Source: Phycisphaerae bacterium (lineage in GTDB: Bacteria; Planctomycetota; Phycisphaerae; Phycisphaerales; SM1A02). Taken from it: a stretch of DNA of 47,288 nucleotides. Below the pieces are notes generated by a model. It was not told the origin of the DNA and ran no database searches. It saw nothing but the letters and a program-made list of their open reading frames with translations. Every line of letters begins with the position of its first letter. Within the stretch, counting starts at the first letter, position 1. The position numbers and the translations under genes are program-made. Positions 1 to 47,288 of the stretch are shown here, piece by piece. The stretch spans positions 1-47,288 of the forward strand of contig JAERSY010000064.1 of assembly GCA_016845245.1 (NCBI GenBank), in the 5' to 3' direction.

Positions 1-1488
1 GCGTACGATTTCACCTTTTGAAATCACAAATGGACGCTCTTCCCGAGTGCCATCAACTTCGACAAGCCAGTACAACCTTTTGGTGTCCAAACCCTCAAAA
101 GCAAATGGTTCGCTTCCGCCAAACTCAGTTGCGACTGTTTGCCAATCACCGTCATCCCAAACGAATAACTCATATGTCGCCCCTTCCTTGATGGGCAACT
201 GAACTGATTCATCGGTCATCCCTTCATACGTCACAACGTCACCTGTCGTTGACGAAAGAATAATCGATGCGGGTTTTCCACCGCCTGCCAACTTTTCTAC
301 AGTTCCATTCTTGTGCAGAATCAATGGGACTTCTGTTTCAATCAACGTACCATCGACGAAGTATGCCGGCATGTACAAAATGTCGCGGCCCATGTCAGAA
401 AAGTTTGCATACCCGTACTTCAAATCGCTCCAGTGAATAGGACCCCACGAACCTGAGTTAAAAACACAAATGTATCCATAATTTTCATCGGGATACGCTT
501 GCATCGGAAGCGTGATTTCGCTGACAGAACCATAACTTGGGGTGACATCTTTGTAGTACATCCCTTTCAACCAGCGAGGCGCTTGTTCGCCCTCTTCAAG
601 TTTAGCGCCAAGACTATCGAGTTGTTCTGAATACGTTTTCCTGTATACCTTTGCAGCAACATTATGAATGGGCGCGTACCCTCTTCCATCAGGCCCAATG
701 ATGACGCTCCATGCATGGTTGTTTCCTGCTTTCGCCCAAAGTGGCGTGTAGTCTGAGGCAACTGCAACACCACCTGCCCTACGAGCATAGATTTGCATGT
801 TTGTTATATCTTCACAACGTCCAAGCCCGCGCTGCTTCATTTCAGCAAATCCTTGGTCTGTTGGGTGCAAGTAGAAGATTGGGTCAAACCCAATGATTGC
901 ATTCGCTTTTTGTTCTAACAATCGACCTATTTCAAATGGGTCTTCGGGATTTGTCAACTCAGTTTCAATCGTTGCAAATGTCTCCATCAATTCACCACGC
1001 CATGATTCGATTGGCTCATTTGAACCGCGATACGGCAAGACGTATTCACAGAAGTCTTCAAAGGACAAATGCGAAGCCCATGGATTCGTCTGCCATGCTT
1101 GAAACGCTAAGTCAATGTTATTGATGAGGTATTCACTTGTAATTGTTTGAACGTCATCAACAACATTGCCTTTGCCATAACGGATAGCGCCGTGTTCTTT
1201 TTCTAGCGCGTGCATTGCTTCTGACGCTTGGTCATAATTCTCGTAAGAAAGAGAATCAAAAGGCACCACTTCATCTTGTTCATTAAAGAATAGAAGCTCT
1301 GCATAGTTATGACCCGCCATGTTCTCAATCAAAAAACACGCAGCATCATACTTTTGAGTTTCACCTAGGTTTTCATAATGGTCGAGCACTGCTTGCAGTT
1401 GGCTCTTATTTTCACCAGCTAACTCAAGGACATTGTGCAGGCGTTCAGAAGTCGAAAGCGCGATTACGATTGCTATAAATATGTTCAT
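1..1488 (-). CDS. Transglutaminase-like protein, secreted, C-terminus cut by window edge
   Basis: The frame stays open from the start to base 1, giving 496 residues with no stop, so the gene is truncated at its 3' end. Residues 1-14 (MNIFIAIVIALSTS) look like a short signal peptide. A central papain-like transglutaminase core is suggested by GRCEDIT (C225) followed by NNHAWSVI (H258) and a nearby Asp. This C...H...D order with 'C-x-D' and 'H-A-W' is typical of bacterial transglutaminase-fold proteins, which may act as proteases or cross-linkers. The region after about residue 280 looks like beta-rich accessory domains. An in-frame ATG also lies at 1500, but it overlaps a perfect TATAAT (1499-1504). 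The ATG at 1488 is therefore preferred because it would sit at or just after the transcription start. Substrate unknown. Confidence 0.75.
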   Translation of the reverse strand, partial: MNIFIAIVIALSTSERLHNVLELAGENKSQLQAVLDHYENLGETQKYDAACFLIENMAGHNYAELLFFNEQDEVVPFDSLSYENYDQASEAMHALEKEHGAIRYGKGNVVDDVQTITSEYLINNIDLAFQAWQTNPWASHLSFEDFCEYVLPYRGSNEPIESWRGELMETFATIETELTNPEDPFEIGRLLEQKANAIIGFDPIFYLHPTDQGFAEMKQRGLGRCEDITNMQIYARRAGGVAVASDYTPLWAKAGNNHAWSVIIGPDGRGYAPIHNVAAKVYRKTYSEQLDSLGAKLEEGEQAPRWLKGMYYKDVTPSYGSVSEITLPMQAYPDENYGYICVFNSGSWGPIHWSDLKYGYANFSDMGRDILYMPAYFVDGTLIETEVPLILHKNGTVEKLAGGGKPASIILSSTTGDVVTYEGMTDESVQLPIKEGATYELFVWDDGDWQTVATEFGGSEPFAFEGLDTKRLYWLVEVDGTREERPFVISKGEIVR

Positions 1489-1498
1489 TTCAACTGCC

Positions 1499-1504
1499 AT
1501 TATA
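1499..1504 (-). promoter_or_regulatory. -10 box (TATAAT) of the transglutaminase gene
   Basis: A perfect TATAAT on the minus strand ends 10 nt before the ATG at 1488 and overlaps the alternative ATG at 1500. No clear -35 box lies 17 nt upstream. The placement implies an mRNA with almost no leader. Confidence 0.5.
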
Positions 1505-1581
1505 GCGATGCAAACCCCCTATCTTCGGATTCTTAGAATTGTGATTTGTTTTGACTGAGTTCTTATGTATGCTAAAAGAAC

Positions 1582-2643
1582 ATGATGCGACATATGTTCC
1601 AACTCAGTTTGCTCATTGCATTCACGAGCGCAAACACTTTTGCTGATGGAAAAGCACTTGGCTGGGGTAGTAATGTGAGTGGACAAACACATCCTCCCGC
1701 GACAGTTGAGTATCACGCTGTCACTTCCGGCTATCACTTTAACATTGGAGTTAAAACAGATGGCACAGCTTCTGGTTGGGGTTCAAATGCATTTGGTCAA
1801 CTTGATGCACCAGCTGGCATATTCTCTCAACTCGCCGCAGGGAAAAATCACGTCGTTGGGTTACGAAGCGATGGTTCAATCGCGTGCTGGGGCTACAACG
1901 GCTATGGCCAGACCGATGGACCCACAGGGAATGATTTCATCATGGTTGCTGCAGGGCTTAACCACTCGCTTGCTCTTCGTGAAGATGGAACGATTGAAGC
2001 GTGGGGGTTTGGAAGTTATGGTCAACTCGAATTTCCTGAGGAGTATTCCTATGTTTCAATTGGTGCGGGGAACAATTTTTCACTCGCAGTCAAAGAAGAT
2101 GGGAGCGGCCTTGGCGTTGGTGACAACACGTGGGGCCAATGCAACGTACCGAAAGGCAACTTTAGAAAACTCGTCGGTGGGAACCAGCACACTGTTGGCC
2201 TAACACACAGTGGTTATGCGCTCGCTTGGGGCCTCAATGGTTTTGGACAAACGAATGTGCCAGATGGAGTGACCTTTACTGATGTCGCAACAGGTGGCGA
2301 CCACTCCGCTGGGTTGTCTATTGATGGCACCATTCATTGCTGGGGATCAAATGCTGATGGGCAGTGTCATGTTCCAGAAGGGTATTTGTTTACTGATTTA
2401 TCTGCTGCTCAGGGATTAACAGCAGGCATCATTGAAGCTGAACCAAACCATGCGTGCTGTGTTGACTCTGGCTGTTCAGTCGTTTCACATGAAGTCTGCT
2501 TAGAGTTCGGGGGTTCTTGGCTTACTCCTGACGAGAACTGTGACGATTGCGCCGCAACGTGTCAGGCAGATATCACACATGACGACGTCGTCGACATTGA
2601 TGATTTATTGATGGTCTTGAATCTCTGGGGAAGTTGCCCTTAG
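1582..2643 (+). CDS. Secreted RCC1-repeat beta-propeller with Cys module and dockerin-like tail
   Basis: 353 residues. A signal peptide covers about residues 1-21 (ends ...ANTFA). It is followed by seven repeats of the form W-G-x-N-x-x-G-Q (for example GWGSNVSGQ, CWGYNGYGQ, AWGLNGFGQ), enough for a closed seven-bladed RCC1-type propeller. Residues 291-328 are cysteine-rich (ACC...C...C...GGSW...C..C). Residues 330-349 are one EF-hand/dockerin-like loop (DITHDDVVDIDDLLMVLNLWG). No catalytic motif is visible, so a binding or surface role is inferred. A TATGCT box ends 8 nt before the ATG. The stop overlaps that of the convergent membrane-protein gene by 4 bp. The Cys module is shared with the FG-GAP protein at 4985-6754. 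Confidence 0.85.
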   Translation: MMRHMFQLSLLIAFTSANTFADGKALGWGSNVSGQTHPPATVEYHAVTSGYHFNIGVKTDGTASGWGSNAFGQLDAPAGIFSQLAAGKNHVVGLRSDGSIACWGYNGYGQTDGPTGNDFIMVAAGLNHSLALREDGTIEAWGFGSYGQLEFPEEYSYVSIGAGNNFSLAVKEDGSGLGVGDNTWGQCNVPKGNFRKLVGGNQHTVGLTHSGYALAWGLNGFGQTNVPDGVTFTDVATGGDHSAGLSIDGTIHCWGSNADGQCHVPEGYLFTDLSAAQGLTAGIIEAEPNHACCVDSGCSVVSHEVCLEFGGSWLTPDENCDDCAATCQADITHDDVVDIDDLLMVLNLWGSCP

Positions 2644-3446
2644 CCCTTTGCGTTCTGTTCTTCTGGAACAGAAAGAAACGCGAGCCAGTTCAACCCAATT
2701 GAAACGCCAAGGATTGTTCCGCCTGCATACTCAATTGGTGTTGGGAAGAGCAAATGCGAAACATGCCCTTGAATAAGTAGCGATTCAGAAAAACCAGTCA
2801 TTTGTATACCAACGATGTAACCAAGTGCACCATACGCAACCGGAAGCGCAAACATCCAAACCGGTTGAATTGCAGGCAAGAACTTACGAGTTAAGAACCC
2901 CACAAAAATGCCTCCCGCAACACATGCCCCTAACACCTGCCCCTTATCTGGTACTTGAGCGACGATGTACACGATTGGCAATATGCCAAGACCAACTGCT
3001 AACACGTGAAGAAGTGATGCTGAATCCCCTTCTTTTTCATCGGCAACACTTTCAAATGGCCCTCCAATTGCATAAATGAGTAATGAGCCCAGCAATATCA
3101 GCATGGCAACAAAGAGGAGTTCACAGACGAGTAGCCAACCGTTGCCCTGCGTATAGACGAACTCTTCAAAACCCGAGAGGTTCATCGCAAGGACGAAATA
3201 CCCAAACCCAAACACAGCCATCCCTGAGTTCGTTGTTGAAACTTTTGCGACACACGCTCCAACGATCGCGCCAATGAGACTCACGGAAACGAGCGCCATC
3301 AGTGATTTGAATGGTGCAACGGATTGCATCATGGTTGGGCCAGCAGCCCCCCGCATGGATAAAAAGCTGTCTGAGGCAAAAGCCGCAACAAATCCAATGA
3401 TAAGAAGCCCTATGAGTGTTGAACCAATACGAATCGCACCTTGCAT
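2640..3446 (-). CDS. Multi-pass membrane protein of unknown function
   Basis: 268 residues from the ATG at 3446. About seven or eight hydrophobic segments are separated by short loops, beginning right at the N-terminus (STLIGLLIIGFVAAFA) and ending NWLAFLSVPEEQNAKG. I do not recognise a family; no transporter or enzyme motif stands out. The frame extends to a TTG at 3494 inside hutH, but ATG 3446 is chosen because hydrophobic sequence starts there and a TACCAT box (3453-3458) lies 6 nt upstream. It is transcribed divergently from hutH with 39 bp between starts, so a role near histidine use is possible but unproven. Confidence 0.7.
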   Translation of the reverse strand: MQGAIRIGSTLIGLLIIGFVAAFASDSFLSMRGAAGPTMMQSVAPFKSLMALVSVSLIGAIVGACVAKVSTTNSGMAVFGFGYFVLAMNLSGFEEFVYTQGNGWLLVCELLFVAMLILLGSLLIYAIGGPFESVADEKEGDSASLLHVLAVGLGILPIVYIVAQVPDKGQVLGACVAGGIFVGFLTRKFLPAIQPVWMFALPVAYGALGYIVGIQMTGFSESLLIQGHVSHLLFPTPIEYAGGTILGVSIGLNWLAFLSVPEEQNAKG

Positions 3447-3485
3447 GAGTACATGGTACACGAGCAGGCTTGGTAAAATGGTGGA

Positions 3486-4988
3486 ATGACCCAAGATGAT
3501 TCAAATGTGATTCAAATCAATGGACAAACATTGACTGGCCCTCAAGTCGTTGCAATTGCTCGGAACATGATGCCCGTTCGGATTGGAGCAGACGCCCTCC
3601 AATCGATTGAAAAAGCAAGAGCAACGGTAGAGTCTCGGTTTGAATCTGGCGTGCCAACTTACGGCATCAACACAGGGTTTGGCGCACTCTCAACAAAAGC
3701 GATTTCGAAAGATGAGTGCACGACGTTGCAAATGAATCTTCTTCGTTCACATGCAGCATCTGTTGGTGAACCTCTTGATGAAGAAATCGTCAGGGGCATG
3801 ATGGCTTTACTGACTGCGAGTTTATGCAGAGGTCATAGTGGCGTTCGAGCAGTTGTTGTTTCAACACTTACTCAAATGCTCAACAACAATGTTGTACCTG
3901 TCATTCCATCGCGCGGCTCTGTTGGCGCTTCAGGTGATTTATCACCGCTCGCTCACCTTGCACTTGTGCTGTGCGGCGAAGGAGAAGCGTTTGTTGATGG
4001 CAAACGAATAAGTGGAAATGAAGCATTAGAACAATGCGACATCACTAAGATTATTCCCCAAGAAAAGGAAGGCCTAGCGCTCATTAATGGCACGCACCTT
4101 ATGTGTGCAACTGCCGCTCTCGCTCTACACGACATCGCATCAATTTGCGAACATGCAGTGATTGCAACTGCAATGTCAATCGATGCCGCAAAAGCAACTG
4201 ATACATTCCTCGATGATCGCATTCACAAAGCAAGGGGACAAAGTGGCCAACGAACAGTCGCTGAAACGATGAGAAACCTCCTTGATGGCTCTGAAATTCT
4301 TGCTTCGCATGCCGAAGATGACCCAAGGGTGCAAGACCCATACAGTTTCAGATGTTCTCCCCAAGTGCTCGGCGCGTCGATGGAGGCGATTGCAAGAGTC
4401 ACTGGCGTCATCTCTGCTGAGTTAGGCGCAGTGACAGACAATCCACTCGTCTTTACAGAAGAAGATGCCATCCTATCTGGCGGAAACTTTCACGGCATGC
4501 CGCTTGCGATTGCGATGGATGAACTTCGCATCGCACTCTGTCACATTGCAGGAATTGCTGAACGCCGAATCGAGTGGCTCTTGTCGGGAAGAGACATTCA
4601 CAATGAATTGCCACCCTTCCTTGCGAAGAACGCAGGAGTCGAGAGTGGGTTGATGATTGCACAGTACACCGCAGCAGCATGTTGCGCTGAACTCAGAACG
4701 CTCTCAATGCCTGCAAGCGTCTCAAACATTTCCACTTCCGCTGGCATTGAAGATTACAACTCAATGGGCGCAACAGCGGGTTTCATGCTGCGGCAATCCA
4801 TTGAACTCTGCAAACAAGTCATCGCAATCGAACTACTTGTCAGTGCAGACGCGTTAGATTTTTACGCCCCGCTGAAGTCAGGTTCTGGCATAGAACACAT
4901 GAGAGCAACGATAAGAAGAGTGGTTGACCAACGAGACACCGACCGGTCACCCTCGCCAGACATTGCAAACATTGCATCATTCATTTAA
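3486..4988 (+). CDS. hutH: Histidine ammonia-lyase
   Basis: Deaminates L-histidine to urocanate and ammonia, the first step of the Hut pathway in the cytoplasm. 500 residues, the usual length. The MIO electrophile is made from A148-S149-G150 within GSVGASGDLSPLAH. Other family signatures are YGINTGFGAL near residue 60, the conserved Tyr region, and FHGMPLA with DELRIAL after residue 330. A TAAAAT box (3474-3479) lies 6 nt before the ATG, suggesting a leaderless message. The stop overlaps the stop of the convergent FG-GAP gene within TTAA. hutU and hutI are in a separate forward operon about 2.7 kb downstream, so the pathway genes are split by two reverse genes. Confidence 0.97.
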   Translation: MTQDDSNVIQINGQTLTGPQVVAIARNMMPVRIGADALQSIEKARATVESRFESGVPTYGINTGFGALSTKAISKDECTTLQMNLLRSHAASVGEPLDEEIVRGMMALLTASLCRGHSGVRAVVVSTLTQMLNNNVVPVIPSRGSVGASGDLSPLAHLALVLCGEGEAFVDGKRISGNEALEQCDITKIIPQEKEGLALINGTHLMCATAALALHDIASICEHAVIATAMSIDAAKATDTFLDDRIHKARGQSGQRTVAETMRNLLDGSEILASHAEDDPRVQDPYSFRCSPQVLGASMEAIARVTGVISAELGAVTDNPLVFTEEDAILSGGNFHGMPLAIAMDELRIALCHIAGIAERRIEWLLSGRDIHNELPPFLAKNAGVESGLMIAQYTAAACCAELRTLSMPASVSNISTSAGIEDYNSMGATAGFMLRQSIELCKQVIAIELLVSADALDFYAPLKSGSGIEHMRATIRRVVDQRDTDRSPSPDIANIASFI

Positions 4989-6754
4989 GGAGTGGAGCAC
5001 AACTCTCCTGCACATTCAAGATCATCGCCCAGATAAGTCCCATTCCGTATATGGCATCCTATCTCCGTTGATGTGATGCAGAAAAATTCCAGACAGCATG
5101 CGCCTTCAGCATGTATTGTTGCATCTTCTGGACACTCACCCCAGAGTTGAATCAAGATGAGCAAATCATCGACGCCAACTTCACCATCATTATCTAAGTC
5201 TTCAGGAGCACTTTCATGGTGACCAATATCCGTTCCCCAGGCAGCGATGATAATGAGGAGGTCATCAACATCCACTACTAAGTTGTCGTTTAAATCTGCT
5301 GGACATTGGCAATCATCAGGAACGTAATCCGCGTTCGCATCTTCTTCACAACCATCAAACAGTCCATCACCATCACAATCACCAAGCACATCCCAATCAC
5401 AATCGTCTGGTATGCCATTGCCATTACAGTCCGTCATAAATCCAATTTCGATTTCATAAGAATCAGGAATGAGATTACCATTGCAATCAAGGTCGCATTC
5501 ATCAGGAATTCCATTCCCATTAATGTCTACTGAAAACCCAAACGCAATGTCACAATCATCTGGAAGCCCATTGACATTGCAATCGTTTGTTTCACAAGCA
5601 TCCGCAATTCCATTGTTATTGCAATCTGGACCTTCACAAGAACCTTGAATGATGACGCTCAGTCCAAGTGCGTTCGTGTTGACATTCGCAGTGAGGATGT
5701 CTAATTCACCATCATCATTGACATCATGAAGTTTGACTTCTGCGGGTCCAGAAATCATCTGAACACTTTGAATTGTTGAGAAGTCGCCTGTCCCATCATT
5801 AAAGTACAACTTTTGGTTTGAAGAACCAACGTGGGTCACCATCGCATCGATGAATCCATCATCGTTCATGTCTCCCATGGAAATCGAATGTGGAATGTTA
5901 CTTGTTGATTCACTGGAGCTCTGTTTGAACACTCCTAAGCCATCATTTTTCAACACAAGTAACAAGTTGTTTGATTTATCGACGAGTACGATGTCGATGG
6001 TTTCATTGCCGTCAACATCTTCCAATGCAATGTACCTCGGTGAGCCCTTTAACTCGATGACGGTTTCTTCTGCGAATGTACGGTTGCCTTTACCAAACAA
6101 GATGGAGAGAGTTTTACTTCGATAATTCGCCGAAACCACATCAAAGATGCCATCGCCATTCAAGTCTTTGCAAGCACCACATCGTGGTTGTTCGCCAATG
6201 AAACTTGAGGGACCTATATCGAACGTCCCGTCGCCATTTCCATACATCGGTGTAAAGATTGCGGGTGATTGACTCGGCGGATCAGCATTTTCATCCCAAT
6301 GCAAATTGAGGATATCTGCGTGTCCATCTAAATCTAAATCATCAACCCAAAGGAATGCAGGTGTAAACAGTGGTTCCTGATGGGTTATTGAAAACTCACC
6401 CTCCCCATTGTTCAGTAATACTGTCGTTGTATCACCGACATAATCAGGCGTACATAAATCAACATATCCATCCTCATTAAAATCTGCCCCGTCGACATAC
6501 CGAGGCACCTCACCTGTATCGTAGTCATATGGACCGAGGAAGAGACCGTTGCCTGTGTTCATCAAAATCGAAACTGAGCTGGACACACGGTTCGACACTG
6601 CAACATCAACATCACCATCTAGGTCAAAATCAGCTGCAAAAACACCAGTGGAGTTACTGCCCGCTTCATATTGCCGCAGGGGCTGTAAATCAACATCACC
6701 AAGAAGGCAGGATGTAGTGATAGCAATGGTTATGATGGAAAAGGAGTTTCTCAT
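4985..6754 (-). CDS. Secreted FG-GAP/VCBS-repeat protein with Ca-binding and dockerin-like repeats
   Basis: 589 residues from the ATG at 6754. A hydrophobic signal sequence (NSFSIITIAITTSCLLG) is followed by seven FG-GAP/VCBS-type calcium loops (DFDLDGDVDV, DFNEDGYVDL, DLDLDGHADI, DLNGDGIFDV, DVDGNETIDI, DMNDDGFIDA, DVNDDGELDI), consistent with a seven-bladed propeller. Next come thrombospondin-type-3-like repeats (DCNGNGIPDDCD and relatives), then two dockerin-like EF-hands (DLNDNLVVDVDDLL, DLDNDGEVGVDDLL). Last is a Cys module (GACC...C......C...NGTYL..D..C). The open frame begins 87 nt further upstream, but ATG 6754 has GAAGAG just upstream, a CATACT box 6 nt away and a proper signal peptide. 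Function is probably extracellular adhesion or structure; this is inference from the domain types. Confidence 0.88.
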   Translation of the reverse strand: MRNSFSIITIAITTSCLLGDVDLQPLRQYEAGSNSTGVFAADFDLDGDVDVAVSNRVSSSVSILMNTGNGLFLGPYDYDTGEVPRYVDGADFNEDGYVDLCTPDYVGDTTTVLLNNGEGEFSITHQEPLFTPAFLWVDDLDLDGHADILNLHWDENADPPSQSPAIFTPMYGNGDGTFDIGPSSFIGEQPRCGACKDLNGDGIFDVVSANYRSKTLSILFGKGNRTFAEETVIELKGSPRYIALEDVDGNETIDIVLVDKSNNLLLVLKNDGLGVFKQSSSESTSNIPHSISMGDMNDDGFIDAMVTHVGSSNQKLYFNDGTGDFSTIQSVQMISGPAEVKLHDVNDDGELDILTANVNTNALGLSVIIQGSCEGPDCNNNGIADACETNDCNVNGLPDDCDIAFGFSVDINGNGIPDECDLDCNGNLIPDSYEIEIGFMTDCNGNGIPDDCDWDVLGDCDGDGLFDGCEEDANADYVPDDCQCPADLNDNLVVDVDDLLIIIAAWGTDIGHHESAPEDLDNDGEVGVDDLLILIQLWGECPEDATIHAEGACCLEFFCITSTEIGCHIRNGTYLGDDLECAGELCSTP

Positions 6755-6812
6755 CTCTTCAGTATGAATTATGCGGCGAATACTGGATTTTTCAAGGAAA
6801 AACCCGACTAAT

Positions 6813-7634
6813 TCAACCGTTTGACTGCTCAGGGCACTCACAACTCCCTGCTGGGCATCCGGTAATACTCGAAAAGAGACCGATTGTGCCGCCAGTTGGG
6901 TCAGTGATTACTGAGAATCGACCAATGTTTGGAATGTCTGATGGCGGGGCGCAGACATGCGCACCAAGTGACGCTGCTTTTTCAGTCATCTCATCGACGT
7001 TCTCAACATTTACATAACCAAGCCAACTTGGTTTCCCTTCCCAGTGCATCGCCATCAAGCCGCACTTTGGCATGCCGTTATCTGTAAAGACTGCGTAGTC
7101 ACTGTTATCAGGGTCTGGGCCTGCGTCCCTCGACCAAGCGAAAAGGTTCGTATAGAAACTCGCAGAGGCGTCAGTGTCCGTCGTCAGTAACTCATTCCAA
7201 CAAAACGCGCCATACCCATAGTGGCTTTTGCTATCGCCACCTTTATATAAGCTAATCACTGCACCACATGGGTCATTGAGGATTGCAAGTCGTCCACCCT
7301 CAGGAGCGTCGATTGGTCCATAACAGACGGTGCCACCACAATCAGCAACTCTGTCTGCTGTCATGTCAACATCATCACAGTAGATATAGGAGCCCCAATG
7401 CGTTTGCGCATCTTCTGGCCACGTCTCGTCCATTAAGAGCATTCCGCCAATTGGTTTACCGTCGACTTTGAACAAGGTGTACCCAACCCCACCGCAATTT
7501 GTCTCCTCAGTGTCCCAGCCAAACATAGCGGTATAAAACGCCTTCACACTCTCTGGTTCGCGGGTTGCAATTTCATTCCAGCAAAATGAGCCAGAAGTAA
7601 GTTCGATTTCTGTTAACGCTGTTTGAGTAGTCAT
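6813..7634 (-). CDS. Double VOC (glyoxalase-fold) domain protein
   Basis: 273 residues. Two vicinal-oxygen-chelate modules: residues about 10-130 (SFCWNEIATREPESVKAFYTAMFGW ... IGGMLLMD ... GGRLAILNDPCGAVISLY) and about 140-265 (AFCWNELLTTDTDASASFYTNLF ... GRFSVITDPTGGTIGLF). Both halves follow the glyoxalase/bleomycin-resistance layout, in which four beta-alpha-beta units enclose a metal or ligand site. The actual substrate is not evident. A perfect Shine-Dalgarno (AAGGAGG, minus strand 7641-7647) lies 6 nt from ATG 7634. That fixes the start; the frame upstream of it would run into hutU. This is one of few first genes here with a strong SD rather than a leaderless arrangement. Confidence 0.9.
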   Translation of the reverse strand: MTTQTALTEIELTSGSFCWNEIATREPESVKAFYTAMFGWDTEETNCGGVGYTLFKVDGKPIGGMLLMDETWPEDAQTHWGSYIYCDDVDMTADRVADCGGTVCYGPIDAPEGGRLAILNDPCGAVISLYKGGDSKSHYGYGAFCWNELLTTDTDASASFYTNLFAWSRDAGPDPDNSDYAVFTDNGMPKCGLMAMHWEGKPSWLGYVNVENVDEMTEKAASLGAHVCAPPSDIPNIGRFSVITDPTGGTIGLFSSITGCPAGSCECPEQSNG

Positions 7635-7640
7635 TGAAGA

Positions 7641-7647
7641 CCTCCTT
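7641..7647 (-). promoter_or_regulatory. Strong Shine-Dalgarno deciding the VOC gene start
   Basis: AAGGAGG on the minus strand with a 6-nt spacer to ATG 7634. It excludes the longer open frame that would begin at 7826 inside hutU. Confidence 0.85.
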
Positions 7648-7700
7648 CTATTCTCTTCGTGCAAATGATTGTAACCCAAGAAAGTCATCCCATTTGAAGA

Positions 7701-7706
7701 TACAAT
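7701..7706 (+). promoter_or_regulatory. -10 box (TACAAT) of the hutU operon
   Basis: TACAAT ends 7 nt before the hutU ATG at 7714. No SD is seen, so the operon mRNA is probably leaderless. No convincing -35 hexamer at 17 nt. Confidence 0.5.
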
Positions 7707-7713
7707 CTTACAA

Positions 7714-9399
7714 ATGAGCCCAAACACAGCGAACACGTCAGAAAGAGTGATTTCAGCCCCAAGAGGCACTGAAATGAGTTGTAAATCGTGGCAAGCAGAA
7801 GCTGCAATGCGGATGCTAATGAACAATCTCGACCCCGAAGTCGCTGAACTGCCTGAAAACCTCGTCGTCTATGGTGGCCGAGGCAAAGCCGCAAGAAACT
7901 GGGAGTCATACGACGCAATCATCAAATCCCTTCAGGAACTTGACGTCGATGAAACCCTACTCGTTCAATCTGGAAAGCCAGTTGGCATTGCACGAACAAC
8001 CGAAGACTCGCCAAGAGTCATCATTGCAAACAGTAACCTTGTACCCCATTGGGCGAACCAAGCAACCTTTGATGACCTCGAAGCGCGCGACCTCATGATG
8101 TATGGTCAGATGACTGCTGGCTCGTGGATTTACATCGGAACGCAAGGCATCCTGCAAGGCACATATGAAACATTCGCAGAATGCGCTCGGCAACATTTTG
8201 GCGGAAGCTTGAAGGGCACACTTTCTGTGACTGGTGGTTGCGGTGGCATGGGCGGCGCGCAGCCACTTGCTGTCACGATGAATGAAGGCACATGTCTCAT
8301 TGCAGACGTGTGTATCGAACGACTTGAAAAGAGAGTCAAGGACAGATACCTCGACGAAATCATTGAAGACTTAGATGGTGCAATCGACAGAGCCGTTGAA
8401 GCAAAATCAAACAACGAAGCAGTTTCAATTGGGTACCTCGGCAACATTGTTGATTTGCTCGCACGCTTGAAAGAACGCGGAATCGTTCCCGAAACACTCA
8501 CAGACCAAACATCAGCGCATGACGCACTCGTTGGGTACTACCCTGCTGGCATTTCCCGCGAAGAAGCAGATGACCTCCGCAAGTCAGACCCAGAGGGGTA
8601 CACAAAACATAGTATCGACACAATGAGTGAGCATGTTCGCCTCATGTTGTGGCATCAAGAACAAGGTGCGAAAACTTTTGATTACGGAAACAACTTGCGT
8701 CAGCGAGCTCTTGAAAATGGTGTCGAGAATGCATTTGACTTTGAAGGATTTGTGCCTGCGTACATCAGGCCTCAGTTCTGCCGCGGCCGAGGACCATTCA
8801 GATGGGCTGTGCTCTCTGGTGACCCAGATGACATCAAGAAAACGGACGAAGTCATTTTAGATTTATTCCAAGAAGATGAATCACTCCACCGCTGGATTCG
8901 AATGGCGCAAGAACGAGTCGCTTATCAAGGATTGCCCTGTCGAATTTGCTGGCTTGGTTTAGGCGAACGCGACAAGGCGGGACTCGCATTTAATGAACTT
9001 GTCAAGAATGGCGATGTTTCAGCACCAATAGTCATCGGTCGCGATCACCTCGATTGCGGTAGTGTTGCATCACCAAACAGAGAGACCGAGGGGATGCTCG
9101 ATGGAACTGATGCAATTAGCGATTGGCCACTCATCAACTTCGCACTCAACATTGCAAGTGGCGCAAGTTGGGTTTCGTTTCACCATGGCGGTGGCGTTGG
9201 CATTGGATATTCTCAACATGCAGGCCAAGTCATTGTTGCAGATGGCACAGACGCAGCCGCGGCTCGACTCAAACGCGTGCTCACGAACGACCCAATGATG
9301 GGCATCTTTAGGCATGTTGATGCTGGCTACCGAGAAGCACACAACTGCGCTGATGAACAAGACGTGCAAATCCCATTAAGGCAAAAACCTCGTGACTGA
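7714..9399 (+). CDS. hutU: Urocanate hydratase
   Basis: Converts urocanate to 4-imidazolone-5-propionate using tightly bound NAD, the second Hut step. 561 residues, as usual. Signatures include [13 protein letters not shown] near residues 51-63, the NAD-binding glycine-rich GGCGGMGG at 174-181, and [25 protein letters not shown] near 405-430, which contains the family's active-site Cys (RICWLG). It is the first gene of a six-gene forward operon; its last 8 nt overlap hutI. The start is 79 bp from the divergent VOC gene. TACAAT 7 nt before the ATG suggests leaderless transcription. Confidence 0.97.
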
Positions 9400-10660
9400 T
9401 TTTCTCATCATCAACGCTCGCTTGCTTACACTTGCGGGCGACTCTGCCCCACGAAGAGGCGCCGCCTTACAAGATCTTGGCGTGATTGAACTCGGTCATC
9501 TCCTCGTTAGAGGTGACACGATTACTCATGTCGGCGAAGGCGTCCCCTCTGAAGACCTTATCAAAGAAGGCGAAGACATTCCCATCATTGATGCGTTCGG
9601 CAGAGTTGTCATGCCAACCTTTGTCGATTGTCACACACACATTTGTTGGGCGGGCAATCGTTTTGATGAGTTTGAAATGGGCATCAAGGGCGCAACGTAT
9701 CTTGAGATTCTTGAAAGTGGCGGCGGCATCATGTCAACTGTCAGAGCCGTGAGAGAGGCATCACAAGAAGAACTTGCTGAAGACATTCTTGGACGCATCG
9801 GCTTGATGTCATCCATTGGCACTGCTTCAGTTGAGATTAAAAGCGGCTATGGATTAACGACCGATGACGAGTTAAAGATGCTCCGCGCGATTCACGATGC
9901 ATCTCAAGATGTGACTCAACAGATTGCGGGCACATTCCTTGGCGCCCATGCGATTGACCCTGACCAACCGAACTTCGTTGAAACAACGATCCATGAAACA
10001 CTTCCTGCAGTGGTGCAAGAGTTTCCCGGCATAACGTGTGATGCGTACTGCGAAAAAGGCGCATGGTCTGTAGAAGAGACGACAGCGCTTTTTGAAAAAG
10101 CAATTGATTTAGGATGCCCCTTTAGAGTGCATGTTGATCAATTCAATGCGCTTGGCATGCTTGAGAAGGCAATCGAACTTGGCGCGCAAAGCGTTGATCA
10201 CCTTGAACATTCAACTGACGAAGGCATCAACGCACTTGCGAATAGTAAAACCATTGGCGTCTTACTTCCGGTTTCTGGCTTTTGTTTGAACGACGCTTAT
10301 GCTCGCGGTCGCCACATCGTAGATGCTGGTTGTGCTGTAGCAATTGCAACCAATTTTAATCCGGGCTCAGCTCAGTCCCCTTCAATGCCGTTTGCCATTT
10401 CACTTGCATGCCGGCGACTCGGGCTAACGCCAGCTGAAGCGATTACCGCTGCGACGTACAACGCAGCATGCGTCCTTGGTATCGAGCATCAAGTCGGTTC
10501 GCTCGAAGTTGGAAAGAAAGCAAACTTACAACTCCTTGAATTCGATGACGAAAGACAACTCGCTTGGGAAGTTGCATCAGGCAGCCCCCTACTTGTTTCA
10601 ATTGATGGCGAAGTGATCCATCTTCTTACAGATGGTGGTCACTTAGAAGAAGAATCATGA
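9392..10660 (+). CDS. hutI: Imidazolonepropionase
   Basis: Hydrolyses 4-imidazolone-5-propionate to N-formiminoglutamate, the third Hut step. 422 residues. Amidohydrolase metal-dependent fold: [12 protein letters not shown] carries the HxH metal ligands, ESGGGI is a family signature, HVDQFNALG and [11 protein letters not shown] carry later His ligands, and [30 protein letters not shown] is the conserved C-terminal metal-Asp region of imidazolonepropionases. It overlaps hutU by 8 nt and map by 4 nt (ATGA), so translational coupling is likely. No hutG (formiminoglutamase) follows; the operon moves to unrelated functions. Confidence 0.97.
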
Positions 10661-11484
10661 ACCGCACACTCGTCACGCATCCAAAAGATATTGAACTTGC
10701 AAAAACAGCTGCTGAGTGCGTCGTCAAAGTTCATCAAGAACTTACGTCGTTCTTAAGGGCTGGATTAACGCTTCCGGAGATTGACGCTTTTGTTGGAAAA
10801 ACGCTTAAAAGTCTTCACTGCAAGAGCGCATTTTTTAAATATGCCATACCGGGACAATCACCATTCCCTAGTCAATCATGTTTATCCGTCAACGAGTGCA
10901 TTGTGCATGGCACACACGTCATGGAACAAAAGCCCTTGAAACCCGGCGACTTAGTCTCAATAGACATCGGTTCAAAATACAAGGGATGGATTGGAGATGC
11001 AGCGTGGACGTGGGCAATTGAGTTTGCAGAAGACGAAAACATGCGACTCATGGAGGCAGGTCGAAAATCACTGCTTGCTGGCATTGAAGCAATGCAACCG
11101 GGAAGGCCATTGATTGAATTTGCAAGGGCTGTCCAACAAGTCGCTGAACGTGACTATTCATTTCATCTCGTCAGAGGTCTTGGCGGCCATGGGTATGGGA
11201 AAACGTTGCATTGCCCGCCGTACATCTCAAACGCTGTGCCGAATCACCCAGCAGAATGGCCAGATGCACTTAAAAAGTTTGAACCAGGCATGTTACTTGC
11301 CGTTGAACCAATGCTCACTGTTGGCACGCCTGAGATTAGACAATCGAGAGGGGCATGGCCAATCTACTCCTCGGACAATTCAATGAGCGTCCATTACGAA
11401 GCAGACATTCTGATTACCAAGGATGGGCACATCAACTTTACTCAAGAGTTAGAGACACTCCCCTACGTCATAGGAAACACTTAA
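10657..11484 (+). CDS. map: Methionine aminopeptidase, type I
   Basis: Removes the initiator Met from nascent proteins. 275 residues with the pita-bread fold signatures: SVNECIVHGTH, DLVSIDIGSKYKGWIGDAAWTW (metal Asp residues), VRGLGGHGYGKTLHCPPYISN (metal His), GMLLAVEPMLTVGTPEIR (metal Glu). The active-site loop reads GHGYGK where most type I enzymes have GHGIGR, a mild variation. Start overlaps the hutI stop (ATGA) and the stop overlaps the next start (TAATG). The partner genes def and fmt are in a different, reverse operon at 28290-29698. Confidence 0.95.
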   Translation: MNRTLVTHPKDIELAKTAAECVVKVHQELTSFLRAGLTLPEIDAFVGKTLKSLHCKSAFFKYAIPGQSPFPSQSCLSVNECIVHGTHVMEQKPLKPGDLVSIDIGSKYKGWIGDAAWTWAIEFAEDENMRLMEAGRKSLLAGIEAMQPGRPLIEFARAVQQVAERDYSFHLVRGLGGHGYGKTLHCPPYISNAVPNHPAEWPDALKKFEPGMLLAVEPMLTVGTPEIRQSRGAWPIYSSDNSMSVHYEADILITKDGHINFTQELETLPYVIGNT

Positions 11485-13574
11485 TGCTTAACACACTTTT
11501 CACATTACTTCTATCAGCGAGTTGCCTCGCTACCCAATATCCTGAGACGCATCGTGGTGATACCGTAGATACCCTCCATGGTGTTGAAGTCAGCGATCCA
11601 TATCGATGGCTTGAAGACGATGTGCGTAAAAATGAAGAAGTCAACGCATGGGTTGAAGCGCAAAACGAAATCGCTTCAGCGTATCTTGACGCCATTCCTC
11701 AAAAGGAAGAGATTAAGCAAGCGCTGACTGATTCGATGAACTATCCAAGACAGTCTGCCCCATTTAATCGAGGTCCCTACTGGTTCCAATCTAGAAACAC
11801 TGGTTTGCAAAACCATAGCGTGATTTACTATGGAAGTAGTGAGGATGACATCAACAATGTCCTCATCGACCCAAACTCTTTCTCAAAAGATGGTACGAAA
11901 GCTCTTTCAACGTGGAGTGTTAGCCCAGAAGGGTCGTTTCTTGTTTGGGGTGTATCAGACGCGGGCTCAGATTGGAAAACTTGGCGCATTCGAAGCTTGA
12001 AAAACAAACGGCTTTACCCTGAGGTATTGAGCGACATAAAATTCTCAAGACCAGCATGGCTACCTGATGAATCTGGCTTCTACTACACGAGGTTTGTTAA
12101 CAATGATGGTACCGAACTCGTTGAAGTCACTGAGGGCTCGCAAATCTGGTTCCATCGGCTTGGCACTGATCAAAGCGAAGACTCCTTTGTCTATTACGAC
12201 AAAGAGAATCCACACCACTATTACGGCCCAACTGTCAGTGAAGACAACGGCTGGCTCATTGTTTCAGTGAATAAAGGAACCGATGCAAACAACGGCGTTC
12301 TCATTAAAGGGCCAACTGAAGAGGAACTCCGCTGGCTTGATGACAAGTTTGATGCAGAGATGTCTTTCATTGGCGAAATTGACAATCAACTTTGGTTCCG
12401 CACAAACAGAGATGCTCCGAATGGAAAAATCATCTCAATCAACCCCACGTTAGACAATGCAGAATGGGTTGATGTGGTTGAAGAACGAGAAGACATATTG
12501 CGAAGTGCGGATATTGTTGGCGGAAAACTAACCGTGACGTGGCTTCAAGATGCTGCATCCAAAGTCACTGTTCACAACGTGTTCGGCGAGGAGTTGTATA
12601 CAGTGAAACTTCCGGGCTTTGGAACGGCGGGTGGTTTTGGTGGTCGAAATGATGACCACCAAGTGTACTGGACCTATTCCAGTTTTGATCAGCCAATCTC
12701 AATTCACAAACTCAATCTTGACACCGAAGAAACTTCGCAAGTTTGGGAAGCAGAAGTCCCAATCAATCTTGACAACCTGACTGTGTCACGCGTATTCGTA
12801 ACAAGTACTGATGGTGCAAAAGTGCCCATGTTCTTAACACACAATAAAGACGTGAAACTTGACAACAACAACCCTGTGCTTCAATATGGCTACGGCGGAT
12901 TTGACAGCGCCATGTTGCCAAGATTTTCGCCTGCTCGCGCAATCTGGGTCTCAATGGGCGGCGTGTACGCAAGCACGTGCATTCGAGGTGGCAGTGAATA
13001 TGGGCGGACATGGCATGAAGCAGGGATGCATGAAAAGAAACAGCAAGTGTTTGATGACTTCATTGCATGCAGTGAGTGGCTCGTAAAAAATGGGTGGTCA
13101 AAACCATCAAAGATTGGCATTCAAGGCGGAAGCAATGGCGGCCTACTCGTCGGTGCTTGCATGACACAACGACCAGATTTGTTTGGCGCATGCCTGCCAG
13201 CGGTTGGCGTCATGGACATGTTGAGATTCCATCTCTTTACTGTTGGCTGGGCATGGACAAGCGAATATGGTTCGCCAGAAGATCCAGAAATGTTTCCACA
13301 TATCTTGAAATACTCTCCCTTGCACAATCTAAAGAAAGGTGTGTGCTACCCACCTACACTTGTCACAACAGGTGACACCGATGACCGTGTCGTTCCCGGA
13401 CACAGCTTTAAGTTTGCCGCAGAGTTGCAACACGTGCAAGGATGTAACAACCCAACGCTCATCAGAATTGAGACTCGTGCAGGTCATGGCGCTGGTAAAC
13501 CAATGCATCTTTGGATTGATGAAACCGCTGACAAATACGCGTTCTTGTACAAGAACTTAGGCATGGGAGAATAA
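11484..13574 (+). CDS. Secreted prolyl oligopeptidase (S9A family)
   Basis: Serine peptidase cleaving after proline in short peptides. 696 residues from ATG 11484, which overlaps the map stop as TAATG; a longer frame from 11355 lies inside map and is rejected. Residues 1-17 (NTLFTLLLSASCLAT) are a signal peptide, so the enzyme is probably periplasmic. Residues about 25-440 are the N-terminal beta-propeller (YRWLEDD motif near 37). The C-terminal alpha/beta-hydrolase domain carries nucleophile S550 in GGSNGG, acid in TGDTDDRVVP near 632-634, and H668 in RAGHG. It shares an operon with intracellular housekeeping genes, so its context gives little functional hint. Confidence 0.95.
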   Translation: MLNTLFTLLLSASCLATQYPETHRGDTVDTLHGVEVSDPYRWLEDDVRKNEEVNAWVEAQNEIASAYLDAIPQKEEIKQALTDSMNYPRQSAPFNRGPYWFQSRNTGLQNHSVIYYGSSEDDINNVLIDPNSFSKDGTKALSTWSVSPEGSFLVWGVSDAGSDWKTWRIRSLKNKRLYPEVLSDIKFSRPAWLPDESGFYYTRFVNNDGTELVEVTEGSQIWFHRLGTDQSEDSFVYYDKENPHHYYGPTVSEDNGWLIVSVNKGTDANNGVLIKGPTEEELRWLDDKFDAEMSFIGEIDNQLWFRTNRDAPNGKIISINPTLDNAEWVDVVEEREDILRSADIVGGKLTVTWLQDAASKVTVHNVFGEELYTVKLPGFGTAGGFGGRNDDHQVYWTYSSFDQPISIHKLNLDTEETSQVWEAEVPINLDNLTVSRVFVTSTDGAKVPMFLTHNKDVKLDNNNPVLQYGYGGFDSAMLPRFSPARAIWVSMGGVYASTCIRGGSEYGRTWHEAGMHEKKQQVFDDFIACSEWLVKNGWSKPSKIGIQGGSNGGLLVGACMTQRPDLFGACLPAVGVMDMLRFHLFTVGWAWTSEYGSPEDPEMFPHILKYSPLHNLKKGVCYPPTLVTTGDTDDRVVPGHSFKFAAELQHVQGCNNPTLIRIETRAGHGAGKPMHLWIDETADKYAFLYKNLGMGE

Positions 13575-14542
13575 TGGAGATTCTCCTTTCCAATCCAAGG
13601 GGATTCTGTGCTGGTGTACGCATCGCGATTGAAATCGTCGACCAAACACTCGATGCGCTCGATGAACATGAAGACCTATACGTCTACCATGAAATCGTGC
13701 ACAACAGACATGTCGTTGAACGCTTGCGTGAACGTGGCGCAATATTTGTTGAGTCAATTGATGAAGTGCCTGAGGGGCAACCCGTCGTGTTCAGCGCTCA
13801 TGGCGTTAGCCCACAAGTGAAATCAGATGCACGCAATCAAAAACTCATTCCCATTGATGCAACGTGCCCCTTGGTCACAAAGGTCCATGCAGAAGCAGTT
13901 CGTTATGCGAAACGCGGATGGCAGATTCTTCTGATTGGTCATAAAAATCATCAAGAAGTCATCGGCACATATGGCGAAGCGCCAGACTCGATTCAGATTG
14001 TTGAATCACCTGCTGATGTACCGAACCTTGAAATCGAAGATGAACACAAACTTGTGTATCTCACCCAAACCACGCTGAGTATTGATGACGCAGACCTCAT
14101 CATCAACGCCCTCAAAGAAGCGTTCCCCCATATTCACGCTCCCCCGAGCGACGATATCTGTTACGCAACAACCAATAGACAACTCGCAGTCAGAGATCAA
14201 GCAAGCGAGGTCGACTTAGTGCTCGTTGTGGGGTCAAACAATAGCTCAAACAGTTTGCGATTGACTGAGATTGCACATGCGGTCGATACGCCGTCTTATC
14301 TCATTGATGACGTCTCAATGCTTGATGAGCGCTGGCTCGAAGGTGTCCAAACCGTGCTCGTTACTGCAGGTGCAAGTGCGCCTGAACGACTTGTCAAAGA
14401 ACTCGTCTCACACCTCGTCACGCACTACGATGGCGTTCCTCCTGACGATATTGATTTTGATGAAGGCATGGCATTTGCGATGCCTGCATCGTTCAAATCA
14501 TTTATTGCATCGAAACTCACCGTTGAAGGCGAAGACCAGTGA
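13574..14542 (+). CDS. ispH: 4-hydroxy-3-methylbut-2-enyl diphosphate reductase
   Basis: Last step of the MEP isoprenoid pathway, yielding IPP and DMAPP with a [4Fe-4S] cluster. 322 residues. The three cluster cysteines are visible: C12 in GFCAGV, C98 in DATCPLV and C196 in DDICYATTNRQ. HGVSP and the VVGSNNSSNS motif match the family. The start overlaps the peptidase stop by 1 nt (TAATG) and the end overlaps rlmN by 4 nt (GTGA). All positions in this operon from hutU to rlmN appear coupled. Confidence 0.97.
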   Translation: MEILLSNPRGFCAGVRIAIEIVDQTLDALDEHEDLYVYHEIVHNRHVVERLRERGAIFVESIDEVPEGQPVVFSAHGVSPQVKSDARNQKLIPIDATCPLVTKVHAEAVRYAKRGWQILLIGHKNHQEVIGTYGEAPDSIQIVESPADVPNLEIEDEHKLVYLTQTTLSIDDADLIINALKEAFPHIHAPPSDDICYATTNRQLAVRDQASEVDLVLVVGSNNSSNSLRLTEIAHAVDTPSYLIDDVSMLDERWLEGVQTVLVTAGASAPERLVKELVSHLVTHYDGVPPDDIDFDEGMAFAMPASFKSFIASKLTVEGEDQ

Positions 14543-15582
14543 GTGCTCAGCATGCATTAGAACTCTTTCCGAGAGACACTGAGAGTCTTGTTGCTGAACT
14601 TGGATTGCCGCAATACGTCAGCAAGCAACTCTTAGATTGGATTTATAAAAAACAAATCTCTTCAGTTGATGAAATGTCAAACATCAAAAAAGATGTAAGA
14701 GAACGATTAGCAGAACGCTTAGCGTTTCGAAAAGGAACGCTTGTAAAAACACAACATGCAAGCGATGGCACTCGCAAACAGTTGCGTGAGTGGGAAACAC
14801 ACGAAAAGCGAACCGAAACAGTCATGATTCCTGCAAAGGGACGCAAGACTGCATGTGTGTCAAGGCAAGTCGGCTGCCCAGTTGGCTGCACCTTTTGCGC
14901 TTCAGGACTTGAAGGACTTGGCGGCAATCTATCTACGGGTCAAATTGTTGAACAAGTCGTTTCGCTCGGTGCTAATGAAATCACCAACATCGTATTTATG
15001 GGCATGGGAGAACCACTCTCTAACTACCAAAGTGTCACACGTGCAATACGGATTTTGAACGCCCCTTGGGGTCTTGGCATCGGCGCTAGAAAAATTACTG
15101 TATCGACTGTCGGCCTCCCTGCTGCGATTGAAAAGTTGGCGACGTTCGACATTCCTGTCACGCTTGCACTCAGTTTGCATGCCCCGAATGACACGATTCG
15201 CAAAAAGTTGATTCCGTGGGCAAAGTTCGCGTCCATCGAAGAGATTCTGAAATCGTGCGACACCTATTTCAAAGCAACAGGAAGAGAAATCACACTCGAA
15301 TATCTTCTCCTTAGAAATGTCAATGATAGAAGTTCACATGCAAAAGAACTTGCTGCTCTTTGCAAAACGTTGCGTTGTAACGTCAACCTCATTCGCTACA
15401 ACGAGGTTCCAGACTTGCCCTTTGAGCGACCCGAAAGCGAGCAGGTCAGACGATTTCAAGAAACGCTTTCTAAATCAGGGGTTAATTCGCACATCAGAGC
15501 AAGCCGCGGTCGTGACATCGCTGCTGCTTGCGGCCAATTGAAAAGGCAGCACATCACTCCATCGATTGGAGAATCGTCGTAA
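14539..15582 (+). CDS. rlmN: Dual-specificity 23S rRNA/tRNA m2A methyltransferase
   Basis: Radical SAM enzyme methylating C2 of A2503 in 23S rRNA and A37 in some tRNAs. 347 residues. The radical SAM motif CxxxCxxC is C113-C117-C120 (GCPVGCTFC). FMGMGEPLSNY, STVGLP and SLHAPND are family signatures. A late Cys in AAACGQL is the mechanistic thiol region. The start is GTG at 14539 in a GTGA overlap with ispH. It ends the operon; the convergent gene's stop lies 8 bp away and no terminator hairpin fits in the gap. Confidence 0.97.
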   Translation: MSAQHALELFPRDTESLVAELGLPQYVSKQLLDWIYKKQISSVDEMSNIKKDVRERLAERLAFRKGTLVKTQHASDGTRKQLREWETHEKRTETVMIPAKGRKTACVSRQVGCPVGCTFCASGLEGLGGNLSTGQIVEQVVSLGANEITNIVFMGMGEPLSNYQSVTRAIRILNAPWGLGIGARKITVSTVGLPAAIEKLATFDIPVTLALSLHAPNDTIRKKLIPWAKFASIEEILKSCDTYFKATGREITLEYLLLRNVNDRSSHAKELAALCKTLRCNVNLIRYNEVPDLPFERPESEQVRRFQETLSKSGVNSHIRASRGRDIAAACGQLKRQHITPSIGESS

Positions 15583-15590
15583 GTTCTTCT

Positions 15591-18500
15591 TCACTTAAGT
15601 GATGAAGCGTTCCTTTCAACGCGTGCTTCTGCAATATCGCAAAACGGTTCTGCCAATCCCCATAAGCGCTTGGCGTCGATGAAGCCGACTACAGCTTCAA
15701 GCAACATCGTACGAAGTCGTTGGTCTTGGTTGCTCCCCCTCCACTTCAGCGGAATCACGCTATCAAACATTGATACAACGAAAGCAGACCAATCACTTGT
15801 TCTCACATCAACTCTGAGTGACCAATTCCAAATTTGCAATCGAATTCGAGTGAGATACCTGCGCGAAATCTCATCACCTCTTGCATGACGAATATTGAGC
15901 GTCGAGTTAATCTTCCGCCGAATCTCCGGACTTCGTGAAAGTTTTGCGAGATAGATAGGGTCTCTTACCAATATTGCTTCTGCTAGCGGAAGAATGGCTC
16001 GCCTCGTTAACATTCGCTTTGTCACTTTACTATCTGAGCGGTACAACCGCTGAAGAGAGTTCACAAAGAGCGTGCCAACTTCTTCTCCACCCCAGAGCAC
16101 GCATCTTCGAATGCCGGTGACAACATCAAGCATTGCGTGAGAATTGGAATCGAGTTGTTCAAGATCAGGCATCTGTTCTCGCGCTTGTTGAATGAGCTGC
16201 TCTGTGATTGTTGCACGCTTAACTTTCTTCCTCGTTCTGCTTCCAAAGACGTGAATAGCGCGGCGAATAAGTCTTTCTAAATCTTCTTGCTGTTCTTCGC
16301 GAACAGGAATCCACGCTTCTTCAGGATTGCTTGCAATCCTACGACCAAACTCAAAAGCTTCAACACACCTCGCGACCCCAGTGCCCTCGACCTGTTCGAC
16401 TGCCGATTGAATGGCATCTAACGTGACAGGTATGAGTCCTTTTTGATATGCCATGCCAAGCTGAACAACATCGCCAAGTCGCTCGTTGTGGAAGGTGTAC
16501 CGTGATAACGACGCAAATCCCTTCACAACAGATTCTGAAATCTTGCACGAGTTCATAAACGTTGACTCATCAAGCGTTGCTGGGAATCCAGATTGATCTG
16601 TTAATGGCGCTTGTTGTTCGAGTGAATCGACGTTGACGATTGCAATCGTTTTATCTTTTGAACCAACATTCAGTTTCCCCCTCGGGTCAATAGCTCTTAA
16701 AGTTTCATCTCTATCCCAACCAAGAAGCACATCTGCCTCACCCCACGGAATCAAACCAACAAGTGGCTTTGATGAACGCGTCGTTTGCTTGCGAGTAAAC
16801 AAAATCTGAGTCCATGCACGCCTACCAGCTCCAACAAAGGCACTGTTGCACTGCGCTCTTACTTCGTACCCCATGCTCTCACCCGCTTTTAACAGTATGT
16901 TCCCTACGACACCGGGCTGATCACCGCGAGTACCCGCGATGTGGATTCTCCACTTTGGATCTTGGGCATGAAGCGGCTTGGGTGGCGACAATCTCGCATT
17001 CGCATCACCAATAACTCGAACTGGAGGTCGTGTTCGAGTGACTTCGACTCGTTCTAGCAATGGCTTTACTGAAAAGCGCCAATGCCTAAACTGCCGCTTC
17101 ATCCATTTCGTTGCAACAGAAGTCTCTAGTGGCAATGCTTTAGCAGTTGATTGGCTTGGATCACTTGTATATTCCATCCGCACTGATGCCATCTCTTCAG
17201 CGGATAACACAATTGCGTGATTTGGTCTAAATCCACGCCGGTCGATCTCCGTTGCATGGTTCGTTAACTGTTTAATGTCAAAGCGTGGTTCTAAACCGTC
17301 TGAGACGATAAGGACCGTTAATGATTGGCGCTTACTACTCTGTTGTAGAGCCGCGTGGAACTCTTCAATATTGTCAATGGTGCACTCTAAGACTGAATGT
17401 GCATCATCCGCCTTCTTAGGGATGACTGATTCGACCATCGAATAGAGTGAGTGCCCCATTGCTTTCGAACGCCAGACAAGGAGCAATCTTGTTTCATTTA
17501 GTTTTGAAGCTGACTCCACAACACCGAGCCCTGAAGCGAGAAAGTGGTCTTGGCCCCACGTTTCAACTTTGACTGAATGCCCTTCCTCTTGCCTCAGATG
17601 AATGCCATCAATAATGAGCTCGCCGATGTCCTCTTCTTCTAAAAGGATTTTCTTGGATTCATCATTTAAAAACTGCAATGCCGCTTTTGTGCCAAAAGAT
17701 GTCCTGCGTGATGAGGAAACTTTTAAGGAAGGAGATGCATCGAGTAAGCGTTCTGGAATAGACGACGATGGCCTAATGTCATGCAACAAATGTTGCGTGT
17801 AGCGTGCAACGATTGATGTATGCAACATGTCGACAGGAATCTTGACTGGCGGTTGGTCCGGATCTGTTGGCGGTAATTCAGCACCCCAAATCGTCGCAAT
17901 TTCTAGACCTTCTCGTTGAAACTTCTGGGCGACCGAAAGAATGAGGTGCTCCATCTCACCAGGTCTTGGCTCAAGAACCACTACGTGTCGACAACGCGTG
18001 AGTAACCGTTCGAGTGGTGCCGCATCTAGCGGTGAAAGCATGCGCAAGTTCAACATCGGCACTCTGCCAAGTAGTTGCAATTCGCTGACGAGATATCGCA
18101 GTGATGAATCAGACATCCCAATCGTGACAAATCCTACAGAGACGCGTTCTCCCGGACTTGGAATCGTCCGTTGTCTATTCAACTCATATCGCCTTCCGAG
18201 CCGAAGCGGTGTCAGTTGCTCAGTGTTTCTGAGCGAATACTGATCGGTACTTAACTCTGAATCTTGAGAAGACGCGCTTCCAAGCAAACTGTGATGCGTG
18301 ATGAGCACAACCGGCTCATGGCACGCTGACGAGATCCATGCAGACGACGCTGCTAAATGTTCAACTTCAGAAGCATCGCATGGCTCGATGACGCATAACC
18401 CTGCTCTTGAGGCCGTTTCTCTTGGCGAGAGTTGGGGCGCAAGCGTTGGGTGATCTTCAATCACGAAAATTAATGGAGCCGTCGCCTTTCTTTGTTTTGC

Positions 18501-18758
18501 AAGCGAGATGACTTGCACAAGTTGGCGGTTAGGAACGAAGACGATTGAAGGTGCATTAGACTCAAATGCGAGCGTGACACCCCTTGAGGCATTCGGCACA
18601 ATCTGACACCCTTCGATGCCATCAAGCATTGCTCCAAATGGCTCCGTTGACGGTGAAAAAATGTTCCACTGTTCTTTGCAGTGGTGAATCCCCTTGAGAA
18701 TCGATGGGATTGCCCAAGCAATGGTTGATGCTGAGTTCGTTGATTCAATCTGCGTCAT
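15591..18758 (-). CDS. Fused IorA/IorB-like oxidoreductase homologue with degenerate cofactor motifs
   Basis: 1055 residues. The layout matches a fused indolepyruvate:ferredoxin oxidoreductase. Residues about 10-190 are a PYR-like domain; 205-330 are the transketolase-C-like domain (VGFVTIGMSDSSLRYLVSEL ... HVVVLEPRPGEMEHLI). About 350-480 correspond to the TPP domain. From about 610 onward is the gamma/IorB domain (HIAGTRGDQPGVVGN ... GEADVLLGWDRDETLRAI ... LGMAYQKGLIPV). An extra C-terminal region of about 200 residues follows. The TPP-binding GD-x-T/S...N signature, the ferredoxin CxxCxxC clusters and the gamma-domain GxGGQG loop are not recognisable. It is therefore probably not a standard IOR and may be regulatory or use other chemistry. 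ATG 18758 forms ATGA with the upstream HAD gene; an ATG 12 nt earlier is also possible. Confidence 0.75.
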   Translation of the reverse strand: MTQIESTNSASTIAWAIPSILKGIHHCKEQWNIFSPSTEPFGAMLDGIEGCQIVPNASRGVTLAFESNAPSIVFVPNRQLVQVISLAKQRKATAPLIFVIEDHPTLAPQLSPRETASRAGLCVIEPCDASEVEHLAASSAWISSACHEPVVLITHHSLLGSASSQDSELSTDQYSLRNTEQLTPLRLGRRYELNRQRTIPSPGERVSVGFVTIGMSDSSLRYLVSELQLLGRVPMLNLRMLSPLDAAPLERLLTRCRHVVVLEPRPGEMEHLILSVAQKFQREGLEIATIWGAELPPTDPDQPPVKIPVDMLHTSIVARYTQHLLHDIRPSSSIPERLLDASPSLKVSSSRRTSFGTKAALQFLNDESKKILLEEEDIGELIIDGIHLRQEEGHSVKVETWGQDHFLASGLGVVESASKLNETRLLLVWRSKAMGHSLYSMVESVIPKKADDAHSVLECTIDNIEEFHAALQQSSKRQSLTVLIVSDGLEPRFDIKQLTNHATEIDRRGFRPNHAIVLSAEEMASVRMEYTSDPSQSTAKALPLETSVATKWMKRQFRHWRFSVKPLLERVEVTRTRPPVRVIGDANARLSPPKPLHAQDPKWRIHIAGTRGDQPGVVGNILLKAGESMGYEVRAQCNSAFVGAGRRAWTQILFTRKQTTRSSKPLVGLIPWGEADVLLGWDRDETLRAIDPRGKLNVGSKDKTIAIVNVDSLEQQAPLTDQSGFPATLDESTFMNSCKISESVVKGFASLSRYTFHNERLGDVVQLGMAYQKGLIPVTLDAIQSAVEQVEGTGVARCVEAFEFGRRIASNPEEAWIPVREEQQEDLERLIRRAIHVFGSRTRKKVKRATITEQLIQQAREQMPDLEQLDSNSHAMLDVVTGIRRCVLWGGEEVGTLFVNSLQRLYRSDSKVTKRMLTRRAILPLAEAILVRDPIYLAKLSRSPEIRRKINSTLNIRHARGDEISRRYLTRIRLQIWNWSLRVDVRTSDWSAFVVSMFDSVIPLKWRGSNQDQRLRTMLLEAVVGFIDAKRLWGLAEPFCDIAEARVERNASSLK

Positions 18759-19612
18759 GTAAGAATCCAAGACTCCATCGCATTTGCAAAACCATCTTCC
18801 TCATGGTGACCGCAAACATGTTTGGCATGTGATTTGACAAAACTTGAAGCGTTCTCCATCGCTAATGAAAACCCTGCACTTTTCAATAACTCAATATCGT
18901 TTAACCCGTCACCAATCGCGATGACTCTATCTTTGTTGAGTGAACCATTAAAGTATGTTTCAAGCATCGACCATTTACTCACACTTCTTCCAAAAACTTC
19001 TAGCAAGTGTGTCGCAGAACCAGTTGCCTCACTGCTTGTCACAGCAGACCAATGCTGCATCATTGCTCGGTCACCTAACTGTGAAGAAAGTTTCTGAGCA
19101 ATGGGCTCCAAGCTTGATTCGCTGGCAACTGCCCCTGCTCTGACAGTATGGTTTTTCCATGGGTCATCTTCGACTCGTTCGACTTCGATAAATGAAATGT
19201 CGTGGACGTCGAACCACCACTTTGATGCATCGTGCAACTCGCTTTCGCCAACAAGCACATATTGCACATCTGAAGAACTGATATCTTTTAAGAGCAAACA
19301 GCGATGATTGCCCGCTACGATTTTTTCCGAGACTTCTTCGACGATGTCAAACTCTAAGTGAGAAGCTTCGATTGTTTTCCCAGATGCATCATGCAGGGTT
19401 GAGCCACCAGCGCAAATTGAAACGCCTTCATGTTCAATCCAATCAAGAACATGTTTGCACTCTGCATAACACCTGCCAGTTGCAACAATAACTTCGATGC
19501 CGAGGTTACTGACTTGCTTGATTGCTTCTTTGTTTCGCGCTGAAACTTCACCTGCACTATTGAGCAAGGTTCCATCCAAATCAACGATTAACGTATCCCA
19601 TTTCGGGTGCAT
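18755..19612 (-). CDS. HAD-superfamily (Cof-type) phosphatase
   Basis: 285 residues. Motif I is DLDGTLLNS at residues about 11-19 (nucleophile Asp), motif II is VATGRCY near 60, and motif IV is AIGDGLNDIELLKSAG near 232-247, the standard Cof/IIB HAD pattern. Such enzymes dephosphorylate sugar phosphates, flavin nucleotides or pyridoxal phosphate; which one cannot be told here. The stop overlaps the start of the degenerate IOR-like gene (ATGA), making a two-gene reverse operon. TACGAT (19619-19624) lies 6 nt before the ATG. The linkage to the IOR-like protein may be meaningful, since both could act on one metabolite, but this is speculation. Confidence 0.88.
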   Translation of the reverse strand: MHPKWDTLIVDLDGTLLNSAGEVSARNKEAIKQVSNLGIEVIVATGRCYAECKHVLDWIEHEGVSICAGGSTLHDASGKTIEASHLEFDIVEEVSEKIVAGNHRCLLLKDISSSDVQYVLVGESELHDASKWWFDVHDISFIEVERVEDDPWKNHTVRAGAVASESSLEPIAQKLSSQLGDRAMMQHWSAVTSSEATGSATHLLEVFGRSVSKWSMLETYFNGSLNKDRVIAIGDGLNDIELLKSAGFSLAMENASSFVKSHAKHVCGHHEEDGFANAMESWILT

Positions 19613-19736
19613 ACGGCTATCGTACCATTCCCTAATCCACCTTCTCGCCTCCTACAAAGCACTTTTCGACAATCTGACTTGCGAAGGATTCAAAATGCTC
19701 TTAAAGTTTGAATGAGATGAATGGAGAACGAAGAGC

Positions 19737-20696
19737 GTGATTGAATCTGCATCAAGCATGATCCCTCATTCACTTGCCCGTTCTCTTGAACCCGTCCTCT
19801 TAAAACATTCAAACAATCAGCTTCAAGACATCCACTGGTTTAAAACCGATTGGCAACGTGGTGGCGCTGCGACTGGGTACGCAACATGGGTTGACGAACC
19901 GGGAGAATCTCATCCCGTCGTTGTAAAGATTCCAATCGTTAGAAAGGAGCTTCGCTGGACGAAGCGCATGCAAGATATGGATGGTGTCGCGCCAAAACTT
20001 TTTGCGTACAGCGAACAACTCAATGGATACGACCTCGCATGGATGGTCATTGAGCGCTTTCAGTTTGGCCCACTCGGAACACGGTGGGACGATGGGAACA
20101 TCGATCGCGTCGCAGACGCTGCAGCCCGATTCTCTTCAGCTGCGACAGCGTTCGAACTCGACCAAGAAGGACGAAGAGAAGATTGGAAGGACCTCGTTTC
20201 AAAGTCAAAGAAGAGCATTCGAGAAAATCACATCGATTCAGAAAAGGATTGGAAGAAAGCAATATCTACGATTACGAAAAAACTCGATGGCATTATGGAG
20301 ATGTGGCGAGGCAGGCGAATCGACGAGTGGCTCCATGGCGATTTGCATTTAGCAAACGCGATGTGCAGAACGGGTGAGCAAGATGCTCCTGTTGCATTAA
20401 TCGACCTAGCAGAAGTCCATGCAGGGCACTGGATTGAAGATGCTGTCTATCTCGAACGTCAGTTGTGGGGTCATAAAACTCGCCTCAAAGCGACAAAGCC
20501 AGTCAGTGCGATGGTGGCGGCCCGAAAGAAGCATGGGCTTAGGGTAGATGATGATTACATCAAACTCGTCGACATCAGGCGAATGCTTCTGGCAGCCACT
20601 GCACCCGCATTCATGCAGTCAGAAGGCGACCCTCGATACCTCGCGGCTTGTTTAGACCAACTAAAACAAACAATGTCACGCCTCAAGATTGCGTAA
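19737..20696 (+). CDS. APH/choline-kinase-like phosphotransferase
   Basis: 319 residues with the aminoglycoside-phosphotransferase kinase fold. Visible are VVVKIP (K64, likely ATP lysine), the catalytic loop WLHGDLHLANAM (D202), and LIDLAEVHAGHWIEDAVYLERQL with the metal Asp at D223. Families of this type phosphorylate small molecules such as choline, homoserine or fructosamine; antibiotic resistance should not be assumed. The start is GTG at 19737, with a purine-rich stretch (GGAGAACGAAGAG) upstream; an in-frame ATG at 19758 is the alternative. It stands alone between the reverse HAD gene and a forward TPR-like gene. Confidence 0.8.
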   Translation: MIESASSMIPHSLARSLEPVLLKHSNNQLQDIHWFKTDWQRGGAATGYATWVDEPGESHPVVVKIPIVRKELRWTKRMQDMDGVAPKLFAYSEQLNGYDLAWMVIERFQFGPLGTRWDDGNIDRVADAAARFSSAATAFELDQEGRREDWKDLVSKSKKSIRENHIDSEKDWKKAISTITKKLDGIMEMWRGRRIDEWLHGDLHLANAMCRTGEQDAPVALIDLAEVHAGHWIEDAVYLERQLWGHKTRLKATKPVSAMVAARKKHGLRVDDDYIKLVDIRRMLLAATAPAFMQSEGDPRYLAACLDQLKQTMSRLKIA

Positions 20697-20774
20697 AAGG
20701 CCTGTTTTTCTCCAATTGTTTGCGATTCAGGGCGAGGTAGACTAAAATCTCCAATTCTCAAAAGGAATTTATTC

Positions 20775-21530
20775 ATGGACCGTGACCGTTTAAAAGATAT
20801 CCAAACAGCAGACCTTTCTGAAAGCAATATGAACGAGGATTTCGTTGTATGGCTGAAAACGAAAGGCCCAACGTATCTACTCTTTTTCATGGTCATCATT
20901 GCTGCCTACCTCTACTACGTTCGGTATCAACAAGGTGAAACTGCGTATCGTGCTGAAGCATGGATCGCATATCAAGAGGCAGTTGCTTCAGGATTGCCAG
21001 CATCACACGAAGACGTTGCTGTTTCCTTCGCCGATGTCGACTCAATTGAGGGTCTTGGATACATCAGTGCAGGTGATGCATATCTCAAATCCTTTGTGCT
21101 TGGCAAAACTGTTGGGAACGCTCAAGAGAATGCGACTCCATTAAGTGAAGACGACCGCACGTTCTATCTTGAAAAAGCAGACGCCCTCTACAGCAAGGCA
21201 GTAGCACTTGATGACAGTTCGCCGCAAACCACTTTGATTGTGGTGAGTGGTCTTTACGGAAGAGCTGCTGTGTCTGAATCAAGAGGCGACGTTGAAGGCG
21301 CTGAACAGTTCTATAACCAAGTCATCAGTAGAGTTGGCGACCAATATCCATCGCTTGCAAGCCAAGCTGAGGCACGAATCACAAGTTTGCCAAATCTCGC
21401 TGTTGCAGTGCAATTGCCAACAGATGCTGAAGTGACTGCTCAACTCAATCGCACTGAAAGTCGTGACGCATCACCAAACAACACGACAATCGATGCGCTT
21501 ACTGAGCTCACTGATTCACCGAGTCAATAA
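20775..21530 (+). CDS. Membrane-anchored TPR-like protein (YfgM-like layout)
   Basis: 251 residues. The cytoplasmic N-terminus (about 30 residues) is followed by one transmembrane helix at residues 34-49 (YLLFFMVIIAAYLYYV) and an Ala-rich helical region (AYRAEAWIAYQEAVASG, DAYLKSFVLGKT, ADALYSKAVALDDSSP, RGDVEGAEQFYNQVI). This resembles TPR_21/YfgM-type proteins, which assist envelope protein folding at the translocon; the assignment rests on layout only. The start is supported by AAAGGA about 9 nt upstream. A TAGACT box lies near 20741. rluD follows after 2 nt, probably co-transcribed. Confidence 0.75.
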   Translation: MDRDRLKDIQTADLSESNMNEDFVVWLKTKGPTYLLFFMVIIAAYLYYVRYQQGETAYRAEAWIAYQEAVASGLPASHEDVAVSFADVDSIEGLGYISAGDAYLKSFVLGKTVGNAQENATPLSEDDRTFYLEKADALYSKAVALDDSSPQTTLIVVSGLYGRAAVSESRGDVEGAEQFYNQVISRVGDQYPSLASQAEARITSLPNLAVAVQLPTDAEVTAQLNRTESRDASPNNTTIDALTELTDSPSQ

Positions 21531-21532
21531 AC

Positions 21533-22696
21533 ATGAGCTCGAATTCCGAGCAAACTGAATCGATTTTTGATGGCGGCGGCAATATTGATACTGCTGCATT
21601 ATTCCGCGCGTACGAATCTCAAAGTGAAAATGACGACAAACCCGTTGAAGCGACGTTTAAGTTGTCACACGATTTAAAGTCACGGCTCGACAAATACCTC
21701 ACAACAAGAATCCCATTCCTTTCTCGAACAAGTCTACAGCGGCTCATTAGTGAAGAAGCGGTCACTGTCAATGGAAGGACGCCCAAAGCATCGACGAAGT
21801 TATCAAAGGGCGATGTCATAAACATTATTCTTCCTCCACCGCCTTCGAAAGACATCAAGGGCGAAGACATTCCCCTGAACATTATCTTTGAAGACAAGGA
21901 CATCATCGTCATTAACAAAGATGATGACATCATTGTTCATCCGGCGAGAACGACAAACAGCGGAACGATGCTCAATGCACTTGTGTGGCACTTCGAACAC
22001 AACAGCAGTGGCAATTTGTCTACCGTAGGCGAAGAGTTCGCAAGACCAGGAGTCGTTCACCGACTCGACAGGCATACGACTGGCGTCATGGTTGCAGCAA
22101 AAACTGACACGGCGCACTGGCGTGTCTGTAAACAGTTTGAGAAAAGACAAACTCAAAAACGGTATCTCGCGGTCGTTCACGGTGAAGTAGAACCGCACAC
22201 GGATACCATCGATGTCCCCCTCGGAAAACATCCTACTAAACGTGAATCGTACGCTGTGAGATGGGATGATTTAGGCAAACCGTCAGTCACCATCTTTAGA
22301 GTCGTAGAACAGTACGACGGCTACACGCTCGTTGAACTAGAACTCAAAACTGGTCGCACACACCAAATTCGGCTTCACCTTCAACATTTAGGGTATCCAA
22401 TCGTTGGCGATGATATTTATGGCGGAAAGCATTTGAAGTACGCAGACTTGTTGCCACGAGGCGTTTCTGAAAATGTGAATCGGAGTGACTGGCTCATGCA
22501 GCGCCAAGCACTTCATGCTGGCTATCTTGGTTTTGTGCATCCCATCAATGAACAATCTGTGTCATATACCGCCCCATTACATGGCGACATGGCTGAACTT
22601 GTTTCACTTCTTAGAAAGTATCACTACAAAGCTTCGCCAAAAGTACCCGGAACTGTCATTGATATTGAAGAAGCGATTCCAGCTAGCGAAGCTTGA
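21533..22696 (+). CDS. RluA/RluD-family pseudouridine synthase
   Basis: 387 residues. An N-terminal S4 RNA-binding domain (SRLDKYLTTRIPFLSRTSLQRLISEEAVTVNG, about 55-115) precedes a pseudouridine synthase domain with the catalytic motif HRLDRHTTG (active Asp) and LKTGRTHQIRLHLQHLGYPIVGD. This fits RluD, which modifies helix 69 of 23S rRNA, but RluC or a related specificity cannot be excluded. The N-terminus carries about 45 extra residues before S4. It begins 2 nt after the TPR-like gene. Its last 14 nt overlap the end of the convergent mraY. Confidence 0.93.
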   Translation: MSSNSEQTESIFDGGGNIDTAALFRAYESQSENDDKPVEATFKLSHDLKSRLDKYLTTRIPFLSRTSLQRLISEEAVTVNGRTPKASTKLSKGDVINIILPPPPSKDIKGEDIPLNIIFEDKDIIVINKDDDIIVHPARTTNSGTMLNALVWHFEHNSSGNLSTVGEEFARPGVVHRLDRHTTGVMVAAKTDTAHWRVCKQFEKRQTQKRYLAVVHGEVEPHTDTIDVPLGKHPTKRESYAVRWDDLGKPSVTIFRVVEQYDGYTLVELELKTGRTHQIRLHLQHLGYPIVGDDIYGGKHLKYADLLPRGVSENVNRSDWLMQRQALHAGYLGFVHPINEQSVSYTAPLHGDMAELVSLLRKYHYKASPKVPGTVIDIEEAIPASEA

Positions 22697-23849
22697 TTGA
22701 CACGAGTGCAATCATCGCAAGGACGACTGCAAGAATCCAAAAGCGAATAACGACCTGCGTTTCCGACCAACCCTTTCGGTGAAAGTGATGGTGAATTGGC
22801 GCGCACGTAAAGATTCGTTTTCCACCACTCAGTTTGTAGTACCCAATCTGCATGAAACTACTCATGATTTCCATGATGAATACGCCGCCAATAATGAGTA
22901 ACAAAAACTCTTGCCTGATGATGATTGCGATTGTCGCGAGCATTCCGCCAAGAGGCATCGAGCCAGCATCACCCATAAACACTCTTGCAGGGTGGCAATT
23001 GAACCACATGAAACCAAGACACGCGCCAGCCGTTGCGCCTGCAACAACCATGACTTCTGAAGCACCTTCGATATATGGCATCAATAAGTAACCCGCAACA
23101 TCTGGCGTCCCTGCGATGTAACAAAGCACCATCATCGCAAAACTCGCAATCATGACAGTTCCTGGAGCGAGTCCATCGAGCCCATCAGTAATGTTGACTG
23201 CATTTGACATTGTCATCACCATAAAGATGGAGATAAACAGAAACATGCCAAGGCCAAGTGTGATGACACTTGGAGATAACACCAATGCTTCTAGTGAGGG
23301 TTCATACGTTCTCTGAAATGGAATCGTAAGCACATGCGCGGCGTCCCCACTTCCCGCGTTCCACACAATCCAACCAACGATAAACCCAATGCCAAACTGA
23401 AACAGCAACTTCTCCCAGCTAAAGAGGCCATCCCTCGAACCCTCTGCTCGTCGTTTTGCAATCAGTTTGAGCCAATCATCTGCAACACCTAACCCCGTAA
23501 ACAACACCATCACCATGAGCAGGAGCGTGATGTACTGGTTGAACACATCAGCAAAGAGCAACGTTGTGCAAATCACTGAACCCATCAAGAGTAGCCCCCC
23601 CATTGTTGGCGTGTTCTCCTTGTTTCTCATCAAGGCATTCAACTCAGCATTACTAAACTCTGCTCCATCACCGATCTTCTTTAAGATGAGCCAGCGAATA
23701 AATGGATTCGCAAGGAAAAATACGATGCAGAATGCAATGAGAACCGAAGCAAACGCCCTGAACTCAAGTTGATAGAGCACTTGCATATATGTGTACAGCC
23801 CTACCTCATCAAGCCACTGTTCCATTGATTGCATGAGGTTGTACAACAT
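22683..23849 (-). CDS. mraY: Phospho-N-acetylmuramoyl-pentapeptide transferase
   Basis: Makes lipid I by transferring phospho-MurNAc-pentapeptide to undecaprenyl phosphate in the inner membrane. 388 residues with about ten transmembrane segments. Signatures are NTPTMGGLL, ADDWLKL (first Asp pair), NAVNITDGLDGLAPG (catalytic Asp), GFMWFNCHPARVFMGDAGSMPLGG and PIHHHFHRKGW. It is the last gene of the reverse operon def-fmt-HExxH-queA-murE-murF-mraY and starts 18 nt after murF. The 3' end overlaps the end of the pseudouridine synthase gene. Confidence 0.97.
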   Translation of the reverse strand: MLYNLMQSMEQWLDEVGLYTYMQVLYQLEFRAFASVLIAFCIVFFLANPFIRWLILKKIGDGAEFSNAELNALMRNKENTPTMGGLLLMGSVICTTLLFADVFNQYITLLLMVMVLFTGLGVADDWLKLIAKRRAEGSRDGLFSWEKLLFQFGIGFIVGWIVWNAGSGDAAHVLTIPFQRTYEPSLEALVLSPSVITLGLGMFLFISIFMVMTMSNAVNITDGLDGLAPGTVMIASFAMMVLCYIAGTPDVAGYLLMPYIEGASEVMVVAGATAGACLGFMWFNCHPARVFMGDAGSMPLGGMLATIAIIIRQEFLLLIIGGVFIMEIMSSFMQIGYYKLSGGKRIFTCAPIHHHFHRKGWSETQVVIRFWILAVVLAMIALVSIKLR

Positions 23850-23867
23850 CTAATAGGGTATCGTCAG

Positions 23868-25196
23868 TTAAGGATGTAAAACTTTTCTTTGAGAGAAACA
23901 CTCAATCACACGCTCGAGCGCCATTCCTCTTGAACCCTTCAAGAACACAATGTCATCATTGCATAGAAGTGACGCAATTGACTCCATCGCGTGCGCTGTT
24001 GCTTCGGGGAAACACATCGCGTTCGGCATCGTTTTGCATGCTTCACTCATTGCGTTTCCAACAAGGCACACAACATCTGCATCGACTGACGAAATGTGAG
24101 AAATGAGTTTGTCGTGCTCTGCACTTTCATCACTTCCAAGCTCAAGCATGTCACCCAATACCAAGACCTTTCGCGCGCTTTCGCACCCAGCTGCGAACTT
24201 GAGCAATGCCCGCATCGAAGCGGGATTTGCGTTGTATGCATCGTTGATGAATGTCACACCATGTAACTCTTTTGATGACATTCTTCCGGAAGGCGGGCTC
24301 ACTGTCGTCAACGCTTTCAGGAGTGTTATTCTATTCGGTTCCATTCCTGTTTTCTTGAGCGCTTCCTCGGATGCCAAGAGCGCGATTGCGCCGTTGACTG
24401 TGTTATGTTCACCAAGCAGGTTCATTTCAAATTTCTCACTGTTGTGAACAATGACGCCATTGCCCGTAGTCGACTGAGCAAACGCAAAGCTCATGGAATC
24501 AATATCGATAATCGGACAACGAATATCTGCTTGAGAGGCATCGATCTGCTTGCCAATAATAGCAACGCCGTCCTCCGTAAGCGACTCAAGCAATGAACAT
24601 TTCTCTTTTGTAATGGCTTCGATTGAGCCAAACCCTTCTAAATGCGCAGGCGCAATTGCTGTCACAACTGCAATGTCGGGTTTGACGAGCGATGCAAGCG
24701 TTGCGATTTCGCCAACTTCGTTTGCGCCAACTTCAATGACAACGAACGAAGCTTCTTCTGCATCTAACATGGTCATGGGAACGCCAAGTTCGTTGTTAAA
24801 ACTCATTGGTGAACTTATGGCATGTTCGCCGAGAAGCGATGCAATGAGATCCTTTGTCGTCGTTTTTCCGACTGAACCCGTGACTGCAATGACAACGCCA
24901 TTCACAAAAGGACGCCTTTGGAGTGCTAAATTGAACAATGCTTCTTGTGGGTTTTCGACAATGACAACTGGCACTTCACACTGAACGGGTTTTGATGCAA
25001 CGACAGCTGCACATCCCCTCTTCACGGCCTCTTCAATGTAGTCATGCCCATCAGCGTGTTGACCTTGGAGTGCAAAAAACACTTTTCCAAGCACATCCCT
25101 TCGAGTGTCAATCTCAGCGCCCGAACATTGAACATCTTCGCGACCAATCAGTTGACCTGAGACGTAGGATTCAAGTTGTTCAGTTGTAAATGGCAT
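23868..25196 (-). CDS. murF: UDP-MurNAc-tripeptide--D-Ala-D-Ala ligase
   Basis: Adds D-Ala-D-Ala to UDP-MurNAc-tripeptide, completing the cytoplasmic peptidoglycan precursor. 442 residues. Mur ligase layout: N-terminal UMP-binding domain (about 1-95), central ATPase with GSVGKTTTKDL (107-117), EVGANEVGEI, and the C-terminal domain with FINDAYNANPASMRALL and LVLGDMLELG. The ATG overlaps the murE stop by 1 nt (TAATG). The expected substrate is the product of the adjacent murE. Confidence 0.96.
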   Translation of the reverse strand: MPFTTEQLESYVSGQLIGREDVQCSGAEIDTRRDVLGKVFFALQGQHADGHDYIEEAVKRGCAAVVASKPVQCEVPVVIVENPQEALFNLALQRRPFVNGVVIAVTGSVGKTTTKDLIASLLGEHAISSPMSFNNELGVPMTMLDAEEASFVVIEVGANEVGEIATLASLVKPDIAVVTAIAPAHLEGFGSIEAITKEKCSLLESLTEDGVAIIGKQIDASQADIRCPIIDIDSMSFAFAQSTTGNGVIVHNSEKFEMNLLGEHNTVNGAIALLASEEALKKTGMEPNRITLLKALTTVSPPSGRMSSKELHGVTFINDAYNANPASMRALLKFAAGCESARKVLVLGDMLELGSDESAEHDKLISHISSVDADVVCLVGNAMSEACKTMPNAMCFPEATAHAMESIASLLCNDDIVFLKGSRGMALERVIECFSQRKVLHP

Positions 25197-26680
25197 TACA
25201 CCTTGCTCTGTAATCGCTCATCAATTGCATCTTGAGCAATTGAGACGTCATCGAAGGGAATCGTTTCATCTTTCAGAATTTGGTTTTTCTCATGACCCTT
25301 GCCTGCGATGACAACGACATCGCATTCTGATGCGTCATGAATCGCTTTTTCAATGGCTTGCTTGCGGTCTGAAATGCGGTAGACGCATGGCCTTCGGTCG
25401 GACGGAACACCGGAGAGCACTTCGTCGAGGATTGCGTCAGGGTCTTCACTTCTTGGGTTGTCACTTGTTGCATACGCAACGTCACCAATCGTCGACGCAA
25501 TTCGGCCCATTCTCGGTCTCTTTGAACGATCCCTGTCACCACCACAACCAAAGACGACATGCAACTTCCCGCCATCAGGCAAAATGTGCCGCACCGATTC
25601 AAGCATTTGTTCAAGCGCGTCATCGGTATGTGCGAAATCAACAAAGACTGGAACATTACACGTCCCCACTCGTTCAAGTCGACCGGGCGGCGGCGTGCAA
25701 GTCAGTAATGCGTTTCGAATACCTTCGCAGTCAGCACCCATCTGGTGTGCAACGAAAGCTGCTTGCAGCGCATTGGTCGCATTGTGACGACCAATCAGTG
25801 GCAGTAGCACTTCAATCGTTCCCCAGGGACCATGGAGTTTGATGTTTGAACCGTTTAGCGTTTCATTCAGAATCTCAACCCAGCCCGCAGCAGCATCGCT
25901 TTCAGTTCTGCACGAATAAACTTTTGCGTGACAACGATCTGCGATTGACCAACTCGCGGGGTCATCCATATTGATAATCGCTGACTCTTGCACAAGGTCA
26001 AAGAGTCTCATCTTTGCTTGAAGATACGCAGCGGGCGTACCGTGGTAATCCAAGTGATCGCCTGAGAAGTTCGTGAATATTCCAGAATGAAAACGTAATG
26101 CTGAAACGCGTCCTTGGTCAAGCGCGTGACTTGAACACTCCATGACTGCGACATTGCATCCATTATCAATCATGCTTCGAAGAAGCCGACTGTTGTCACA
26201 AAAACTTGGAGTCGTTAACACCGAGCTTTTGCTCACCCTGCCGTCGTCGCACACAATTGTTCCGAGCATTCCACACCGAGTTGAGCAAGAACGAAGAATG
26301 TGCCGAACAAGCCACGCAACCGTCGTCTTTCCATTTGTTCCTGTTACACCAATGAGTTTGATGTTTGAAGATGGATTACCATAGAAACGCTCTGCAATCT
26401 CTGCACCAATTGCTTCAGGTTTATATGTAACGATGCACCCAATGGCTTTATGCTTGAGCGTATCTGCGACATCTGGCGTACACACAATGACGCTTGCACC
26501 GCGTTCAATTGCATCGTCGATAAAGGCAGCGCCATCTCTTCGATGTCCACTTCGTGCGACAAAGCAAGCCCCTTCAATAACTCGTCTCGAGTGTTCAACG
26601 ACAGTTGTGACAGACAGACCAACATCTATGTTGGAAAGTTCTACATCGAGTCCTTGAATCAGTCGTTTAATCGATTGCAT
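25196..26680 (-). CDS. murE: UDP-MurNAc-tripeptide ligase (meso-DAP type)
   Basis: Adds meso-diaminopimelate to UDP-MurNAc-L-Ala-D-Glu. 494 residues. P-loop GVTGTNGKTT at 111-120; the carbamylated-Lys region is in the central domain. The C-terminal domain carries D407-N-P-R410 (SDNPRSEDP), the motif that selects meso-DAP rather than lysine. This supports a DAP-type peptidoglycan cell wall in this planctomycete. It lies 24 nt downstream of queA. A potential TATCCT box exists 12 nt before the start, but read-through from queA is more likely. Confidence 0.96.
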   Translation of the reverse strand: MQSIKRLIQGLDVELSNIDVGLSVTTVVEHSRRVIEGACFVARSGHRRDGAAFIDDAIERGASVIVCTPDVADTLKHKAIGCIVTYKPEAIGAEIAERFYGNPSSNIKLIGVTGTNGKTTVAWLVRHILRSCSTRCGMLGTIVCDDGRVSKSSVLTTPSFCDNSRLLRSMIDNGCNVAVMECSSHALDQGRVSALRFHSGIFTNFSGDHLDYHGTPAAYLQAKMRLFDLVQESAIINMDDPASWSIADRCHAKVYSCRTESDAAAGWVEILNETLNGSNIKLHGPWGTIEVLLPLIGRHNATNALQAAFVAHQMGADCEGIRNALLTCTPPPGRLERVGTCNVPVFVDFAHTDDALEQMLESVRHILPDGGKLHVVFGCGGDRDRSKRPRMGRIASTIGDVAYATSDNPRSEDPDAILDEVLSGVPSDRRPCVYRISDRKQAIEKAIHDASECDVVVIAGKGHEKNQILKDETIPFDDVSIAQDAIDERLQSKV

Positions 26681-26704
26681 CCGTGCATAAGCAGGATAGC
26701 ATTA

Positions 26705-27766
26705 TTAATGGTCCGATGGAATAAACATTGCGTCACCAAAGCTATAAAATCGATAACTCGACTCAATTGCTTCAGCGTAGACCTGATGCATTTTTTCAAG
26801 CCCTATGTAAGCACTCACAAGCGCAAGAAGCGTTGACTTTGGCAAATGAAAGTTCGTGAGGATGCCATCAACGAGTTTCGAATGATATGGCGGTGAAATC
26901 ATGAGTGATGTTTCGCCAGAGAGTCCGCTTGACGTATCCCAAGCGTCAATCTCAGGAAGCGATTCCAATGTTCGAACGCTTGTCGTCCCGACGGCAAGGA
27001 TTGGGATGCCCTGCAACTTTGCCTCTTTTAACATTGACAACGATTCTTTTGATACAAACCATGATTCTTCATGCATGGGATGGTCTTCGATGCTCTCACA
27101 TTCAATCGGTTTAAATGTTCCAGCACCGACGTGCAATGTCACTTTTACGATAGTCGCACCACTACCACTCAATTCGTCAAGAAGGGCTTCATCAAAATGA
27201 AGGCCCGCAGTCGGCGCCGCGACTGAACTTGACTGCATTCGATCAGCGTAAACAGTTTGATACCGTTGCCGATCCTCATCGTCTTTTTGCATTGCATCCC
27301 CTCTCGCTTTGATAATGTAGGGAGGGAGCGGTGTAAGACCAACATCTTCAAGAATCTCAGTTGGATGCCGCGTGTCATTACACTCACAATTCCAGTGCGA
27401 ACCTTGTTTCTGTTTCAATCGTAACTCGACATCATTACCAAAAACGACAGTCATCCCCTCTCTAAACTTCCGACCGCTTTTGAGCATCACTTCCCAATCA
27501 CTTGCCCCAAGATGATTGAGGTACAGCCCGCTGACCTTTCCGCCCGTGTCTTTATGATGTCCCGAAAACCGAGCAGGTACAACTGCTGTTTCATTCACGA
27601 CTAAAAGGTATTTCTCAGGCAAAAACTGCGCCAAGTCCCGAACGTGCGCGTGCCTGTTTGGTTCACCAACAACGAGCAATCGAGCGGATGACCTTGGGGA
27701 CACTGGATGCGTTGCAATCATCCCTTCTGGAAGGTGATAATCAAGATCTTGTACTGTTAATGTCAC
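26705..27766 (-). CDS. queA: S-adenosylmethionine:tRNA ribosyltransferase-isomerase
   Basis: Transfers and rearranges the ribosyl group of SAM onto preQ1 in tRNA, giving epoxyqueuosine. 353 residues, full length. Family signatures are LDYHLPEGMIATHP at the N-terminus, LLVVNETAVVPARF, LTPLPPYI, YQTVYA, AAPTAGLHFDEALL, LHVGAGTF and LTNFHLPKSTLLALVSA near the C-terminus. The start overlaps the stop of the upstream HExxH gene by 4 nt. tgt is not in the window. Confidence 0.96.
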   Translation of the reverse strand: MTLTVQDLDYHLPEGMIATHPVSPRSSARLLVVGEPNRHAHVRDLAQFLPEKYLLVVNETAVVPARFSGHHKDTGGKVSGLYLNHLGASDWEVMLKSGRKFREGMTVVFGNDVELRLKQKQGSHWNCECNDTRHPTEILEDVGLTPLPPYIIKARGDAMQKDDEDRQRYQTVYADRMQSSSVAAPTAGLHFDEALLDELSGSGATIVKVTLHVGAGTFKPIECESIEDHPMHEESWFVSKESLSMLKEAKLQGIPILAVGTTSVRTLESLPEIDAWDTSSGLSGETSLMISPPYHSKLVDGILTNFHLPKSTLLALVSAYIGLEKMHQVYAEAIESSYRFYSFGDAMFIPSDH

Positions 27767-28293
27767 GCGACTTTGAATCTTTGTTCTGGAAGGTATTGCA
27801 ACAGCTCTTCAGGAATCTTTTTCAGACCCCTTCTGAGCGCTTTTGCGAGGGCATATCGAAGTGCGTCATCTCTTCGCTTTATGACGTTCTTTGTGATGCG
27901 AATGCCGTTGGCTTCCATCGCCTTGAGAGACCATTCCCACGCATGGTATTCCTCAAGACACCTCGGCTTGTACACGTGAAATCCAATGGCGTGATGCCCC
28001 ACTTCATGAAGAAAAATGGCGCAGCTCATCGGTCCCTTTGGGTAGGGCGACTCAAGCATTCTCGTGACGTTGCCCTGTTTATCCTTGAGTTCCCACGCGC
28101 ATCCACTCATTGAACTTCTCCATTTGCGAATACGAAAACCGTAGGTTGACTTCATCTGTTCAACGAGCGCGTCATATTTTGCTTGAATTGGTCTCGGCGA
28201 AGATTGCCTTGTCTTTTGTTTTAACTTGGGTGCAGGTGGCTCTGGTTTTGCAAGCAAATCCCAAAGCGTAAGTGCAATCGTCTTCATATTCAT
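27763..28293 (-). CDS. Putative small zinc metallopeptidase (HExxH), unknown family
   Basis: 176 residues. A central H96-E-V-G-H100-H motif in FLHEVGHHAIGF is followed about 15 residues later by LEEYHAWEW, which supplies possible third Glu ligands, a minigluzincin-like arrangement. Residues 35-60 look helical and basic, and the C-terminus is rich in Arg/Lys. No signal peptide or membrane helix is seen, so it is probably cytoplasmic. It overlaps fmt (ATGA) and queA by 4 nt each, so it is embedded in an operon for initiator-tRNA formylation, deformylation and queuosine. I do not recognise a named family; activity is inferred only from the motif. Confidence 0.7.
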   Translation of the reverse strand: MNMKTIALTLWDLLAKPEPPAPKLKQKTRQSSPRPIQAKYDALVEQMKSTYGFRIRKWRSSMSGCAWELKDKQGNVTRMLESPYPKGPMSCAIFLHEVGHHAIGFHVYKPRCLEEYHAWEWSLKAMEANGIRITKNVIKRRDDALRYALAKALRRGLKKIPEELLQYLPEQRFKVA

Positions 28294-29183
28294 GATGGGA
28301 CCTCACAGAAGTCCCCTACATTTATCGACCGTCCGTTACAAAATTCTTGCCATGTCATTAACTTGCCACCAGAAGGCTTCAATGATGTAATCTCGATTGC
28401 GCCATCGCCGCAAGCGATGGTCTTGTTCTCAAGAATCTCGCCAACTTGTCCAGAGCCCTCAACTGCCCGCGCGTTTAACAATTTGCAATCAACGCCCCCG
28501 ATGACAAGGTGACAACTTGGCCATGGCGATAATCCGCGGATTTTTCTCGCGACGACTTCATTTCGCTCAGACAAATCGAGGCGGGCATCTTCTCTTGAAA
28601 GTTTTGATGCGTACGTCACAAGTGATTCATCTTGCGTAAGGTCAGTGCGTTCACCGTTCAAGACGAGCTCAATGACCTTTGGGCCCATGAGCGCAAGTCT
28701 GTCATGCAGTTCGCCCGTCGTTTCTTCTTCGCCAATCGGAGTTGATTCTGACGCAAGAATGAGACCCGCGTCCATCGTACTTGCTAGCGTGATTACGCTC
28801 ACGCCAGTTTCGCCATCTCCATGCATGACCGCTGCATGAATCGGAGCAGCTCCACGCCAACGTGGCAACAGAGAAGCATGTAAGTTCACAGCGTCATACT
28901 GTTCAATGAGCGAATCACTGAGCTTCTGACCAAAAGCGATGACGACCATGGCGTCAAACTCCAAATCGTGAATGCTTGATTCGGTGTTGATGTTGTCTGT
29001 TTTGATGCAGGGCAAACCAAGCGATTCAGCGCAAGCGCCAATTGGGGTTGGCGTGAGGCGTTGCTTGCGTCCTGCTTTTTTGTCCGTCCCCGTCACGACG
29101 CCAACACATTGTCCTCGCTCTGCGAGCATTCGTAGCGTTGGTTCACCGAACGCACCAGAGCCAACGAAGAGGACCTTGCTCAT
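28290..29183 (-). CDS. fmt: Methionyl-tRNA formyltransferase
   Basis: Formylates Met-tRNAfMet using 10-formyl-THF. 297 residues. Rossmann N-terminal domain with VLFVGSGAFGEPTLRML, then HASLLPRWRGAAPIHAAVMHGDGETGVSV, the hallmark containing the folate/catalytic region, and DAGLILASE. A C-terminal OB-like domain covers about 200-297. It overlaps def (ATGA) upstream and the HExxH gene downstream. Confidence 0.96.
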   Translation of the reverse strand: MSKVLFVGSGAFGEPTLRMLAERGQCVGVVTGTDKKAGRKQRLTPTPIGACAESLGLPCIKTDNINTESSIHDLEFDAMVVIAFGQKLSDSLIEQYDAVNLHASLLPRWRGAAPIHAAVMHGDGETGVSVITLASTMDAGLILASESTPIGEEETTGELHDRLALMGPKVIELVLNGERTDLTQDESLVTYASKLSREDARLDLSERNEVVARKIRGLSPWPSCHLVIGGVDCKLLNARAVEGSGQVGEILENKTIACGDGAIEITSLKPSGGKLMTWQEFCNGRSINVGDFCEVPS

Positions 29184-29698
29184 GGCGCAGCGCGTTCCAG
29201 TTGTTTAATGAGCTTTCGATTGACGAGTTTGTCCATTGCAGACATTTTGTCGATGATGAGAACGCCGTCTAGGTGGTCATTTTCATGTTGCCATACTCGA
29301 GCAATAAAATCGTCACTTTCAAGGGAGTGTGCGTTCCCATCACCGTCGAACCCTGAAATGCGGATGCCTGTTGGCCTGCGTATATCCGCACGAATCTCAG
29401 GCAAGCTGAGACACCCCTCTTCTTCGACTTCTGCACTGTCATCGATTGTTTCGAGTACGGGATTCATCCAGACGATGCCCTCGCCCTCATTGTCTAAATC
29501 TTGGGTAACAAAGAGTCTCCAAGGCAGCCCGACTTGGGGTGCTGCAAGGCCGACGCCATGATGTTCAAACATGAGTTCAATCATCCGGCGTGCGACCGCT
29601 TGGACGTTTGCATCAGCAGGGTCGACCTCGCTGGCATTTTGTCTGAGGATATCATGGGGGTAATAAACGACTGAAAGTGTACTGACATCAATTGTCAT
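29180..29698 (-). CDS. def: Peptide deformylase
   Basis: Removes the formyl group from nascent chains. 172 residues. The three motifs are GVGLAAPQVG (48-57), EEGCLSLPE (metal Cys96) and QHENDHLDG (metal His138 and His142, catalytic Glu139). First gene of a seven-gene reverse operon running to mraY. A TAGAAT box (29706-29711) lies 7 nt before the ATG and no SD is visible, so the operon message is probably leaderless. Confidence 0.96.
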   Translation of the reverse strand: MTIDVSTLSVVYYPHDILRQNASEVDPADANVQAVARRMIELMFEHHGVGLAAPQVGLPWRLFVTQDLDNEGEGIVWMNPVLETIDDSAEVEEEGCLSLPEIRADIRRPTGIRISGFDGDGNAHSLESDDFIARVWQHENDHLDGVLIIDKMSAMDKLVNRKLIKQLERAAP

Positions 29699-29721
29699 GC
29701 CTACTATTCTACCTTTGCTTG

Positions 29722-29750
29722 TTGACCTTCGTCACAAAAGAAAATACTCT
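29722..29750 (+). promoter_or_regulatory. Sigma-70-type promoter of the TPR gene at 29777
   Basis: TTGACC (29722-29727), 17-nt spacer, TACTCT (29745-29750). The leader to the ATG is about 20 nt. This is one of the few good two-box promoters in the window. Confidence 0.55.
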
Positions 29751-29776
29751 ACTATTCTCAGACGACTGAAAACCAC

Positions 29777-31228
29777 ATGGGACTATTTGGCAAAAAATCT
29801 AGCGACTCCGTAGAGTTTATTCCTGACCCTGAACAGGCCAACGCATGGTTTGATCGGGCGCGTCAAATGGCTGAAAGCCATAACTATGAATCTGCGTTCG
29901 CATTCTTCGCAAGCGGTCTAAAACTCGATCCTCGCGACATCGACGTTCACAAAGAAATCGTTCAAGTGGCATCGACCTACTACTCAAAAGGTGGAGGCGC
30001 TGCGACGAGCAAACAAGTAAAGCAAGTTGATGGCTCGACCACTGTTGAGAAATTCGTCACTGCCCTGTTTGTTTGGTGGCACAGCATTACCTCTGCAAAA
30101 TATGCGATGAAAGCGATTGAAACTGCTGTTGCAGCCGACCAAAAAGAGTTTGGCATTGAGATGGCAGACACTGTGCTTTCGCTCAGCAGCCGTGGTGACA
30201 AAAAACTAGCGTACAAAGAACTCAAAGCATTAATGGACTTGTTCAAATCGACCGGCGCTTGGGACCAAGCCATCAAAGTTGGACAAGCTGCACTTGCTGC
30301 GAAACCAGGCGATTCTGTCCTTGAACGTGAACTCAATGAATTGTCAGCTGAAAGGGCCATGTCCAAGGGTGGCTACGAAGAGATGGGTCAGGAAGGCGGA
30401 TTCCGAAAGTTTGTCAAGGATATGGATAAACAGAAGGAACTCGAGGAAGAAGAATCCCTCGCTGGCTCTGCGGGAAGTGACGAGAGAGTCCTTGCGAGAG
30501 CGAAGAAAGAGTTTGAAGAAAACCCTGCTTCACCAGATGCAATTGCGAAGTATGCGAAAATTCTAAAGAAGGATGAAAGTCCAGAATCGCAAAAACTTGC
30601 AAGCCAAGTCCTCATGCATGGTTTTAAAGAAACGCAGCAATACAGTTTCCGAATGGAAGCTGCTGACATCAAAATTGCGATGGGTCTAAAAACAATTGCA
30701 GGACTCAAGGAAGAGCACGAATCCTCGCCGACTGATGAATCCAAACAACGAATCGAGAACGCTGAAGCTGAACTTCGTGCGTTCCGTAAGAAGGAATATC
30801 AAGAACGCTCCGTTAAATATCCAACTGACAGGAAGATTAAATTCCAACTCGGCGAACTTGCGATTGAAGATGGTGACATTAATCTTGCGATGGAGTGTTT
30901 CCAGAAGGCAAAGGAAGAGCCGCGACTTCGCGTTCGCGCTGGTCAAGAACTCGGCCGCTGTTTTGCCTCAGAGGGCTGGTACGCGGAAGCCATTGGCGAG
31001 TTTAAGGAATCGATTAAATCGCTCGGTGGCGGCGACAACGATGCCGAACTTTCCCTTCGCTATGACCTCATGCAGTCTCTTGCAATGAAGGCAAAGAATG
31101 ATGAAAACATCGATCTTGCCAGAGAAGCCATGGAAATTTGTTCCGGCATTGCGAGAAAAGATATCTCTTATAGGGATATCCGCGATTGCAGGCGAAATCT
31201 TGATTCACTCGTCAAAGAGTTAGAGTAA
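29777..31228 (+). CDS. Cytoplasmic TPR-repeat protein
   Basis: 483 residues, no signal peptide; starts MGLFGKKSSDSVEFIPDPEQANAW. TPR-like helical repeats are clear at ANAWFDRARQMAESHNYESAFAFFASGLKLDPRD (about 22-55), AWDQAIKVGQAALAAKPGD (about 160-180), GDINLAMECFQKAKEEP (about 370) and GWYAEAIGEFKESIKSLG (about 405). A charged Glu/Lys-rich coiled segment lies between (about 215-260). Probably a scaffold; partner unknown. It is transcribed divergently from def and its last 9 nt overlap the end of kdsB. Confidence 0.82.
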   Translation: MGLFGKKSSDSVEFIPDPEQANAWFDRARQMAESHNYESAFAFFASGLKLDPRDIDVHKEIVQVASTYYSKGGGAATSKQVKQVDGSTTVEKFVTALFVWWHSITSAKYAMKAIETAVAADQKEFGIEMADTVLSLSSRGDKKLAYKELKALMDLFKSTGAWDQAIKVGQAALAAKPGDSVLERELNELSAERAMSKGGYEEMGQEGGFRKFVKDMDKQKELEEEESLAGSAGSDERVLARAKKEFEENPASPDAIAKYAKILKKDESPESQKLASQVLMHGFKETQQYSFRMEAADIKIAMGLKTIAGLKEEHESSPTDESKQRIENAEAELRAFRKKEYQERSVKYPTDRKIKFQLGELAIEDGDINLAMECFQKAKEEPRLRVRAGQELGRCFASEGWYAEAIGEFKESIKSLGGGDNDAELSLRYDLMQSLAMKAKNDENIDLAREAMEICSGIARKDISYRDIRDCRRNLDSLVKELE

Positions 31229-31906
31229 CGCCTGTCGTTTGACAAACGCTTCATATTGCTCGGGTGTATCAATGCCGCTTGGCTGCGGGCTTACGATTGC
31301 TGCTGAAATTGTGTAACCGCTGTCGATTGCACGCATTTGTTCGAGTCGGCGCTCTACTTCGTGTTGCGTTTGTTCCATGGACACGTACATTTGAAGAAAC
31401 GCTGACGTGTAGACGTAGAGGCCGATGTGTCTAAACGCCCCTTCGACGTAAGAACGCGTAAAGTCGAGTGCATGCTCTCCATCTAGCACTGCCTTGACGA
31501 CATTTTCGTTATCCCTCTCATCTGGCTGTAGCTCACACACTGCAGTTGCCATTGGATTGTCGCCAAGCGATTGAACAACCACATCGATGACGCTTGGGTC
31601 GAGTTCTGGTTCGTCGCCTTGCATGTTCACAACGATGTCGCAATCGAGCTCGCGAACGGCTTCTGCAATTCGGCTCGTGCCGTTGGGATGCTCCCCTGTC
31701 ATGATGCATTGCGCTCCGAACGATTGTGCAATGGACGCAATTTCTTGTGAATCGGTTGCGAGGTATACCTCATCAACAACAGACGCTCGCTCAGCAACTT
31801 TAATGGCATACTGAATGAGCGGTTTGCCTGTGGCATCCGCAATCATCTTTGCGGGAAACCGCGATGAATCAATGCGTGCTGGAATGACTGCGACGACCTT
31901 CGCCAT
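31220..31906 (-). CDS. kdsB: 3-deoxy-manno-octulosonate cytidylyltransferase
   Basis: Activates KDO as CMP-KDO for lipopolysaccharide inner core. 228 residues, slightly short for the family. Signatures are IPARIDSSRFPAKMIADATGKPLIQYA (nucleotide-binding N-terminus), VNMQGDEPELDP (metal/CTP Asp) and GIDTPEQYEAF near the end. This supports an LPS-type outer membrane. A GGGAG-like SD lies about 10 nt upstream of the ATG. The repeat array begins only 14 bp before the start codon, so its promoter must lie in or beyond that array. Confidence 0.93.
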   Translation of the reverse strand: MAKVVAVIPARIDSSRFPAKMIADATGKPLIQYAIKVAERASVVDEVYLATDSQEIASIAQSFGAQCIMTGEHPNGTSRIAEAVRELDCDIVVNMQGDEPELDPSVIDVVVQSLGDNPMATAVCELQPDERDNENVVKAVLDGEHALDFTRSYVEGAFRHIGLYVYTSAFLQMYVSMEQTQHEVERRLEQMRAIDSGYTISAAIVSPQPSGIDTPEQYEAFVKRQALL

Positions 31907-31920
31907 CCCCCCATTCTCCC

Positions 31921-32010
31921 TTAGGTTCTGACCCCGGACCTGACCCCGGACCTGACCCCGGACCTGACCCCGGACCTGGTACCGGACCTGGTACCGGACC
32001 TGACCCTATG
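31921..32010. repeat. Solo 12-bp tandem array (4 A units + 2 B units)
   Basis: Four copies of unit A (GACCCCGGACCT, 31930-31977), then two copies of unit B (GGTACCGGACCT, 31978-32001), then a terminal GACCCT. The left border TTAGGTTCTGACC is a variant of the inverted end seen at the transposase-flanking arrays. It occupies most of the kdsB-pyrG intergenic region and has no transposase of its own. Confidence 0.95.
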
Positions 32011-32031
32011 TTAAAAACGCGATTTTAGGTA

Positions 32032-32060
32032 TTGGTAAGATGGTTCCATCATGCTACAAT
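32032..32060 (+). promoter_or_regulatory. Promoter of pyrG, supports leaderless start
   Basis: TTGGTA (32032-32037), 17-nt spacer, TACAAT (32055-32060), then 5 nt to ATG 32066. It overlaps the upstream in-frame ATG at 32051, arguing that translation begins at 32066. It lies just beyond the right end of the 12-bp array. Confidence 0.6.
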
Positions 32061-32065
32061 CGCGT

Positions 32066-33883
32066 ATGCCCAACCAAGAAAAAGAGCAGACATTCTTAAG
32101 CCAGTTTGGCAAGAGCGAAGAGTCAAAAGAGTTTTATTCACCGATTCCAGAGGGGTATAAACAAGGCGAAACACGCTATGTCGTGGTTCTAGGGACTGTC
32201 ATGTCTGGCCTTGGAAAAGGTATTTTCAGCTCCTCACTTGCCAAATTGTTGCAGGACAAGGGATTGACCGTTACCCCAGTCAAGCTTGAGGGCTATCTCA
32301 ATATCGATTCAGGGACGCTGAACCCCTTTAGACATGGTGAAGTTTTTGTGCTCGATGATGGCACCGAGACAGACATGGACTTGGGTACCTATGAACGAAT
32401 CTTAGATCAAGATTTATCCCGACTGAACTTCACAACCGCAGGTCAAATCTATACCGAGATTCTTTCACGCGAGCGTGCTGGTGGTTATCTAGGCCGTGAT
32501 GTTCAAATGATTCCACACGTCACAGGCGAGGTCAAAAGGCGACTCCGCCAACTTGCAATTGATGCCGGAAAGAATGGCAAACAAGCAGATGTAGTCTTCG
32601 TTGAAGTCGGCGGCACAGTCGGTGATTATGAAAATGGATTCTATATCGAAGCACTACGTGAACTTGCGTACGAAGAGGGTCCTGACTCAACATGTTTTGT
32701 CGCATTGACCTACATCGTTGAACCACAAATCCTTGGCGAACAAAAATCAAAGCCCGCTCAACTAGGCATTAAACGATTAATGGAAACAGGCATCCAGCCA
32801 CACCTTGTTGCGTGTCGAGCTGAACTTCCGGTGACAGATACCGTCATCCAAAAAATCTCAATGTTCTCAAACGTGCCTAAAGAGTGCGTCTTTTCAATGC
32901 ATGACAGAGAATCGATTTACACCATTCCAGATGCGATGAGAGCTGAAGGATTAGACAGGCAAATTCTTTCCATTCTCTCCCTTCATAGCAAGGTCGACGC
33001 AATTGCAGAAGACAAAGCACGAGTTGACTGGAAGTCATACACGAATGCAATCTCTGCAGAGCGAATGCATAACATCAACATTGGCATACTCGGCAAATAC
33101 ACCTCGATTCGAGATGCGTATGCTTCAATCGATAAAGCCATTGAACATGCATCGACACACTTGTCTGCAAAAACCACGATTAAGTGGATTGACGTTACAG
33201 ATTTTGATACGACAAACGCAGATTCAAAGTTAGAAGCACAAGACTTAGACGCAGTCATCGTCCCCGGCGGGTTTGGTGAACGAGGCATCGAAGGTAAACT
33301 CGCATCAGTAAAGTGGGCACGGGAACATGGCATCCCCTTCCTGGGCATCTGCCTCGGATTCCAAATGGCTGTCGTTGAGTTTGCAAGAAACGTTGTTGGC
33401 TTAGACGGCGCAAACTCGACTGAGATTGAACTCAATTGCGCTTTCCCAGTCATCGATGAACTCCCAGACCAAAAAGAAATTGAAGGCCTCGGCGGAACGA
33501 TGCGACTTGGTGGGCAAGACGTCCAGATTACTGAGGGCTCATTTGCCGCACAACTCTTTGGCGCAACACATGTCAGAGAACGGTTCAGGCACAGATATGA
33601 AGTCGAACCAAAGTTCATTGAACAACTCACAAACGCAGGGCTCATCTTTAGTGGCAGGCATCCAGAGCATGAAATCATGCAGGTACTTGAATTGCCCGCG
33701 ACTGTACACCCCTACTTTGTTGCAGGACAATTCCACCCTGAACTAACAAGCAGGCCACTCAGGCCACAACCAATGTTTATGGGGCTAGTTGCTGCTGCAA
33801 TCGCTCACCGAACAGGCGAAACTTGTCCTTCACATATCGATGAGCGTTGGCTTGCGAGCAAGTCGACGCCCTCGACTGTATAA
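32066..33883 (+). CDS. pyrG: CTP synthase
   Basis: Aminates UTP to CTP with glutamine. 605 residues, about 55 longer than usual, with an N-terminal extension of about 35 residues before the synthetase domain. The P-loop region reads TVMSGLGKGI where most PyrG proteins have GGVVSSLGKG, and the next motif is LEGYLNIDSGTLNPF rather than the usual DPYxNxDxGTMxP. EVGGTVGD is conserved. The C-terminal class I amidotransferase has GICLGFQ (nucleophile Cys) and FHPE (His/Glu). It is clearly PyrG but from a divergent branch. The start is taken at ATG 32066 from the promoter position; 32051 adds five residues. A tRNA-Met and terminator follow. Confidence 0.93.
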   Translation: MPNQEKEQTFLSQFGKSEESKEFYSPIPEGYKQGETRYVVVLGTVMSGLGKGIFSSSLAKLLQDKGLTVTPVKLEGYLNIDSGTLNPFRHGEVFVLDDGTETDMDLGTYERILDQDLSRLNFTTAGQIYTEILSRERAGGYLGRDVQMIPHVTGEVKRRLRQLAIDAGKNGKQADVVFVEVGGTVGDYENGFYIEALRELAYEEGPDSTCFVALTYIVEPQILGEQKSKPAQLGIKRLMETGIQPHLVACRAELPVTDTVIQKISMFSNVPKECVFSMHDRESIYTIPDAMRAEGLDRQILSILSLHSKVDAIAEDKARVDWKSYTNAISAERMHNINIGILGKYTSIRDAYASIDKAIEHASTHLSAKTTIKWIDVTDFDTTNADSKLEAQDLDAVIVPGGFGERGIEGKLASVKWAREHGIPFLGICLGFQMAVVEFARNVVGLDGANSTEIELNCAFPVIDELPDQKEIEGLGGTMRLGGQDVQITEGSFAAQLFGATHVRERFRHRYEVEPKFIEQLTNAGLIFSGRHPEHEIMQVLELPATVHPYFVAGQFHPELTSRPLRPQPMFMGLVAAAIAHRTGETCPSHIDERWLASKSTPSTV

Positions 33884-33896
33884 TTACCGATTCACT

Positions 33897-33970
33897 GGCG
33901 ATATAGCTCAGTTGGTTAGAGCGAGGGATTCATAAGCCCTAGGTCACTGGTTCGAATCCAGTTATCGCCA
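33897..33970 (+). tRNA. tRNA-Met (CAU), elongator type
   Basis: 74 nt cloverleaf: acceptor GGCGATA pairs with TATCGCC, D-arm AGCTCAGTTGGTTAGAGC, anticodon loop TTCATAA (CAU), T-arm GGTTCGAATCC. The sequence resembles elongator tRNA-Met, but CAU could also mark a lysidine-modified tRNA-Ile. CCA is not encoded. It starts 13 nt after the pyrG stop. Confidence 0.95.
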
Positions 33971-33993
33971 CTTTGAGGAGAAGAGGAGAAAGT

Positions 33994-34020
33994 ACGCCTG
34001 CCATCTGGCAGGCGTTTTTT
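33994..34020 (+). terminator. Intrinsic terminator after pyrG/tRNA-Met
   Basis: Stem ACGCCTGCC / GGCAGGCGT with a 4-nt loop followed by six T residues. Confidence 0.9.
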
Positions 34021-34037
34021 AATACCATGCAATCTCC

Positions 34038-35021
34038 ATGCGAATATGTTTGTTAACGAACCAAGATATTGATGACCCTACGATTCGGGAGCACGATTGG
34101 CCCTGTGATCCAAGACCTTTCCTACCGGATGATGAATGGCATTTAGCAGTTCTCGGCGAGAAACACGAATCTGTTGCACAAGTTGAAGAACTCCTCAAAA
34201 TGGATTTTGACCTTTACTTCAATCTATGTGACGGCGCGGAAGACCAACCTGACTTGCCCGGAATCGAAGTCATTCATACCCTTGAAAAACATGGCGTTCC
34301 CTTTGCTGGCGCGACATCGACCTGCTACGAACCAACGCGCGAGGAAATGAAAAACGCTTGCACAAAACACGGCATTGCAACTCCTAAATTTGTGTTTGCG
34401 AAGAATCAACAAGACGTCGACAGAGCCGCCGAAGAATTGCAGTTCCCATTGTTTGTCAAACACCATAATAGTTATGCAAGCGTGGACATCAGCAGATCCT
34501 CAAAAGTCATGTCTGTTGCTGGATTGAACAGGCAAGCAAAGAAAATCATTTCAAAACATGGCGCCGCACTCATCGAAGAATACATTGATGGTATTGAGTG
34601 CACTGTCCTCGTCACTGAAACACCCGGTAAACCAAGCGAACCAACCGTCTACACTCCTGTGCAGTATGAGTTTCCTGAAGGCGAGTCCTTCAAACATTCA
34701 AATCTGAAGTTTGTCGATTATGCAGGACTTAAAACGTTTCCAGTACCTGACAAAGAACTTTCTAAACGGTTACAAGATGAATGTGCTCGATTCTTTGTTG
34801 CGATGGACGCACAAAGTTTCGGGAGATGTGATGTGCGTGTTGCGAAAGATGGCACACCGTACATTCTTGAAATCAATATGAATTGCGGCGTCTACTTTGA
34901 ACCAGACGCTTATGGAAGTGCAGACTTCTGCATCGCCCTTGACCCAGACGGGCATGTTGGATTCACAAAGAATCTCGTTGATGCAGCTTTTTTTAGGCAT
35001 AAAGCGGGCCAGAAAAAGTAA
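34038..35021 (+). CDS. D-Ala-D-Ala ligase-like ATP-grasp protein
   Basis: 327 residues. ATP-grasp fold: N-terminal domain to about 100 (FDLYFNLCDGAEDQPDLPGIEVIHTLEKHGVPFAGATS matches D-Ala-D-Ala ligase family sequence), then FPLFVKHHNSYASVDISRSSKV (ATP lysine and loop), LIEEYIDGIECTVLV, RCDVRVAKDGTPYILEINMNCGVYF (metal Glu and Asn). The substrate may differ from D-Ala because the C-terminal substrate loop is not the standard one. It sits alone after the tRNA terminator, not in a mur cluster. TACCAT lies 9 nt before the ATG. Confidence 0.82.
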   Translation: MRICLLTNQDIDDPTIREHDWPCDPRPFLPDDEWHLAVLGEKHESVAQVEELLKMDFDLYFNLCDGAEDQPDLPGIEVIHTLEKHGVPFAGATSTCYEPTREEMKNACTKHGIATPKFVFAKNQQDVDRAAEELQFPLFVKHHNSYASVDISRSSKVMSVAGLNRQAKKIISKHGAALIEEYIDGIECTVLVTETPGKPSEPTVYTPVQYEFPEGESFKHSNLKFVDYAGLKTFPVPDKELSKRLQDECARFFVAMDAQSFGRCDVRVAKDGTPYILEINMNCGVYFEPDAYGSADFCIALDPDGHVGFTKNLVDAAFFRHKAGQKK

Positions 35022-35025
35022 TCGT

Positions 35026-35053
35026 TTGTATTGTCACGTTGCTGCAGTACACT
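35026..35053 (+). promoter_or_regulatory. Promoter of the HAF-type gene
   Basis: TTGTAT (35026-35031), 16-nt spacer, TACACT (35048-35053), then 6 nt (AAAGAG) to ATG 35060. This supports 35060 rather than TTG 35039 as start. Confidence 0.5.
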
Positions 35054-35059
35054 AAAGAG

Positions 35060-36322
35060 ATGTTCGAGTTTGCAATCACAATATGTTTGATGAATCTAGA
35101 TTCACAATGCTATGAAGTGACTCCGATTCAAAACACGCTTACTGATGTACATATTGTGTCACTGAACAATGACGCTACGTTTACTGGCTCAATCAATGAC
35201 CAGATGGTGATTTGCTCTGAGAACGAAGTGCATCACGCAATTGATTCGTTGTATGAATCAGTAGGCATCTTTATCAATGACAGTGGTGTCGCCGCTGGCA
35301 TAGGCACGAATAGCGTGTTGCAAGATGACAAACTTGTGATTGTTCACCCTTCTGGAAAAACTGTTATTGAAAACATTGATGGCAGTGAGGGATGGGCTTC
35401 GCTGACTGGGATTACTGAGTTTGGCTCAGTAAGTGGAAACTATTCGGGTGGTTCTGGCTCGAGCGAGTGGCTTGCGTTTATCTACACAGAACAGAATGGA
35501 GTTCAGTTCATTGATCCTATGGGGGAGGGTTCATACGCGTTTGCAATTTCTGAGTACAACCAAGTTGCTGGATATTTTGAATATGGAAATCAACTTCGCG
35601 CAATGACTTACTTTTATGGGCTGTGGACGGATTTGAACGAAGAACTTGAGTTACAAGGAAACGCTCACGCTCGTTTCTTCGATGAAAACAATCGAGTACT
35701 CATCGTTGAATACTTCAAAGGGTTTTTAAACTGCATGTGGTATGACCAAGTCTTTGACAATGTCATTCCGATATATTCGTTCCCGCCAGGCACATTCTCA
35801 CTTAAAGTCACCCCATCAATAAGCGGCAAAGTTGCATTTAGTTGGGCAACTAGTGACGGCCTCACGCACCTCGCGAGGTGGTCAGATCTAAACGGGTTTG
35901 AGGAAGCAGTGCTTCATGATAAGGTGCTTGGCATTAGTGCTGACGCAATGAGCGACGATGGAACCGTTGCGTGCACCGCGCTCATTCACCCCTTCTATCA
36001 CCAAGAAGCTTATGTATGGGAAAGCGAATCGCCATCTCCTTACACTGTGAATGACACACTGCCGAACAATCCAATTACATCGCACATCATCGAAATGAAT
36101 GACGTTGGTGACATGCTTGTTCGCTCAGGGAACGAGTATTTTTTGCTTGAACCACGTTTAGCAGCAGATTTAAACCAGGATGGCAATGTGAATGTCACTG
36201 ACATCCTGCTTTTGATTGATGCATGGGGCGAATCGCCAGTTGAAACATGCTCTCCTGATATCAATAGAGACGGTGTTGTGAATGTCAGCGACTTACTGAT
36301 CCTTATCAACGCTTGGCAGTAA
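35060..36322 (+). CDS. HAF-type repeat protein with two dockerin-like EF-hands
   Basis: 420 residues from ATG 35060. The short N-terminal hydrophobic stretch (FEFAITICLMNL) may be a weak signal. The body has loose repeats of the kind found in HAF/extracellular repeat proteins (GIFINDSGVAAGIG, AISEYNQVAGYFEYG, FDENNRVLIVEYF), expected to form a propeller. The C-terminus holds two dockerin-like EF-hands, DLNQDGNVNVTDILLLIDAWG and DINRDGVVNVSDLLILINAWQ, at about 371-420. The same tail ends two other proteins here. Role unknown; export and calcium binding are inferred. Confidence 0.8.
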   Translation: MFEFAITICLMNLDSQCYEVTPIQNTLTDVHIVSLNNDATFTGSINDQMVICSENEVHHAIDSLYESVGIFINDSGVAAGIGTNSVLQDDKLVIVHPSGKTVIENIDGSEGWASLTGITEFGSVSGNYSGGSGSSEWLAFIYTEQNGVQFIDPMGEGSYAFAISEYNQVAGYFEYGNQLRAMTYFYGLWTDLNEELELQGNAHARFFDENNRVLIVEYFKGFLNCMWYDQVFDNVIPIYSFPPGTFSLKVTPSISGKVAFSWATSDGLTHLARWSDLNGFEEAVLHDKVLGISADAMSDDGTVACTALIHPFYHQEAYVWESESPSPYTVNDTLPNNPITSHIIEMNDVGDMLVRSGNEYFLLEPRLAADLNQDGNVNVTDILLLIDAWGESPVETCSPDINRDGVVNVSDLLILINAWQ

Positions 36323-36363
36323 CTTTTAGGTCTGACTTTGTTTGATTTGTATACACTGCAAGA

Positions 36364-38037
36364 ATGAAACAATCATTCTTAGTTCCCTTTATTGCAGTTT
36401 GTGTTTCTTGGAATGCAATTGCAGACCCCGCACTACCGCCACTTGGCTACGCTCCACCGATTATTCTTGAACAACTAGGCAATCATCGAAGAGCGATTGC
36501 GACTGACTCAGAGGAAGCACGAATGTGGTTCGACCAAGGGCTTGCACTGATGATTGGTTTCAATTTTGACGGAGCCATCGCGTCATTTAGGCAAGCAACG
36601 ATTCATGATCCAAACTGTGCAATGGCATGGTGGGGAATTGCGTATGCTTCAGGTCCCAATCAAAATAACACAGCCATTGAACCGCCTAAAGATGAATGGT
36701 CATACGCGGCTGCGCAGAAAGCATATGAACTTCGAGAGTTTGAAACTGGAGCAAATCAAGCATTAATCGATGCACTTGTCCATCGATTTAACTATCCCGT
36801 GCCTGAAGATTTAACCGAGCAAAACACTGCGTACTTACATGAAATGGAATCCGTCTTGGAAGAGTTTCCAATGGATCCAGATGTTGCAGTTTGGACAGCA
36901 GAAGCAATGATGGTTTTGCAACCGTGGGAATATTGGTCACTTGAGGGTGAACCGTTGAATAACACGCCAAAGTTTCGTGCGTTACTTGAAGAAGTCATGC
37001 GAGTTCATCCCAATCATCCCGGAGCAAACCATCTGTATATTCATGCGATGGAAGCTTCGCCTTGGCCAGAAATTGCAGAACCCGCTGCAGACCGTTTGAT
37101 TGATTTAGTGCCTGCAGCTGGGCACCTTGTCCATATGCCTTCTCATATTTGGATACAAACTGGAAGATACGATGACGCAGCAGATTGCAACCGCCGAGCT
37201 GCTGCCCTCGATGACGCTTGGTTTGAAACTGATCCAAATGCGAGTGAGTACCGTTTTTACATGGCGCATAACCGGAACTTCCTTGCTTGGGCTGCGATGC
37301 TTCAAGGCCGAAAACGTGAAGCAGTTTCAGCTTCGCGTGCAATCGAACAAGAAGTTCCAGCGCCATTGTTAGAAAAGTTTAGTTTCTTTAGTGATGGGAT
37401 GCTTTCGTCGAAATGGCATGTGCTTGTTCGATTTGGAATGTGGGAGGAAATCATTGCTGAACCGACACCTCCTGAGTGGGCAGTCGTTGGACGATCTTTA
37501 CAACACTATGCGAGAGGAATTGCATTTGCTAACACCAATCGAATCGAAGAAGCCCGAAATGAACTTGCTTTGTTTGATGAAGCAGTTAAGAGTATTCCTG
37601 AAGAAGACTGGATGCTTGCTGGTCAACCTGCAGTTGACATTATGCCGCTTGCAAGACTTGTTCTTGTTGGGGAAATTGAGTTTAAAGCAGGAAACCGCGA
37701 AGAAGGACTTGATGCACTTGCTCAGGCAATCGAAATAGAAGATACCTTGAAATATGCTGAACCTGCACCATGGATGATGCCTGCAAGGCATGCCTATGGT
37801 GCACTCTTGATTGTCGACGGACAATATCAAAAAGCGGAAGAGGTTTACTTGAGGGACCTGGAGAGTTTCCCCGCAAATGGCTGGGCGCTTCTGGGACTTC
37901 GTGATGCACTTCGTGGACAAGGTCGACTAGAGGAAGCGGCTCTGACGGACAAAGCATTTAAACACGCTTGGAGAAGCGCAGATGTCCTGCCGCCCGCATC
38001 TTGCTATTGCGGCAGCACCGTTAAACTTTCAAACTAA
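36364..38037 (+). CDS. Secreted TPR-repeat protein
   Basis: 557 residues. A signal peptide covers about 1-20 (SFLVPFIAVCVSWNAIA). TPR motifs: ARMWFDQGLALMIGFNFDGAIASFRQATIHDPNCAMAWWGIAYA (about 50-95), HMPSHIWIQTGRYDDAADCNRRAAALD (about 255-285), NTNRIEEARNELALFDEAV (about 390-410) and DGQYQKAEEVYLRDLESFPANGWALLGL (about 480-510). Proteins of this layout are common in planctomycetes and marine bacteria, function unknown. TACACT (36352-36357) lies 6 nt before the ATG. A repeat array starts 1 bp after the stop codon. Confidence 0.88.
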   Translation: MKQSFLVPFIAVCVSWNAIADPALPPLGYAPPIILEQLGNHRRAIATDSEEARMWFDQGLALMIGFNFDGAIASFRQATIHDPNCAMAWWGIAYASGPNQNNTAIEPPKDEWSYAAAQKAYELREFETGANQALIDALVHRFNYPVPEDLTEQNTAYLHEMESVLEEFPMDPDVAVWTAEAMMVLQPWEYWSLEGEPLNNTPKFRALLEEVMRVHPNHPGANHLYIHAMEASPWPEIAEPAADRLIDLVPAAGHLVHMPSHIWIQTGRYDDAADCNRRAAALDDAWFETDPNASEYRFYMAHNRNFLAWAAMLQGRKREAVSASRAIEQEVPAPLLEKFSFFSDGMLSSKWHVLVRFGMWEEIIAEPTPPEWAVVGRSLQHYARGIAFANTNRIEEARNELALFDEAVKSIPEEDWMLAGQPAVDIMPLARLVLVGEIEFKAGNREEGLDALAQAIEIEDTLKYAEPAPWMMPARHAYGALLIVDGQYQKAEEVYLRDLESFPANGWALLGLRDALRGQGRLEEAALTDKAFKHAWRSADVLPPASCYCGSTVKLSN

Positions 38038-38038
38038 C

Positions 38039-38105
38039 TTTAGGGTCAGACCCCGGACCTGACCCCGGACCTGGTACCGGACCTGGTACCGGACCTGACC
38101 CTAAA
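38039..38105. repeat. Left 12-bp array of the RAYT unit (2 A + 2 B)
   Basis: Inverted ends TTTAGGGTCAG (38039-38049) and CTGACCCTAAA (38095-38105) enclose two A units (38049-38072), two B units (38073-38096) and a terminal GACCCT. It begins 1 bp after the TPR stop and ends 18 bp before the transposase stop codon. Confidence 0.95.
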
Positions 38106-38123
38106 TTGAATTCTAAAAAAAAA

Positions 38124-38702
38124 TTAGTCTTCATTTTCTTTTCGAAGCAAGTTCCGAACGAACTCCAATTCTTCCTTTGTAAGAATGTTCTTTGACCACC
38201 ATTCATCTCTTTTCTTAGTGTTCCACCAGCTTGGCTCGATAAGAAATCGAGGCATAAAACTGTTCGCCCTCAAGAATGCACTTGACCATTTCCAATCTTC
38301 TGCTGACTTTACAAGATTTGCATTCACAGGATTTTGTTCAACGTACATCAAAGTTCTTGCTAAATGGAAACCATCCCTTACACGAGAGGAGAAGAAACGA
38401 TCTTGCCACAAGTGGCCTGAACGGTCATTTTTGCGATTAAAGTACTGTGCATACACCCCTTGCAACGTTTTAATCCAACGACTGACCTGGGAAGTCTCCT
38501 CTTTTTTGATCAACACATGGAAGTGATTGGGCATTAAAGAGTATGCAATAACGGGCACTGAATGCTTTTCGCATTCTCTTGAAAGGAGCTTCATAAAATA
38601 GGCATAATCAAACTCGTCGCGAAAAGTAGTTCTTCGTCCGACTCCTCGGTTGACTAAGTGGTAGTACTGATCATCTTGTATGTTTCTATGTAGTCTAGGC
38701 AT
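38124..38702 (-). CDS. REP-associated tyrosine transposase (RAYT, Y1/HUH family)
   Basis: 192 residues, typical length. The HUH motif is NHFHVLI with H60 and H62; the nucleophile Tyr is Y84 or Y87 in QGVYAQYFNRK. Family features follow: NDRSGHLWQDRFFSSRV, LMYVEQNPVNANLV and DWKWSSA. Such enzymes nick and join single-stranded DNA at flanking repeat palindromes and are thought to spread them. The gene lies between two arrays built of 12-bp units (38039-38105 and 38769-38817). TATGGT (38709-38714) is 6 nt before the ATG. The reading frame is intact, so the unit may be active. Confidence 0.93.
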   Translation of the reverse strand: MPRLHRNIQDDQYYHLVNRGVGRRTTFRDEFDYAYFMKLLSRECEKHSVPVIAYSLMPNHFHVLIKKEETSQVSRWIKTLQGVYAQYFNRKNDRSGHLWQDRFFSSRVRDGFHLARTLMYVEQNPVNANLVKSAEDWKWSSAFLRANSFMPRFLIEPSWWNTKKRDEWWSKNILTKEELEFVRNLLRKENED

Positions 38703-38768
38703 GGCAATACCATAAGACTGTTTTCACCTTTCTCATTTTCAATGACCAATTTTCTTGCTCCCGCAAAA

Positions 38769-38817
38769 AGGGTCAGACCCCGGACCTGACCCCGGACCTG
38801 GTACCGGGTCTGACCCT
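38769..38817. repeat. Right 12-bp array of the RAYT unit (2 A + 1 B variant)
   Basis: Perfect 12-bp inverted ends AGGGTCAGACCC (38769-38780) and GGGTCTGACCCT (38806-38817). Inside are two A units (38776-38799) and one B variant (GGTACCGGGTCT, 38800-38811). It lies 66 bp upstream of the transposase start. Confidence 0.95.
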
Positions 38818-38831
38818 ATAAATGGGTTAAG

Positions 38832-38861
38832 AAAAAAGCTCGACTGAATAGTCGAGCGTAA
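38832..38861 (-). terminator. Duplicated terminator hairpin beside pseudo-tRNA-Ser
   Basis: Stem GCTCGACT / AGTCGAGC with a 4-nt loop and, read on the minus strand, a T tract. It is a copy of the tRNA-Ser terminator at 38942-38971 with one base changed in the loop. Confidence 0.75.
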
Positions 38862-38864
38862 AAA

Positions 38865-38940
38865 CGGTGGGGATGGGATTCGAAAGGCATGAAGAGGAAA
38901 GCCATCACCGGTTTTTAAGCCGTCGCCTACGGCGCCGGCA
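38865..38940 (-). pseudogene. Decayed partial copy of tRNA-Ser
   Basis: The 3' half matches the intact tRNA-Ser 111 bp away: T-arm GGGATTCGAA (plus strand) and the CCCCACC acceptor strand are kept, while the variable arm and anticodon arm have diverged. The anticodon loop reads CTTAAAA on the minus strand. No 5' acceptor strand (GGTGGGG) is present, so it cannot fold as a full tRNA. Confidence 0.8.
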
Positions 38941-38941
38941 T

Positions 38942-38971
38942 AAAAAAAGCTCGACTGAAAAGTCGAGCGTA
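38942..38971 (-). terminator. Intrinsic terminator of tRNA-Ser
   Basis: On the minus strand GCTCGACT, TTTC loop region and AGTCGAGC are followed by seven T residues, directly after the tRNA 3' end. Confidence 0.88.
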
Positions 38972-38975
38972 AAAA

Positions 38976-39063
38976 CGGTGGGGATGGGATTCGAACCCAT
39001 GAAGAGGACAAGCCCCTTACCGGTTTTCAAGACCGGCGCCTTCAACCGCTCGGCCACCCCACC
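38976..39063 (-). tRNA. tRNA-Ser (UGA)
   Basis: 88 nt with a long variable arm, as expected for tRNA-Ser. Acceptor GGTGGGG pairs with CCCCACC, discriminator G, anticodon stem-loop CCGGT-CTTGAAA-ACCGG (anticodon UGA), T-loop TTCGAAT. CCA is not encoded. Confidence 0.96.
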
Positions 39064-39141
39064 TAAAGGGTTTAAAAGCGAGCGGGTATTCTAGCAAAGT
39101 TTGCATTTAGCACCCCCCCTTCACTGATACAATCCTCACTC

Positions 39142-40101
39142 ATGTCGCTCCCCTTCATCCAAAAGATTCTGCCGTACGCTCGGTACTTCAAGTACATGCG
39201 AAATCTAAAACGAGCACAGCGGGACGCAGCAAATCCTTCAGGCGGAATCCCACTCGTTCAACCTGTATCATTTGTTCTCGGTTGCGGGCGTTCAGGAACA
39301 ACCATCACCGGCAAACTGCTTACTCAGCACAGAGAGGTCCACTATCTTCGGGAACCATATCACCTGTGGAGAGCAATTGAGCCATCAACAGATATGGTGA
39401 GATTATTCGGCGACGCCGGTGTTGAGCCACGATGCATATTTAATGAGCAAGATGCCACAGAAGCTCTAGTTGAGCGATTCAACGGTTGTATGAGAGGCGA
39501 ACAAGCACGCGGAACTGCACGCAAGAAGGTCATCGAAAAAACACCAATTCATGCGATGCGAATTCCATTGCTACACGCTTGTTCACCAGAATCAAAATAC
39601 GCACATCTAGTTCGAAATGGTCTCGATGTCGTGCAATCAGTTGACCGCCTTTCAAAAGATTCAAATTTTGGTGTCGCTGGTAAGGGGACATGGAATCGAT
39701 GGTGGGGACGAGACAATTGCAAATGGGATGCACTCAAACATGACGCAATTCAGTTTGAGTATTTCGCCGACGAGGTCCCAACGCTTACTACAGACATCCA
39801 AATGGGTGCTCTTGAATGGATCATCAGCGTAATGGAAGTCTCAAAACATAAAGAACTTCTCGGCGAATCACTTATCGAAATCACTTACGAAGAGCTTACA
39901 ACTGAAACTGAAATGAGTTTTCGAAGATTGACTGAACACTTTGGCATCCAACCTTATGATGAATGGATGACGAATTGTAAGGAGACTATCAATCCTCCAC
40001 GAAGATATGACGTACAGAGCATAGAGTTACCGCCAAACATGTGCAAAGCGTTTAACGAGTTGCAAGAAAAGTATGGATTCCAAGGTAGAGCAACCTCATG
40101 A
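39142..40101 (+). CDS. Sulfotransferase-family protein
   Basis: 319 residues. The PAPS 5'-phosphosulfate loop is FVLGCGRSGTTITGKLL (about 48-64). The 3'-phosphate motif is HLVRNGLDVVQSVDRLSKDS (about 154-173). The sequence KVIEKTPIHAMRIPLL between them is also typical. Such proteins sulfate glycans, lipids or proteins in many planctomycetes; the acceptor is unknown. No signal peptide. TACAAT (39128-39133) lies 8 nt before the ATG. The stop overlaps the start of the lipoprotein gene (ATGA). Confidence 0.88.
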   Translation: MSLPFIQKILPYARYFKYMRNLKRAQRDAANPSGGIPLVQPVSFVLGCGRSGTTITGKLLTQHREVHYLREPYHLWRAIEPSTDMVRLFGDAGVEPRCIFNEQDATEALVERFNGCMRGEQARGTARKKVIEKTPIHAMRIPLLHACSPESKYAHLVRNGLDVVQSVDRLSKDSNFGVAGKGTWNRWWGRDNCKWDALKHDAIQFEYFADEVPTLTTDIQMGALEWIISVMEVSKHKELLGESLIEITYEELTTETEMSFRRLTEHFGIQPYDEWMTNCKETINPPRRYDVQSIELPPNMCKAFNELQEKYGFQGRATS

Positions 40102-40487
40102 AACGGTTTCTTCTCATGCTTTTACTTCTTACTGGTTGTCACACTTACCATCCTGCAACAGTCACCGTGAAAACAAATGCTGGCGTTCCTGTACAAGGTG
40201 CCCAAGTCACAGCGTATCCACTCTATCTCTTTAATCCAACTTCAAACAGCATTCTGTTCACGGGGTCATCCGAGATTCTCGAACCCTTCACAGCAAACGG
40301 CGATTCAAACTACACAGACGAACATGGGCAAGCAATTATTCAGATTGTTGAAGGCAATCCCATGCAACTCAGAGTCGCTGCCCCTTCCCATCAATCGTAT
40401 GAAGGCATCATCGAAATCACAACCCAAAAAAGTGCATACTTAAAAGCCACTCATCCGAGCCCAACACTCAACGTCACCGCTGAATAA
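40098..40487 (+). CDS. Small lipoprotein with carboxypeptidase-regulatory-like fold
   Basis: 129 residues. A lipobox, LLLLTGC (Cys14), ends a short hydrophobic signal, so it is probably membrane-anchored outside the cytoplasm. The rest is beta-rich: VTVKTNAGVPVQGAQVTAYPLYL and YTDEHGQAIIQIVEGNPMQLRVAAPSHQSYEG resemble the CarboxypepD_reg/Ig-like transthyretin-type fold. No catalytic residues. Co-transcribed with the sulfotransferase (4-nt overlap). The stop codon abuts the stop of the convergent sdhB with no gap. Confidence 0.8.
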   Translation: MKRFLLMLLLLTGCHTYHPATVTVKTNAGVPVQGAQVTAYPLYLFNPTSNSILFTGSSEILEPFTANGDSNYTDEHGQAIIQIVEGNPMQLRVAAPSHQSYEGIIEITTQKSAYLKATHPSPTLNVTAE

Positions 40488-41240
40488 TTATTTAGACTTG
40501 TTTGGCTTGAAGATTTTGAATAAGCGAGTCAGCGGATCATAATACTCATCGACGACGCGCTCCTTAAGTGGAATAATCGCGTTATCAGTAATCGTAATAT
40601 GTTCCGGACACACCTTCGTGCAACACTTTGTGATGTTGCAGAAACCAAGACCTTGCGTTTCCTTCAAATCTGATATGCGGTCTTCAACATCAAGCGGATG
40701 CATTTCATACGCTGCAGATTTCACAAACATCGCAGGACCAATGTACCCTTGATGTTCATGGTGATCACGCAATACATGACACACATCAGAACAAAGGAAG
40801 CATTCAATACACTTTCTAAACTCTTGCACGCGTTCAACATCGTCTTGTTGAATCCGCCATGTTCCATCTTCAGCATCGGGCTTGCGTGGCTTGAATGGTT
40901 TAATCTTCATCTTTGCTTCATAGTTGTATGAAACATCAGTAACCAAATCTTTTACAAGTGGGAATGCTTTCATCGGCTCAACCGTAACTGGTTGAGTCAA
41001 ATCGAGCGAGGACAAACGTGTCATGCACATGAGTTTGGGCATGCCATTGATTTCCGCTGAGCATGAACCACATTTACCCGCTTTACAATTCCAGCGGACA
41101 GCTAAGTCAGGCGCTTGTTCTGCTTGAATATCGTGGATTGCATCAAGGACCACCATGCCGTCACCAACTTCTGAAGTGTACTCTTCAAAGTAGCCGCCTT
41201 CCCCTTCTCCGCGCCAAACTCTAAACGTTACTTGCGCCAT
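40488..41240 (-). CDS. sdhB: Succinate dehydrogenase/fumarate reductase iron-sulfur subunit
   Basis: 250 residues; carries electrons from the flavoprotein to quinone. The [2Fe-2S] site is CKAGKCGSC with a later LMC. The [4Fe-4S] site is CIECFLCSDVC. The [3Fe-4S] site is CNITKCCTKVCPEH. Last gene of sdhCAB; its ATG overlaps the sdhA stop as TAATG. The gene organisation and the single long SdhC resemble the non-classical menaquinone-type complexes rather than the four-subunit E. coli type. Confidence 0.95.
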   Translation of the reverse strand: MAQVTFRVWRGEGEGGYFEEYTSEVGDGMVVLDAIHDIQAEQAPDLAVRWNCKAGKCGSCSAEINGMPKLMCMTRLSSLDLTQPVTVEPMKAFPLVKDLVTDVSYNYEAKMKIKPFKPRKPDAEDGTWRIQQDDVERVQEFRKCIECFLCSDVCHVLRDHHEHQGYIGPAMFVKSAAYEMHPLDVEDRISDLKETQGLGFCNITKCCTKVCPEHITITDNAIIPLKERVVDEYYDPLTRLFKIFKPNKSK

Positions 41241-43054
41241 TACTTGTTGTCCTCAATGATTTGTTTCATTTCGTCAGTTTGTGGAACAACTGGCATCCGT
41301 TCAACTTCCATTGAGCCATCGGGCGCTTTTCTTACAACAGTGTTGTATGAACTGCCCTCTTCGGTTTTCTCTGGATACTCTTCGCGGTAATGCCCGCCTC
41401 TTGATTCTGTTCTTTGTACTGCAGACAAGCATAGCGCTTCCGAAACCGTGAGCAAGTTGTGAATGTCTAGTGCAGTATGCCAACCGGGATTATAGTCACG
41501 ATTGCCTGGTGCAAATGCGTTTGCCGCTCGCGCCTTAAGAGCGTGAATCTTTTCTATGGCTTCATTGAGCCCTGCTTCGCTTCTCGAAATGCCTGCAAGG
41601 TCTTGCATGGCGTCTTGCAACTCATGCTGAATCGCATAAGGATTCTCACCATCTTGCCTGCTCATCGGTGCAAGCGCTTCTTCAACTAGCGTGTCGACAT
41701 GTGCTGCGTCAATCGTGCCATCTCCGTGCTCCTTGGCGTACAACGCAGCGTGTTCACCTGCACGTTTACCAAACACTAGAAGGTCTGAAAGTGAGTTTCC
41801 ACCCAATCTGTTAGCGCCGTGCAAGCCAGCTGCACACTCCCCGCACGCAAAGAGCCCGTCAACTGTAGACATTTGAGTGTCTGCATTCACGCGGATGCCG
41901 CCCATCGCATAGTGCGTCGTTGGGCCGACTTCCATTGGCTCTTTCGTAATGTCAACTTGAGCAAGTTCCATAAACTGATGGTACATACTCGGCAACTTTT
42001 TCTTAATGTGTGATTCTGAGTCCTTGATGTGCTCCTTAATCCAAGCGATATCAAGGAACGCGCCGCCATGGGGTGAACCCCGCCCCTCTTTGACTTCTTT
42101 CACAATCTTTCGCGCAACATGGTCGCGTGTCAACAACTCCGGCGGTCTGTTCGCATGTTTATCCCCAGTGACATATCGCCAACCCTCTTCTTCGTTGTCT
42201 GCAGTCGACGACTGATAGTTCGGTGGCACATCCTCAAACATGAACCGATTGCCTTCGGAGTTCTTCAGAATTCCGCCCTCACCACGGACACCTTCAGTCA
42301 CAAGGATGCCGCGGACACTTGGTGGCCACACCATTCCAGTTGGATGAAACTGAACAAACTCCATATCAAGCAAGTCTGCACCTGCGTCGTACGCAATTGT
42401 TTGACCATCGCCAGTATATTCCCAGCTATTGCTTGTCACTTTGTATGCTCTGCCAAACCCGCCAGTAGCAATCACAATCGCTTTCGCTTTGAAGAGCAGA
42501 AAGCGCCCCTTCTCTCGTTCATATGAAAATGCACCAACGACGCGGTTACCCTCTTTAATGAGATGCGTCACAGTCACTTCCATGTGGAAATCGATGCCCT
42601 CATGAATGCCGTGATCTTGCAACGTTCGAATCATCTCAAGACCAGTTCGGTCACCGACGTGTGCAAGCCGTGGATATTTATGTCCACCGAAGTTTCGCTG
42701 AAGAATGCGGCCATCTTTTGTTCGGTCAAACAGTGCGCCCCATGCCTCTAACTCATGCACTCTCTCGGGCGCTTCTTTTGCATGGTGCATCGCCATTTCA
42801 CAGTTGTTGATGTATTGCGCGCCACGCATCGTGTCTGCAAAGTGAACTTTCCATCCATCTCTGTCATCAACATTTCCCATTGATGCCGCCATGCCGCCTT
42901 CAGCCATCACGGTGTGCGCTTTGCCAAGAAGCGATTTGCAAATGACGCCTACTGAAACGCCCATTGATGATGCTTCGATTGCTGCGCGAAGCCCCGCGCC
43001 ACCAGCGCCAATGATAATGACGTCATACTCGTGTGTTGTATACGGAGTTGTCAA
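41240..43054 (-). CDS. sdhA: Succinate dehydrogenase flavoprotein subunit, TTG start
   Basis: 604 residues from TTG 43054. FAD-binding motif IIIGAGGAGLRAA; KAHTVMAEGGMAAS contains the His for covalent FAD; QFHPTG, LVTEGVRGEGGIL and HYAMGGI are catalytic-site motifs; RLGGNSLSDLLVFGKRAGE closes the FAD domain. An earlier in-frame ATG at 43177 would add 41 residues that overlap sdhC and do not resemble SdhA. TTG 43054 forms a TTGA overlap with the sdhC stop and has GGAGA just upstream, so it is the better start. Confidence 0.95.
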   Translation of the reverse strand: MTTPYTTHEYDVIIIGAGGAGLRAAIEASSMGVSVGVICKSLLGKAHTVMAEGGMAASMGNVDDRDGWKVHFADTMRGAQYINNCEMAMHHAKEAPERVHELEAWGALFDRTKDGRILQRNFGGHKYPRLAHVGDRTGLEMIRTLQDHGIHEGIDFHMEVTVTHLIKEGNRVVGAFSYEREKGRFLLFKAKAIVIATGGFGRAYKVTSNSWEYTGDGQTIAYDAGADLLDMEFVQFHPTGMVWPPSVRGILVTEGVRGEGGILKNSEGNRFMFEDVPPNYQSSTADNEEEGWRYVTGDKHANRPPELLTRDHVARKIVKEVKEGRGSPHGGAFLDIAWIKEHIKDSESHIKKKLPSMYHQFMELAQVDITKEPMEVGPTTHYAMGGIRVNADTQMSTVDGLFACGECAAGLHGANRLGGNSLSDLLVFGKRAGEHAALYAKEHGDGTIDAAHVDTLVEEALAPMSRQDGENPYAIQHELQDAMQDLAGISRSEAGLNEAIEKIHALKARAANAFAPGNRDYNPGWHTALDIHNLLTVSEALCLSAVQRTESRGGHYREEYPEKTEEGSSYNTVVRKAPDGSMEVERMPVVPQTDEMKQIIEDNK

Positions 43055-43884
43055 AAGATTCTCCAATCTGTCCAGACACCCATGCAACACATGCGGACAT
43101 AAAAGTCTGAAAAACCAACCCAGAACAAACTCATCCACGCCCACAACATATGTTTCTTGTTGAGGCAGGTCACGCATTCATACGCTTTCTTGTGAACTGG
43201 TTTGCCAGAAATTTTGTTCCATTTGCCGCCCACAAGATGCCGCAGCACGTGGCAACCCATCGTGTATCCACCAAGCAAAATGACATTGATGGTGAGCACG
43301 ATGGACCCGACGCCGAGTCCAAAGTGTTCGACGCCACTTGCATCTTTGAACCACATTGATAACCAAGCGTCATACGATAGGATCACAATAAAAATGAGCG
43401 CGATGTACAAAAAGTACCTGTGAATGTTTTGCAAAATCAGTGGAAGCGAATGTTCGCCTCGGTAGCATTTTCTCGGCTCGCCAACTGCACAGTTTGATGG
43501 GTCAGCCCAAAACGCTTTGTAATACGCGCCGCGATAGTAGTAACAAGTAAAGCGGAAACCGCCGGGAGCCCAGAGAATCAGCAACGCTGGAGTAAAGGGT
43601 AACCACGCTGGCCAGATATCTGGCTTTGCCCCAAACCAAGCGTGACCTTCTGCACTAAACACAGCGGGGTCATCAAAAATGACTGGGGAGTAAAAAGGTG
43701 ACAGATATTGTGCACCGCCACCAAAGAAGAAGTAGTTGTCGCCTTGGAACGCTGCCCAAGTTGAGTACACAATAAATGCAGACAACCCAAGAAAGACGAC
43801 GACGGGCTGAAGCCACCAGGCATCCGTTCTTGATGTTTGACCAAATTTACGTTGTTGTGGAAGTGATAAGTTTGTCTGACTCAT
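43051..43884 (-). CDS. sdhC: Succinate dehydrogenase cytochrome b/membrane subunit
   Basis: 277 residues with about five transmembrane helices (VVVFLGLSAFIVYSTW, LLILWAPGGFRFTCYYYRGAYYKAF, YFLYIALIFIVILSYDAW, IVLTINVILLGGYTMGCHVLRHLVGG, MLWAWMSLFWVGFSDFYVRM). RFTCYYYRGAYYKAFWADPSNCAVGEPRKCYRGE and GCHVLRH provide potential heme ligands and match the long SdhC seen in some Actinobacteria and planctomycetes. First gene of sdhCAB. Its -10 (TACACT, 43909-43914) is about 24 nt from the ATG. Confidence 0.88.
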   Translation of the reverse strand: MSQTNLSLPQQRKFGQTSRTDAWWLQPVVVFLGLSAFIVYSTWAAFQGDNYFFFGGGAQYLSPFYSPVIFDDPAVFSAEGHAWFGAKPDIWPAWLPFTPALLILWAPGGFRFTCYYYRGAYYKAFWADPSNCAVGEPRKCYRGEHSLPLILQNIHRYFLYIALIFIVILSYDAWLSMWFKDASGVEHFGLGVGSIVLTINVILLGGYTMGCHVLRHLVGGKWNKISGKPVHKKAYECVTCLNKKHMLWAWMSLFWVGFSDFYVRMCCMGVWTDWRIF

Positions 43885-43908
43885 TCAATGGTGCTTTCTA
43901 AGGCGTTA

Positions 43909-43924
43909 AGTGTACCCTATAGGG
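43909..43924 (-). promoter_or_regulatory. sdhC promoter region with CCCTATAGGG palindrome
   Basis: TACACT (minus strand, 43909-43914) directly adjoins the perfect 10-bp palindrome CCCTATAGGG (43915-43924), which lies in the promoter spacer. It may be an operator; no known repressor site is recognised. Confidence 0.35.
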
Positions 43925-43931
43925 ACCGCTC

Positions 43932-43964
43932 TTACCACTGAGGAAACCCCACTCAGGGCGGTAA
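43932..43964 (-). other. Imperfect hairpin between the phosphatase and sdh genes
   Basis: TTACC-a-CTGAG pairs with CTCAG-ggc-GGTAA. It begins just after the phosphatase stop codon. No T tract follows on the minus strand, so it may be a processing site or weak terminator. Confidence 0.3.
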
Positions 43965-43966
43965 AA

Positions 43967-45598
43967 CTACTCAACAAGGCCAAATGAAACGATGGTCGTA
44001 TCGTCGTCAAGATGGTCACTGCCAGCCCACTCAATCACTGTTTCGAGAAGTTGTTTCACGTCTTCTTCTGCAGAAGGTGATTTTGCAATGAGATCATAGA
44101 CTCGCTCAACGCCAAACTGCTCATCAGTGGACGTTTGTTGCTCGGGGATGCCATCACTGAATAGCACAATCCGGTCACCTTTTTGAACGAGTAGTGTCGC
44201 ATTGCGATACTCGGAATTCGCGTCGATGCCAATGAGGAACCCATCTGGGTCAGGTGGCGCTTCTGAGGTGCCATTTGCCCTTCGAATCGCCCAGTGACCA
44301 TGCCCTGCATCAACATAAGAAAGTTCCTTCGCTTCAGCATCAAAAATGCCGACCCAAAGCGTTAAGAAGCGGTTCATCGCAGAACGCTTCGCAACAAACT
44401 TATTGACTGCCGTCACTGTTTCCGCAGGGCTGCATCCTTCATTGATTTTGGCATGAATAAATGCTTGTGCGGCACTCATCAAAATAGCAGCACCCGCACC
44501 TTTACCACTCACATCTCCAACAATAAGCGCCATGTGATTCTCAGATAACGGAATGATGTCAAGCAAGTCGCCTGATGCTTCACGGCCGGGTCTAAAAATT
44601 CGACCCCATTCAAACACCTCACCAACACTGACTTCCTTTGGAACCATGAGTTGCTGCGCTTCGCGGGCTGCATTCATATCTTGTTCAAGACGCGCTTGTT
44701 CAATCTGCATCTCAAGTCGTCTTAAGTTTGCGTAGGCAAGACCTGCCATTTGACAGAGCGCTTGGCAGAACCCTGCGGCATCTGGTTGAATCTGACGCTC
44801 TTGATCTCGAGCATCGAGATACAGATACGCAACGAGTTCATTGTCGACCATCACTCCGCAACAAATCGCCGAATGAATGTTTAAGTCTGCAATTGATTGT
44901 CCAAATCCTGCAGTATCGCCTGAGAGTAGGCACGCAACGTCGCCTGTTGATGCTGCACTCAATAATGATTTACTAAATGTTGTTTGACTTGCATCTTTCG
45001 ATTGGCCATCGCTAAATGAGATGACTTCAATATCATCTCCGTCTTCAGACACCAACATTGCCGCCCGTTGAAATCCCGTTCCATCAATTGCTGATTTTAC
45101 GAGTAATGTACCTAGTCCAGAAAGCGTATCCGCTTTATTGATTTCAGCAGAACAATCGATAAGCAAACTGAGGCGGTGCTGCGCGAGATTGCCAACATCT
45201 GACCGAGTAAAACGCTGCACGCGAGATTGCAAATCGAGGCCATCATCAAGCGTTTGCATTGCAACGGGCGACCCCTGCCGAATGCTTGCCCTGAAAACCC
45301 AAGGGCCGATTTGCACAGTGTCGCCTGTGGTGACAGGCACCATCGTCTCTGGTTGGCACTGCTCTTGATTTACAAAAGTCCCAACAGTAGAACCGAGGTC
45401 TGTCACAAAACAGCCATCCTCTGTTGATGCAAACTGACCATGTTTCCGTGAAACAGTCGCATCAAGCAATTTAATGTCACATTGTGAACCGCGGCCAAAT
45501 AATAGCACTGCACCTAACTCAAGCCAAAATCCATCCATTTCTGGACCAGAAAGAGGCTCAAACCAGAGTTTCTGAATTGTCTGTGTTGCGAGAGTCAC
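43967..45598 (-). CDS. FHA-GAF-PP2C (SpoIIE/RsbU-type) serine phosphatase
   Basis: 543 residues. An FHA phosphothreonine-binding domain (about 30-105: GRGSQCDIKLLDATVSRKHGQF, DLGSTVGTFVN) is followed by a GAF-like domain (about 130-290), a short helical linker (EQARLEQDMNAAREAQQLMVP) and a SpoIIE-type PP2C domain (about 325-543: GREASGDLLDI, LIVGDVSGKGAGAAILMS, YVDAGHGHW, VLFSDGIPEQ, DDDTTIV) whose Asp residues bind metal. Such proteins control partner-switching sigma regulators. The start is GTG 45598; TATCCT (45606-45611) lies 7 nt upstream. No anti-sigma or STAS gene is adjacent, so the target is unknown. Confidence 0.92.
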   Translation of the reverse strand: MTLATQTIQKLWFEPLSGPEMDGFWLELGAVLLFGRGSQCDIKLLDATVSRKHGQFASTEDGCFVTDLGSTVGTFVNQEQCQPETMVPVTTGDTVQIGPWVFRASIRQGSPVAMQTLDDGLDLQSRVQRFTRSDVGNLAQHRLSLLIDCSAEINKADTLSGLGTLLVKSAIDGTGFQRAAMLVSEDGDDIEVISFSDGQSKDASQTTFSKSLLSAASTGDVACLLSGDTAGFGQSIADLNIHSAICCGVMVDNELVAYLYLDARDQERQIQPDAAGFCQALCQMAGLAYANLRRLEMQIEQARLEQDMNAAREAQQLMVPKEVSVGEVFEWGRIFRPGREASGDLLDIIPLSENHMALIVGDVSGKGAGAAILMSAAQAFIHAKINEGCSPAETVTAVNKFVAKRSAMNRFLTLWVGIFDAEAKELSYVDAGHGHWAIRRANGTSEAPPDPDGFLIGIDANSEYRNATLLVQKGDRIVLFSDGIPEQQTSTDEQFGVERVYDLIAKSPSAEEDVKQLLETVIEWAGSDHLDDDTTIVSFGLVE

Positions 45599-45643
45599 GG
45601 ACTACAGGATACACGAAGTCTTCCGCGTTACTTTGACTGCTCA

Positions 45644-45677
45644 TAAAAAAAGGCAGTGCTTTTTAGCACTGCCTTTA
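45644..45677 (-). terminator. Intrinsic terminator of the metalloprotease gene
   Basis: Stem AAAGGCAGTGCT / AGCACTGCCTTT with a 4-nt loop, followed on the minus strand by a T tract. It lies about 20 bp after the metalloprotease stop. Confidence 0.88.
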
Positions 45678-45695
45678 AAAGTTAATGAACGTTCA

Positions 45696-47288
45696 TTACT
45701 GCGAATCTTCGCCAAACAGATTGCCAAAGTTCAACGTGGGTGTTGGAGCACTCCCAACTGCAAACTGCGCGTCAAGCGCTTTCTGAATTCTCGTTGAAGC
45801 ATCTGCTAGGTGTGCCTTCGTATACGTATCACTTGCACTTGCACCATCAATTGCATTTTTGATTTCTCCAAGTTGCAACCTGACTAAACTTTGCAGCGTT
45901 CGTGCTGCTGGTGAGCCAGAGTCTTGTTCAAGACTTAACTCAATCAACTTTGAAAGATGTTCGTTCTGCAAATTTCGACGCAAACTTGAAATCGCAGGAT
46001 TTCTGTTTGAAGTCTTACGGGGCATGTTGTCAAGTTCACTCCATACTTCATCAGTCACTGATTGAACAACTTCAGCCATTGTCAGCACATCGACAGTTGA
46101 CTCATTTCTGAATTCGCCGTCGTAGACTCTGCCAAGTGTCACAGGGTTTAGGAGCATTGAAAGTGCACTTGCTTGCAATCCACCAATGCGTTCATGAATC
46201 GGGTAAGCGGGCTGTGTTTGCATGAAGCTCATACCACCCTCATCCCACCACTTTTCAACGGTCATTTTGCGAAGGAGTTCACTATCAAGTTGCCATGCGT
46301 CATCACGCATTGTGTTTTCAAGCACGATGCCGAGCGCCCTTCGTTGAATCTCTGGTGAGATTTCTTCGATAGGATTTCTATCGCCAGGATCACCCTTACG
46401 CGCCTTGTTATTCAATGTTCCACTGAGCCAGTCTGCTGCGATGCCGACCGAGCTGAATTGCTTGTTAATGAGCATGTCGTAACCACTGCGCGCTTTACCC
46501 CAACTATCACCATCTTTGACCAAACGGTCTAACAGTGACGCTCTGAGTTGCTTGACAAGACGAATCTGTGAATCAGCGTAATCAAGTGGATTCTTCGCCC
46601 AGTCAAATCGACGCGTTGAAGGGTCAGCATCCATTGCATCTTCATCAGTTGCATAAGCAAGAAGCGGTTCATTCACGCGTGACAAGATCGCAGGCAATGC
46701 TTCTTCGTCAGTTGTGTAGCCGTACTCGATTGCCCAGTAGTCATACGGTCCAATCGTCATCATTGTGAAGTCGCCTTGGTTTGGTCCATCACCGACATTG
46801 ATGTTGATTGGTGAGTACTCCATCACTGAGCCGCAAATCGCTTCATGCTCAAAGTTGTCGTCATTCATTTCATCCATGTCATGAAGCGTTGACGCTTTAA
46901 AGTTGTGTCGCAAACCGAGCGTGTGCCCAGTTTCATGCATGATGACATCGCGAAGCATTGGTCCAATGAACCAATCAGGAACACCATCAATCGTATCGCC
47001 GTTAGCTTCTTCATTACCTTCAGCAAGCATTGAAATCACTTCGGGATGCAATCTTGCCATTGAAAGTTCTGCAGCTTGGAAAGCGGGATACATACATTTA
47101 CCATTCACCTGAGAAACGCGGCTACTTAAACCATCAAACTCATCATCACCGAGCAACTCAGTTTGAGTTTGTAGGGATGGATGCGCGGGCTCGTGTGCAA
47201 TTCTTTTGATGACTGAATCTCGTTCAAACGGTGAAGCAAGTCTGACACGCGGGTCCCAAGTTGGATGTGTTTTTAACCACTCTCTCGC
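45696..47288 (-). CDS. Zinc-dependent metalloprotease, N-terminus cut by window edge
   Basis: The frame is open from base 47288 to the stop at 45696, giving 530 residues, so the start lies outside. The zinc motif HETGHTLGLRHNF (HExxHxxGxxH, metzincin type) is about residue 120 of the visible part, followed by SVMEYSPIN, a probable Met-turn. This matches large secreted metalloproteases of the DUF5117/DUF5118 kind, about 800-900 residues in full. A long helical C-terminal region follows, ending NFGNLFGEDSQ. A TTG at 47156 is only an internal codon. Export cannot be judged without the N-terminus. Confidence 0.85.
   Translation of the reverse strand, partial: AREWLKTHPTWDPRVRLASPFERDSVIKRIAHEPAHPSLQTQTELLGDDEFDGLSSRVSQVNGKCMYPAFQAAELSMARLHPEVISMLAEGNEEANGDTIDGVPDWFIGPMLRDVIMHETGHTLGLRHNFKASTLHDMDEMNDDNFEHEAICGSVMEYSPININVGDGPNQGDFTMMTIGPYDYWAIEYGYTTDEEALPAILSRVNEPLLAYATDEDAMDADPSTRRFDWAKNPLDYADSQIRLVKQLRASLLDRLVKDGDSWGKARSGYDMLINKQFSSVGIAADWLSGTLNNKARKGDPGDRNPIEEISPEIQRRALGIVLENTMRDDAWQLDSELLRKMTVEKWWDEGGMSFMQTQPAYPIHERIGGLQASALSMLLNPVTLGRVYDGEFRNESTVDVLTMAEVVQSVTDEVWSELDNMPRKTSNRNPAISSLRRNLQNEHLSKLIELSLEQDSGSPAARTLQSLVRLQLGEIKNAIDGASASDTYTKAHLADASTRIQKALDAQFAVGSAPTPTLNFGNLFGEDSQ

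Follow-up and report, generated by a model that had tools for sequence, protein, structure and literature searches.

A dispersed family of ordered 12-bp repeat arrays linked to a RAYT-like gene in a Phycisphaerae bacterium

A real dispersed repeat family is linked to a RAYT-like gene in the genome of a Phycisphaerae bacterium (assembly GCA_016845245.1, here G000; 1.91 Mb in 156 contigs). The window, that is, the whole stretch of 47,288 nucleotides that was analyzed, contains the gene and three arrays of the family. Gene and repeats probably form a TIRtron-like unit that pairs a TIRYT with a cognate family of repeats, in which arrays would be mobilized by the enzyme and altered in unit number by slippage or unequal exchange. 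We infer that the arrays are non-autonomous elements mobilized by the enzyme, with slippage altering their unit number; mobilization is the best-supported, as yet unproven, reading of the sequences compared here. The interpretation offered by the sequence-only reading of this DNA is thus supported in part, and most of the details that it had observed hold, with four corrections.

The enzyme gene and the arrays in the window

The gene (38124..38702, minus strand) had been read as a Y1/HUH transposase, which is borne out by an intact 192-aa ORF of a RAYT-like or TIRYT Y1 HUH enzyme with H60-F-H62, Y120 and N124 and a Pfam Y1_Tnp score of 65.6 bits (cutoff 23). H60, H62, Y120 and N124 are invariant in an alignment of seven proteins of the genus and also in a wider alignment of 29 sequences, which shows the motif WQGRFKSFxVQxDxHLL, presumably usual in TnpA-REP subclass 2.1 (RAYT group 1). 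The best solved relative, by sequence (E 1.7e-6) and by fold (E 5.3e-9, AlphaFold2 model with mean pLDDT 88.1 against PDB), is 4ER8, a RAYT with bound REP hairpin. The NCBIfam RAYT model NF047646 gave 78.1 bits, slightly below its cutoff of 80. No C-terminal HTH (Bac_DnaA_C, HTH_23, HTH_28) was found by Pfam up to E 1, with filters that drop most matches above about 0.1. IS200/IS605 elements have hairpin ends that act on one strand; like their TnpA, the enzyme has a predicted HUH-Y1 fold, but it differs from them in scoring 31.7 bits with the NCBIfam IS200 TnpA model (cutoff 55) and in that the two RAYT copies of the host genome are just 48% identical. The second copy (L062, G000:C54:8479-9027), beside what we take to be a truA-like gene, is accompanied on the 5' side by GGGTCTGTCACGGGGTCAGACCCC-type repeats, and no array cluster is reported on the other side.

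The arrays consist of A units (GACCCCGGACCT) and B units (GGTACCGGACCT) between the ends AGGGTCAG and CTGACCCT. The left array (38042..38102, plus strand), which lies on the 3' side of the gene, comprises a AGGGTCAG end, A units at 38049-38060 and 38061-38072, B units at 38073-38084 and 38085-38096, and GACCCT at 38097-38102, the inverted end CTGACCCT covering 38095-38102. The right array, on the 5' side (38769..38817, plus strand), has a AGGGTCAG end, A units at 38776-38787 and 38788-38799, and then GGTACC, GGGTCT and GACCCT. Hence the grammar of A, B and GACCCT, which both arrays were said to share, fits the left one, but the right one holds no complete B unit. Similarly, the proposed inverted ends exist in the individual arrays and, as AGGGTCAGACCC, at the two outer limits of the unit, but the two arrays themselves are oriented identically. 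The unit was also said to insert 1 bp past a stop codon; the array starts 4 bases after TAA (38035-38037), and a distance of 1 bp requires the preceding TTT to be included in the element. Finally, a third array had been overlooked (31930-32007, or 31923..32007 on the plus strand with its degenerate left end AGGTTCTG), a solitary one with four A units (31930-31977), two B units (31978-32001) and GACCCT (32002-32007), located in a divergent intergenic gap between genes that we take to be kdsB-like and pyrG. Over the window, CCGGACCT occurs 12 times against 0.40 expected, a number attained in none of 100 shuffles.

Several further observations were made in this region. An Rfam search of 31000-40500 at gathering thresholds returned two tRNAs alone, and no family reached threshold on the window's arrays. 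A phage or plasmid origin was considered and dropped, as neither phage nor plasmid sequences matched the left array at E 0.001. After the right array, 38866-38975 looks by eye like a degraded partial tRNA-Ser copy plus its hairpin; the sole tRNA-Ser found by ARAGORN is the intact one at 38976-39063. Across the genus, TACAAT was read by eye a few bases upstream of the pyrG ATG (32010-32070 in the window and sister loci), a position that suggests a leaderless pyrG transcript.

A set of 28 arrays was parsed with coordinates and strands set by eye, on which all calls of order and orientation rest. Their building blocks are hexamers: for the most part, GGGTCA, GGGTCT or GGACCT takes turns with GACCCC, GGTACC or GACCCT, and some variants occur. 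In each of the ten arrays that hold both complete units, A comes before B (AB in four, AAB and AABB in two each, ABB and AAAABB in one each), and five of the 28 have neither complete unit. As single-stranded DNA, the left array is predicted to fold into a three-way junction (z -4.56 on the plus and -3.29 on the minus strand); corresponding values are -4.48 and -4.19 for the right array, -3.70 and -4.65 for an array on contig C71, -2.39 and -2.00 for a piece of an array from the related genome G010, and a weak -2.16 and -1.86 for the pyrG array; two rows (L116) were excluded for erroneous coordinates. The fold predicted for two A and two B units has an outer 9-bp stem around two hairpins, A-A (CCGG) and B-B (GGTACC), and it may matter in the cell.

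Dispersal, cassettes and placement

Other copies in the host genome, on which the proposed link between arrays and enzyme depended, are plentiful: a strict array 20-mer has 27 exact matches on 11 contigs of G000 (reversed control, none). The same 20-mer is absent from 60 relatives and from 396 other genomes of a class sample (some genomes are common to both sets). The end palindrome GGGTCNGACC occurs 35 times forward and 35 times reverse in G000, where its reversed pattern occurs 2 times and once; most places count once per strand because the pattern is nearly palindromic. Among the 13 genomes of the genus, RAYTs were detected in four (G000, G007, G008 and G011; ten RAYT-like genes in all), which are exactly the four with the highest GGGTCNGACC totals (G011 103, G000 70, G008 40, G007 38; the nine others 2-17). 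Since reversed-pattern controls reach 13 per genome, most of the small counts where no RAYT was detected are close to background, and some such genomes, among them G006 (17 vs 7) and G012 (12 vs 1), are above their controls. Looser relatives of the array were seen in G011 (arrays of 13- and 26-bp period with GACCTGACCC and GGGTCTGACCC words) and in G010 (two arrays of related but different hexamers). Because no RAYT was detected in the G010 assembly (84% complete), arrays can exist without one; the contrary outcome named for the proposed link, arrays being as common in genomes without the enzyme, is not seen for the strict array in the genomes searched, with G010 as a partial exception.

The G010 arrays are one reason to consider that the arrays are passive VNTRs, slippage-prone units spread by recombination or chance, with the RAYT having merely landed between two of them. 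Unit number does vary between arrays, and near-identical 12-bp repeats may arise independently, as suggested by a viral contig (L269, IMGVR_UViG_3300037264_001775) with a long 12-bp repeat at about 13400-13657 that includes one exact array 20-mer. By our own reading of its letters, this stretch reads through in one frame as QVWGQVRG, and as a relative of the arrays it was set aside as a likely chance match. The passive explanation is nevertheless quite improbable, as the repeat-rich genomes of the genus are the RAYT carriers and repeats shared between the two flanks are frequent around RAYTs of the wider clade.

The latter were surveyed by a scan of genome contigs, which found at least 80 loci in many phyla. 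In 72 of the 80 listed loci (eight were dropped for short flanks), words of at least 14 letters were shared between the flanks in inverted form at 29 and in direct form at 17, palindromic words possibly counting in both classes, compared with 0 and 1 of 56 controls taken farther out (Fisher P 2.9e-9 and 2.4e-4). At 26 of 63 listed loci (the other 17 of the 80 were omitted, many for short flanks) and at 6 of 56 controls, tandem repeats of 10-40 bp, not all of them TIR-like, were present no more than 300 bp from the gene (P 1.7e-4). The closest RAYT found, 59% identical, is on contig C13 of G007, a member of the same genus as the host, and is bracketed by AGGGTCTGGTACGGACCTGGTACAC repeats with the hexamer vocabulary of the arrays. 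In addition, a gammaproteobacterial bin (L264) has its own composite 12-bp arrays adjoining its RAYT, with units GGTGCAGACCCC and GGTCCGCACCAG, so that the modular array style recurs. A long degenerate 12-bp array with higher periods of 60 and 120 bp was also noticed on the 5' side of another RAYT (L111, G011:C103, 2240-2825).

Eight array-spacer-array pairs, or cassettes, were found in the host genome, with spacers of 61, 61, 61, 61, 68, 69, 54 and 51 bp. Two spacer families were distinguished, one with the two C55 cassettes (79% identical) and the other with C65, C93 and C107 (71-75%), whereas the highest identity in 50 shuffles per pair was 52-58% and the outside 150-bp flanks were 47-53% identical; the second C55 spacer and that of C93 are a borderline pair (58% vs a shuffle maximum of 56%). 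The spacers of C70, C89 and C96 (three of the eight cassettes) resemble no other spacer. Since spacers are related and flanks unrelated, five or more of the cassettes appear to have been copied whole, the behavior expected of mobile units, and would need copying rather than slippage, contrary to the VNTR explanation.

Paired arrays 51-69 bp apart are doublet-like and, as the enzyme is nearest to the TnpA-REP 4ER8, they recall a canonical GTAG REPtron or REPIN system. Such a system is very improbable here: the arrays are co-oriented in seven of the eight pairs (two in C55, and C65, C70, C93, C96 and C107) and ambiguous in C89, the enzyme falls short of the NCBIfam RAYT cutoff as given above, and a canonical GTAG REP system was ruled out as GT[AG]G occurs within 10 bp of the hairpin foot in none of 22 arrays.

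Placement is mostly intergenic: 15 of 17 classed array sites overlap no mechanical ORF call besides the RAYT itself, while sampled genomes of the genus (G007, G011) are about 91% coding. Contig-edge or single matches (C42, C43, C48, C106, C138) were excluded, several of the 17 sites end at a contig edge, and the two exceptions (C93 and C107) overlap an unverified ORF. A stop codon lies within 8 bp at eight of the 17 sites, on the left side at seven and on the right at C111. With the window and G007 as background, the left-side seven correspond to P 1.2e-5 if all intergenic bases are equally likely and 0.0017 if all gaps are. The own repeat of G007 was intergenic at four of five sampled loci and inside an ORF call at one. 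Regarding empty sites, the end of the TPR gene lacks the unit in all five orthologues found, but downstream gene order differs, leaving no strict empty site. Target duplication was rejected, the longest shared end word at 12 sites being 1-6 bp with no common length.

Altogether, dispersal, mostly intergenic placement, the constant order of A before B and the RAYT-like gene between two arrays uphold the earlier idea of a REP-like system whose short units keep a set order. Placement outside ORF calls and close to stop codons (left-side seven, per-gap background) would also suit arrays that are host regulatory or insulating elements, such as terminators or binding sites, kept between genes, with the enzyme just their old source. 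This explanation is unlikely; the lack of any Rfam family at threshold on the window's arrays speaks against it, and so do orthologous gaps in related species.

Different repeat families in the same gaps

Three orthologous gaps picked by the analyst were compared over the genus, namely the pyrG gap in the window and two with long flanks on contigs C71 and C59. In the pyrG gap, covered for 11 of the 13 genomes, G000 carries its own array and G010 a related but different one. G007 has four copies of GGGAC[AT]GTCCC, the repeat of its own C48 RAYT, and G011 three GACTCCGAGT-type words, the repeat of its own C87 RAYT. G006 shows a GGGGTCTGACCCC palindrome pair and G005 another palindrome; a weak pattern or none was found in G004, G002, G001 and G009, and none was seen by eye in G012. 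In the C59 gap (11 genomes), G007 again has four copies of its own repeat, G011 a degenerate copy next to an extra gene, and G008 a degenerate word resembling its own repeat; no repeat was seen in G005, G002 and G001, and G003, G006 and G009 are resolved on one side only. Among 13 loci compared for the C71 gap, two copies of AGGGTCAGACCC enclose a spacer in G007, a single such palindrome is present in G009 and a one-letter variant in G001, while G011 and G002 are bare (40-41 bp) and G003, G004, G005, G006 and G012 have other sequence. The G008 contig begins within the G007 spacer, with identical overlap, and was not counted as independent because G008 is listed with 6% contamination. Identical intergenic letters are shared by the end of L285 (G007:C33) and the start of L291 (G008:C174), contigs of two species, and contamination from a G007-like genome may account for G008 C174.

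Thus, at two of the three gaps a sister species holds the repeat of its own RAYT, unrelated to the G000 array. By exact words, two of the three gaps hold the own family of G007, compared with 2 of 142 in the background (P 0.0006, or 0.004 with a generous background), and one of the three holds that of G011, compared with 2 of 112 (P about 0.05), rising to two only with the degenerate C59 copy included. With just three gaps, partly chosen by convenience, the replacement pattern is a lead rather than proof. For host elements, several species do have some palindrome at some gaps; however, same-gap palindromes are unrelated in sequence between several species, and the C71 gap is bare in two genomes.

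Shared sites involve the enzymes as well. At the start of a permease-like gene, identified by eye, G010 has a solitary array, and G007 (C48) and G008 (C7) each have a RAYT, with repeats on both sides of the former and on at least one side of the latter. These two enzymes are 48% identical. Likewise, by eye, two divergent RAYTs, L112 (G011:C87) and L113 (G008:C232), both adjoin an apparent rpmH; they are 41% identical, vs 51% between G011 C87 and G008 C131. Inheritance in place at one locus is not favored, with fast divergence as a possible escape, and repeated arrival at the same sites is leaned to because RAYTs that share a site are not mutual closest relatives.

Known systems, mechanism and significance

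The earlier contrast with known RAYTs, said to accompany REP or BIME palindromes, omits the TIRYT/TIRtron sister type, described in 2013 as RAYT-like enzymes with inverted-repeat ends, some of which share a GGGGWSAS motif; some of these repeats occur scattered, singly or as dimers and clusters (Di Nocera 2013, PMC3733652). According to the accessible text of that source, the host system agrees with this type in having a Y1 HUH RAYT homologue with a catalytic Tyr, a gene flanked by outermost inverted AGGGTCAGACCC and non-GTAG repeats, and, as in some TIRYTs, a family dispersed as singles, dimers and clusters. Of the GGGGWSAS motif, the terminal AGGGTCAG differs by one letter, and the exact GGGGTCAG occurs only within the array, at the A-A junction on the minus strand. 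Unlike what the same text describes, the host has 12-bp two-unit chains in fixed order, arrays that flank the gene as direct repeats and array-spacer-array cassettes, although the paper's figures may show single features of this kind. The parts of PMC6006769 at hand place 20 of 26 TIRYTs in TnpA-REP subclass 2.1 (RAYT group 1), with no REP-like sequence reported there, and give the TIRYTs of that subclass a C-terminal HTH, from which the 192-aa host enzyme differs in the Pfam result above. The likeness to REPIN/BIME systems with RAYT, as far as covered in PMC3686654 and PMC8266576, lies in short intergenic repeats, a dedicated HUH enzyme and doublets; unlike them, the host repeats lack GTAG, have 12-bp units and form direct rather than inverted doublets. 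Literature searched by name and by repeat letters, with subscription papers thinly covered, gave no account of ordered two-unit arrays. Measured against the accessible descriptions of TIRtrons, the ordered two-unit chain with its predicted three-way-junction fold is new.

For the TIRtron-like unit, we count the enzyme motifs and predicted fold, dispersal, the strict form being confined to G000 among the searched genomes, the constant order of units, copied cassettes whose flanks are unrelated, and mostly intergenic placement. Against it are counted the lack of a strict empty site and of a consistent target duplication, direct-repeat flanking arrays, the weak pyrG fold, the G010 arrays with no RAYT detected, the three of eight unmatched spacers and the G007 repeat inside an ORF call at one of five loci. 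In the mechanism proposed, the enzyme would recognize the repeat in its folded, single-stranded form, make a nick at the foot of the fold, and move or copy single arrays or whole cassettes into intergenic gaps, often immediately downstream of a stop codon; slippage or unequal exchange would then alter how many units the A run and the B run contain. A more elaborate version is rather doubtful, namely that the TIRYT has a modular substrate, in which A-then-B hexamer half-sites build the three-way junction that the enzyme reads, and that the systems of the genus replace one another at fixed addresses, each species' address holding the family of its own enzyme.

The name TIRYT was given in 2013 on the basis of sequence (PMC3733652), and the literature searched, as far as its texts were accessible, yielded no experimental test of a TIRYT on its repeats. 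An array of two A and two B units is a ready 61-base substrate. With ten RAYT-like genes in four genomes, several repeat families, sister genomes with no RAYT detected and gaps occupied by different families, this genus makes enzyme-repeat co-divergence, target choice and repeat growth directly comparable.
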